Below, piece after piece: positions 1-38,668 of a stretch of 38,668 bases of DNA. The notes under the pieces were generated by a model. That model saw only the letters and a program-made list of their open reading frames with translations. It was not told the DNA's origin and did not search any database. Location of the stretch: contig JASJDT010000014.1 of NCBI GenBank assembly GCA_030065655.1, forward strand, positions 1 through 38,668, read 5' to 3'. A program made the position numbers and the translations under genes. Every line of letters starts with the position of its first letter. Position 1 is the first letter of the stretch. This DNA comes from Desulfocapsaceae bacterium (GTDB lineage: Bacteria > Desulfobacterota > Desulfobulbia > Desulfobulbales > Desulfocapsaceae).

Positions 1-995
1 ATAATGGTGATGTAGTTCTCCAGGAAAATATGCACATTCTCCGACAGATTTGGGAGGAAACCAGCTATCAGCTAGAACGGCTGCAAATGAATCCTGATTG
101 TGCCGATGAAGAGAAAAAATCGATTTTCTTACGTACCGGGCCAACCTACAATCTAAACTTTACACCGACAGCGACACCTCCAGAGGTAATTAACAGAACA
201 GACAAACCCAGGGTGGCCATTCTCCGTGATGAAGGTTCAAATTCCGATCGTGAAATGACTTCAGCCTTTTATGCAGCCGGTTTTGAACCATGGGATGTCT
301 GCATGACCGATCTGCTCAAGGAGAAAATCTCGCTTTCATCATTTCGCGGAGTAGCGGCGGTCGGCGGATTCTCTTATGCCGATGTACCTGAATCTGCTAA
401 GGGATGGGCGGCCACCATCACCTTTAACGACCGACTCAAAAAAATGTTTGATGAATTCTATCATCGTGAGGATACCTTCAGCCTGGGAGTGTGCAATGGT
501 TGTCAGCTTTTTGCTCTGCTGGGCTGGGTGCCGTGGCGTGGCTTAGAGGCGAATCAACAGCCTCGGTTTGTCCAGAACCGGTCGAAGCGCTTTGAATCGC
601 GATGGTCAACGGTGAAAGTTAAGAATTCCAAGGCAATGATGCTCACCGGTATGGAGGATCTTGTTTTTGGAATACATGTTGATCACGGCGAAGGGAGGCT
701 GATTTTTCCGGACCAGCAGGTGTACACACAGGTGGAGGAACAGGGGATGGCGCCAATGCTATATGTCGATGATCACGGCAATGGTACGGAAAGCTATCCT
801 TTTAATCCCAACGGTTCCTACAAAGGATTGGCCGGGCTATGCTCGGCAGACGGCCGCCATCTTGCCATTATGCCTCATCCCGAAAGGGTGTTCCTGCCGT
901 GGCAGGCCCACTATCTTCCTCCAGAAATGGCTGATATCCAAGTATCACCCTGGCTGAAGATGTTTCAAAACGCCTATGAGTGGTGCATGAAGTGA
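1..995 (+). CDS. purL: Phosphoribosylformylglycinamidine synthase, C-terminal part (5' truncated by the window edge)
   Basis: Purine biosynthesis: this part is the glutaminase half of FGAM synthase, which supplies ammonia for converting FGAR to FGAM in the cytoplasm. The reading frame is open from base 3 with no start of its own, so the gene begins before the window. The first internal ATG, at 30, lies inside the conserved stretch WEETSYQLERLQMNP, which links the synthase and glutaminase domains of the long PurL form. The class I amidotransferase follows: the nucleophile motif GVCNGCQ (Cys about 155 counted from the ATG at 30), and the His/Glu of the triad in MPHPERVFLP near the end. The domain reaches the normal C-terminus with no lesion. 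The next gene is convergent and only 39 bp away. The identification is secure; only the start is unseen. Confidence 0.96.
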   Translation, partial: NGDVVLQENMHILRQIWEETSYQLERLQMNPDCADEEKKSIFLRTGPTYNLNFTPTATPPEVINRTDKPRVAILRDEGSNSDREMTSAFYAAGFEPWDVCMTDLLKEKISLSSFRGVAAVGGFSYADVPESAKGWAATITFNDRLKKMFDEFYHREDTFSLGVCNGCQLFALLGWVPWRGLEANQQPRFVQNRSKRFESRWSTVKVKNSKAMMLTGMEDLVFGIHVDHGEGRLIFPDQQVYTQVEEQGMAPMLYVDDHGNGTESYPFNPNGSYKGLAGLCSADGRHLAIMPHPERVFLPWQAHYLPPEMADIQVSPWLKMFQNAYEWCMK

Positions 996-1034
996 GGTTG
1001 TATCTTTCCCGGCAACCATTATTTATACAATCGG

Positions 1035-2381
1035 TCAGTCAACCTTTTTGCCGGTGGTGGTTTTTACATTTGTGGTCTGCTTTTCCTGCATTATTTTCAG
1101 GATTGTTCTGTCCGCCTCCATCATACCTTCGGTGCTGAGACTGCCGACATTCTGGATAGTCTTCTCAAAACTGTCGCCAATGATGCCGTCGGTATCCTGA
1201 ACGCTGACGCCATGTAGTGACAACAAGGCGGCTTGCACTGCCGAGCCTGCCGCTGTGTTAAGTTTGATTGCGCATCCTGCCTTGGCACCGTCGCAGACGA
1301 TGCCGGCAAGGTCCTCGGATATATTGTGGATAGCCCCGGCCATATGGGTGGCATCACCGCCAATGAGATAGGTTATCCCGGCTGCGGCACCAGCACCGGC
1401 AGCAACTGAACAGCCGCAGACTGCAGAAAGTCTGCCGGTGTGTGCCTTGACATAAGCCGTGACAAAATGACTCAGACCAACCGCCCGCAGCATGGTCTCC
1501 CGGTCATGCTCTATGAAGTCTTTGATTGCCCAGATTGGCAGGGTGGCGGTCAAGCCATGGTTACCGCTGCCGGCAGAGCTCATGGCCGGCAGCTTAACTC
1601 CACCCATACGCGCATCGGCAGCTGCCGAGGTTAGAATTTTAGCGGTAGTAGCCATATCTTTTACCAGCAGTTTCTGCTTTAACATGCGTTCCAGAGCCTT
1701 GCCTATTCCCAGACCGGTACCATGCTTGAGGCCATAGGCGGCAAGCTTCAGGTTACATTGAACACCGTGATCAATAAAGGCCAGATCTTCGGCATCGAGG
1801 TCGTCGACAAGGCTAACGAGGTCTGCCAGACGCTGCTGTTTCAGCCAGGTTTCAAGTTCCTCATAACCAGCTGTGCCAGTAGTGCCACTTTTTTTTGTCA
1901 ACAAGGGTGAATCATTGATAATCCTGTCATTATAACGAAGTTCCACGATATTGCTGTGCAGGTGGGTAATCAGTGACTCGGCAAAATTATTGGCACTTTT
2001 AATTCGACTGCGAATATAGAGACCTTGTTCTTCCCGAAGGTTGACCTCTATCTCTTTTTCCTGCATGAAAATTTTGGCTCTTTCAACATCACCATCTTCA
2101 ATAGGCTGGAGAACTTCCAGGCCGAGGACGGGATCTCCGGCCAATGCACCAAGGATTGCAGCTGTGTCAAGACCTACCATTCCCCGGGTCCCAGGGATGA
2201 TGACACCCAAGCCATTCTTGTAAATATTTGGATCAAGCCATATCTCAATGGCTTCGATTTTTTCTCGGTCATCCAAAAGAGAGGCTGCGGCGGCGCTGCC
2301 AAGGGCGATGGCGACGGGCTCCGTACATCCCAGAGCCGGGGCGACCTGCATATGCAGGATATCTTTGGCGGTAAACGACAT
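1035..2381 (-). CDS. cyuA: L-cysteine desulfidase (CyuA/YhaM, UPF0597 family)
   Basis: The 448-residue protein matches the UPF0597/CyuA family, oxygen-sensitive [4Fe-4S] enzymes that split L-cysteine into sulfide and 2-aminoacrylate, which goes on to pyruvate and ammonia. The N-terminal motif ALGCTEPVAIAL carries the conserved Cys19 (catalytic base in the archaeal enzyme). Cysteines in VCGCSVAAGAG and VCDGAKAGCAIKL fit the cluster ligands. Related to the L-serine dehydratase alpha fold. The ATG at 2381 has a GAGG Shine-Dalgarno 8 bases upstream. It lies 32 bp behind ridA on the same strand, and RidA acts on exactly the reactive enamine/imine this enzyme makes, which supports both calls. A serine dehydratase activity cannot be excluded. 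The C-terminal tail after residue about 430 is lysine-rich and poorly conserved. Confidence 0.88.
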   Translation of the reverse strand: MSFTAKDILHMQVAPALGCTEPVAIALGSAAAASLLDDREKIEAIEIWLDPNIYKNGLGVIIPGTRGMVGLDTAAILGALAGDPVLGLEVLQPIEDGDVERAKIFMQEKEIEVNLREEQGLYIRSRIKSANNFAESLITHLHSNIVELRYNDRIINDSPLLTKKSGTTGTAGYEELETWLKQQRLADLVSLVDDLDAEDLAFIDHGVQCNLKLAAYGLKHGTGLGIGKALERMLKQKLLVKDMATTAKILTSAAADARMGGVKLPAMSSAGSGNHGLTATLPIWAIKDFIEHDRETMLRAVGLSHFVTAYVKAHTGRLSAVCGCSVAAGAGAAAGITYLIGGDATHMAGAIHNISEDLAGIVCDGAKAGCAIKLNTAAGSAVQAALLSLHGVSVQDTDGIIGDSFEKTIQNVGSLSTEGMMEADRTILKIMQEKQTTNVKTTTGKKVD

Positions 2382-2413
2382 TATTTTATCCTCACCGGTT
2401 ATCGAGCGTTGGG

Positions 2414-2800
2414 TTAATCCTGCAAAATGACAACGGCTTCCACCTCTATTGGTGAATTTAGCGGTAACGCGGCAACACCGATGGTGGAACGGGCCGGTGG
2501 CGTGGTTTCCTTGAAGAATTCTGCATAGGCTTCATTAACTTCACCGAATTTGGCAAGGTCGGTTAAAAAGATTGTGGTTTTTACAATCTGGGATGGCTTG
2601 GCTCCTGCCTCGGCACAGACTGCCAGAATATTGTTCATGGCCTGCCGGGTAAGCTCGCCCATGGAGCCGTCTATCAGCTTGCCGCTTAGTGGATCGAGTG
2701 GTAGCTGACCTGAGATAAACAATAGCTTGCCATCAATTATACCCTGGGAGTAGGGGCCAATGGCAGCAGGAGCCAGATCGGTTTGGATAGATTTTTTCAT
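2414..2800 (-). CDS. ridA: RidA family 2-iminobutanoate/2-iminopropanoate deaminase
   Basis: A 128-residue RidA (YjgF/YER057c/UK114) enzyme that hydrolyses reactive imines such as 2-iminopropanoate to keto acids and ammonia in the cytoplasm. Family landmarks: AIGPYSQGI near the N-terminus, FISGQLPLDP, and PPARSTIGVAALP with the catalytic-site Arg104, then IEVEAVVIL. The open frame runs up to 2950, but I place the start at the ATG at 2800: it is preceded by GAGAGGAAAT at Shine-Dalgarno distance, and the protein then begins where the family begins. The cysteine desulfidase gene follows 32 bp downstream, so the pair is probably one operon with RidA protecting against 2-aminoacrylate. A second Rid protein lies at 22122-22490. 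Confidence 0.94.
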   Translation of the reverse strand: MKKSIQTDLAPAAIGPYSQGIIDGKLLFISGQLPLDPLSGKLIDGSMGELTRQAMNNILAVCAEAGAKPSQIVKTTIFLTDLAKFGEVNEAYAEFFKETTPPARSTIGVAALPLNSPIEVEAVVILQD

Positions 2801-3129
2801 ATTTCCTCTCAGCAGCAATTCACATATTTTCTCTTCTTTACCGGGATTGGTCAGAAAGAAATGATTATCGGAAAATGCACAACGGTGGTTTCTTTTTCGT
2901 ACATGATAAACATATTCTTTTGCAAGGTTTAAAAATACCGCGAAATACATATTTTAGTAGAAGGCTCACAGTCAATATTGTTTCAACATTTTCCGGTTTC
3001 CATTACCTACAGCAAATTGTGTATCGAGATATAAAACAGTTCAGCCCTGACAATCTCTTGAAATTGACTATGATATGTGAAGATAATTAAGAAAAGATAC
3101 TGCACTAACTCTACCTGTTTGAGGAGGGC
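2801..3129. other. Divergent intergenic region between ridA and prkA
   Basis: These 329 bases separate the leftward ridA-cyuA pair from the rightward prkA cluster and must hold both promoters. The sequence is AT-rich. On the + strand a sigma-70-like promoter is visible (separate entry). I could not pick a convincing promoter for the leftward pair. The open frames that cross this region are extensions of ridA or unsupported, with no ribosome binding site or recognisable protein. Confidence 0.5.
3047..3074 (+). promoter_or_regulatory. Candidate sigma-70-type promoter of the prkA cluster
   Basis: CTGACA (3047-3052) and TATGAT (3069-3074) are separated by 16 bases, a near-consensus -35/-10 pair about 55 bp upstream of the prkA start codon. 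Predicted by eye only. The stress-type genes behind it may also use another sigma factor. Confidence 0.45.
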
Positions 3130-5193
3130 ATGATGGCATCACAACAAAACAAGACGTTGCATCATCACATTACTGCGGTTAAGAAAGGCGAAAGGGCCTT
3201 TGAGAATGCCTTTCAAGGAGTTTCCCGCATGGTGCTGGAGGGAAACATTGCCAAAGTCCTGGTCAACGGTAAGACCACGTTTGACTTTACTGCTTTCAGG
3301 AATGGTAAGAAACATATAGTCGGCATGTTTGATGAGATAAATTCTTTCGTCTCCTTTGTCAAAGATGCCGCAGAAGGTGGCTCTTCCAAGGAAATGGCCT
3401 TTGTACTGGTAGGTGAACCTGGTAACGGTAAAACATTTCTGGTTGAGTATATCTGTTCAATGTATAGAAACTTTCTCACCCGTCCGGAAAACAGAAAGTA
3501 TACTTTCAGGTTTACCGGCCTCGATAAGATCGGTGGCTATGGCAACATAAGTGTCATTGAATCGCAAACCTACGAAGATCCGATGATACTGGCCATGAAC
3601 CTCTATGAGGATGCCGAGGAGTCAAAAAAATTTCTGACGAGAAGATACCGCCTCAACGAGGATAATCTGGAACAATGGTACGAGAATTATCGGCCGCTGG
3701 GTGCCTGTTCTGCTTACATACTTAACGATATTCGAGACTATACCGGCGGTAAGCTCGAAGATATGCTGAAACACATCGAAATACGACCGGTACCGCTGAT
3801 TGAGAGTCTGGGCACAGTGACAGGCAAGTATCCAGCCAAGGATAAAATAACTTCGTCGGCAGTTGATCTGCTCGGGGAGGAATCCATCCAGCGGTTGCTG
3901 CATATAAGTGATACCAATAATCCATACCGTTTCGATCTGCGTCGCGGGGCGCTGGCCAGAGTGGCTGGCGGCGGCATCCATTTCAGCGATGAGATCTATA
4001 AGAACAAAAAGGATTTGGTCCAGGTCTATCTCGGTATAATCCAGAACAGAACCATTGAAATAGATGGATATAAATGGCCCATTGATACTTTGATTATCGC
4101 CACCTCCAATAATTCCGAATTCAACAGGTTTCTGGCGGAAAAGGAGGAAGCGCCCATTGTTGATCGATGCCGCATTTGCTATGTTGCTCATAACACCAAC
4201 TATAGGCTGCAGAATCAGCTCACCGATTATGCCGTGGGCAATGAAGCCAAGTCCACACTCACCGGTGACGCCATGCATCAGGATCCCAATCTCAATTACG
4301 CGGCTTCCATCGCCGTGGTGCTGAGCAGGCTGCCGCGCAGTGAAAAGCTTACGGCCATTGAGACGATGAAGCTTGCTTCCGGCGAAGTTGCTGGGGAAAA
4401 GAGTATAAAAACCCTCTCGGAAGTTATAGACACGCTCAATCAGGATCCAGACATTACCAAGCGTTTTGGCCAGAAAGGCTTGGGACAGCGCAACCTGGGC
4501 CGCTCCATTCAGCTGCTCCTGGAAAGCTCGGAGACTAATGATGGCAGTTGCATGTTTGCCTACGATATTTTTCATTGTCTGGAAAGAGTGATTCTTGATT
4601 ATGTCTCCGAAGCCAATGATCGCAGCAAATTTCTCGAGGACCTGAAAATCGCCAAGGGGCTCTACCGTGAGCGTATCATGACTGAGATGTTCAATGCCTA
4701 TATGGATGAACCTCTGGCCATTCGCAAGGATGTCATGCACTATGTCAACATGATCATCGGCATTGATGCCGAAAATCTTGGTGCTGACAAGATGTGGAAA
4801 TACAAGAATCCTCAGACGGGTGAGTTGCAGGCGCTGAAGATAGATGAGCGTTATATAGATTCCGTGGAAGACCGGTTGGGGCTGAAAACGAGAGAGCAGA
4901 AGGAAACGTTTAGAACTTCAATCCGAAAGATCTATGGACAGAAGATATCAGTAAACCCCAATTACGATTTTATGGACAACCTTGAGCTGGTTAAGGCTGT
5001 CACCGACGTCAGGTTGAAATCAGACATTGCCGGTGCCGGGAGTCTCATCGGTGCTCTGGCCAACAGAACCAACGAGGAAAACCAGAAACTCTATGACCGT
5101 ATGGTTGATACCATGCTCAACAAGCTGAATTATTGCCAGACCTGTGCACAGAAGACCATTGAATATTTTTGTACACAGGAAGATGAAAACTGA
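3130..5193 (+). CDS. prkA: PrkA-family serine protein kinase / AAA protein
   Basis: A 687-residue relative of PrkA (E. coli YeaG), cytoplasmic proteins with an AAA-type N-terminal ATPase domain and a C-terminal kinase-like region, linked to stationary-phase and stress adaptation. Seen: Walker A GEPGNGKT at residues 95-102, IHFSDEIYKNKKDLV in the Walker B region, the sensor-like segment LIIATSNNSEFNRF, and the conserved DRCRI after it. A CxxC (CQTC) sits near the C-terminus. GAGGAGGGC immediately precedes ATG 3130; the ATG one codon later (3133) is equally possible. It heads a co-directional cluster with a YeaH-like gene, spoVR and a second PrkA-like gene, the usual prkA-yeaH-spoVR association. 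The family is certain; kinase activity and substrates are not shown by the sequence. Confidence 0.92.
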   Translation: MMASQQNKTLHHHITAVKKGERAFENAFQGVSRMVLEGNIAKVLVNGKTTFDFTAFRNGKKHIVGMFDEINSFVSFVKDAAEGGSSKEMAFVLVGEPGNGKTFLVEYICSMYRNFLTRPENRKYTFRFTGLDKIGGYGNISVIESQTYEDPMILAMNLYEDAEESKKFLTRRYRLNEDNLEQWYENYRPLGACSAYILNDIRDYTGGKLEDMLKHIEIRPVPLIESLGTVTGKYPAKDKITSSAVDLLGEESIQRLLHISDTNNPYRFDLRRGALARVAGGGIHFSDEIYKNKKDLVQVYLGIIQNRTIEIDGYKWPIDTLIIATSNNSEFNRFLAEKEEAPIVDRCRICYVAHNTNYRLQNQLTDYAVGNEAKSTLTGDAMHQDPNLNYAASIAVVLSRLPRSEKLTAIETMKLASGEVAGEKSIKTLSEVIDTLNQDPDITKRFGQKGLGQRNLGRSIQLLLESSETNDGSCMFAYDIFHCLERVILDYVSEANDRSKFLEDLKIAKGLYRERIMTEMFNAYMDEPLAIRKDVMHYVNMIIGIDAENLGADKMWKYKNPQTGELQALKIDERYIDSVEDRLGLKTREQKETFRTSIRKIYGQKISVNPNYDFMDNLELVKAVTDVRLKSDIAGAGSLIGALANRTNEENQKLYDRMVDTMLNKLNYCQTCAQKTIEYFCTQEDEN

Positions 5194-5242
5194 TGGGTAA
5201 TTAGCCTTGACGTTTTAAAGCCTGAGTACTGTCTGGATAGGT

Positions 5243-5300
5243 ATTCACCTGGTGAATCGGCAACATCCGGGCGTGTCGTCACCGACTACGAAAATCGGTG
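5243..5300 (+). repeat. Two inverted repeats in the prkA-yeaH intercistronic gap
   Basis: The 126-bp gap between the first two cluster genes holds two hairpin-forming repeats. ATTCACC-T-GGTGAAT at 5243-5257 is a 15-bp palindrome. CACCGA (5280-5285) pairs with TCGGTG (5295-5300) across a 9-base loop, ending about 10 bases before the GAGGTAG ribosome binding site of the next gene. Neither is followed by a T-run, so termination is unlikely. They may set mRNA processing or translation of the downstream gene, or be an operator. Confidence 0.5.
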
Positions 5301-5319
5301 TACTTTAACAGAGGTAGCG

Positions 5320-6681
5320 ATGATGGAGCAGTTACAGGCGCTCTACGAGCAACTCAAGAAAAAAGGGTTGACGGCAGAACAAAAGAGGGCCATCGAGCTC
5401 GAAATTCGACTGATTGAAAAACATCAAAATCAGGCTCATATTCCCCCTCCCGATTCAAAGAAGATCATGGACTATGCGGATCTGCCAATGCTCCAGGATA
5501 GCATGGTCATGCATCCGGTCTTTAACGCCATGCAAACCCTCGATGACCTTGTTTCTCGTGATATTCAGCGTGAGAAGGACGGCTTTCCTCGGAAAATCAG
5601 AATTGGCAAGATGATCAAGCCAAGCCAGGACGGCGAAGAAAAGGTGGTTATCGTGCCGACGACAGTAGAGGAAAAGCTACTACATGATGCCATCTCGGAA
5701 GACGAGGAAGAAGCTGAAGGAGACGGCGGCAGCGGCGATGGGGAAGAGGGTGAGGTAATCGGCGAGCAGCCCATTCGCCAGGAACAAGGAGCCGGCGAAG
5801 GAGGAGCTGGCCAGGGCGAGGGCGGTACCCATGAAAGCGATTCTAACGCCTATGATATGGGGAGGATTCTCACCGAACAGTTTCAGCTGCCAAATCTTAA
5901 GGATAAAGGAAAACGACGCTCGCTTACCCATTATGTTTATGATCTGACCGACAGAAATCCGGGGTTTGGTCAGGTTATCGATAAGAAGGCCACCTTGAGA
6001 AGTCTCATTGAAACCAACATCGGCCTTGGCCGCATTAAAGAAGGCCAGAAGATTGACCCGGAAAAGTTGTTGATTTCTCCAACCGATCGTATCTACCGCA
6101 TTCTTTCCAGAGAAAAGGACTACGAATCCCAGGCGGTTGTTTTCTTTGTTCGTGATTATTCGGGGTCCATGCACGGGGCACCCACTGAACTTGTGGTCAC
6201 TCAGCATGTGCTCATCTACTCCTGGCTTACCTATCAGTATGAAAATCAAGTGGAGACACGGTTCATTCTCCATGATACCGAGGCCAGGGAAGTCGATAAT
6301 TTTCATACCTATTATAATCTCCGAGTGGCCGGCGGTACGCAGGTGGCCTCTGCTTACAGGTTGGTCAATGAAATCGTGGCCGAAGAAAGCCTTGAACGGG
6401 ACTACAACATATACATATTTCATGGCACCGACGGCGATGACTGGGATACCAGCGGCAAAGAGACTATTCCCGAACTTGAAAAGATGCTCGGTTATGCCAA
6501 TAGGGTCGGTATCACGGTTGCTGAAAACGGTTACGGTATAAGCGGTAGTACCGAAGTTGAAAAGTATCTGGAAAAATCAGGTCTGCTTGAAGAAAAGAAG
6601 GATTTATTGCGTCTCGACGTGATGCAAAAAGAAAGCGATGAGACGAGATTGATCGAAGGAATAAGAAAATTAATATCATGA
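5320..6681 (+). CDS. yeaH: YeaH-like DUF444 protein with von Willebrand A domain
   Basis: A 453-residue DUF444 protein. These are the standard partner of PrkA and SpoVR in enterobacteria and other proteobacteria; their molecular role is unknown. The N-terminus is a charged helix (about 1-40). Residues about 125-175 form a low-complexity acidic and glycine-rich linker (runs of E, D, G). The C-terminal half is a VWA fold with the MIDAS-type motif DYSGS beginning at Asp279, and a later FHGTDGDDWD segment. ATG 5320, with GAGGTAG just upstream, gives the listed start; ATG 5323 is an alternative. The gene is 126 bp downstream of prkA and 76 bp upstream of spoVR. The VWA domain suggests it scaffolds the kinase and SpoVR, which is inference. 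Confidence 0.9.
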   Translation: MMEQLQALYEQLKKKGLTAEQKRAIELEIRLIEKHQNQAHIPPPDSKKIMDYADLPMLQDSMVMHPVFNAMQTLDDLVSRDIQREKDGFPRKIRIGKMIKPSQDGEEKVVIVPTTVEEKLLHDAISEDEEEAEGDGGSGDGEEGEVIGEQPIRQEQGAGEGGAGQGEGGTHESDSNAYDMGRILTEQFQLPNLKDKGKRRSLTHYVYDLTDRNPGFGQVIDKKATLRSLIETNIGLGRIKEGQKIDPEKLLISPTDRIYRILSREKDYESQAVVFFVRDYSGSMHGAPTELVVTQHVLIYSWLTYQYENQVETRFILHDTEAREVDNFHTYYNLRVAGGTQVASAYRLVNEIVAEESLERDYNIYIFHGTDGDDWDTSGKETIPELEKMLGYANRVGITVAENGYGISGSTEVEKYLEKSGLLEEKKDLLRLDVMQKESDETRLIEGIRKLIS

Positions 6682-6757
6682 GCTTGCTCAGGTTGTTGAA
6701 TGCTTTGGAAATTAACAGGCAGACGATGATATTTCATGGAGATAGAGGAAGGTCAAG

Positions 6758-8392
6758 ATGGAACTGATCAGCCAGCACGCGAAAAAGATAATGGAAGGGT
6801 GCAAAGAGCGGGCCCGCGACATGGGTTTGAGCTTCCAAGACGAAAGCCTCGAATACATTGTTACCAACCGCGATCTTCTTGAGCTTTCCCCAAAGAACAT
6901 GATTCCGACTCTCTATGATTACTGGGTCCAGGATGTCGAAATTCTAAAAGAAAAGGGTCGCTATGAGCTCTATCCAGGCAATCCCTATGAAACGGTTATC
7001 AATACCAGACCGGCTATTTCTTTCTATAACGACAATAATCCCGATTGGCTCAATGTGATGATTTTCTATCATGTTATCGGCCATATCGATTTTTTCCAGA
7101 ACAACCTCTTTTTTCGGCATACCTGGGATTATGATTTCTCCTCGCGAGCACTTTCGGACAAGCGGATGATTGCCAAGCTTCGCTCCGAGAAGGGCCGCTG
7201 GGTTGATTATATCATTGAGTTTTCCCGGGCAATCGACAATCTCGTCGGTTATCACCGCGAGCTGGCCAAATATTCAGGTTTTGAGAAGACCGAAGACCTC
7301 ACCCGGCTCGATTTTTACTTTGACATCTTTATCCAGCAGGAAAAGAAGGCTTCAGTCGCATCATACGTCAAAGAAATTGAGCGCTATAATGGACTGGTCA
7401 GTGAAGATCCACACGGTGCCGAAGACCGGTTCATCGAGTCGGTTCAGACGAAGCACGCCGAGTTTGAGTCACTCTATGAGAAAGCTAGAAAGGAGCGTCG
7501 GCGAAGGAAAAGCATTGATATTTTTCAATTTCTCATGAGGTATTCCGATTTTCTCAATAAGGACGAGAATAAATGGATGCTGATGGTTATGGAAGCGGTC
7601 CGGGCAACATCGCTCTACTTTCAGCCGCAAATCAGGACTAAGATTCTCAATGAGGGATGGGCCAGTTATTGGCACGAGGAACTCTTTCTCAACGATGATC
7701 GAATAAATGGGCATGAGGTCGATTTTGCTACGGTTAATGCCAAGGTGACGGCAATGCCACGAGTTGGTTTGAACCCGTATGCCTTGGGCATGCGGTTGTT
7801 CACCTATATAGAGGATTTAGGAAACAAGGGTAAAATATCAAAAAAATTCCAATTCATAACTAATATGGAATTGCGCAAAAAATTCGACGATAAGACACTC
7901 ACCGGTCGTGACTTTATTTTCCAAGTCCGGGAAAATTGTTCCGATTCGATGTTTGTTAATACTTTTATCGATCAGGATTTTGTCGACCTGCACAGACTCT
8001 TCGTGAGCGGCAAAAGGCTGAATAAGGAGCGAATGACCTGGCAGTACTATGTGAAAAGCAGGGATGCCGATCAGTACAAGAACATGGTGCTCGACTCTCT
8101 TTATCATCCACCGTCTATTGAAATCGGCGTGACCGATGATAACAGTCTGCTCCTCAACCACGTATTTGAGGGCAAACCGCTTGTTAAGGAATATATCAAA
8201 GGAACCCTACTGGGAATAGAATATCTCTGGGGAAAACAGGTGTATCTGGATACCTCGGAGGCCCAGGTACGCAGCGCCCCGCCGGCACGGGCCGGGCAGC
8301 CCAAAACAGAACCACCGCCAAGGGAAATACGTTGGAAACGAGTACGTTATCGCATGAAGGATCGGGTCTTGAGCAGGAAAGAGTTGAACTGA
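6758..8392 (+). CDS. spoVR: SpoVR family protein
   Basis: A 544-residue SpoVR/YcgB-family protein. Bacillus SpoVR is needed for spore cortex formation, but in proteobacteria the family occurs with PrkA and YeaH and its biochemistry is unresolved. Family-like segments include YELYPGNPYETVINTRPA, FYHVIGHIDFFQNNLFF and NEGWASYWHEELF, whose His/Glu residues look like a metal site. The C-terminal about 45 residues are proline- and arginine-rich and probably flexible. ATG 6758 has GAGGAAGG upstream. The gene is third in the co-directional cluster, 76 bp after the VWA gene and 79 bp before the second PrkA-like gene. Confidence 0.92.
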   Translation: MELISQHAKKIMEGCKERARDMGLSFQDESLEYIVTNRDLLELSPKNMIPTLYDYWVQDVEILKEKGRYELYPGNPYETVINTRPAISFYNDNNPDWLNVMIFYHVIGHIDFFQNNLFFRHTWDYDFSSRALSDKRMIAKLRSEKGRWVDYIIEFSRAIDNLVGYHRELAKYSGFEKTEDLTRLDFYFDIFIQQEKKASVASYVKEIERYNGLVSEDPHGAEDRFIESVQTKHAEFESLYEKARKERRRRKSIDIFQFLMRYSDFLNKDENKWMLMVMEAVRATSLYFQPQIRTKILNEGWASYWHEELFLNDDRINGHEVDFATVNAKVTAMPRVGLNPYALGMRLFTYIEDLGNKGKISKKFQFITNMELRKKFDDKTLTGRDFIFQVRENCSDSMFVNTFIDQDFVDLHRLFVSGKRLNKERMTWQYYVKSRDADQYKNMVLDSLYHPPSIEIGVTDDNSLLLNHVFEGKPLVKEYIKGTLLGIEYLWGKQVYLDTSEAQVRSAPPARAGQPKTEPPPREIRWKRVRYRMKDRVLSRKELN

Positions 8393-8471
8393 TTGAGGCT
8401 GACACTTGGGACAGAAAGGAGTCTCCATCCTCAGGTTGGGGAATGGAGAAAGATTTTATTGGGGTTAAGCC

Positions 8472-10772
8472 ATGCCGAATGTGACCAAAGCACTTGAAAA
8501 TATCCGCCAGCATGAAAGTGAATGGAAACAGCGACCAACGCTGAGTTTCAGCGAGTTTCTCCACGAACTTACTCTGCATCCGGAAAGGCTGATCCGAAAT
8601 GTTTACCAGCTTTATGCTGACATGTTTCATACATTCGTCACCGCTGAAGAGGACGAGTATCCGGATGATCCCGAATCCATAAAATATCTGAAATATGATA
8701 GCAGCAAGCTGTTTGTCGAGAATTCCGACAGGCCTTTTTTTGCTGACAGGCTGTTTGCCAATAGACTGATCAGTCATGTCGAGTCGCTCTACGTGGGAGC
8801 TCAACAGAAAAAAGTGTATATTTTTGAAGGGCCTCACGGTAGTGGCAAATCAACCTTTCTCAACAATCTCTTGCGTAAATTTGAAGAATACTCCAATACC
8901 AGCGAAGGTATGCGCTATGAAACGGTATGGCGGCTCAAGCGCGACCATCTGATTGGCGGTGTGCATTCACTTAACAATATTACCGACAAACTTGCCTGGT
9001 ACCTTGAAAGCGAAGGCAAAGCCAAGCTTGCTGAGGAGATGCGCTTTGCCTACCAGGCTGATAAAGAAACCGGTGACTTTTTCGAAGTGGCCTGTCCAAG
9101 TCATGACAATCCCATTCTCCATATTCCCAAGAACGCCAGGAGACGTTTTTTTGACGATCTTCTCGACAATGAAGAATTCAAATGGAAGCTTTTTGCTGAA
9201 AAGGAATACGAATGGGTTTTCAAGGATTCACCCTGTACAATCTGCGTATCGATCTATCAGGCACTCATGCGCGAACTTAATGATCCGCAGAAGGTACTCG
9301 ATATGGTCTATGCTCGCCCCTATACCATTAATCGCCGGGTAGGTGAGGGAATAACGGTATACAACCCAGGTGATAAACCTTTGCGCAACGGGGTATTGCG
9401 CAATGAGATGGTGCAGCGCTGTCTCGATACCCATTTTAACGACTCCAGCACGGTTAATTATATTTACTCGGGATATGCCAAAACCAACGACGGAATCTAT
9501 GCCCTCATGGATATCAAATCCCACAACGTCGATCGCTTGATGGAGCTGCACAATATCATCAGTGATGGCGTCCACAAGGTGGAGGATACCGAGGAGTATG
9601 TTTCGTCACTGCTGCTTGCTTTGATGAATCCGGAGGATAAGAAGGTCATTCAGGACTTGCAGGCCTTTTCTGACAGGATAGAATATATCAATATTCCCTA
9701 CATCCTTGATTTGAACACCGAGGTTGAGATCTACCGCAACACTTTTGGCAAACACATTGATGAAAGTTTCCTGCCTCGGGTATTGCATAATTTCGCCAGA
9801 ACCATCATTGCCACCAGGCTGCATACCCGCTCTGAAGCTATGCTCGAATGGATAGGTGATCCGGAAAAATACGACCTGTATTGCGATGAAAATCTTCAAC
9901 TCTTAAAAATGGAAATTTACACCGGGCACATTCCCAAGTGGCTTACCGAAGAGGATTTTAAAAAGTTTACCGCCAAGCGGCGTCAGAAGATTATTGCTGA
10001 GTCGGAAAAGGATGGGTGGAAAGGGCTCTCCGGTCGAGATTCATTGCGAATGTTTAATGAGTTTTACTCTGAGTACGTTGATGAGGATAAACTCATTGAT
10101 ATGTCTCAGCTGGTCCTGTTTTTCAGAAAATATTGCAAGAAGGACAGGGATATACTTCCGGAGGGATTTCTCAACTCCTTGTTGAAGATGTACAATTATT
10201 CGATCCTTCAGGAGGTGAAAGAATCACTCTACTATTATAATGAAGCACAGATCACCCGCTCCATATGCAACTATCTGTTTGCTGTGAACTTTGAGCCAGG
10301 GACGGTCGAGACCTGTACCTTTACCGGCGACAGACTAAATATTGATGAAGAGTTTTTTTACAGTGTCGAGTCAAAGTTGCTGAAAGACATCTATGATTCA
10401 CACTCGTTTAGAAGTGATGTGCAGAAGGAGTATACATCCTCCACCTTGCCTCAGGATATCCTGCGCGACGGCCTTGATATTATCGAGACAAAATTATTTA
10501 AACAATTGCAGAGTAAATACGTCTACAATCTCAAGGAAAAGGTACTTGAACCATTTCTGGAAAACGAAAATTTCAGAATGGCCGTCAAGGACTATGGCAG
10601 TGAATCTTTCCGTACATATGACAAGAAGATTCGTGACGATGTTACCTATATGATAGAAAATCTCCAGAGAAAATTTGATTACTCGCACAGGGGCGCCAAA
10701 GAAATTTGTATTTATGTGATTGATAATAATCTCGCCAAAATTTTCTCGGGTATGATCGCAGAAGAATCATAA
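8472..10772 (+). CDS. Second PrkA-like P-loop protein of the stress cluster
   Basis: A 766-residue cytoplasmic protein with Walker A GPHGSGKST at residues 120-128. After it comes a long region resembling PrkA AAA modules, including GIYALMDIKSHNVDRLMELH and a sensor-like SSLLLALMNPEDK. The usual acidic DE pair of Walker B is not evident; only an isolated Asp in ALMDIK is in place. The N-terminal 115 residues and the C-terminal 300 or so are rich in Lys, Asp, Glu and Tyr, with no transmembrane segment. It is longer than ordinary PrkA and clearly different from the 687-residue PrkA at the head of the cluster, so it is a divergent paralogue rather than a recent duplicate. Its place after spoVR suggests the same pathway. 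The function is unknown; a degenerate or regulatory kinase is one possibility. Confidence 0.8.
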   Translation: MPNVTKALENIRQHESEWKQRPTLSFSEFLHELTLHPERLIRNVYQLYADMFHTFVTAEEDEYPDDPESIKYLKYDSSKLFVENSDRPFFADRLFANRLISHVESLYVGAQQKKVYIFEGPHGSGKSTFLNNLLRKFEEYSNTSEGMRYETVWRLKRDHLIGGVHSLNNITDKLAWYLESEGKAKLAEEMRFAYQADKETGDFFEVACPSHDNPILHIPKNARRRFFDDLLDNEEFKWKLFAEKEYEWVFKDSPCTICVSIYQALMRELNDPQKVLDMVYARPYTINRRVGEGITVYNPGDKPLRNGVLRNEMVQRCLDTHFNDSSTVNYIYSGYAKTNDGIYALMDIKSHNVDRLMELHNIISDGVHKVEDTEEYVSSLLLALMNPEDKKVIQDLQAFSDRIEYINIPYILDLNTEVEIYRNTFGKHIDESFLPRVLHNFARTIIATRLHTRSEAMLEWIGDPEKYDLYCDENLQLLKMEIYTGHIPKWLTEEDFKKFTAKRRQKIIAESEKDGWKGLSGRDSLRMFNEFYSEYVDEDKLIDMSQLVLFFRKYCKKDRDILPEGFLNSLLKMYNYSILQEVKESLYYYNEAQITRSICNYLFAVNFEPGTVETCTFTGDRLNIDEEFFYSVESKLLKDIYDSHSFRSDVQKEYTSSTLPQDILRDGLDIIETKLFKQLQSKYVYNLKEKVLEPFLENENFRMAVKDYGSESFRTYDKKIRDDVTYMIENLQRKFDYSHRGAKEICIYVIDNNLAKIFSGMIAEES

Positions 10773-10864
10773 TTGCCAGAGCGAAGAATTTCCGTAAAGA
10801 CAGAAATTTTCAGTCTAATAGATCCGTATTAACCATTTGGACAATCAGCAAAGTCTACCTCCAA

Positions 10865-10894
10865 GTTTGAAATATATTCAAACATAACTATTCT
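10865..10894 (+). promoter_or_regulatory. Candidate tpx promoter overlapped by a 19-bp palindrome
   Basis: GTTTGAA (10865-10871) and TTCAAAC (10877-10883) form a perfect inverted repeat with a 5-base centre. Inside it lies TTGAAA (10867-10872), a good -35, with TATTCT (10889-10894) 16 bases further as -10. About 95 bp separate this from the tpx start codon. A repressor bound to the palindrome would block the -35, so peroxide- or redox-responsive control is plausible but unproven. Confidence 0.45.
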
Positions 10895-10990
10895 TTGTAC
10901 CAAATTGTCTATAACTTCAATGATAACCTACGATGCTATTTGAGCAGAGATACTGGCAAAGACTCTGCAAAACCAAGACAGGAGGATGAG

Positions 10991-11491
10991 ATGGCCACAA
11001 TTACCCTGAAAGGAAACCCCATTGATACAATTGGTGAACTGCCTGCCGTCGGAAGTAAAGTACCTGGCTTTAATTTGACCGATACCGATCTTCATGATCG
11101 TACACTCAGCAATTTTTCCGGTAAAAACCTGATATTTAATATCTTCCCAAGTCTAGATACCCCCGTGTGTGCAGCCTCGGTGAGAAAATTCAACAGCGAG
11201 GCAGCTTCTTTCAATAATGCGGCCGTATTGTGCATTTCGGCTGATCTCCCCTTTGCCCATAAACGGTTCTGTGAAAGCGAGGGTCTGGATAACGTTTATC
11301 CGCTCTCAACCTTTCGTTCACCGCAGTTCGGTAAAGATTTCGGGGTTGAAATAACCACCGGACCATTAGCCGGACTGCTCTCCAGAGCTGTCGTAATTGT
11401 TGATCCTGAAGGTGTGGTGAAATATGTTGAACAGGTTCCCGAGATAGCCCAGGATCCCGACTTTGATGCAGCCCTTGCAGCACTCAAATAA
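10991..11491 (+). CDS. tpx: Thiol peroxidase (atypical 2-Cys peroxiredoxin, Tpx)
   Basis: A 166-residue thioredoxin-dependent peroxidase that reduces hydrogen peroxide and alkyl hydroperoxides. The peroxidatic Cys60 lies in FPSLDTPVCAASVRKF and the resolving Cys94 in HKRFCESEGL, nearly the same positions and spacing as E. coli Tpx (61 and 95). The longer open frame starts at 10895, but ATG 10991 has the strong ribosome binding site ACAGGAGGATGAG and gives the exact family length. The gene stands alone between a candidate promoter with a palindrome (10865-10894) and an intrinsic terminator (11505-11540), so it is probably monocistronic and separate from the preceding stress cluster. Oxidative defence in an anaerobe fits the organism. 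Confidence 0.96.
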   Translation: MATITLKGNPIDTIGELPAVGSKVPGFNLTDTDLHDRTLSNFSGKNLIFNIFPSLDTPVCAASVRKFNSEAASFNNAAVLCISADLPFAHKRFCESEGLDNVYPLSTFRSPQFGKDFGVEITTGPLAGLLSRAVVIVDPEGVVKYVEQVPEIAQDPDFDAALAALK

Positions 11492-11504
11492 TTGATATTG
11501 TCTT

Positions 11505-11540
11505 GGCCCATGCCAGTGCGAATGGATGGGCCTTCCTTTT
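11505..11540 (+). terminator. Intrinsic terminator of tpx
   Basis: GGCCCAT (11505-11511) pairs perfectly with ATGGGCC (11526-11532). A further three pairs (CCA with TGG) close a 7-base loop after a single bulged G. A T-rich tail (TTCCTTTT) follows. It starts 13 bp after the tpx stop codon. Confidence 0.8.
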
Positions 11541-11660
11541 GCTCGTAATTTTTTCTGTATCCTGTAATAGCAAGGAAAGGAAAACTTGCATTGCAATCAG
11601 ACCAGATTGCCTAATGGTGCATCAGATTAATTTTATTTATTATAAAACCGCCTACAAGTC

Positions 11661-12422
11661 ATGAACGCGCCAGATAAAAATATTATTCAACCGCTCTTTA
11701 ACGAGAAGTTGCCTGGGATTGTTCACGGAGCGGTATCCCGCTATGGTGGAGTGAGTCCTCAGCCGTTCGCCACCAATAATATCAGTTTTGGAGTTGGTGA
11801 TGAACAGCAAAACGTCAGAGCCAACAGAGAAATAATCAAAGAGCAACTCGGTTTGCAGCGATTGGTTTCTGCGCGCCAGGTCCATGGTCAGGATGTCCAC
11901 AGGGTGGAGTCACCAGTTGAAGGAGATTATATTGTAAATGGTGTTGACGGCCTGATCACTGATGTGAAGGGCGTAGGTTTGATGATCGGGCATGCCGACT
12001 GCCAGGCAGTTTTATTTTATGATAGAGTCCAAAGGGCCGTTGGTGCAGTTCACAGCGGCTGGCGCGGCAACGTTGCCAATATCCTGGCGACCACCATTGA
12101 AGCCATGGCCGATCAGTTCGGCTCAAAACCAGAGGATCTGCATGTTGCCATTGGACCTTCTCTTGGTCCGTGTTGCGCAGAATTTGTCAATTATCGTGAG
12201 GAATTGCCACAATCATTCCGGCAATATCGGGAAAGTGAAAATCACTTCAATTTTTGGGAAATCAGCAGAGCCCAATTGCAGGAATGCGGCGTACCGGACA
12301 AACAGATATTCTGTGCGGAAATATGTACTTCCTGTTCAACCGAATATTTTTCCTATCGGCGGGCCTGCCGTAACGGCACTGGTATTACAGGAAGAAATGG
12401 AACACTTATCGCTTTAGTTTGA
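11661..12422 (+). CDS. pgeF: Peptidoglycan editing factor PgeF (YfiH, laccase-fold)
   Basis: A 253-residue PgeF/YfiH (DUF152) protein. In E. coli it removes wrongly incorporated L-Ser from UDP-MurNAc precursors, and related multicopper-fold proteins also show purine nucleosidase or laccase activity. The metal-site motifs are intact: HADCQAVLFYD (His111, Cys114), VHSGWRGNVANIL (His131) and IGPSLGPCCAEF. The start at ATG 11661 is set by family length; the ribosome binding site is weak. The stop codon is 17 bp before the response-regulator gene, so the three genes may share a transcript, although no functional link to the two-component system is known. Confidence 0.92.
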   Translation: MNAPDKNIIQPLFNEKLPGIVHGAVSRYGGVSPQPFATNNISFGVGDEQQNVRANREIIKEQLGLQRLVSARQVHGQDVHRVESPVEGDYIVNGVDGLITDVKGVGLMIGHADCQAVLFYDRVQRAVGAVHSGWRGNVANILATTIEAMADQFGSKPEDLHVAIGPSLGPCCAEFVNYREELPQSFRQYRESENHFNFWEISRAQLQECGVPDKQIFCAEICTSCSTEYFSYRRACRNGTGITGRNGTLIALV

Positions 12423-12439
12423 CGTGGACTGAGGTGGCT

Positions 12440-13114
12440 ATGCGCATACTTCTTATTGAAGACGATGACAAGATCGCTTCATTTATCAGGAAAGGTTTAC
12501 GGGAAGCTGGTTATATCGTTGATATTGCTCAGGAGGGAGAGGAAGGCCTGGCCATGGCTCTGGGTCTTCCCTATGATGCTGCTGTTGTGGATATCATGCT
12601 CCCCGGATTGGACGGTTTGAGCATAATTGAAAGAATGCGCGGGCAAAAGGTGGAGACTCCTGTGCTTATTCTCAGCGCCAGGCAATCGGTTGATGATCGA
12701 GTTCAAGGGTTGCAGCGTGGCGGTGATGATTATCTGGTAAAACCATTCTCGTTCTCAGAACTGCTGGCCCGGGTTCAGGCCCTTATACGACGTGACAAGG
12801 CCAATATTAAATCGACCAGGCTCAAGGTGGCTGAGCTGGAGATGGATCTTCTTCGCCATGAGGTCTATCGGGAAAAACAAAAAATTGAGTTGCCCGCCAA
12901 AGAGTATGCCCTGCTTGAATACATGATGAGGAATCCCGATGTCGTTATCTCCAAGACTTCCATTCTTGAGAAGGTCTATGATTATGCCTTTGACCCGCAA
13001 ACCAATGTGGTTGACGTGCTGATCTGTCGATTGCGCAACAAACTGGATAAGGATTTTCCCACCAAGATGATACACACTGTCCGAGGCATGGGATATGTTC
13101 TCCGTTCAACGTAG
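12440..13114 (+). CDS. OmpR/PhoB-family two-component response regulator
   Basis: A 224-residue response regulator: receiver domain at residues 1-115 with the acidic pocket (IEDDD), phosphoacceptor Asp51 in VVDIMLPGLDG and the conserved Lys in DDYLVKPFSF, followed by a winged-helix DNA-binding domain (about 125-222) ending IHTVRGMGYVLR. An upstream TTG at 12419 would overlap pgeF. I chose ATG 12440 because GAGGTGG stands just before it and the protein then starts MRILLIEDD as usual. The sensor kinase gene overlaps the 3' end by 20 bp, so the two are translationally coupled. CusR/QseB-type subfamily by appearance; the signal is unknown. Confidence 0.93.
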   Translation: MRILLIEDDDKIASFIRKGLREAGYIVDIAQEGEEGLAMALGLPYDAAVVDIMLPGLDGLSIIERMRGQKVETPVLILSARQSVDDRVQGLQRGGDDYLVKPFSFSELLARVQALIRRDKANIKSTRLKVAELEMDLLRHEVYREKQKIELPAKEYALLEYMMRNPDVVISKTSILEKVYDYAFDPQTNVVDVLICRLRNKLDKDFPTKMIHTVRGMGYVLRST

Positions 13115-14462
13115 GTATTTGTCCAAACCGCTGCGCAAATATTTCCTTTTATCATGTATTGTCTTCGTCCTTCTGCTCATCTTCCCTGCAGGCGTGCTGA
13201 TTGTGGTGAAAGAGACTCTGGAAGACCATTGTCGTGATGACGTTGCCGTTCGTCTTGAGCAGTATATCCAAAACAGGTTGAGTGGAGAATTCTTTTTCGA
13301 AAGAGATAGACAGGTTGCGGGTAACTTGCATGGTCTTGATTTTATAAGAGTTATTCTTGATAACGAGGAGTTTTTTCTCAGTCGTGGGGCGGCAGCTGAT
13401 GTTGATTTCCAGGGAATTGTCAATCTTGACCCGGGCAGTTCCACAGCCTGGGTTGCACTTGATGATAAGGCCACCCATTCGCATTGGGCGATTCACTCGC
13501 AAGCATTGGCTGCTAACATCACCGTACAGGGCGGCAAGGCCTATCCGCAAATCGTTGCCTTATATGACAAGATCCAGTCTGGCCTGTTGCTCCTGGTCCT
13601 TCCAGCCTTGCTGCTTGCCGTGTTGATCAGCCTATATTGTCGTCGTCAAAGTCTCCTCTCAATTCGTGAGGTGGAATGTGCCCTTGAGGAAAGAGTTGCG
13701 CAGCAAACTAACCATCTCCTGCAGGTTGAAGACAACAGTGAGCTTAATCGCCTTTACCAACTTTTGAATAAGCTCATTTCCCAGAATAGACAGCTAGTGG
13801 AGGAGATGCGGAACTCTTTGGACAATGTCGCTCATGATTTACGAACTCCAATGACCAGGCTGAGATCAGTGGCCGAATATGGATTGCGGGAGAACACGCC
13901 AGAACAACTTGGTGAAGCCCTTTCCGATTGCCTGGAAGAATCGGAAAAGCTGCTGTCGATGCTAACCATTATGATGAGTGTGGCCGAAGCAGAATCGGGA
14001 ACAATGCGCTTGGCGCTTGAGGATGTCGAGCTAAAGGGTATGATTTCCGAAGTAATAAATCTCTATGAGTATGTTGCCGAAGACAAGAAAATAGCACTGC
14101 AAATGGATGTTCCTGAAGACATAGTGGTACATGTCGATAGGACGCGCATGCGCCAGGTTTGGGCCAATCTCCTGGATAATGGCATAAAATACGGTAAACG
14201 TGGAGGCTTTGTAAAGATTTATGCCAATATTTCGAATGGGGTAATTTCTGTTGTTTTTGAGGATAATGGCATGGGCATATCAGCTGGTGAACAGCAGAGA
14301 ATCTGGGAGAGGCTTTTCCGGGGGGATCGAAGCCGCAGTCAGCAGGGACTTGGATTGGGGCTGAACTATGTGCGGGCCGTGATTGAAGCTCATGGGGGTC
14401 ATGTGCAGGTGAAAAGCCGATTGCACGAAGGAGCGCGCTTTGAAGTCCAGCTCCCTAAATAG
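13095..14462 (+). CDS. Membrane sensor histidine kinase
   Basis: A 455-residue inner-membrane kinase partnering the response regulator it overlaps. Transmembrane helix 1 is at about 18-38, a periplasmic sensor of about 120 residues (39-161) with no recognised domain follows, and transmembrane helix 2 is at about 162-181. Then comes a HAMP-like/coiled linker, and a HisKA box NVAHDLRTPMTRLR with phosphoacceptor His247. The ATPase domain has an N box (WANLLDNGIKYG), G1 (VFEDNGMGIS) and G2 (GLGLGLNYVRAV). All catalytic motifs are present. The small periplasmic domain suggests a metal, envelope or peptide signal, as in CusS/QseC relatives. That is only an analogy. Confidence 0.92.
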   Translation: MFSVQRRYLSKPLRKYFLLSCIVFVLLLIFPAGVLIVVKETLEDHCRDDVAVRLEQYIQNRLSGEFFFERDRQVAGNLHGLDFIRVILDNEEFFLSRGAAADVDFQGIVNLDPGSSTAWVALDDKATHSHWAIHSQALAANITVQGGKAYPQIVALYDKIQSGLLLLVLPALLLAVLISLYCRRQSLLSIREVECALEERVAQQTNHLLQVEDNSELNRLYQLLNKLISQNRQLVEEMRNSLDNVAHDLRTPMTRLRSVAEYGLRENTPEQLGEALSDCLEESEKLLSMLTIMMSVAEAESGTMRLALEDVELKGMISEVINLYEYVAEDKKIALQMDVPEDIVVHVDRTRMRQVWANLLDNGIKYGKRGGFVKIYANISNGVISVVFEDNGMGISAGEQQRIWERLFRGDRSRSQQGLGLGLNYVRAVIEAHGGHVQVKSRLHEGARFEVQLPK

Positions 14463-14696
14463 AACATACTGAAATTATTTTGGACAACCATCTGTGCTAA
14501 AATATCAGGTGGTAATAAATAATATACTTTCAGGGTAATAAGCTGTTTGTCAAAAATCATTTAAGGAATTTCTTGCCTTTTCATATTTTCAACGTGTATG
14601 CTCAAATCTATAAAACTGGAGAGAGGGGCGTTTTTCTGTTCCGGCAGATATGCGCATTCGGTATAATGGCCTGTGTAGAAACGAGGAATGCAAGTA

Positions 14697-16322
14697 ATGA
14701 AGCATGTTTTCGAAGATCTTCCTTTACCGGCCATACACCTCGATGCCCAGACCAGGATTCTGAAAGCTAATAATCATGCCAGTGAACTCTTTACCTGGCA
14801 AACATTTCCAGCTGAACCCACGTATTTTACCCAATTTCTGCCAATTGAGGAGATCGCTTCTTTTACTGCCTTTTATGAAAAAATAGCCACAGGTCTTGCC
14901 ACTGTCTATAATACGACTATCTGCCTGCCGGGTGAGGTGGAGGCCCAGGTTAACATAAAAGCATCATTGACCAGCAACGATAACCGGATTTTTTTGTTGA
15001 ACAAACAAGATGCCTGGAAAGCCGGTTGTGACCAATCCTGTCGTCATGCAGCTGTTCTTGAAGCACAGTACCAGCAGAACCCGGGTGGTATTCTGTTAGT
15101 CAATGGCGATATGGAAATGATCTCCTTTAATCAGGAGTTTATCAACATCTGGGAAATCCCCCCCGAGGTGCAAAAATCACGGGACGAGAAGGCCAGTTTG
15201 CAGAGCATTCTTGGCAAACTGGTCAAACCGGAAGAATTTATTGCCCGGGTGGAATATCTCTATAAACATCCTCACGAATCAGATACCGATGAGGTGCAAT
15301 TGAAGGATGGTCGCACTCTCTACCGGCATACTTATCCAATCTATAGTCAGGGGGAATATCTTGGTAGAGTGTGGTATTTTCTCGACATCACTACTCTTAA
15401 GCAGGCCCAGCATCAGCTGGAAAAGCAGCAGATATTTCAACAGGCCATCCTGGAACATATCCAGGACGGCATTGTAGCTACAAATGAAAAAGGGGAGGTT
15501 AGCCTGGCCAATAGAGCCAGCCGCAGACTCTACGGTATAGAAGAGACAAATCTATTAACAGACCTCTACACCGATAGAAATTATTATCATACGGATGGCA
15601 TTACACCACTTGCACCCACCGAAGATCCGTTGAAAAAAGTACTAGTGGGCAAAAACCTTGATAATGATGAAATTGTCTTTATCGATGGACAGCGCAAGGA
15701 GCATACTCTGCGGGTAAACGGCCAGGCAATGTATGATGGTGACGGTCAGAAGATTGGTGCTTTTATTTCCATGCACGATATAACCGATCTGCGAGCGGCC
15801 GAAGAGAAACTGCGGTACTTTGCCAATCACGATCAACTGACTGGACTTCCCAATCGTCGCTTGTTCCATGATCTGCTGGAGCAGACATTGAAGCAAGCAC
15901 ATCGTCACGATTTTTACGTAGGTGTTTTATTTTTGGACCTCGATGATTTTAAAGCAGTTAACGATCAGTATGGTCATCATATTGGTGATCAGCTTTTGAG
16001 AGAGGTGGCTTGCACCTTGAAAAATTGCCTGCGCGATTCCGATATTCTCTGCCGTTGGGGAGGAGATGAATTTATTATTGGCTTACCGGCAAGTAAAGAT
16101 AATGCAGGCATTATAAATGTTGCTGAAAAGATCTGTACCGAAGTTCTGCGCTGCATCAAGGAACAGGATAAAAATTTTGAGGTGAGCGTTAGTATTGGTA
16201 TCTCTATTTCACCCACCCACGGCATGGAGCCTGATTTGCTTATCCGTAATGCCGATATCGCCATGTACCGGGCAAAACGTTCCGGTAAAAATAAGTGTGA
16301 GCTGTTTTCCCGCGATCTGTAG
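14697..16322 (+). CDS. PAS-domain diguanylate cyclase (GGDEF)
   Basis: A 541-residue cytoplasmic enzyme that should make cyclic di-GMP from GTP. Three PAS-like sensor modules are visible at about 1-100, 110-235 and 245-370 (for example DGIVATNEKGEVSLANRASR), then a GGDEF domain (about 378-541). The signature GGDEF is at residues 455-459, and the inhibitory I-site RDSD at 446-449 lies exactly five residues before it, so catalysis and product feedback should both work. There is no EAL domain and no transmembrane helix. ATG 14688 is inside the GAGGA ribosome binding region, whereas ATG 14697 has that site 9 bases upstream, so I chose 14697. The gene stands alone; the stop codon overlaps the start of the inverted repeat that follows. 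Confidence 0.93.
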   Translation: MKHVFEDLPLPAIHLDAQTRILKANNHASELFTWQTFPAEPTYFTQFLPIEEIASFTAFYEKIATGLATVYNTTICLPGEVEAQVNIKASLTSNDNRIFLLNKQDAWKAGCDQSCRHAAVLEAQYQQNPGGILLVNGDMEMISFNQEFINIWEIPPEVQKSRDEKASLQSILGKLVKPEEFIARVEYLYKHPHESDTDEVQLKDGRTLYRHTYPIYSQGEYLGRVWYFLDITTLKQAQHQLEKQQIFQQAILEHIQDGIVATNEKGEVSLANRASRRLYGIEETNLLTDLYTDRNYYHTDGITPLAPTEDPLKKVLVGKNLDNDEIVFIDGQRKEHTLRVNGQAMYDGDGQKIGAFISMHDITDLRAAEEKLRYFANHDQLTGLPNRRLFHDLLEQTLKQAHRHDFYVGVLFLDLDDFKAVNDQYGHHIGDQLLREVACTLKNCLRDSDILCRWGGDEFIIGLPASKDNAGIINVAEKICTEVLRCIKEQDKNFEVSVSIGISISPTHGMEPDLLIRNADIAMYRAKRSGKNKCELFSRDL

Positions 16323-16481
16323 CACGGATTTCTCATGAACATTGTGTTGAATTTCAGAAAGTATATTGAGATTCCAACTTCCAGGCTTCAGATTTTCTGC
16401 CTCCTCAAATCAACACAATGTTCACCAAAGGCCAGCTGATCTCACAGACTCGGTGAGATCGGCTGGTGAGAAATCCGTGCT
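16321..16481. repeat. 161-bp nested inverted repeat: 30-bp arms, right arm split by a hairpin insert
   Basis: The left arm is 16321-16350. Its exact 30-base reverse complement is present but in two pieces: 16410-16424 and 16467-16481. The pieces are separated by 42 bases (16425-16466) that themselves form a 14-bp hairpin (16432-16445 with 16453-16466, one G-T pair, 7-base loop). The 59-base spacer between the arms allows further pairing (CAGAAA 16355-16360 with TTTCTG 16394-16399). As RNA it would be a long helix with a side hairpin (three-way junction). The element starts on the last bases of the diguanylate cyclase stop codon. No T-run follows, so simple termination is unlikely. It could be a structured RNA or a mobile palindromic element. 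Confidence 0.85.
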
Positions 16482-16651
16482 GGTCATATACGAGTGGCAT
16501 CATAAAGCCTGCACCCCTGGCAAACCTCCTGTTGTAATGGAGAAAAAATCTTGCCCCGGCCATAGTCTTATACTACACTGGAATAACAAGCCATATCAGC
16601 GTAGTTCTTGACTGGGGCCGGACATTCTTTCAACGGTGCTTTGGAGAACCT
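16482..16651. other. Intergenic stretch between the inverted repeat and the ParB-like gene
   Basis: These 170 bases hold the promoter and leader for the ParB-like gene. A TTGACT at about 16607 could be a -35 but has no good -10 at the right distance. An open frame of 81 codons crossing the repeat and this stretch has no ribosome binding site or recognisable protein. Confidence 0.4.
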
Positions 16652-17254
16652 ATGAAAATAGCAATTGATCTGATCAAAGTTGACGACGAAGTTCGCATAC
16701 GCAGAGAAATAGGCAATCTACAACCACTTGTCGATTCCATTGGCAAGGTTGGTCTGATAAACCCCATCCTCATCGATGAACAGAGTAATTTGATAGCCGG
16801 TTATCGGCGTTTAGAGGCCTGTAAAAAGCTGAAGATGGAAGAGGTAGAGGTCAAGATCGTAGAATTTGGCGGGGATATGTTGAAAAAACTAGATGTTGAA
16901 CTTGCCGAGAATTTTTTTAGAAAGGATTTTACCCCGCATGAGGTGTTGGCTTCGGAGATGCGACGGCAAGAAATAATTGAGTCAACCCGCAAAAAAGGCA
17001 TGTTCGAGCGTTTCTGGTTATGGCTAAAAAGTCTCTTTTCAGCTGATCAATCCTCTATCAAGAAAACTTACCGTGAAACTGCACCTTCCAGTGAAAAGGT
17101 TGCTGCCAAAAAAGTTCAGGATGATCAGCAGGAAGGCTCTTCAATTGTCCATGGTACAACTTCGGATGAGCATGAAACAACGCAGGAAGCGCAAATAGCA
17201 GGCCATACAATACCTCGACAGGATGACCACAGCATTAAGTGGCGAACATCCTAG
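16652..17254 (+). CDS. Orphan ParB N-terminal-domain protein
   Basis: A 200-residue protein whose first 100 or so residues are a ParB/Srx-type domain: LQPLVDSIGKVGLINPILI (23-41), the GYRRLEA box (50-56, corresponding to the ParB GERRxxA motif that binds nucleotide) and ENFFRKDFTPHEV (87-99). The helix-turn-helix and dimerisation parts of true chromosome-partition ParB are absent. After an amphipathic aromatic stretch (FERFWLWLKSLF, about 117-128) the rest is polar and probably disordered. There is no parA neighbour and no visible parS. GGAGA precedes ATG 16652. It may be a regulatory or plasmid-derived ParB-like protein; the function is unknown. Confidence 0.8.
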   Translation: MKIAIDLIKVDDEVRIRREIGNLQPLVDSIGKVGLINPILIDEQSNLIAGYRRLEACKKLKMEEVEVKIVEFGGDMLKKLDVELAENFFRKDFTPHEVLASEMRRQEIIESTRKKGMFERFWLWLKSLFSADQSSIKKTYRETAPSSEKVAAKKVQDDQQEGSSIVHGTTSDEHETTQEAQIAGHTIPRQDDHSIKWRTS

Positions 17255-17281
17255 CCAGAATATCTCTGAAAAACTCTGGCT
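17253..17281. terminator. Possible terminator hairpin between convergent genes
   Basis: AGCCAGA (17253-17259) and TCTGGCT (17275-17281) are perfect 7-bp arms around a 15-base loop, lying between the convergent ParB-like and CBS genes and overlapping the ParB-like stop codon. No adjacent T-run on either strand, so termination is only a guess from position. Confidence 0.35.
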
Positions 17282-17293
17282 CACCCTTCACTC

Positions 17294-18205
17294 TCATAAT
17301 TCTTTTTTTACTTCAATTCTCGAACTGGAACAGGCCTGACATGAACCGGAGCGGAGTCGGGCCATGTCGGTGAGACTGATGACGCCGACGATTTGATCAG
17401 ATGAGTCACCATGAATGAAGAGTCTACCGGCTTCGGAAAGGATCATCGTGCGTATTCCTTCCTCCAGGGCCGTTTTCCGGCTGCAAGTCGTAACAGGAGC
17501 GTTGGAGATGGTCGATGCTTCCTCCGTTGTCTCTGTCCCTCTAAGATAAGCAAGGATTAAGTCGGTTTTAGAAATAACTCCTACTGGTTTGCCGCTCTTA
17601 TCAACCACGAGCAAAGTAGTAAGTCGACTGGCTGAAAGCTGTTCAATCACCTCCATAATGGTGGCTGTGCCTAGTACGGTCATAACGGAAGGAGTCATGA
17701 CATTTTCGATGTAGTGGCGCAGACGGGTTTCATCGCTATCGTTACCTTTTCTGTGTAGGCCGAATTTGCAGTGGTAGCAGAATTTATAGAGTGTTCCCAC
17801 AATATCTGGATATGACAAGGCACCCATGGGTGCAGTGGATGTTCTGCTAACATATACGCGGTGTATGGCCTGCTGCTGCATGGTGATCAGTGCCGTTTCA
17901 AGGCTGTCATTTTCCGAGCACTGAATAACCGGTGAGGCCATAATGTCACCGAGTTGCGTGGAAAGCGGTAACGCTGCGTAGTAGGCCCCCATAAGTTCGG
18001 TTTTTGTTACCACTCCAGCAGGCAGGCTCTCATGATCGAGGATCAATAAGGCGTCTATCTTATGTTTGATCAAGGTCCGTATGGCAAGGGAAAGGGTGTC
18101 GTCAGTGGAAAGGGTGACGGCATTATGGCGCATGGCGTCCTTGACCCGCAGCCGACTGAATATGGGAGAGTCGTGCCTATCGTCTTTTTGCAGCGTAATT
18201 TCCAT
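17294..18205 (-). CDS. CBS-domain protein with four CBS motifs and two CxxC pairs
   Basis: A 303-residue soluble protein built of two CBS (Bateman) modules: repeats begin near VKDAMRHNAVTLSTDDTL, LGDIMASPVIQCSENDSL, IENVMTPSVMTVLGTATI and ISNAPVTTCSRKTALEEG. Each has the usual helix-strand pattern that binds adenosine nucleotides. Between the second and third CBS lies FCYHCKFGL, and the C-terminus has GSCQACSSSR. These two CxxC pairs could form a zinc or redox site, which is unusual for this family. A GTG at 18217 is possible, but ATG 18205 has GGTGAG upstream. The gene follows another CBS gene by 43 bp on the same strand. No catalytic domain is present, so it is a sensor or regulator of an unknown target. 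Confidence 0.88.
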   Translation of the reverse strand: MEITLQKDDRHDSPIFSRLRVKDAMRHNAVTLSTDDTLSLAIRTLIKHKIDALLILDHESLPAGVVTKTELMGAYYAALPLSTQLGDIMASPVIQCSENDSLETALITMQQQAIHRVYVSRTSTAPMGALSYPDIVGTLYKFCYHCKFGLHRKGNDSDETRLRHYIENVMTPSVMTVLGTATIMEVIEQLSASRLTTLLVVDKSGKPVGVISKTDLILAYLRGTETTEEASTISNAPVTTCSRKTALEEGIRTMILSEAGRLFIHGDSSDQIVGVISLTDMARLRSGSCQACSSSRIEVKKEL

Positions 18206-18248
18206 TGCTCTCACCACTGGATAGTAAAACAGTTTGCCTTCTATTGAA

Positions 18249-18713
18249 TCAGGTCATCTGTTCCACAAGATGAAAAAAGAGATCAGAAATGTACACAATA
18301 CCAAGTACTTTTTCACTTTTAGTGACCGGCAGTCGGCGGATGTGTTTTCTGTTCATCAATTCAAGAACTGTGAAAATATGGGCATCACCATCGATAGTAA
18401 GCACATCTGTGGTCATGATATCACTTACCCGAATATCCTTGGTCTTTGCAGATATGGTGTCGAGGAGTCCAGAAATATCAATATCGCTCATCTCTCCCCA
18501 AATCTGTACATGTTTGGGTTGCATGAAAAGCAGCAGGTCATACATGGAGAGGATGCCTACAAGTCTGGCCTGGTCGTCGATAACCATCATTCCGAAAACT
18601 CTTCTTTTTTCCTCTTCAGAGGCCTTTTTAAAAAGAAGAAGAGCTTCGGCAACGGAAGTCTCGGGATGAAGAGAATGAAACGTCGTATTCATGATCTCTT
18701 TGGCAGTAATCAT
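18249..18713 (-). CDS. CBS-domain pair protein
   Basis: A 154-residue soluble protein made of one Bateman module: the first CBS starts at ITAKEIMNTTFHSLHPETSV and the second at RVSDIMTTDVLTIDGDAHI, ending RRLPVTKSEKVLGIVYISDL. It should bind AMP/ATP or a similar ligand. The frame is open to a GTG at 18752, but ATG 18713 has GGAAGG about 8 bases upstream and starts just before the domain. It is probably co-transcribed with the four-CBS gene 43 bp downstream, giving six CBS motifs in the pair. Confidence 0.88.
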   Translation of the reverse strand: MITAKEIMNTTFHSLHPETSVAEALLLFKKASEEEKRRVFGMMVIDDQARLVGILSMYDLLLFMQPKHVQIWGEMSDIDISGLLDTISAKTKDIRVSDIMTTDVLTIDGDAHIFTVLELMNRKHIRRLPVTKSEKVLGIVYISDLFFHLVEQMT

Positions 18714-18750
18714 GGTAAAAAGCCTTCCGTCTCTAGTGAGTTGCCCTGAC

Positions 18751-18770
18751 ACAAATGGTAGTTCATTTGT
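18751..18770. repeat. Inverted repeat upstream of the CBS gene pair
   Basis: ACAAATG (18751-18757) and CATTTGT (18764-18770) are perfect arms with a 6-base centre, 38 bp upstream of the chosen start of the leftward CBS gene. The position suits an operator; no regulator is identified. Confidence 0.45.
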
Positions 18771-19120
18771 ATTTGGTTACCAGAAAAAATGATTTATTTC
18801 AAAGATTAACTACACGGGGACTGAGAGCTTTTCGGTTTGTGTGTTTTAAAATGGAACATGTTTCGTATCTTGACATGTGTTGTAATCGTTTGTGCTTTTG
18901 AAGAACAAACGATTTTTTAATAAACTGTCTATAAATGATACATGTTTGTCTTGCTCCCTTCACAATGTGAAGTTGTTCGACTAGGTGAGAGCCACTGCCC
19001 AAGAAATCTCTGCGACAATTAAGAGCTTAAAAACAAAGTAAATAAATCAAATGTTTACAAGGTAACGAGAGTGGTATTGGTAATGCTATGATTATTTTGT
19101 GCGTTCTACAATGAAACAAC
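18771..19120. other. Regulatory intergenic region upstream of the sigma-54 operon
   Basis: This AT-rich stretch of 350 bases has no supportable gene. It contains several symmetric motifs expected of an enhancer region: an inverted repeat with a T-run (18884-18918, separate entry), the palindrome CTTCACA-A-TGTGAAG (18958-18972), and three copies of ACATGT (18856-18861, 18873-18878, 18940-18945). They lie about 150-265 bp upstream of the -24 element, a typical range for sigma-54 activator sites. No individual site is proven. Confidence 0.5.
18884..18918 (+). repeat. 10-bp inverted repeat followed by T6: activator site or small-RNA terminator
   Basis: AATCGTTTGT (18884-18893) and ACAAACGATT (18905-18914) are perfect arms around an 11-base loop, and the right arm runs into six Ts (18913-18918). 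On the + strand this has the shape of an intrinsic terminator, but no + strand gene lies upstream. Either a small RNA ends here, or the dyad is a binding site for the sigma-54 activator, about 220 bp upstream of the promoter. Confidence 0.45.
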
Positions 19121-19136
19121 TGGCACGAGATTCGCT
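19121..19136 (+). promoter_or_regulatory. Sigma-54 (-24/-12) promoter of the amino-acid dehydrogenase / TRAP operon
   Basis: TGGCACGAGATTCGCT matches the consensus TGGCACG-N4-TTGCW at 15 of 16 positions considered (counting the N positions as free), with the invariant GG and GC at the right spacing. Transcription would begin near 19147, about 115 bp before the first start codon. The sigma-54 activator encoded at the far end of the same module (26499-28409) is the obvious partner. Confidence 0.8.
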
Positions 19137-19263
19137 TCAGTACGAGTAAGAGAGGAAATAAGTAAGTACGTTTTAAGGCAACTCGAACAGCTTAGGTATT
19201 CATTCAGTAATAAAAGCGACCAGGTGTAACCCGATTAGGCACAATACTATGGAGGGTTCTTTT

Positions 19264-20385
19264 GTGGCTTCAGCAGATGTTATCATAATTGGTGGAGGCA
19301 TCAGCGGTGCGGCGGCGGCATTGGGTGTTGTCGAGGAAGGTGCAGGCAAGGTGGTCATTTTCGATGAACAGCTTCCATCACAACGCCTATCCAGAGGAAA
19401 TTTCGGGCTTACTTGGTACATGTGCAAAGGGGCTAACAACCCGGTTTATGCTGCCTGGTGCCGAATGGCTACCCAACAATGGCCAGAATTTGCCAGAAAG
19501 CTGGAAGAAGAAACCGGATACGATCTTGAACTGGAATGGACCGGTGGAGCCATCCAAGCCTTTGATGAAGATCAGTACAAGGCTCACGAGCAATCCATTG
19601 CCACTCTGAAATCGGCCTGTGGTGAAGTAGGCCTTGATTATCCGGTCAACATGTTATCCAGACAAGAGTTTGCCGACATGGTACCTGACATCGAAGTGGG
19701 TGAAGATGTTCTGGGCATGATGTATACGGCAGATCAGGGACATGTCAATCCCTTAAAACTTCTGGCAGCCGTTCGTTGCGCTTTTCAACAGAAAGGCGGA
19801 GTATATCACGGTGGCCATAGTGTGACCAGTATATCTCCTAAACAGGACGGTTCCGTAACGGTGAAAACCAGTCGGGGAACTTACAGTTGTGGCAAGCTGG
19901 TAATTGCCGCAGGTCATGGCTCGCAGCGGTTGCTTAATCCATTAAAGATCAAACTTCACGTCTATCCTCAGCGCGGTCAACTGATGGTCACCGAGAGATA
20001 CAAGCGAGTATTAAAAATCCCTGTCCTGTGCACCAGACAGACACCGGACGGCACCTTTCTCATCGGTCTTTCCACCGAGGACGCAGCCCTGGATAGCAGC
20101 GTTACTCTGCCAGCCATGAAAAATCAGGCAAGCAATGCTGTCCGGCTCTTTCCTCTTCTCCGCAAGCTCAACTGGGTACGGTCCTGGGGGGCAATTCGGG
20201 TGATGACGCCCGATGGAGCCCCTATTTACAGTAGGGTACCAGATCACCCCAATATAACTGTCCTTGCCCTGCACAGTGCTGTTTCGCTGGCACCATTGAC
20301 AGTTAGCAAGATTGCACCCTGGATACTCGATAAAGGCGAATCATCGCAAATAGCCCACTTCAGCAATGAGCGTTTCCATGTTTAA
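19264..20385 (+). CDS. FAD-dependent amino-acid / opine dehydrogenase, DAO-type catalytic subunit
   Basis: A 373-residue flavoprotein of the DAO family (D-amino acid / glycine / sarcosine oxidases; as a subunit, OoxB, HcnC and the beta subunit of D-hydroxyproline dehydrogenase). It should oxidise a C-N bond and pass electrons to its partners. The dinucleotide fold is at the very N-terminus (DVIIIGGGISGAAAAL). A C-terminal WGAIRVMTPDGAPIYS matches the family's flavin-binding end. The ATG at 19249 has no ribosome binding site; its own bases begin GGAGGG (19251-19256), which is ideally placed 7 bases before GTG 19264. I therefore start at the GTG. It is first in the sigma-54 operon and overlaps the next gene by 20 bp. 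The substrate is unknown. Confidence 0.85.
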   Translation: MASADVIIIGGGISGAAAALGVVEEGAGKVVIFDEQLPSQRLSRGNFGLTWYMCKGANNPVYAAWCRMATQQWPEFARKLEEETGYDLELEWTGGAIQAFDEDQYKAHEQSIATLKSACGEVGLDYPVNMLSRQEFADMVPDIEVGEDVLGMMYTADQGHVNPLKLLAAVRCAFQQKGGVYHGGHSVTSISPKQDGSVTVKTSRGTYSCGKLVIAAGHGSQRLLNPLKIKLHVYPQRGQLMVTERYKRVLKIPVLCTRQTPDGTFLIGLSTEDAALDSSVTLPAMKNQASNAVRLFPLLRKLNWVRSWGAIRVMTPDGAPIYSRVPDHPNITVLALHSAVSLAPLTVSKIAPWILDKGESSQIAHFSNERFHV

Positions 20386-20668
20386 GCAACAGGACGAACA
20401 GATACAACAGAAGATGGTCTCAGTCACTCTTGATGGCGAACCTCGGGAATTGCCTGCGGGAGTAAGCGTGGCCGCCGGGTTGTTTTCCATTGGTGAAATT
20501 ATCTCACGTATATCCCCTTCTTCAGGCAAACCATGTTCACCGCATTGTCTCATGGGCGTCTGTTTCGAATGCCTGATGGAGATAGATGGTATTCAGCAAC
20601 AGGCCTGCGTGGTTGAGGTACAGGAAGGTCTGGTGATAAATCGCGGAAGCCTGGGGAAGAAGGAGTAG
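20366..20668 (+). CDS. [2Fe-2S] small subunit of the dehydrogenase (OoxX/HcnA-like)
   Basis: A 100-residue ferredoxin-like subunit. The cluster motif HCLMGVCFECLMEIDG followed by QQACVVE gives the Cys-x4-Cys-x2-Cys...Cys pattern of the small subunits of opine oxidase, hydrogen cyanide synthase (HcnA) and D-hydroxyproline dehydrogenase, where it carries electrons between the two flavin subunits. There is one extra Cys (KPCSPH) just before the motif. The start overlaps the upstream gene by 20 bp with no clear ribosome binding site, implying coupling; ATG 20378 or 20414 are alternatives. It ends 3 bp before the next start codon. Confidence 0.85.
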   Translation: MSVSMFKQQDEQIQQKMVSVTLDGEPRELPAGVSVAAGLFSIGEIISRISPSSGKPCSPHCLMGVCFECLMEIDGIQQQACVVEVQEGLVINRGSLGKKE

Positions 20669-20671
20669 AAA

Positions 20672-22099
20672 ATGAGTCGTTGCTATGATGTCATCGTGGT
20701 GGGTGCCGGCCCGGCAGGCTTAACGGCGGGAGCTTGTTTAGCCGAAATGGGGGTAAAAGCCCTGGTTCTGGATGAACAGCATCAGCCGGGTGGGCAAATC
20801 TATCGCCGTGTGGAAACAGCCTCTCCGGCTACGCTTAAGGTCATGGGGCCAGATTATGACAGAGGCCTGGAGCTGGCAGAGCGCTTTCATAAAAGCGGAG
20901 TTGAATATGAAGGTGGAGCCATTGTCTGGAATGTCACCGCTGATGGCTCAATTGCTTATTCACGGCAGGGTAAAAGCCAGGAAATACAGGGAAGATACAT
21001 AATCATTGCCACGGGTGCAATGGAGCGTCCTTTTCCATTGCCGGGCTGGACACTTCCCGGAGTAATGGGAGCAGGTGCAGCCAACAATCTGGCCAAAGAG
21101 GCTGGTCTGGTGCCAGCAGGCGAAGTGGTCCTGGCAGGCAGCGGACCTTTGCTGCTGCTTGAGGCAAGTATTCTCCTGAAAAAAGGGGTGAATATTACCG
21201 CAATTCTGGAAACCACCGAAAAGATTCCCTCAGCCCAAACATTTAAATACCTACCGGCGGCTATCCGCCGTACCGATTTTCTGTTGAAAGGGCTGAACAT
21301 GCTCCGCGAGATAAAAAGTTCAGGTGTTGTCTATCATAAAGGAGTCGGAGAAATAAAGGCCCAGGGCGATAGCCGACTTGAATCGGTCGAGGCCATGGTT
21401 GACGGTAAAACACAAACGTTTCCGGCGGACCTTCTCCTCCTGCATTTCGGGGTAATTCCCAATACCCATATTTTTCGCCTGGCCGGTTGTGCTATGAGGT
21501 GGCATCAGGAGCAGCGTTATTGGTACCCGCAGACCGATGATTGGGGGAGAACCAACTGTGAAAGAATCTTTGCCGCTGGAGACGGTTCCGGTGTATCGGG
21601 AGCATTAGCTGCTGAATATAAGGGTGAGTTGTGTGCCCTGGAAGCGGCCAGGTGCCTGGGGATTATCCCTGATTATGAACGGGATAGTCTGGCCAAGCCT
21701 CTGCAGGAAGCTATTAATCATGATCGCTGGCCCCGTCCGTTTATCGATGCCATGTATGCCCCAAAGCTAGACGGCTCCCACTTTGCCGACGACACTGTCC
21801 TATGCCGTTGTGAAAACATTATGGTTGGTGATGTGCGCCGGGCTGTCAGCGAAGGAGTGCGCGAAGTCAATGAGATGAAAATAGTGACCCGTTGCGGCAT
21901 GGGACCTTGTCAGGGAAGAATGTGTGGTCCAGCCGTTGCCGAGGTTATTGCTGCGGAGCTTAGACAATCGCCGGAAAGGGTAGGCTTGTTAAACATTCGT
22001 CCACCCTTGAAGCCGGTGCCTCTTGAGGAAGTTGCCGAGATGGAGCTTGATGAAGCTTCTCAGGTGCAGGCTGATTTATTCAAGAATATGAAAAAGTAG
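20672..22099 (+). CDS. FAD/NAD(P)-binding subunit with BFD-like Fe-S domain (OoxA/HcnB-like)
   Basis: A 475-residue pyridine-nucleotide-disulfide-reductase-like subunit. An FAD fold sits at residues 5-35 ([16 protein letters not shown]), with GGQIYRR after it, and a second nucleotide fold near 160 ([15 protein letters not shown]). The FAD-closing segment is [14 protein letters not shown]. The C-terminus is a bacterioferritin-associated-ferredoxin-like domain with CRCENI and [13 protein letters not shown], binding an Fe-S cluster. This layout is typical of the alpha subunit of opine oxidase and D-hydroxyproline dehydrogenase, and of HcnB. AAGGAG precedes ATG 20672. With the two preceding genes it forms the complete three-subunit enzyme. 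HCN synthase is unlikely given the TRAP and Rid neighbours. Confidence 0.87.
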
Positions 22100-22121
22100 C
22101 AAGCATGGGGAGGTGAGTTAC

Positions 22122-22490
22122 ATGGTGGAAATTGCCAGAACAGGAACGACTGAGAGGATGAGCAAAATCGTGCGCCACAATGGGGTCATCTATCTCTGCG
22201 GTCAGGTTGCCGACAACAGTGATGAGCATGCTGCAGCACAGACGGAAAATATGCTGGCCAAGGTAGATGATCTTCTGGAATCGGCTGGCAGTGATCGCAA
22301 GCACATTCTCTCCGCCACCGTTTATCTCAGGGATATGAAGGATTTTAGCGAGATGAACAAGGTTTGGGATAGCTGGGTGCCGCAAGGCTATGCACCGGCT
22401 AGAGCATGTGTGGAGGCGCGGATGGCCCGAGAAGATCTTCTGGTGGAGATATCGGTTATAGCTGCGGAAAAGGGGAGAAAGACAGTATAG
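22122..22490 (+). CDS. Rid family (YjgF-like) imine deaminase of the operon
   Basis: A 122-residue Rid-superfamily protein, diverged from the RidA at 2414-2800. It keeps the active-site Arg (APARACVEA, Arg94) and the C-terminal Glu (LLVEISVIA, Glu109), so imine hydrolysis is expected. A GTG at 22113 lies inside the ribosome binding site GGGGAGG (22107-22113); ATG 22122, 8 bases further, is the better start. Lying between the dehydrogenase and the transporter, it probably hydrolyses the imino acid made by the flavoprotein, giving a keto acid and ammonia. That role is inference from context. Confidence 0.88.
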
Positions 22491-22562
22491 AAATTGCTGG
22501 AGACAGCTCCTGAAAAAGCGGGAATGGGGAACTGATTCTCAAACAAGATAAAGGAGTATATT

Positions 22563-23045
22563 GTGGAGCGGTTTTTCAAGTATACGCTGACGATTCTAAT
22601 CAGCACCGTGGCCCTCATGGCGTTTTACCAGGTCGTAATGCGCTATATCTTTGAAATACCTGTCATGGGTCTAGAGGAGATGATGGTGTATCCAACGTTA
22701 TGGCTGTATTTTCTTGGAAGTGTCAATGCCTCCCGTGAAGACACCCAGATTAAGGCCAATGTTCTTGATGTCTTTCTCAAAACCGCCAGAGCGAAGCTCA
22801 TAGTACGGGTCATGGCGGATGTGATGTCCGTGGTGGTCTCTGCCTGGCTCACTTATTGGGCCTATGACTACTTTCGCTATGCTCTGCGGGTTTGGAAAGA
22901 GAGCCCGACTTTATATGTTCCCACTTTCTATGCGGAATGTTCCGTTTTTATAGGCCTTGTGCTCATGACGGGATTTGCTGTCATGTATCTGGTCAGAAAT
23001 TTCCGTAAACTGATTTCCGGCGAAAAAGCTGAGCAAGGAGCGTAA
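22563..23045 (+). CDS. TRAP transporter small membrane subunit (DctQ type)
   Basis: A 160-residue membrane protein with four hydrophobic helices (about 8-28, 45-62, 78-100 and 122-145) and the family segment MGLEEMMVYPTLWLYFLGS. It forms the small membrane component of a tripartite ATP-independent periplasmic transporter. The start is a GTG with AAAGGAGT upstream. The gene is 2 bp before the DctM gene. The substrate cannot be read from this subunit. Confidence 0.9.
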   Translation: MERFFKYTLTILISTVALMAFYQVVMRYIFEIPVMGLEEMMVYPTLWLYFLGSVNASREDTQIKANVLDVFLKTARAKLIVRVMADVMSVVVSAWLTYWAYDYFRYALRVWKESPTLYVPTFYAECSVFIGLVLMTGFAVMYLVRNFRKLISGEKAEQGA

Positions 23046-23047
23046 TT

Positions 23048-24352
23048 ATGGAAATAGTCACCATTTCTCTCATCTCGCTGGGGATTCTCATTTTTCTATT
23101 AAGCTTTGGAGTGCCGCTGCCCTATTGTTTTGGTGGGGCGCTAATGACCATGTGCATCTTTGGGGGCGCCACCATGAAAGGCACCATGGTCTGGGGTTAC
23201 ACCCAGTTGTCTAATCCGGTTCTTCTATGTATCCCGCTCTTCGTCTTTGCCGGAACCATCATGAGTGAGAGTGGTATTGCTGCGAGTCTGCTGCGCTTTG
23301 TCAATATTTTCGTGGGCAGAATCCGCGGGGGTCTGGGCGTTGTTGCTTCGGTGAGCTGCGCCATAATCGGTGCTATTTCGGGAAGTGGTCTGACGGGGGT
23401 GGCGGCCACCGGCCCTTTATTGATCCCGGAGATGGCGGAGAAAGGCTACCCCCGCGGCTACGCCACTGCTCTGGTCGCCAACTCATCTATCCTGGGTCTG
23501 CTTATCCCACCCAGTGTGACCATGATTATCTATGGTTGGGTTACCGATACATCCATCCTCGCCTGTTTTCTGGCAACATTGGGGCCGGGGCTGCTGATCA
23601 CTTTTCTTTTTTCGGTGGTCAACCTGGTTATGTCGCGCAAATTCCCGCTGGTTCTTGATCCACCGAAGACCCCGGCCGAAACAGTCAAAGATGGTGTGCA
23701 AGCCACATCCAGGGCTATCCCGGCACTGGTTATGCCGCTTATCATTCTTGGTGGCATCTACGGAGGCATTATGACGCCCACCGAGGCTGCTGCGGTGGCT
23801 GTTGTTTATGCTTTTCCCGTGGGCTTTTTGATTTATCGGGGGTTGACGTTTTCGACTTTCTTCAAAGCGGCCAAGAATTCGGCAACCGCGGTTGGGTCGA
23901 TCATGATCATGATCATCTTCTCCTTGATGCTCAGTCAGATCTTTGTCATGGAGGATGTGCCGCAGGCTCTGGTGGAGGGTGTGTTCAACATAACCACCAA
24001 TAAGGTACTGCTGCTTATTCTGATCAACTTCCTGCTCTTCTTCATCGGCATGATTGTCAATGATGTTACGGCAATAATCCTGATTGCGCCTCTGCTTCTG
24101 CCGTTGATGGAGGCAATAGGGGTCAGTCCAGTGCAGTTTGCTGCTATCATGGGAGTGAATACCGCCATGGGTGGAGTTACCCCTCCCTATGCCTCAATTC
24201 TTTATTTGGGCATGCGCATCGGCAAGGTGGAGTTTTCCGAAGTAATAAAGCCGGCGATGATTCTGATCATCTGCGGCTACGTTCCAGTGGTTTTTCTGAC
24301 GTCGCTATGGCCGAATTTGTCCCTGTTTTTCCCTGGTTTGTTCGGCTACTAA
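23048..24352 (+). CDS. TRAP transporter large membrane subunit (DctM type)
   Basis: A 434-residue polytopic inner-membrane protein of the DctM/ion-transporter superfamily, the ion-driven translocation channel of the TRAP system. Characteristic segments: CIPLFVFAGTIMSESGIA, GAISGSGLTGVAATGPLLIPEM, LLIPPSVTMIIYGWVT, and MGGVTPPYASILYLG near the end. About 11-12 hydrophobic helices are present, the normal count and length. AGGAGCG precedes ATG 23048. It is flanked by the DctQ gene and two binding-protein genes. Confidence 0.94.
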   Translation: MEIVTISLISLGILIFLLSFGVPLPYCFGGALMTMCIFGGATMKGTMVWGYTQLSNPVLLCIPLFVFAGTIMSESGIAASLLRFVNIFVGRIRGGLGVVASVSCAIIGAISGSGLTGVAATGPLLIPEMAEKGYPRGYATALVANSSILGLLIPPSVTMIIYGWVTDTSILACFLATLGPGLLITFLFSVVNLVMSRKFPLVLDPPKTPAETVKDGVQATSRAIPALVMPLIILGGIYGGIMTPTEAAAVAVVYAFPVGFLIYRGLTFSTFFKAAKNSATAVGSIMIMIIFSLMLSQIFVMEDVPQALVEGVFNITTNKVLLLILINFLLFFIGMIVNDVTAIILIAPLLLPLMEAIGVSPVQFAAIMGVNTAMGGVTPPYASILYLGMRIGKVEFSEVIKPAMILIICGYVPVVFLTSLWPNLSLFFPGLFGY

Positions 24353-24379
24353 AACAACACAACATGAGAGGGTGCGAAA

Positions 24380-25378
24380 ATGAAGAAACGTTGCAGTATA
24401 GGAATAGCAATTTTGGTGGTTTTGACGGTACTTCTAGGTGGCATGGTGCAGGCGAAAACATTGAAAATATCCCATGTACGCCCGCAGGATACGGCCATAG
24501 ATAAGGATCTTCGTTGGTTCTCCGATACACTTAAAGAGGCGAGTGGCGGCAAAATGAAAACCAAGATTTATCCAGCCAGCGCTCTTGGAGATTATACCGT
24601 GGTACAGGAGCGGGTGGGTCTTGGTGCCGTTGATATGGCCTGTCAGCCACCCGCTTCTGCTGCCGACAAGCGTTTTCAGGTGGTCTATTTCCCTTATATG
24701 GTAAAAAGCTGGGCTCAGGCGAAAAAGAACTATGCCTTGGATGCACCTTTGCGCAAGGTGGTAGCCGATCTGTATGCTGAACAGGGTATTCATCTCCTGG
24801 CTGCCTGGCCGGTGTATTTCGGCGGTATTGCTTTAAACACAGAGCCCGTTGCCCCCGGTGATCCGGAAAAATCAAAGGGCATCAAACTGCGGGTCCCACC
24901 GATGAAAACTTTCCAGATGCTCGCCGACAACACCGGTTATCTGGGTACTCCCATTCCTTTTTCCGATGCTTTTACCGCAGTGCAGACCGGAGTTGTTGAC
25001 GGTGTCATCGGTTCAGGGGCAGAGGGTTACTATGCCTCCTTCAGGGACGTAACTAAGTACTATATTCCTTCAAATACGCACTTTGAAGTGTGGTACCTGA
25101 TTATTAACAAGGAATACTTTGATGATTTAAAAGCTGATCAGCAAAAAGTCCTTACCGATGTTGCTTTGCAATTTGAAGAACGTCGCTGGCAGACGGCTGA
25201 AGCGGATCAGGCTGCCAATGAGCAGCGCCTCGCCGAATATGGGGCTGAAATTGTTTCCGTTAGTGATGCGGAAATAGCAGAAATAGCCAATAAAATTCAC
25301 AAAACTGTGTGGCCTGCTGTTCTCGAAGATGTCGGAGAAGAGTGGGGTCAGGGAGTACTGGATTCGATTGCTGAGTAA
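24380..25378 (+). CDS. TRAP transporter periplasmic binding protein (DctP type), copy 1
   Basis: A 332-residue secreted solute-binding protein. The signal peptide MKKRCSIGIAILVVLTVLLG ends with a likely cleavage after GMVQA (residue 25). The mature part shows DctP landmarks: ALGDYTVVQERVGLGAVDM, YFGGIALN, LRVPPMKTFQ with the carboxylate-binding Arg, and TAVQTGVVDGVIGSGAEGYY with the conserved Asp. It delivers substrate to the DctQM pair encoded just upstream (27 bp gap). The conserved Arg implies a carboxylate-bearing ligand, in keeping with an amino-acid or opine substrate for the dehydrogenase. Confidence 0.93.
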   Translation: MKKRCSIGIAILVVLTVLLGGMVQAKTLKISHVRPQDTAIDKDLRWFSDTLKEASGGKMKTKIYPASALGDYTVVQERVGLGAVDMACQPPASAADKRFQVVYFPYMVKSWAQAKKNYALDAPLRKVVADLYAEQGIHLLAAWPVYFGGIALNTEPVAPGDPEKSKGIKLRVPPMKTFQMLADNTGYLGTPIPFSDAFTAVQTGVVDGVIGSGAEGYYASFRDVTKYYIPSNTHFEVWYLIINKEYFDDLKADQQKVLTDVALQFEERRWQTAEADQAANEQRLAEYGAEIVSVSDAEIAEIANKIHKTVWPAVLEDVGEEWGQGVLDSIAE

Positions 25379-25389
25379 GACCAGTCAGC

Positions 25390-25418
25390 AAACCCGGCTG
25401 CTAGCGGCGGCCGGGTTT
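25390..25418 (+). other. GC-rich stem-loop between the two binding-protein genes
   Basis: AAACCCGGC (25390-25398) pairs perfectly with GCCGGGTTT (25410-25418) around an 11-base loop, starting 11 bp after the copy-1 stop codon. No T-run follows. Stem-loops here commonly protect the upstream message, so copy 1 and the genes before it may accumulate more than copy 2. Confidence 0.65.
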
Positions 25419-25449
25419 AACTCTCCCCAATAGGAAAGGTGGCAAAGTC

Positions 25450-26448
25450 ATGAAAAAGATTTTCCATATACTGCTGATGTGTTGGGTACTGTTTGGTGTT
25501 CATTTTCAGAATGCCCAGGCAGAGGACGTACGTCCCTGGAAAATAGGACATGTCCGGCCGGCCGGCTCGGTGATAGATCAGGACATTAGAAAATTCATGA
25601 ACACCGTTTCCAGGGAAACTGCGGGGAAAATATCCTTCGAAATGTATGCCGCAAACAAGCTAGGCGACTACTCGGTGGTTCAGGAAAGAGTAACACTTGG
25701 TGAGGTGGAGATGTATCTCGGCCCCTTCGGTACCGCCGTTGATCGAAGATTGTCTCTGTCCTTTACTCCGTTTCTCGTCGAGAACTGGCAAGAGGCCCGT
25801 AGGGTGTATGGTGATTCAAGCCCTCTGCGCAAACAGATGGAGAGCTATCTTAAAGATCAGAATATCAAGATTATCGGCGGCTATCCTGTCTATTTCGGCG
25901 GGCTTGCTTTAACAGAGAAACCCTTATCACCAGTGGATCCTGATGTCGATAAAAACACCATTATTCGGGTGCCACCGATGCGCAGCTTTGATTTGACGGC
26001 ACGTGAATTAGGCTATACACCTTATGCTATCACCTGGATGTATGCCAGGATGGGATTAAAAACCGGCATGGTGGGGGGCATCATTGGTGGCGGTGCCGAG
26101 GGATATAAAGGACTTCCCTCCATTCGCTTCTATCTGCCGTTGAAGGATCATTTCGAATACTGGTATTTGTATATGAACCTTGATCTCTGGAATGCACTGG
26201 CGGAGGAAGAGCAGAAAATTATCAGCTCAGCCGCCGATCTCATGGAAAGACAGCGGTATCTTGTTGCCGAAGAACAGGAACGACAAAGCATAACCGAACT
26301 GGCGCAGGCTGGTATCGAAGTTATCGAGATTCCAAGCGAAATGCAGGAGCGAATGCGGGAAAAGGTCAAGCAAAACGTTTGGCCGGTGCTACAGAAAGAT
26401 ATCGGACCACCATTTACCGAAGTTGTACGTTACGCGACGGAAAAGTAA
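25450..26448 (+). CDS. TRAP transporter periplasmic binding protein (DctP type), diverged copy 2
   Basis: A 332-residue secreted binding protein with the same length as, and collinear with, copy 1, clearly a tandem duplicate that has diverged. The signal peptide is MKKIFHILLMCWVLFGVHF with cleavage after NAQA (residue 24). Shared segments include LGDYSVVQERVTLG, YPVYFGGLALTEKPL and IRVPPMRSFDLTA with the conserved Arg. Where copy 1 reads GVVDGVIG this copy reads GMVGGIIG, losing the family's Asp, and the residues before it also differ. It may therefore bind another ligand or act as an accessory or sensor protein. It is last in the operon, converging on the sigma-54 activator gene 50 bp away. 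Confidence 0.9.
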   Translation: MKKIFHILLMCWVLFGVHFQNAQAEDVRPWKIGHVRPAGSVIDQDIRKFMNTVSRETAGKISFEMYAANKLGDYSVVQERVTLGEVEMYLGPFGTAVDRRLSLSFTPFLVENWQEARRVYGDSSPLRKQMESYLKDQNIKIIGGYPVYFGGLALTEKPLSPVDPDVDKNTIIRVPPMRSFDLTARELGYTPYAITWMYARMGLKTGMVGGIIGGGAEGYKGLPSIRFYLPLKDHFEYWYLYMNLDLWNALAEEEQKIISSAADLMERQRYLVAEEQERQSITELAQAGIEVIEIPSEMQERMREKVKQNVWPVLQKDIGPPFTEVVRYATEK

Positions 26449-26498
26449 CCACGTTTTACATCTTCAGCATTAGCGCAACAGTCCTTGTTGGCAACTCC

Positions 26499-28409
26499 TC
26501 ACTGTGGCACTGTTTCCAAACCAAATTCTCTTACCTTACGGTAAAGGGTGGCCCGGGATATTCCAAGATTTCTGGCTGTTCTGGCCATATTGCCGCTCGT
26601 TCGCAGAAGCGTGTCCTCAATGAGTTCTCGCTCCATCTGTTTCAGTGTGCCTCCCCTCCTGCGGCTGGCTTGAGAGGATGATGCTTGGATACCTAGGTGT
26701 TCTTGCCGCATAGTTCCGTTATTGCAGAGATGCAAGGCACGTTGGATGGTATTTTCCAGCTCTCGGATATTCCCAGGCCAATCATAGTTGAGAAGACAGT
26801 CAAGAGCATTACCTGAAAGTCTGCAGTCTGGGCCGTAGCGCTTTATGAAGTGAAGGGCGAGTGTTTCGATATCCTCTGCCACTCTTTCCCGCAGCGGGGG
26901 GAGAATGATCTGAATGATGTTCAGCCGGTAAAAGAGATCCTTGCGGAAGCGTTTAAGAGCAATCATTTTTTGCAGATCGACGTGGGTCGCGGCAATGATG
27001 CGCGCATCCGTCATGGTGACATTGCTGGCGCCGATTCTCTGCAATTCTCCTGTCTGTAGGACCCTGAGCAATTTGACCTGCATGTCGTGGGGCATATCAC
27101 CTATTTCATCGAGGAGGAGGGTGCCGCCATTGGCGAGTTCAAACTTGCCAGGTTTTCCTTTTCTGGAAGCGCCTGTAAAGGCACCGTCTACATAGCCGAA
27201 TAGTTCACTCTCCAGGAGCTCCCCGGGAATAGCTCCGCAATTGATGGGCACGAAGGTCTGGTGGCGACGCTTACCGCCGTTATGAATTGCCTGGGCAAAG
27301 AGTTCCTTTCCTGTTCCTGTCTCACCTAAAAGGAGTACAGTGGAATCTGATTTGGCCGCTCGTCTGGCTATTTCCACAGCTTCTAGAAATGATGGAGATT
27401 GGCCAATTAAGAGATCGAAGGTGAAAAAGGGTTCCGTCCCTGAGATTCGGTCTGCAAGTTTACGGATGTCGCTGAATTCCTCAAAGACCATGACTGCTCC
27501 AAGGAGTTCCTTTTTTCTTGAGACGACGGGCTTGGCGGAACAATAACAGTGAACATCCTCATTTTCCACCTGGAGACACATCTCTCGCTCTTTCCATTTG
27601 CCAGGATTTTTCTGCAGTTCTTCTAGATTGATATCGAGACCTTTGAGTACAGATACCGGTTTTCCCTCGAGAAAGTGTTGTTTGAGGATCTGCTTGCCCT
27701 TCTGGTTGGTTTTCCAGATACGCATTTCGGTATCCAGCGTTAACAGGCCAGTTTCAGCAGATTCAATAACCCGGTCAAGAAATCCGGCATACAACAGCAT
27801 TTCTTGATTACGGCGAAGCAGACGCATCTGTTTTTCAATGGAACGGGCAGCCATGGTAATCATGATGAGGGTATGTGGATGAATCATTTTACTGGCGCCC
27901 GATACGACGAGAACTCCCTGTAAAGTGCCGTCCTTTCCAAAGATGGGTGCAGCCGAGCTGGTAAAGCCATGGGCACGTTTGCAGTAATGATCCCGGTCAT
28001 TGAGCTGGATAGAGAACTGTTTCTCAAGACACACACTGATCGCAGAAGTGCCCACATCTCTTTCCGTCCATCGGTAGCCAGGTGCACAGTTACGTTCGGC
28101 AAAAAGGATCTTTACCTGCTCACTGCCGGCAAAATGGAGAATGTAACCGTCACGATCGACCAGGGCTACCATGAAATCTTCGGGTGAAAGTAGTTGATAA
28201 AATTCTTCGATATGAGCTGTCACCACGCTGAGCAAATCCCTGTTTCTCTGCTTGCGATCCTTGAGCTCAGTAGGTGAGAGCTTTTGCTGATGTTCGTTGC
28301 GTTCTTCGCGTGAGATACCATATTGCTCAGAACGTCTGTGGGAAGCGAGAATTTCCTGCTGCATTCTCGCACTGGTGGGGATCACGCCTCTTATCTCGGA
28401 ATTGTCCAT
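26499..28409 (-). CDS. Sigma-54-dependent transcriptional activator (AcoR-like: GAF/PAS-AAA-Fis)
   Basis: A 636-residue enhancer-binding protein. An N-terminal GAF-like sensor (about 65-195) and a PAS-like module (about 210-310) precede the AAA+ domain: Walker A GETGTGKE (362-369), the sigma-54 contact motif GAFTGA (409-414), and Walker B LLLDEIGD (431-438). The C-terminal Fis-type helix-turn-helix is GNMARTARNLGISRATLYRK. There is no receiver domain, so it likely responds to a ligand, perhaps the TRAP substrate. ATG 28409 has GAGG about 7 bases upstream. It converges with the operon that begins at the sigma-54 promoter at 19121, its most likely target. All motifs needed for activation are intact. 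Confidence 0.93.
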   Translation of the reverse strand: MDNSEIRGVIPTSARMQQEILASHRRSEQYGISREERNEHQQKLSPTELKDRKQRNRDLLSVVTAHIEEFYQLLSPEDFMVALVDRDGYILHFAGSEQVKILFAERNCAPGYRWTERDVGTSAISVCLEKQFSIQLNDRDHYCKRAHGFTSSAAPIFGKDGTLQGVLVVSGASKMIHPHTLIMITMAARSIEKQMRLLRRNQEMLLYAGFLDRVIESAETGLLTLDTEMRIWKTNQKGKQILKQHFLEGKPVSVLKGLDINLEELQKNPGKWKEREMCLQVENEDVHCYCSAKPVVSRKKELLGAVMVFEEFSDIRKLADRISGTEPFFTFDLLIGQSPSFLEAVEIARRAAKSDSTVLLLGETGTGKELFAQAIHNGGKRRHQTFVPINCGAIPGELLESELFGYVDGAFTGASRKGKPGKFELANGGTLLLDEIGDMPHDMQVKLLRVLQTGELQRIGASNVTMTDARIIAATHVDLQKMIALKRFRKDLFYRLNIIQIILPPLRERVAEDIETLALHFIKRYGPDCRLSGNALDCLLNYDWPGNIRELENTIQRALHLCNNGTMRQEHLGIQASSSQASRRRGGTLKQMERELIEDTLLRTSGNMARTARNLGISRATLYRKVREFGLETVPQ

Positions 28410-28615
28410 GACGCGCCTCGTTGAAAAAGTGGAGAAAGATTATGTCAAACTATGATACACTTATAGCACGAAAGAGAAGTAAAAGGGAATATAAATATAG
28501 CTAGCTGGATATCTGTATTGTTTTGAAACACTTGGTGCCACGGTATCCACATGATGATGCAAGGCCTGCTTGACCATCAGATATTTTTCGATTGATGGGT
28601 ATCCCGGGAAATCGG

Positions 28616-29350
28616 TTAATTAAAGGTAAAATCGCAGATCAACGGTGAGTGGTCAGAGAGTTGGATGTTCGGAATGTGGAAGGAGTTAACTTTGAGTTCT
28701 TTACTGTGGAGGATAAAATCGAGATGTCGATGTGGTGAGTGGCTCGGGTGCGATGGTGTGCTATTATGGTCGGCGTTTTGTAAACCGGTTGCCGCCAGGA
28801 AAAGCTCAATCTCATTGCTGCCCCAGAAGGTGTTGAAATCGCCACCAATAATCACTGGTTTGTCAGCTTCTTTGACCAGCTGATGGAGTCTTTGTAACTG
28901 GTATTGGCGGTGCCGATATTTCAGCGAAAGATGGACGATAAAAAAGATCACCGAATCTACTTCGGCTTCGATCACCAGACGCTTGAAACCTTCATCAAAA
29001 TAATGAAAACTGTGTTTACCAATGTTTTTTCGGGTTAGCAGCGCATTCGATTGTTTGTTGAGGACTGGTACCTTTTTGGCAAAACCATTATTGCCATATT
29101 TGGTTTCCACTAAATGTGAGTAGCCTAGACTGTGAGCGATCATTTCCGCCTGGCAGTAACGACCGGTGCGATAGGAGCCGGAGTCTACCTCTACTAGGCC
29201 TATTACATCTGGTGTATACACCTTGATGAAATCGATAATTTCATCGAGTTTTCTCTGGGTACTGCGAAAAAAACCGGAATAGGGAAAGGGGATGTGATAG
29301 CCGTTGTTGTGGCCGGTGGCGTAACGTATATTATAGAGCAGAAAACGCAT
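28616..29350 (-). CDS. Endonuclease/exonuclease/phosphatase-fold protein
   Basis: A 244-residue protein of the EEP (DNase I-like) superfamily, metal-dependent phosphodiesterases acting on nucleic acids, phospholipids or phosphorylated sugars. Motifs in order: RFLLYNIRYATG at the N-terminus (metal-binding Asn), DVIGLVEVDSG (metal-binding Glu), the central IGGDFNTFWG, and the C-terminal LSDHSPLICDF with catalytic Asp-His. There is no signal peptide or membrane helix. AGAAGAAG precedes ATG 29350. It is monocistronic between the activator and hemC. The substrate is unknown. Confidence 0.88.
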   Translation of the reverse strand: MRFLLYNIRYATGHNNGYHIPFPYSGFFRSTQRKLDEIIDFIKVYTPDVIGLVEVDSGSYRTGRYCQAEMIAHSLGYSHLVETKYGNNGFAKKVPVLNKQSNALLTRKNIGKHSFHYFDEGFKRLVIEAEVDSVIFFIVHLSLKYRHRQYQLQRLHQLVKEADKPVIIGGDFNTFWGSNEIELFLAATGLQNADHNSTPSHPSHSPHRHLDFILHSKELKVNSFHIPNIQLSDHSPLICDFTFN

Positions 29351-29392
29351 GGTACTTCTTCTTTCTATGGGTTAAGCAACTACTTGCAGGTA

Positions 29393-29408
29393 ACACCTGG
29401 TGTATAAT
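29393..29408 (+). promoter_or_regulatory. Candidate hemC promoter: consensus -10 overlapping a palindrome
   Basis: A perfect TATAAT (29403-29408) lies 125 bp upstream of the hemC start. It overlaps the 11-bp palindrome ACACC-T-GGTGT (29393-29403), so a repressor there would cover the -10. The -35 position is poor (CTACTT at 17-base spacing). Confidence 0.4.
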
Positions 29409-29533
29409 CAACACAGATTTCATAACCTCGCCATATATGGTAAGGGAGAAAGTCAAGATTATTTCTACCGGAGTGTATACATCTATTTTATTACCGAATC
29501 AGACTATATTCATTTTTACGTAGGGATCAATTT

Positions 29534-30466
29534 ATGACCACAATTCGAATTGGCACACGCAAAAGCAAATTGGCGATGTGGCAGACAGAAACCGTTGCCA
29601 GTGCTTTGCAAAAAAATGGCATGCAGACCGAGATCACCAGTATGGAGACCAAGGGCGATAAAATACTTGATACCACCATTGCCAAAATCGGCAGCAAAGG
29701 CGTCTTCACCGAGGAACTCGAGGAACAGCTTGCCAACGGAGTAACCGATATAGCTGTACACAGCGCCAAAGACATGCAGTCTTCACTGCCTCATGGTTTT
29801 GAACTAATTGCTTTTTCTGCCCGGGAAAAGGTCAATGACGTTCTGGTTAGTGAACGCTTTGATCTTGATATCAGCGACAGCAGCAAGAAGATCACCATAG
29901 GTACCTCTTCGGTGCGTAGAGTCGCTTTATTAAGACATTTTTTTCCACATGTCCAAACTGTGGATATGCGGGGAAATTTGCAGACCCGAGTTGCTAAAAT
30001 GCGTAAGGGTGATTGTGATGCCTTAATGCTGGCCTTCGCCGGAGTTAAGAGAATGGGCTATGACAATATGATTATTCATACTTTTCCGGAGTCTACCTTT
30101 GTCCCACCGGTTGGACAGGGTTGCATCGCAGTTGAGGCGGCTACTGGCCTGTCTTTTGAAAAACGGCAAATGATACGCCGAAGTATCAACGATCCTGATA
30201 GTGAAATCTGTCTCCTGGCAGAGCGGGCTTTTCTCCGGACAATGGAGGGCGGCTGTTCCATCCCCGCTTTTGGACTGGCGACAATTACCGGTGACGAACT
30301 TACCTTGACCGGAGGCCTAGCAAGTCTTGACGGTCAGCAGCTCATCACCCATACCGTCAGGGGACCAAGGGAGCAAGCCATAACAATGGGCGAAGCGGTT
30401 GGCGAATACGTGCTTGAAAATGGTGGAAAAGAACTGCTGATAGATATCAGAGCTGAACAGGGCTGA
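29534..30466 (+). CDS. hemC: Porphobilinogen deaminase (hydroxymethylbilane synthase)
   Basis: A 310-residue enzyme of tetrapyrrole synthesis that joins four porphobilinogens into hydroxymethylbilane in the cytoplasm. Seen: IRIGTRKSKLAMWQ at the N-terminus, the catalytic Asp80 in AVHSAKDMQ, GTSSVRRVALL, and the dipyrromethane cofactor attachment Cys241 in MEGGCSIPAFG. Length is standard. ATG 29534 has AGGGAT upstream. The DUF1847 gene follows after 39 bp. Other hem genes are not nearby. Confidence 0.97.
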   Translation: MTTIRIGTRKSKLAMWQTETVASALQKNGMQTEITSMETKGDKILDTTIAKIGSKGVFTEELEEQLANGVTDIAVHSAKDMQSSLPHGFELIAFSAREKVNDVLVSERFDLDISDSSKKITIGTSSVRRVALLRHFFPHVQTVDMRGNLQTRVAKMRKGDCDALMLAFAGVKRMGYDNMIIHTFPESTFVPPVGQGCIAVEAATGLSFEKRQMIRRSINDPDSEICLLAERAFLRTMEGGCSIPAFGLATITGDELTLTGGLASLDGQQLITHTVRGPREQAITMGEAVGEYVLENGGKELLIDIRAEQG

Positions 30467-30505
30467 GGTGAACAACAAAATAAGATGCAGGAAAAGGGAA
30501 AAATC

Positions 30506-31180
30506 ATGAATAACAACCATCCAAATTGTGCAGCATGTTCTTTTCAACTCTCCGTGAGAGCCTGCAAAAATAAAGATGGCAAATATCCCCCAAATTGCCC
30601 GACGGTAACTGACGAGGAGGTAAATGCAACTGTTTTGAAGGAATACGCCAGTGAGCCTGTGACCAATTTTGCCAGGCAGGCTTCTTTACAGGAGGAAGCG
30701 GGGTATGGCAACAAGGAACAGGGGTATGCCAGACTGCGTCCGCTAAAACCGAGAATCGAGGAGATCTTCGATTTTATTGCCAGGATGAATTATCGCAGAA
30801 TAGGTATGGCGTTCTGCATCGGTTTGCGCAAAGAAGCAGGCATGGTTGAAAAACTTTTTTCAGCCAAATCACTGGAGCTGGTTTCCGTTATCTGCAAAGT
30901 AGGCAGGGTATCCAAGGAGGAATTAGGTATTACAGATAGAGATAAAATAGTCCCTGGCAGTTTTGAGTCCATGTGCAACCCTATCCTCCAGGCAGAAACA
31001 CTTAACCGTGAGGAGACCGAGTTTAACATTCTCCTGGGACTCTGTGTCGGGCACGATTCGCTGTTTTTTCAATACGCCAAGGCACCTTGCACCGTTCTGG
31101 CTGTCAAGGACCGGGTAACCGGACACAATCCGCTGGCAGCAGTCTATACGCTCGATTCCTATTATCGATCATTGAAATAA
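30506..31180 (+). CDS. DUF1847 protein (cysteine-rich, putative metal-binding)
   Basis: A 224-residue protein of unknown function found mainly in anaerobes. The N-terminus carries a cysteine cluster, NCAACSFQL followed by ACKNKDGKYPPNCP (four Cys, candidate metal or Fe-S ligands). Further conserved cysteines are in GMAFCIGLRKEA, SVICKVGRV, SMCNPILQA, LGLCVGHDS and KAPCTVLAVKD. ATG 30485 lacks a ribosome binding site, while ATG 30506 has AAGGGA at good distance. Downstream of hemC by 39 bp and probably co-transcribed. The many cysteines suggest metal or cluster binding, which is not proven. Confidence 0.88.
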   Translation: MNNNHPNCAACSFQLSVRACKNKDGKYPPNCPTVTDEEVNATVLKEYASEPVTNFARQASLQEEAGYGNKEQGYARLRPLKPRIEEIFDFIARMNYRRIGMAFCIGLRKEAGMVEKLFSAKSLELVSVICKVGRVSKEELGITDRDKIVPGSFESMCNPILQAETLNREETEFNILLGLCVGHDSLFFQYAKAPCTVLAVKDRVTGHNPLAAVYTLDSYYRSLK

Positions 31181-31225
31181 CAGGGAAGCGAAGATAATCG
31201 CCAGATTAAGATGAGAATAGAGCGG

Positions 31226-31257
31226 AAAAGGATGATGTACGACCTAAACATCATCCT
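31226..31257 (-). terminator. Intrinsic terminator of the hydrogenase/hyp operon
   Basis: GGATGATGT (31230-31238) and ACATCATCC (31248-31256) are perfect 9-bp arms, plus one A-T pair, around a 9-base loop. Read leftward, the stem ends in TTTT (31229-31226), about 60 bp past the hypB stop. The hairpin sits between convergent genes and may also slow transcripts from the DUF1847 side, where there is no T-run. Confidence 0.7.
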
Positions 31258-31315
31258 ATCCAGAAAGGAGTGAACCGATTCGCTGCGTTATCCGGCAGGT
31301 GCGTTTGCCACTTGG

Positions 31316-32035
31316 TTATTTTTTGAAATTGGCCACCAGTTCACGTAGATAATCAAGCCAAGCGTCAAAATTTTCACCGGTTTTAGAAGAAAAGTCGAAT
31401 ATCTGTAAACGGGGATTGAGGTGCAACGCCTCGGCTTTTGCTTCATCCACTGGAAAATCGAAATGTTCCAAAAGGTCTATCTTAGTAATGAGAAAGGTAT
31501 CTGAGCTGGTAAATGCCTTGGGATATTTCACCGGTTTATCCGGTCCCTCCGGAACGGAAACCAACACTATGCGGTAATGTTCGCCCAGGTCAAAACTGGT
31601 TGGGCAGACCAGATTGCCGACGTTTTCAATGAAGAGAAGATCCAACTTGTCGCCGCCCGGCTCTTTTTGAAGCCGGTGGAATCCTTTGTGAGTCATGGCC
31701 GCATCGAGATGACATGCTCCGCCGGTGGTAAGCTGAACCACAGGAACACCCTTGGCGCGGATACGATCAGCGTCACGCTCGGTTTCGATATCTCCCTCAA
31801 TTACTCCGATACGGAATTCAGCTCCGATTGCTTCGATAGTGTGCTCAAGAAGAGTAGTTTTGCCTGAACCCGGGCTGCTGATAAGGTTGATGGCAACAGC
31901 ACCCATCTTCTCAAAATGCTCTCGATTCGTTTTGGCAATGGACTCGTTGGCGGCAAAAAGGCTTTCATTGACATCCACCGTTTTTGTATGGGTATCCTCT
32001 TCAACCGGGGAGGCACATCCGCATGAATCACACAT
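31316..32035 (-). CDS. hypB: Hydrogenase nickel incorporation GTPase HypB
   Basis: A 239-residue nickel chaperone GTPase that works with HypA to insert nickel into the [NiFe] large subunit. The N-terminal high-affinity nickel motif CDSCGC occupies residues 2-7. The G domain has P-loop SSPGSGKT (53-60), IEGDIETERD, GGACHLDAAM with metal-binding Cys/His, and the guanine-specificity segment LITKIDLL. There is no polyhistidine stretch, unlike nickel-storing HypB forms. AAGGATA precedes the ATG. It is last in the leftward operon, 129 bp after hypA, and is followed by the terminator. Confidence 0.97.
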   Translation of the reverse strand: MCDSCGCASPVEEDTHTKTVDVNESLFAANESIAKTNREHFEKMGAVAINLISSPGSGKTTLLEHTIEAIGAEFRIGVIEGDIETERDADRIRAKGVPVVQLTTGGACHLDAAMTHKGFHRLQKEPGGDKLDLLFIENVGNLVCPTSFDLGEHYRIVLVSVPEGPDKPVKYPKAFTSSDTFLITKIDLLEHFDFPVDEAKAEALHLNPRLQIFDFSSKTGENFDAWLDYLRELVANFKK

Positions 32036-32164
32036 GTTGGTATCCTTATTTTGTTAATGAGTAATGAGTAAGAGCCTTGGCCATAGTGTTGCCGACACAA
32101 TGAAATATTTGTCCAGCTGTCGAATTACGGGCCAGGCGAATAAATTAATCGCAAAGAAATGGAG

Positions 32165-32512
32165 CTATTCCATTTCCACCTTTTGTAAAATAAGCTCGTC
32201 ACCACCTTCGGCAATCAGAAAGCTATCCCCGCATTGCGTGCAGCAGTCTGGTCTTTGATTGCCGCTTTCATGAGCAGTATTACAACTAGTACAGCGATAT
32301 ATGACCGAGGTTGAATTGATAATGAGTTCGGCATCCCGCAACAATTCATCTTCCTTGGAAAGAATGTCAAAACCAAATCTGAAGCTATCCTCAACGACTC
32401 CAGATAGCGGACCGATCTCCATGGTCACGGTAACGACTTTGGTCATATTATTTTGTCTGGCCAACTCAGCGAGCTGTTGAAAAAGCCCTTGTACCAGAGA
32501 GATCTCATGCAT
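32165..32512 (-). CDS. hypA: Hydrogenase nickel incorporation protein HypA
   Basis: A 115-residue nickel metallochaperone. The N-terminal MHEISLVQ carries the nickel-binding His2. A zinc site is formed by CTSC (Cys74, Cys77) and CTQC (Cys91, Cys94), with an extra Cys90 beside it. Normal family length. GAGGTAG lies before the start codon, 8 bp after the stop of the maturation protease gene, so the two are tightly linked. Confidence 0.97.
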   Translation of the reverse strand: MHEISLVQGLFQQLAELARQNNMTKVVTVTMEIGPLSGVVEDSFRFGFDILSKEDELLRDAELIINSTSVIYRCTSCNTAHESGNQRPDCCTQCGDSFLIAEGGDELILQKVEME

Positions 32513-32520
32513 CGGCTACC

Positions 32521-33027
32521 TCATTCAGCCGGGTCTTTTCTGCTGTATTGTATACCGAGTTTATCCAGACGTGCCAATACTTTTTCAGCAATTTCAGGTA
32601 CTCTTGGTGCAACGGCATCAGAGAGTTCAAGCGACGTATCTAAATCCTTGGGAACAACGCAATAGAATTCAACACATTCCGGGGCAGCATCGCGAAGTTT
32701 ACAAATTTCCAAGATTTCCAGAAGGCCAAGCTGGTGCGGCGACATTTTTGTCTGGATGTTGCCAAGTTTTACATCCTCTGTGCTGTAATAGTGCATTGAA
32801 CCAGGTTCTGCCTCGATATCTACTACATCAATGACAAAAACAGGATCGCATTCCTCAAGAAAAGGCGAGAGGTAGATTCCGGCGGTGCCGGCGTCCTTGA
32901 TTAACACATTTTCGGGGAAAACATAGTTGTCTTCGAGATAACGCACGGTGTGGATACCGAATCCTTCATCACCGCAGATGAGATTTCCAATACCGACTAT
33001 GCCAACTTTTTTTTCTGTGCTATCCAT
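32521..33027 (-). CDS. [NiFe] hydrogenase maturation protease (HyaD/HybD family)
   Basis: A 168-residue endopeptidase that trims the C-terminal tail of the hydrogenase large subunit once nickel is inserted. The opening VGIGNLICGDEGFGIH is diagnostic. Glu21, Asp67 (VIDVVD) and His98 (SPHQLG) keep the same spacing as the nickel-sensing Glu16, Asp62 and His93 of E. coli HybD. Its probable substrate is encoded in the same operon: the large subunit at the right edge ends with an uncut 15-residue extension after DPCIACAVH. It sits between hypE (115 bp upstream) and hypA (8 bp downstream). Confidence 0.94.
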   Translation of the reverse strand: MDSTEKKVGIVGIGNLICGDEGFGIHTVRYLEDNYVFPENVLIKDAGTAGIYLSPFLEECDPVFVIDVVDIEAEPGSMHYYSTEDVKLGNIQTKMSPHQLGLLEILEICKLRDAAPECVEFYCVVPKDLDTSLELSDAVAPRVPEIAEKVLARLDKLGIQYSRKDPAE

Positions 33028-33142
33028 GATGTTGTATTTACCGAGATATTCTCAGATTCCTTTTGGGTTTACGATTAGTTTAAGAGATGTCTTCCTTTTT
33101 TATTCAGCCAGAATTTTAACGCTGTAGTCACAACGCAAAACC

Positions 33143-34156
33143 TCAGCAGATTCTCGGCAGGGGTTCACCATGAAGAGGGGTGACCACCCGGGAGCCGCCA
33201 ATGGGAGTGTTGATCACTACTCGTCCCGGTTTTCCGTTTTTTAGTTTACCGATAATCTGAGCGTCTTTGCCTTCCGGGCAGCTGTGCATGATTTCAAGGG
33301 CTCTGGCGGTGGCGGCCTCGCTGACCACAACCAGGCACTTGCCTTCGTTGGCCAGATATAAAGGTTCAAGGCCGAGGATTTCGCAGGCGGTCCTCACCTC
33401 TGGAGTTACTGGCAGGTCCTCTTCTTTTATCTCTATACTCAGCTTGCTGTTTGCTGCTATTTCATTGAGTGAAGTTGCTACTCCGCCCCGGGTGGGGTCA
33501 CGCATGGTGTGGATATCTTCCGGCAACTCTTTTAAGAGCGTTGCCACCATGTTGTGCAGGGCCATGGTATCGCTTTCCAGCTTTCCCTCCATTGATATAC
33601 CGGCACGTCTGGTCATGATGGTGATGCCATGATCACCCATGGTGCCTGAGAGAATAACGTTGTCTTCCGCTTTGGCATTCAGAGAGGAAATATCGATACC
33701 ATCGGCAACCACGCCGATGCCGGAGGTGTTAATGAATATTTTATCTCCTTTGCCACGTGGCACTACTTTTGTGTCGCCGGTGACAATGGGTACCCCACTT
33801 GTCTTTGAGGCCTCACTAATCGAGATTATGATTTTCTCAAGATCCTCGATATCCATGCCCTCTTCAAGAATAAGTCCGAGACTCAGACAGATTGGTTTAG
33901 CTCCGCGCATGGCCAGGTCGTTGATGGTACCATGCACCGCCAGTTTACCAATGTCTCCGCCGGGAAAAAAGATGGGATCGACAACATAGCTGTCGGTTGA
34001 GAATGCCAGGCGACCCTGCTGATTTTCCAGAATGGCACTGTCTTCAAGTCCACGAAGAATAGGGTTATCCAGATGTTTAAGAAAAAGACTGCTGATTAGC
34101 TCCTGACTGGCCATTCCACCGCTGCCATGGTCAAGAAGGATTTTATGCTCAGACAT
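33143..34156 (-). CDS. hypE: Hydrogenase maturation protein HypE
   Basis: A 337-residue PurM/SelD-fold enzyme that dehydrates the HypF-delivered carbamoyl group to thiocyanate on its C-terminal cysteine, making the iron-bound cyanide ligands. The N-terminal LDHGSGGMASQELI and the terminal PLPRIC, ending in Cys337, are the hallmarks, and both are intact. ATP-binding segments such as STDSYVVDP and MRDPTRGGVATSLNE are present. No strong ribosome binding site is visible. It follows hypD by 65 bp. Confidence 0.97.
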   Translation of the reverse strand: MSEHKILLDHGSGGMASQELISSLFLKHLDNPILRGLEDSAILENQQGRLAFSTDSYVVDPIFFPGGDIGKLAVHGTINDLAMRGAKPICLSLGLILEEGMDIEDLEKIIISISEASKTSGVPIVTGDTKVVPRGKGDKIFINTSGIGVVADGIDISSLNAKAEDNVILSGTMGDHGITIMTRRAGISMEGKLESDTMALHNMVATLLKELPEDIHTMRDPTRGGVATSLNEIAANSKLSIEIKEEDLPVTPEVRTACEILGLEPLYLANEGKCLVVVSEAATARALEIMHSCPEGKDAQIIGKLKNGKPGRVVINTPIGGSRVVTPLHGEPLPRIC

Positions 34157-34221
34157 AGATATAGTTTCTAATTAGGTTTGGCTAGCAGTTTATGGGGCTC
34201 CGACCCTGTTGATCAACGTGA

Positions 34222-35304
34222 TTATCTGCCATACTTGTGGTAGGCAGCACAGGTACCCTCACTGGAGACCATGCATGGGCCGATGGGCTTTGCAGGTGTG
34301 CACCGGGTGTCGAACAGCGGACACTCGGGTGGGGTGGATTTGCCTTTGAGAATTTCACCACACATACATCCCTTGGCTTCCTCGGCTTCGGGGATTGTAA
34401 TGTCGAGCCGCTTTTCCGCATCAAAATGGCTGTATTCCTCACGGATTTTAAGACCGCTTTGTGGAATGACTCCCAAGCCACGCCAGTCCATGTCAGTCGG
34501 TTCGAAAATCGTTTCCACCATTTTCTGGGCGCGTGGATTACCGTCCCAGGATACTGCTCTCGGGTAGGTGTTTTCTACAGCTCTTTTTCCTGAAGCTATC
34601 TGGCGAGCCAGCAGGATAAGGCCGTTGAGCAGATCGGTGGTTTCAAAACCGGCGACTACGCAGGCAAGCTCATATTCGTCGACCAATGGCTGGTATGCGC
34701 CCGCACCGATAATGCTTGATACATGACCGGGACAGAGCAGACCATCAATCTGCAGTTCCGGATCGTTGAGCAGGGCAATCAGCGGTGGCGGCATTACTTT
34801 TTGGGTAGAGAAGACCATGAAATTGTCTATATTCCTGGTCTTGGCAGCCATGATGGTAGCAGCAATGCCCGGTGTCGTCGTTTCAAAACCAACACCGAGA
34901 AACACAATTCTATCGTCCGGGTTGTTCACGGCAAGCTCAAGGGCATCCATGGGCGAATAGACAATGTCAACCTTTGCCCCACGACTGCTGGCGTTGGCAA
35001 GTGAGCCGTTACTGCCGGGAACCCTGAAAAGATCGCCGAATATGGCTACTCTGACCCCTGGCATATCGGCCATGGCAATAAACGCATCCATGTGCGGGGC
35101 AGACGTTACACAAACAGGGCAACCCGGGCCGGAGATGAGTTCAAAACTTTCCGGCAGGATGGAGCGGATGCCATTACGGAAGATAGCCATGGTGTGTGAA
35201 CCGCAAACCTCCATAACCCGTAGTGGTTTGGTTACGGATTTTTCAAGTTCCACCAGCAACGGTTTGGCGAGACTGCTGTCTCGAAATTCATCAACAAACT
35301 TCAT
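34222..35304 (-). CDS. hypD: Hydrogenase maturation protein HypD
   Basis: A 360-residue [4Fe-4S] scaffold protein that, with HypC, assembles the Fe(CN)2CO moiety. Conserved cysteines Cys34 (MEVCGSHTMA), Cys62 and Cys65 (SGPGCPVCVT) are present. The cluster ligands lie towards the C-terminus in KGCMCGEILKG, PECPLFDTRCTP and GPCMVSSEGTCAAY. Its start is 12 bp after the hypC stop. Full length with no lesion. Confidence 0.97.
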   Translation of the reverse strand: MKFVDEFRDSSLAKPLLVELEKSVTKPLRVMEVCGSHTMAIFRNGIRSILPESFELISGPGCPVCVTSAPHMDAFIAMADMPGVRVAIFGDLFRVPGSNGSLANASSRGAKVDIVYSPMDALELAVNNPDDRIVFLGVGFETTTPGIAATIMAAKTRNIDNFMVFSTQKVMPPPLIALLNDPELQIDGLLCPGHVSSIIGAGAYQPLVDEYELACVVAGFETTDLLNGLILLARQIASGKRAVENTYPRAVSWDGNPRAQKMVETIFEPTDMDWRGLGVIPQSGLKIREEYSHFDAEKRLDITIPEAEEAKGCMCGEILKGKSTPPECPLFDTRCTPAKPIGPCMVSSEGTCAAYHKYGR

Positions 35305-35316
35305 ATATACACCGTG

Positions 35317-35580
35317 TCAGCGAAGAAGTTCTTCGGGCATTCCTTCGGCCATTTTCCGAATGAGCTCAATGTTGGCCTTTGCCTCTTTTTCTTCCAGAGT
35401 ATGGATGGCAAACCCCGCGTGAATTATGACGTAATCACCTATATTCGGCCATCTGTCAACTACATCGAGTCGTATTTCCTTGCTTATGCCATCGGAGTCG
35501 ACGGTGGCAATCTGCGAAGTGGTAAAATCGTCCGGGTCACCTTTTACTTCAGTTACCCGCATTGGTATCGCGAGACACAT
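35317..35580 (-). CDS. hypC: Hydrogenase assembly chaperone HypC
   Basis: An 87-residue HypC/HybG chaperone. The essential N-terminal Cys2 is in MCLAIPMRVTEV, followed by the usual small beta-barrel (VGDYVIIHAGFAIH-type segment) and an acidic helical tail. It shuttles the Fe(CN)2CO unit from HypD to the large subunit. The ribosome binding site AGGAGGT is strong and lies inside the end of hypF, which overlaps hypC by 32 bp. Confidence 0.97.
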   Translation of the reverse strand: MCLAIPMRVTEVKGDPDDFTTSQIATVDSDGISKEIRLDVVDRWPNIGDYVIIHAGFAIHTLEEKEAKANIELIRKMAEGMPEELLR

Positions 35581-37921
35581 GTTGTAAACCTCCTATAATT
35601 ATCTGGCCAAAGGATATCCCGCCATCGTTTACCGGTATTTTGGCACCGGTATAGACGTGGAGGTTTGCCTTCTCCAGAACGTAAAACAACCCCTCCAGTA
35701 ACAGACGATTCTGCATACAACCACCGGAGAGGACAATTTTATTTATACCATAAAGCGTGGAGAACTTTATGACAAGCTTGGCTATGGAACAGATGAGTTC
35801 AGCATGAAAATGTCGAGCTATCTGGTTCGCACCGATTCCTTTGGCGGTTTCGGCGAGGACCATTTTAACAAATTTACTGGATTTTATCTTTCCTTTCCGG
35901 TCCGAGAATGATAAAAATGGTGATTGTTCCTCGGTCATGATCGTATCGAGCACTGTCAGCCAACTTGAAGGTAATTTCCTAGAAGCCAAAGCTTCCAGTT
36001 CCATAGCGGCGTGTCCTTCATAATCACAGCGCAGACGCAGGTTGAGAAGAGCAGCAACTGCATCGAAGAGTCGGCCGCAGCTCGATGTTAACGGTGTATT
36101 GAAACCATTTTCCATCATGTCGACCAATATCTCCCTTTGCGCTTCACTGACTGTTTGTAATAACCCCGGAAGATTCCTCTCGAGCAGGGCGTCCCGGCCA
36201 TATATCTGATAAAGCCCAGCAAGTGCCATGCGCCAAGGTTCCTCGGCGGCCCGATCTCCGCCAGGAAGAGGCAGTTGCTCAAGATGTCCCAAACGTTCGA
36301 AATCTGTTAATCGACTCAGCAGGATTTCTCCACCCCAGATAGTGCCGTCATTGCCATACCCTGTGCCATCAAGGATAACGGCAAGAACGGGTCCTTCAAG
36401 GTGGTGTTCAGCCATCACGGCCACCGCATGAGCATGATGATGCTGTACTTGATATACGGTCGAACCATGCTCGTCAGCATACCGCGAGCTTAAATAATCG
36501 GGATGCAGATCACGAATGTAAGCCTCTGGTTCAATCTCAAAGACCTGCTGATGATGTTTGATCGATTCTGTATAGAATTCATAGGATTCGAGATTAAACA
36601 GATCACCGATATGTTGGCTGAGAAAAGCCTGATTCCGGCGGCCAAGACAAAAGGTGGATTTCAATCCACCGCCGCAACCGAGAACCTGCGGAAGCTGATT
36701 GGCAAGCGTCACGGGTGATGGCGTGAACCCCCTGGCCCTGCGGATGAGACGCATGTCGTTGTGCATTTTCCTGGTCACGGAGTCGTCGACACGGGTGAGA
36801 ATTTCCCGGTTATGCAACAGAAAATAGTCTGCTATACCGTTAAGTTGTGAGATAGCGTCTGCATTTGTGGTGCAGATTGGTTGACCACTGTAGTTGCCGC
36901 TGGTCATCACCAAGACGGCAGGACAGTCAGGAGTGGCAAAGAGCAAATGGTGAAGCGGGGTGTAGGGCAGCATTATCCCTACTTCCGTAACACCTGGATG
37001 AAGGTTCTCAGCAAGCGGTCCTTTTTCTTTTTTGCGGAGAAGAACAATAGGATGCTGGGGACTGTTCAATGCCTTACGTTCGGTTGAACTGAGATGGCAC
37101 AGCGTCGCCACGGTATCAAGATCACGAACCATAATAGCGAGTGGTTTCGATGGCCTGTTCTTGCGTTGGCGTAGTAGCGCCACGCTGTTTTCACTGCAGC
37201 CGTCGGCCGCAAGATGAAAACCACCGAGTCCGCGGATGGCAACGATGTTACCCTGCCTAAGAGCATTAACAGCCTCAGTCACCGGACTGTCGCAGGGCAG
37301 GAGTGCACCGTGGCTATTGTGCCAACTTAGCTGGGGTCCGCAATCTGGGCAGGCATTGGGTTGGGCATGAAAGCGACGGTTGGTCGGGTCTTCGTATTCC
37401 TCCTGACAAGCTGGGCACATCGGGAAGACGTTCATCGAAGTTTTTGGACGATCATAGGGAATCGTCTCAATGATGGTGAAACGGGGACCGCAGTTGGTGC
37501 AATTAATAAAGGGATATTGGTATCTTCTGTCCCTGGGTGAGAGCAACTCTTTCAGACAGTCGTCGCATAGAGCAATGTCTGGTGGGATGGCCGTATTTGC
37601 CGATGCTGCAGAAGCGCTTTGCTGAATGGAAAAAGCGGATTGGCTGATCTGGGCAGCATCGATTGGAGTGCTGTCAATGGAGAGAATTTCCGCAAGCGGT
37701 GGTGCCTCGGTTTTGATACGGGCGATGAAACTGTCCAGTCTGCTTTGTTCTGCGGCAGCCTGAATAAAAACTCCGGCACTGTTGTTGCTCACAGTGCCGG
37801 AGATTTCGAGATGTTTTGCTAAGTTGTAAATAAAGGGGCGAAAACCGACGCCCTGGACTGTGCCCTGGATCTGGAGCTCGACCCCCTTAATTTCAGACTT
37901 GTTTTTCTTTGAATTTGTCAC
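35549..37921 (-). CDS. hypF: Carbamoyltransferase HypF
   Basis: A 790-residue enzyme that turns carbamoyl phosphate and ATP into the carbamoyl group passed to HypE for cyanide synthesis. Domains: acylphosphatase (about 12-100; GVGFRPF at 24-30), two zinc fingers (CDDC, CTNC, CPAC and CPDC pairs, about 118-190), YrdC-like (about 205-390), and a Kae1-like domain (about 410-790) with HHHAHAVAVMAEH and ILDGTGYGNDGTIWGGE. The start is a GTG at 37921, inside the 3' end of the cytochrome gene (29-bp overlap), with no good ribosome binding site, so translation is probably coupled. The 3' end overlaps hypC by 32 bp. All domains are present. Confidence 0.95.
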   Translation of the reverse strand: MTNSKKNKSEIKGVELQIQGTVQGVGFRPFIYNLAKHLEISGTVSNNSAGVFIQAAAEQSRLDSFIARIKTEAPPLAEILSIDSTPIDAAQISQSAFSIQQSASAASANTAIPPDIALCDDCLKELLSPRDRRYQYPFINCTNCGPRFTIIETIPYDRPKTSMNVFPMCPACQEEYEDPTNRRFHAQPNACPDCGPQLSWHNSHGALLPCDSPVTEAVNALRQGNIVAIRGLGGFHLAADGCSENSVALLRQRKNRPSKPLAIMVRDLDTVATLCHLSSTERKALNSPQHPIVLLRKKEKGPLAENLHPGVTEVGIMLPYTPLHHLLFATPDCPAVLVMTSGNYSGQPICTTNADAISQLNGIADYFLLHNREILTRVDDSVTRKMHNDMRLIRRARGFTPSPVTLANQLPQVLGCGGGLKSTFCLGRRNQAFLSQHIGDLFNLESYEFYTESIKHHQQVFEIEPEAYIRDLHPDYLSSRYADEHGSTVYQVQHHHAHAVAVMAEHHLEGPVLAVILDGTGYGNDGTIWGGEILLSRLTDFERLGHLEQLPLPGGDRAAEEPWRMALAGLYQIYGRDALLERNLPGLLQTVSEAQREILVDMMENGFNTPLTSSCGRLFDAVAALLNLRLRCDYEGHAAMELEALASRKLPSSWLTVLDTIMTEEQSPFLSFSDRKGKIKSSKFVKMVLAETAKGIGANQIARHFHAELICSIAKLVIKFSTLYGINKIVLSGGCMQNRLLLEGLFYVLEKANLHVYTGAKIPVNDGGISFGQIIIGGLQHVSRDTNAGN

Positions 37922-38537
37922 CAGTAAAGATGGAAGAAACGAGTCCTTCCGGCTCTTTTAAATCATTCCAGATAACCAGATAGATATGAATGAATGCAAA
38001 AATCATAAACCACCACATGAGCAGATGATGGATAAACCTGGCATTCTGCTGGCTATTGAAAATAGTTACGCCGATCACCTCCCAGTTGGCAACTTCTGGA
38101 AATAGCAGGTAGAAGCCACTGACCAGTTGAAAAACGGCGGCGACGATGGTGATTACATAGGTAAGACCAGCCAGAACATTGTGACCCAGACGCGGATAAT
38201 GTTCATCGCGGATATAGGCATAGCTCAAAATGGTCTTGTAGAGGTTTCTGATGTTTCGACCGGTGATCGGTAGAGCATCGGTAATTCTTTCCTGGGCATT
38301 GCCAAAGATGTAGAGAAATATCCGGGCGATTACGGCCGCAGTAAAGACATATCCGGCAACAAAGTGAATATAACGCATCCAGGTCATCCCGTAGGTCATA
38401 CTCCCTTCCTGCATCGTGTTTGTCCAGGGACTATTAATATAAAACCCTGTTACCACTAAGGCAATGATCGACAGAGCGAATGCCCAGTGGTAGAGCCGGA
38501 GCAGGACGCTCCAGCAATATTTCTTTTCGTACAGCAT
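37893..38537 (-). CDS. Ni/Fe-hydrogenase b-type cytochrome subunit
   Basis: A 214-residue inner-membrane di-heme cytochrome b (HyaC/HydC family) that anchors the periplasmic hydrogenase and passes its electrons to the quinone pool. Four membrane helices are seen at about 14-34, 50-75, 122-150 and 168-195. Candidate heme-ligand histidines are in LRLYHWAFAL, MRYIHFVAGY, RLGHNVLAG and FAFIHIYLVIW. AAGGAGGT stands just before the ATG. It lies 47 bp behind the large-subunit stop codon, the usual small-large-cytochrome gene order, and overlaps hypF by 29 bp. Confidence 0.94.
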   Translation of the reverse strand: MLYEKKYCWSVLLRLYHWAFALSIIALVVTGFYINSPWTNTMQEGSMTYGMTWMRYIHFVAGYVFTAAVIARIFLYIFGNAQERITDALPITGRNIRNLYKTILSYAYIRDEHYPRLGHNVLAGLTYVITIVAAVFQLVSGFYLLFPEVANWEVIGVTIFNSQQNARFIHHLLMWWFMIFAFIHIYLVIWNDLKEPEGLVSSIFTGDKFKEKQV

Positions 38538-38584
38538 AATTACCTCCTTGCGGTTTGATCCGGATAAAAAGGGTGTATTTCAGC

Positions 38585-38668
38585 CTAGAGAGCTTTTACT
38601 TTAACAACCTCTTTTCCTTCCGGATCCAGCATATGAACTGCACAGGCAATACATGGGTCGAAAGAATG
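38585..38668 (-). CDS. [NiFe] hydrogenase large subunit, C-terminal end (truncated by the window edge)
   Basis: Only the last 27 codons are in the window. They encode HSFDPCIACAVH followed by a 15-residue tail, MLDPEGKEVVKVKAL. DPCxxC supplies the two C-terminal cysteine ligands of the Ni-Fe site, and the maturation protease is known to cut after the His that follows in this family. The tail is therefore the removable extension and shows that the encoded protein needs processing. The cytochrome and hyp neighbours suggest a group 1 membrane-bound uptake enzyme. The rest of the gene and the small subunit lie beyond the right edge. Confidence 0.93.
   Translation of the reverse strand, partial: HSFDPCIACAVHMLDPEGKEVVKVKAL

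Follow-up and report, generated by a model that had tools for sequence, protein, structure and literature searches.

The stretch of DNA analysed here, referred to below as the window, comprises 38,668 nt of a contig (JASJDT010000014.1) from a Desulfocapsaceae bacterium, and the feature under study is located directly at the 3' end of a gene encoding a diguanylate cyclase. The 30 nt at 16321-16350, AGCACGGATTTCTCATGAACATTGTGTTGA, pair perfectly (30/30) with two half-arms of 15 nt each, at 16410-16424 (TCAACACAATGTTCA) and at 16467-16481 (TGAGAAATCCGTGCT). The half-arms are separated by 42 nt (16425-16466), in which the segment CCAAAGG is followed directly by a stem of 14 bp that includes one G-T pair, CCAGCTGATCTCAC/GTGAGATCGGCTGG, closed by the loop AGACTCG. 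The predicted RNA fold of 16310-16495 reaches -81 kcal/mol, compared with -45.2 ± 4.3 kcal/mol for shuffled sequences (z = -8.3; 0/200 shuffles).

The inverted repeat interrupted by a hairpin is thus real and lies where the initial annotation had placed it. So does its start on the cyclase stop codon, the TAG at 16320-16322, which overlaps the left edge of the element; because the GGDEF domain of the cyclase is complete, this stop codon is the native one. The T-run of a terminator, already reported as lacking, was not found, nor was a promoter-like site. The parts of the window copy are listed in Table 1, under the arm names of the full-length copies described below. Downstream of the element, at 16652-17254, an open reading frame of 200 aa contains a weak ParB N-terminal-like domain, scoring below the Pfam cut-off.

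Table 1. Features of the element and its upstream gene in the window
Feature	Position	Strand	Basis or remark
PAS-GGDEF diguanylate cyclase, upstream	14688..16322	+	GGDEF domain profile 1-161/161, complete
Left 4-bp target-site duplication GTAG, its TAG being the cyclase stop	16319..16322	+	Model position 1-4; target-site duplication test
Left terminal inverted repeat, 5' strand of stem P1, CACGGATTTCTCA	16323..16335	+	Family consensus CCCGGATTTCTCA
Arm P2, 5' strand	16336..16353	+	Fold, pairing and model alignment
P2 loop, variable among genomes	16354..16406	+	Alignments
Arm P2, 3' strand	16407..16424	+	Fold, pairing and model alignment
CCAAAGG junction segment	16425..16431	+	CCC-TTCG-GGG in distant copies, read as mini-hairpin P3
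P4 arm stump (14-bp stem, 7-nt loop)	16432..16466	+	About 64 nt of tip absent relative to sister copies
Right terminal inverted repeat, 3' strand of stem P1, TGAGAAATCCGTG	16467..16479	+	
Right target-site duplication, decayed	16480..16483	+	CTGG vs. GTAG

A dispersed repeat family and its fold

A BLAST search of the window's own genome (G000), a check proposed in the initial annotation, found the 181-bp segment at 24 other strong places with 79-92% identity, and two additional copies (L041 and L042) were recognized. This genome therefore holds at least 26 copies; a relative has about 100. As is typical of MITEs, these numerous dispersed copies have no coding capacity and are bounded by terminal inverted repeats, here of 13-16 bp with CCCGGATTTCTCA at both ends. 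The family consensus can be written as TAG-CCCGGATTTCTCA-TGAACATTGTGTTGAATTT-(loop)-AAATCAACACAATGTTCA-CCAAAGG-CCAGCCGATCTCACCGACTCTGCAGCGTTGCC...GGCAACCTCGGCTGG-TGAGAAATCCGGG-CTA, and its length is about 221 bp, or about 229 bp with the duplications. Counted with its target duplications, the window copy retains 165 of these approximately 229 nt and is internally deleted.

Full copies are multi-way junctions composed of the terminal stem P1, formed by the terminal inverted repeats, the arm P2, a CC..GG mini-hairpin and the long arm P4. The CCAAAGG segment is nearly invariant in alignment A3, while CCCTTCGGG, CCCTGCGGG and similar sequences occupy its place in other classes. Several copies (L035, L036, L039, L044, and L045) lack P4 and carry the uninterrupted 30-bp repeat, and in the mirror case two copies of about 133 bp (L041 and L181) consist of the terminal stem and arm P4 only; the element is therefore modular. 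A truncated repeat copy (L049) in the relative G016 directly adjoins a stretch which, judged by eye, resembles a cobalamin riboswitch.

Similar folds were obtained for three full copies taken from different genomes, with z values from -6.6 to -10.6. RNAalifold applied to 20 copies gave 53 pairs, 27 of them with compensatory change, and in an alignment of 93 copies, which was fitted to the covariance model and hence leans towards it, compensatory change was found at 34 of the 53 pairs (0/500 shuffles), with 502 double-change cells vs. 154 after shuffling. Sliding the pairing partners abolishes the pairing in this alignment. Seven distant copies, aligned separately, follow the same plan and have 41 of 64 pairs compensated; they possess an additional CCC..GGG mini-hairpin, which makes the structure a four-way junction. 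The earlier suggestion of a junction with several arms therefore stands as architecture, since full-length copies in this and other genomes fold in this manner with compensatory changes.

The source of this covariation deserves caution. The strand test rests on the larger count, made within genomes, since the 20-copy count contained too few independent events; in it, G-U and A-C mismatches were equally frequent (69 vs. 78), and thus nothing points to RNA of one strand. The two arms agree better within a copy than between copies (0/10,000), and the copies of the window's genome contain 19 double-change cells of 18 types, mostly private to single copies. The window copy has such a paired change itself, with C replaced by A at 16324 and a matching change on the opposite strand of the stem. 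Template switching alone can give rise to covariation and to paired arm changes of this kind (PMC8794818), and therefore the covariation demonstrates a persistent fold and is by itself no proof of RNA function.

A covariance model built from 20 copies matched 27 of the 93 genomes of the family, 54 of the 258 of the class and, in a phylum-wide sample of 395, 12 in addition to the window's own. Carriers include Desulfobacterales bacterium GWB2_56_26, the Desulfobacterales isolate Site_B18 and a Desulfobulbus MAG, and Desulfopila aestuarii gave a partial match. The element family is dispersed, with numerous copies, among the sulfate-reducing bacteria and their relatives (Thermodesulfobacteriota). 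The window gave no match to Rfam at gathering score, and four other copies yielded nothing relevant there up to an E value of 5. Plasmids, phages, and viral contigs gave no match to the repeat, and a description of it was not found in the literature searched.

Target duplications, IS1380 elements and stop codons

The copies are flanked by 4-bp NTAR duplications, another trait of MITEs: identical pairs were found in 22 of 50 copies, while 7.3 were expected (0/10,000 permutations), and offsets 1-8 gave none. For the window locus, an empty site was not found, as the cyclase had no match in the genus at E ≤ 1e-50.

The terminal sequence links the repeat to IS1380-family insertion sequences. In G016, the end pattern was matched 197 times vs. 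once for the reversed control, and two IS1380-family elements of this genome (profile NF033539) carry the terminal sequence of the repeat, CCCGGATTTCTCAT, with ends 1.71 kb apart and 4-bp duplications of their own (CTAA/CTAA and CTAG/CTAG). The IS1380 element and the repeat likewise share ATATTTCA ends in G009 and G163 and TTGCA ends in G613. Sharing of ends with an autonomous partner, as expected of a MITE, was therefore clear in four of the six genomes examined, while G067 and G112 gave no clear agreement; the sequence in common spans only about 14 bp. The target of piggyBac, a group with IS1380 as its outgroup, is TTAA and rarely TTAG, CTAA, or GTAA (PMC10813416).

An IS1380 gene was not found in the window's own assembly, which is 84.5% complete, and a clear IS1380 is missing from 39 of the 49 repeat-bearing genomes. 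On sequence grounds the repeat is likely moved by IS1380 transposases, in these genomes presumably in trans, and the link is good but indirect. The noncoding regions of the tested IS1380 elements did not match the model of the P2-P4 interior, so the repeat is no simple deletion product of any insertion sequence seen here. In copies from other classes (L173 in G613 and L177 in G387), the same interior is enclosed by quite different terminal repeats, of the TTGCA and TTGAGCG types, as though the ends had been swapped and the interior retained. In G016, two overlapping frames encode the IS1380 transposase, with the split at a run of eight A (GTCGCAAAAAAAACAGCC; L097:1287-1304), and a profile search found the same split in another copy from this genome (L098); it could represent a programmed frameshift.

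The elements prefer gene 3' ends in one orientation. In 30 of 112 copies (27%), the start coincides exactly with the in-frame stop (TAA or TAG) of an open frame that lies on the same strand and has 90 codons or more; such stop positions make up at most 4.7% of the noncoding NTAR sites at these loci. Left placement exceeds right placement by 30:8 among these 112 copies (p = 0.0005). The share differs between genomes, reaching 14 of 28 copies (50%) in G000 and G003 vs. 8 of 65 (12%) in four others. Since the target tetranucleotide predates the insertion, an in-frame TAR at this point means that a native stop was the target. Most of ten upstream proteins checked have complete or near-complete C-terminal domains. 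A rougher local control, using sites within 60 nt, gave 1.5-fold at the stop for the left side and 0.4-fold for the right, and because this local excess is modest, we make no claim of true stop targeting. Judged by the identity of their duplications, stop-codon copies do not differ in age from the others (p = 0.52).

A MITE-type element and its alternatives

The feature that had seemed to match no known type is best explained as a decayed, internally deleted copy of a MITE of the Thermodesulfobacteriota, probably mobilised by an IS1380-type transposase, and we assign this reading a probability of roughly 0.85. Such a transposase would recognise the ends and transfer the element, by a cut-and-paste mechanism, to tetranucleotides of the TAR type. 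TAA and TAG stops fit this target, so that an insertion of the element on a stop codon can leave the protein intact. The window copy may have arisen by insertion at the cyclase stop and subsequent loss of the P4 arm tip, after which strand-switch copying between the arms would have perfected its stems; such copying would account for the flawless 30-bp repeat and the clean hairpin. In this genome the element has probably lost its mobility, given that its copies have diverged by about 8-20%, that the right duplication is decayed and that the assembly yielded no IS1380 transposase.

The initial annotation had proposed that a small palindromic element entered an older, plain inverted repeat at 16424/16425. 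As this proposal would predict, two genomes do contain copies composed of P1 and P2 only, with an exact uninterrupted junction, and those in G003 (L044 and L045) have intact duplications. However, full-length sister copies bear a longer arm (P3 and P4) at exactly this point, the hairpin of the window copy corresponds in alignment to the arm's base, and the arm-bearing form is the phylum-wide one, which makes arm loss the simpler direction and the insertion very improbable. From these alignments, the 42-nt hairpin appears to be the remnant of P4 together with CCAAAGG rather than a later insertion. Even less credible is an ordinary intrinsic terminator or a chance palindrome at the end of a gene, which the location directly after the stop codon might suggest: a GC-rich stem followed by a T-run defines such a terminator, and the T-run is missing. 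The many related copies and their covariation refute the chance palindrome, and the one-off structure considered in the initial annotation, with neither a second copy nor covariation, is not what was seen.

A different possibility is a mobile RNA element under selection, whose junction would be transcribed as the 3' untranslated region of the gene upstream and protect or end the mRNA in the manner of REP sequences. The excess and asymmetry at in-frame stops, the concentration of stop-codon copies in G000 and G003, the completeness of upstream genes wherever domains permit checking, and the phylum-wide structure all speak for it. Nevertheless, we consider it unlikely, as G-U pairs are no commoner than A-C, unlike under strand-specific RNA selection, no T-run is present, template switching can by itself yield covariation (PMC8794818), and the excess over local sites is small. 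Also doubtful, though slightly more tenable, is a phylum-wide mobile structured family in which the junction itself has a function, either as the substrate of transposition or as an mRNA 3' end that travels with the element. Such a family would settle in sense orientation at stop codons because its target is a stop codon. Any host function is speculative.

REP/BIME and ERIC repeats are, like the present family, palindromic and extragenic and often occur at gene 3' ends; however, the repeat described here is larger and multi-armed, with IS1380-like ends and 4-bp duplications. The transposases associated with REPs are of the Y1 (RAYT) type, while the terminal inverted repeats, 4-bp duplications, and IS1380 ends of this family point elsewhere. 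With IS1380-family insertion sequences (PF13701, NF033539) and piggyBac it shares the terminal repeat sequence and the 4-bp NTAR/TTAA-like target, but it has no transposase gene, and its interior derives from no insertion sequence seen here. Bacterial MITEs such as MITEAba12 and those of Coxiella (PMC6382973, PMC5896051) are similarly short and non-autonomous, with terminal inverted repeats, target duplications, many copies, and a noncoding interior. In contrast to them, the present repeat combines IS1380-type ends and stop-codon enrichment in one orientation with a single, conserved, covarying multi-way junction found phylum-wide. It is thus a MITE-type element, new as a family and unusual for this conserved junction.

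MITEs usually derive from a single insertion sequence, have a narrow distribution and do not last long. Here, the same fold is retained in different families and classes of the phylum, with terminal repeats that vary according to the end type of the resident IS1380, and the question is raised why a passenger would keep a covarying interior. The private paired substitutions constitute a natural data set for distinguishing template switching from selection as the cause of covariation. The coincidence of NTAR with TAA and TAG provides a simple rule that lets a mobile element sit harmlessly at gene ends, where it may possibly supply 3' structures.
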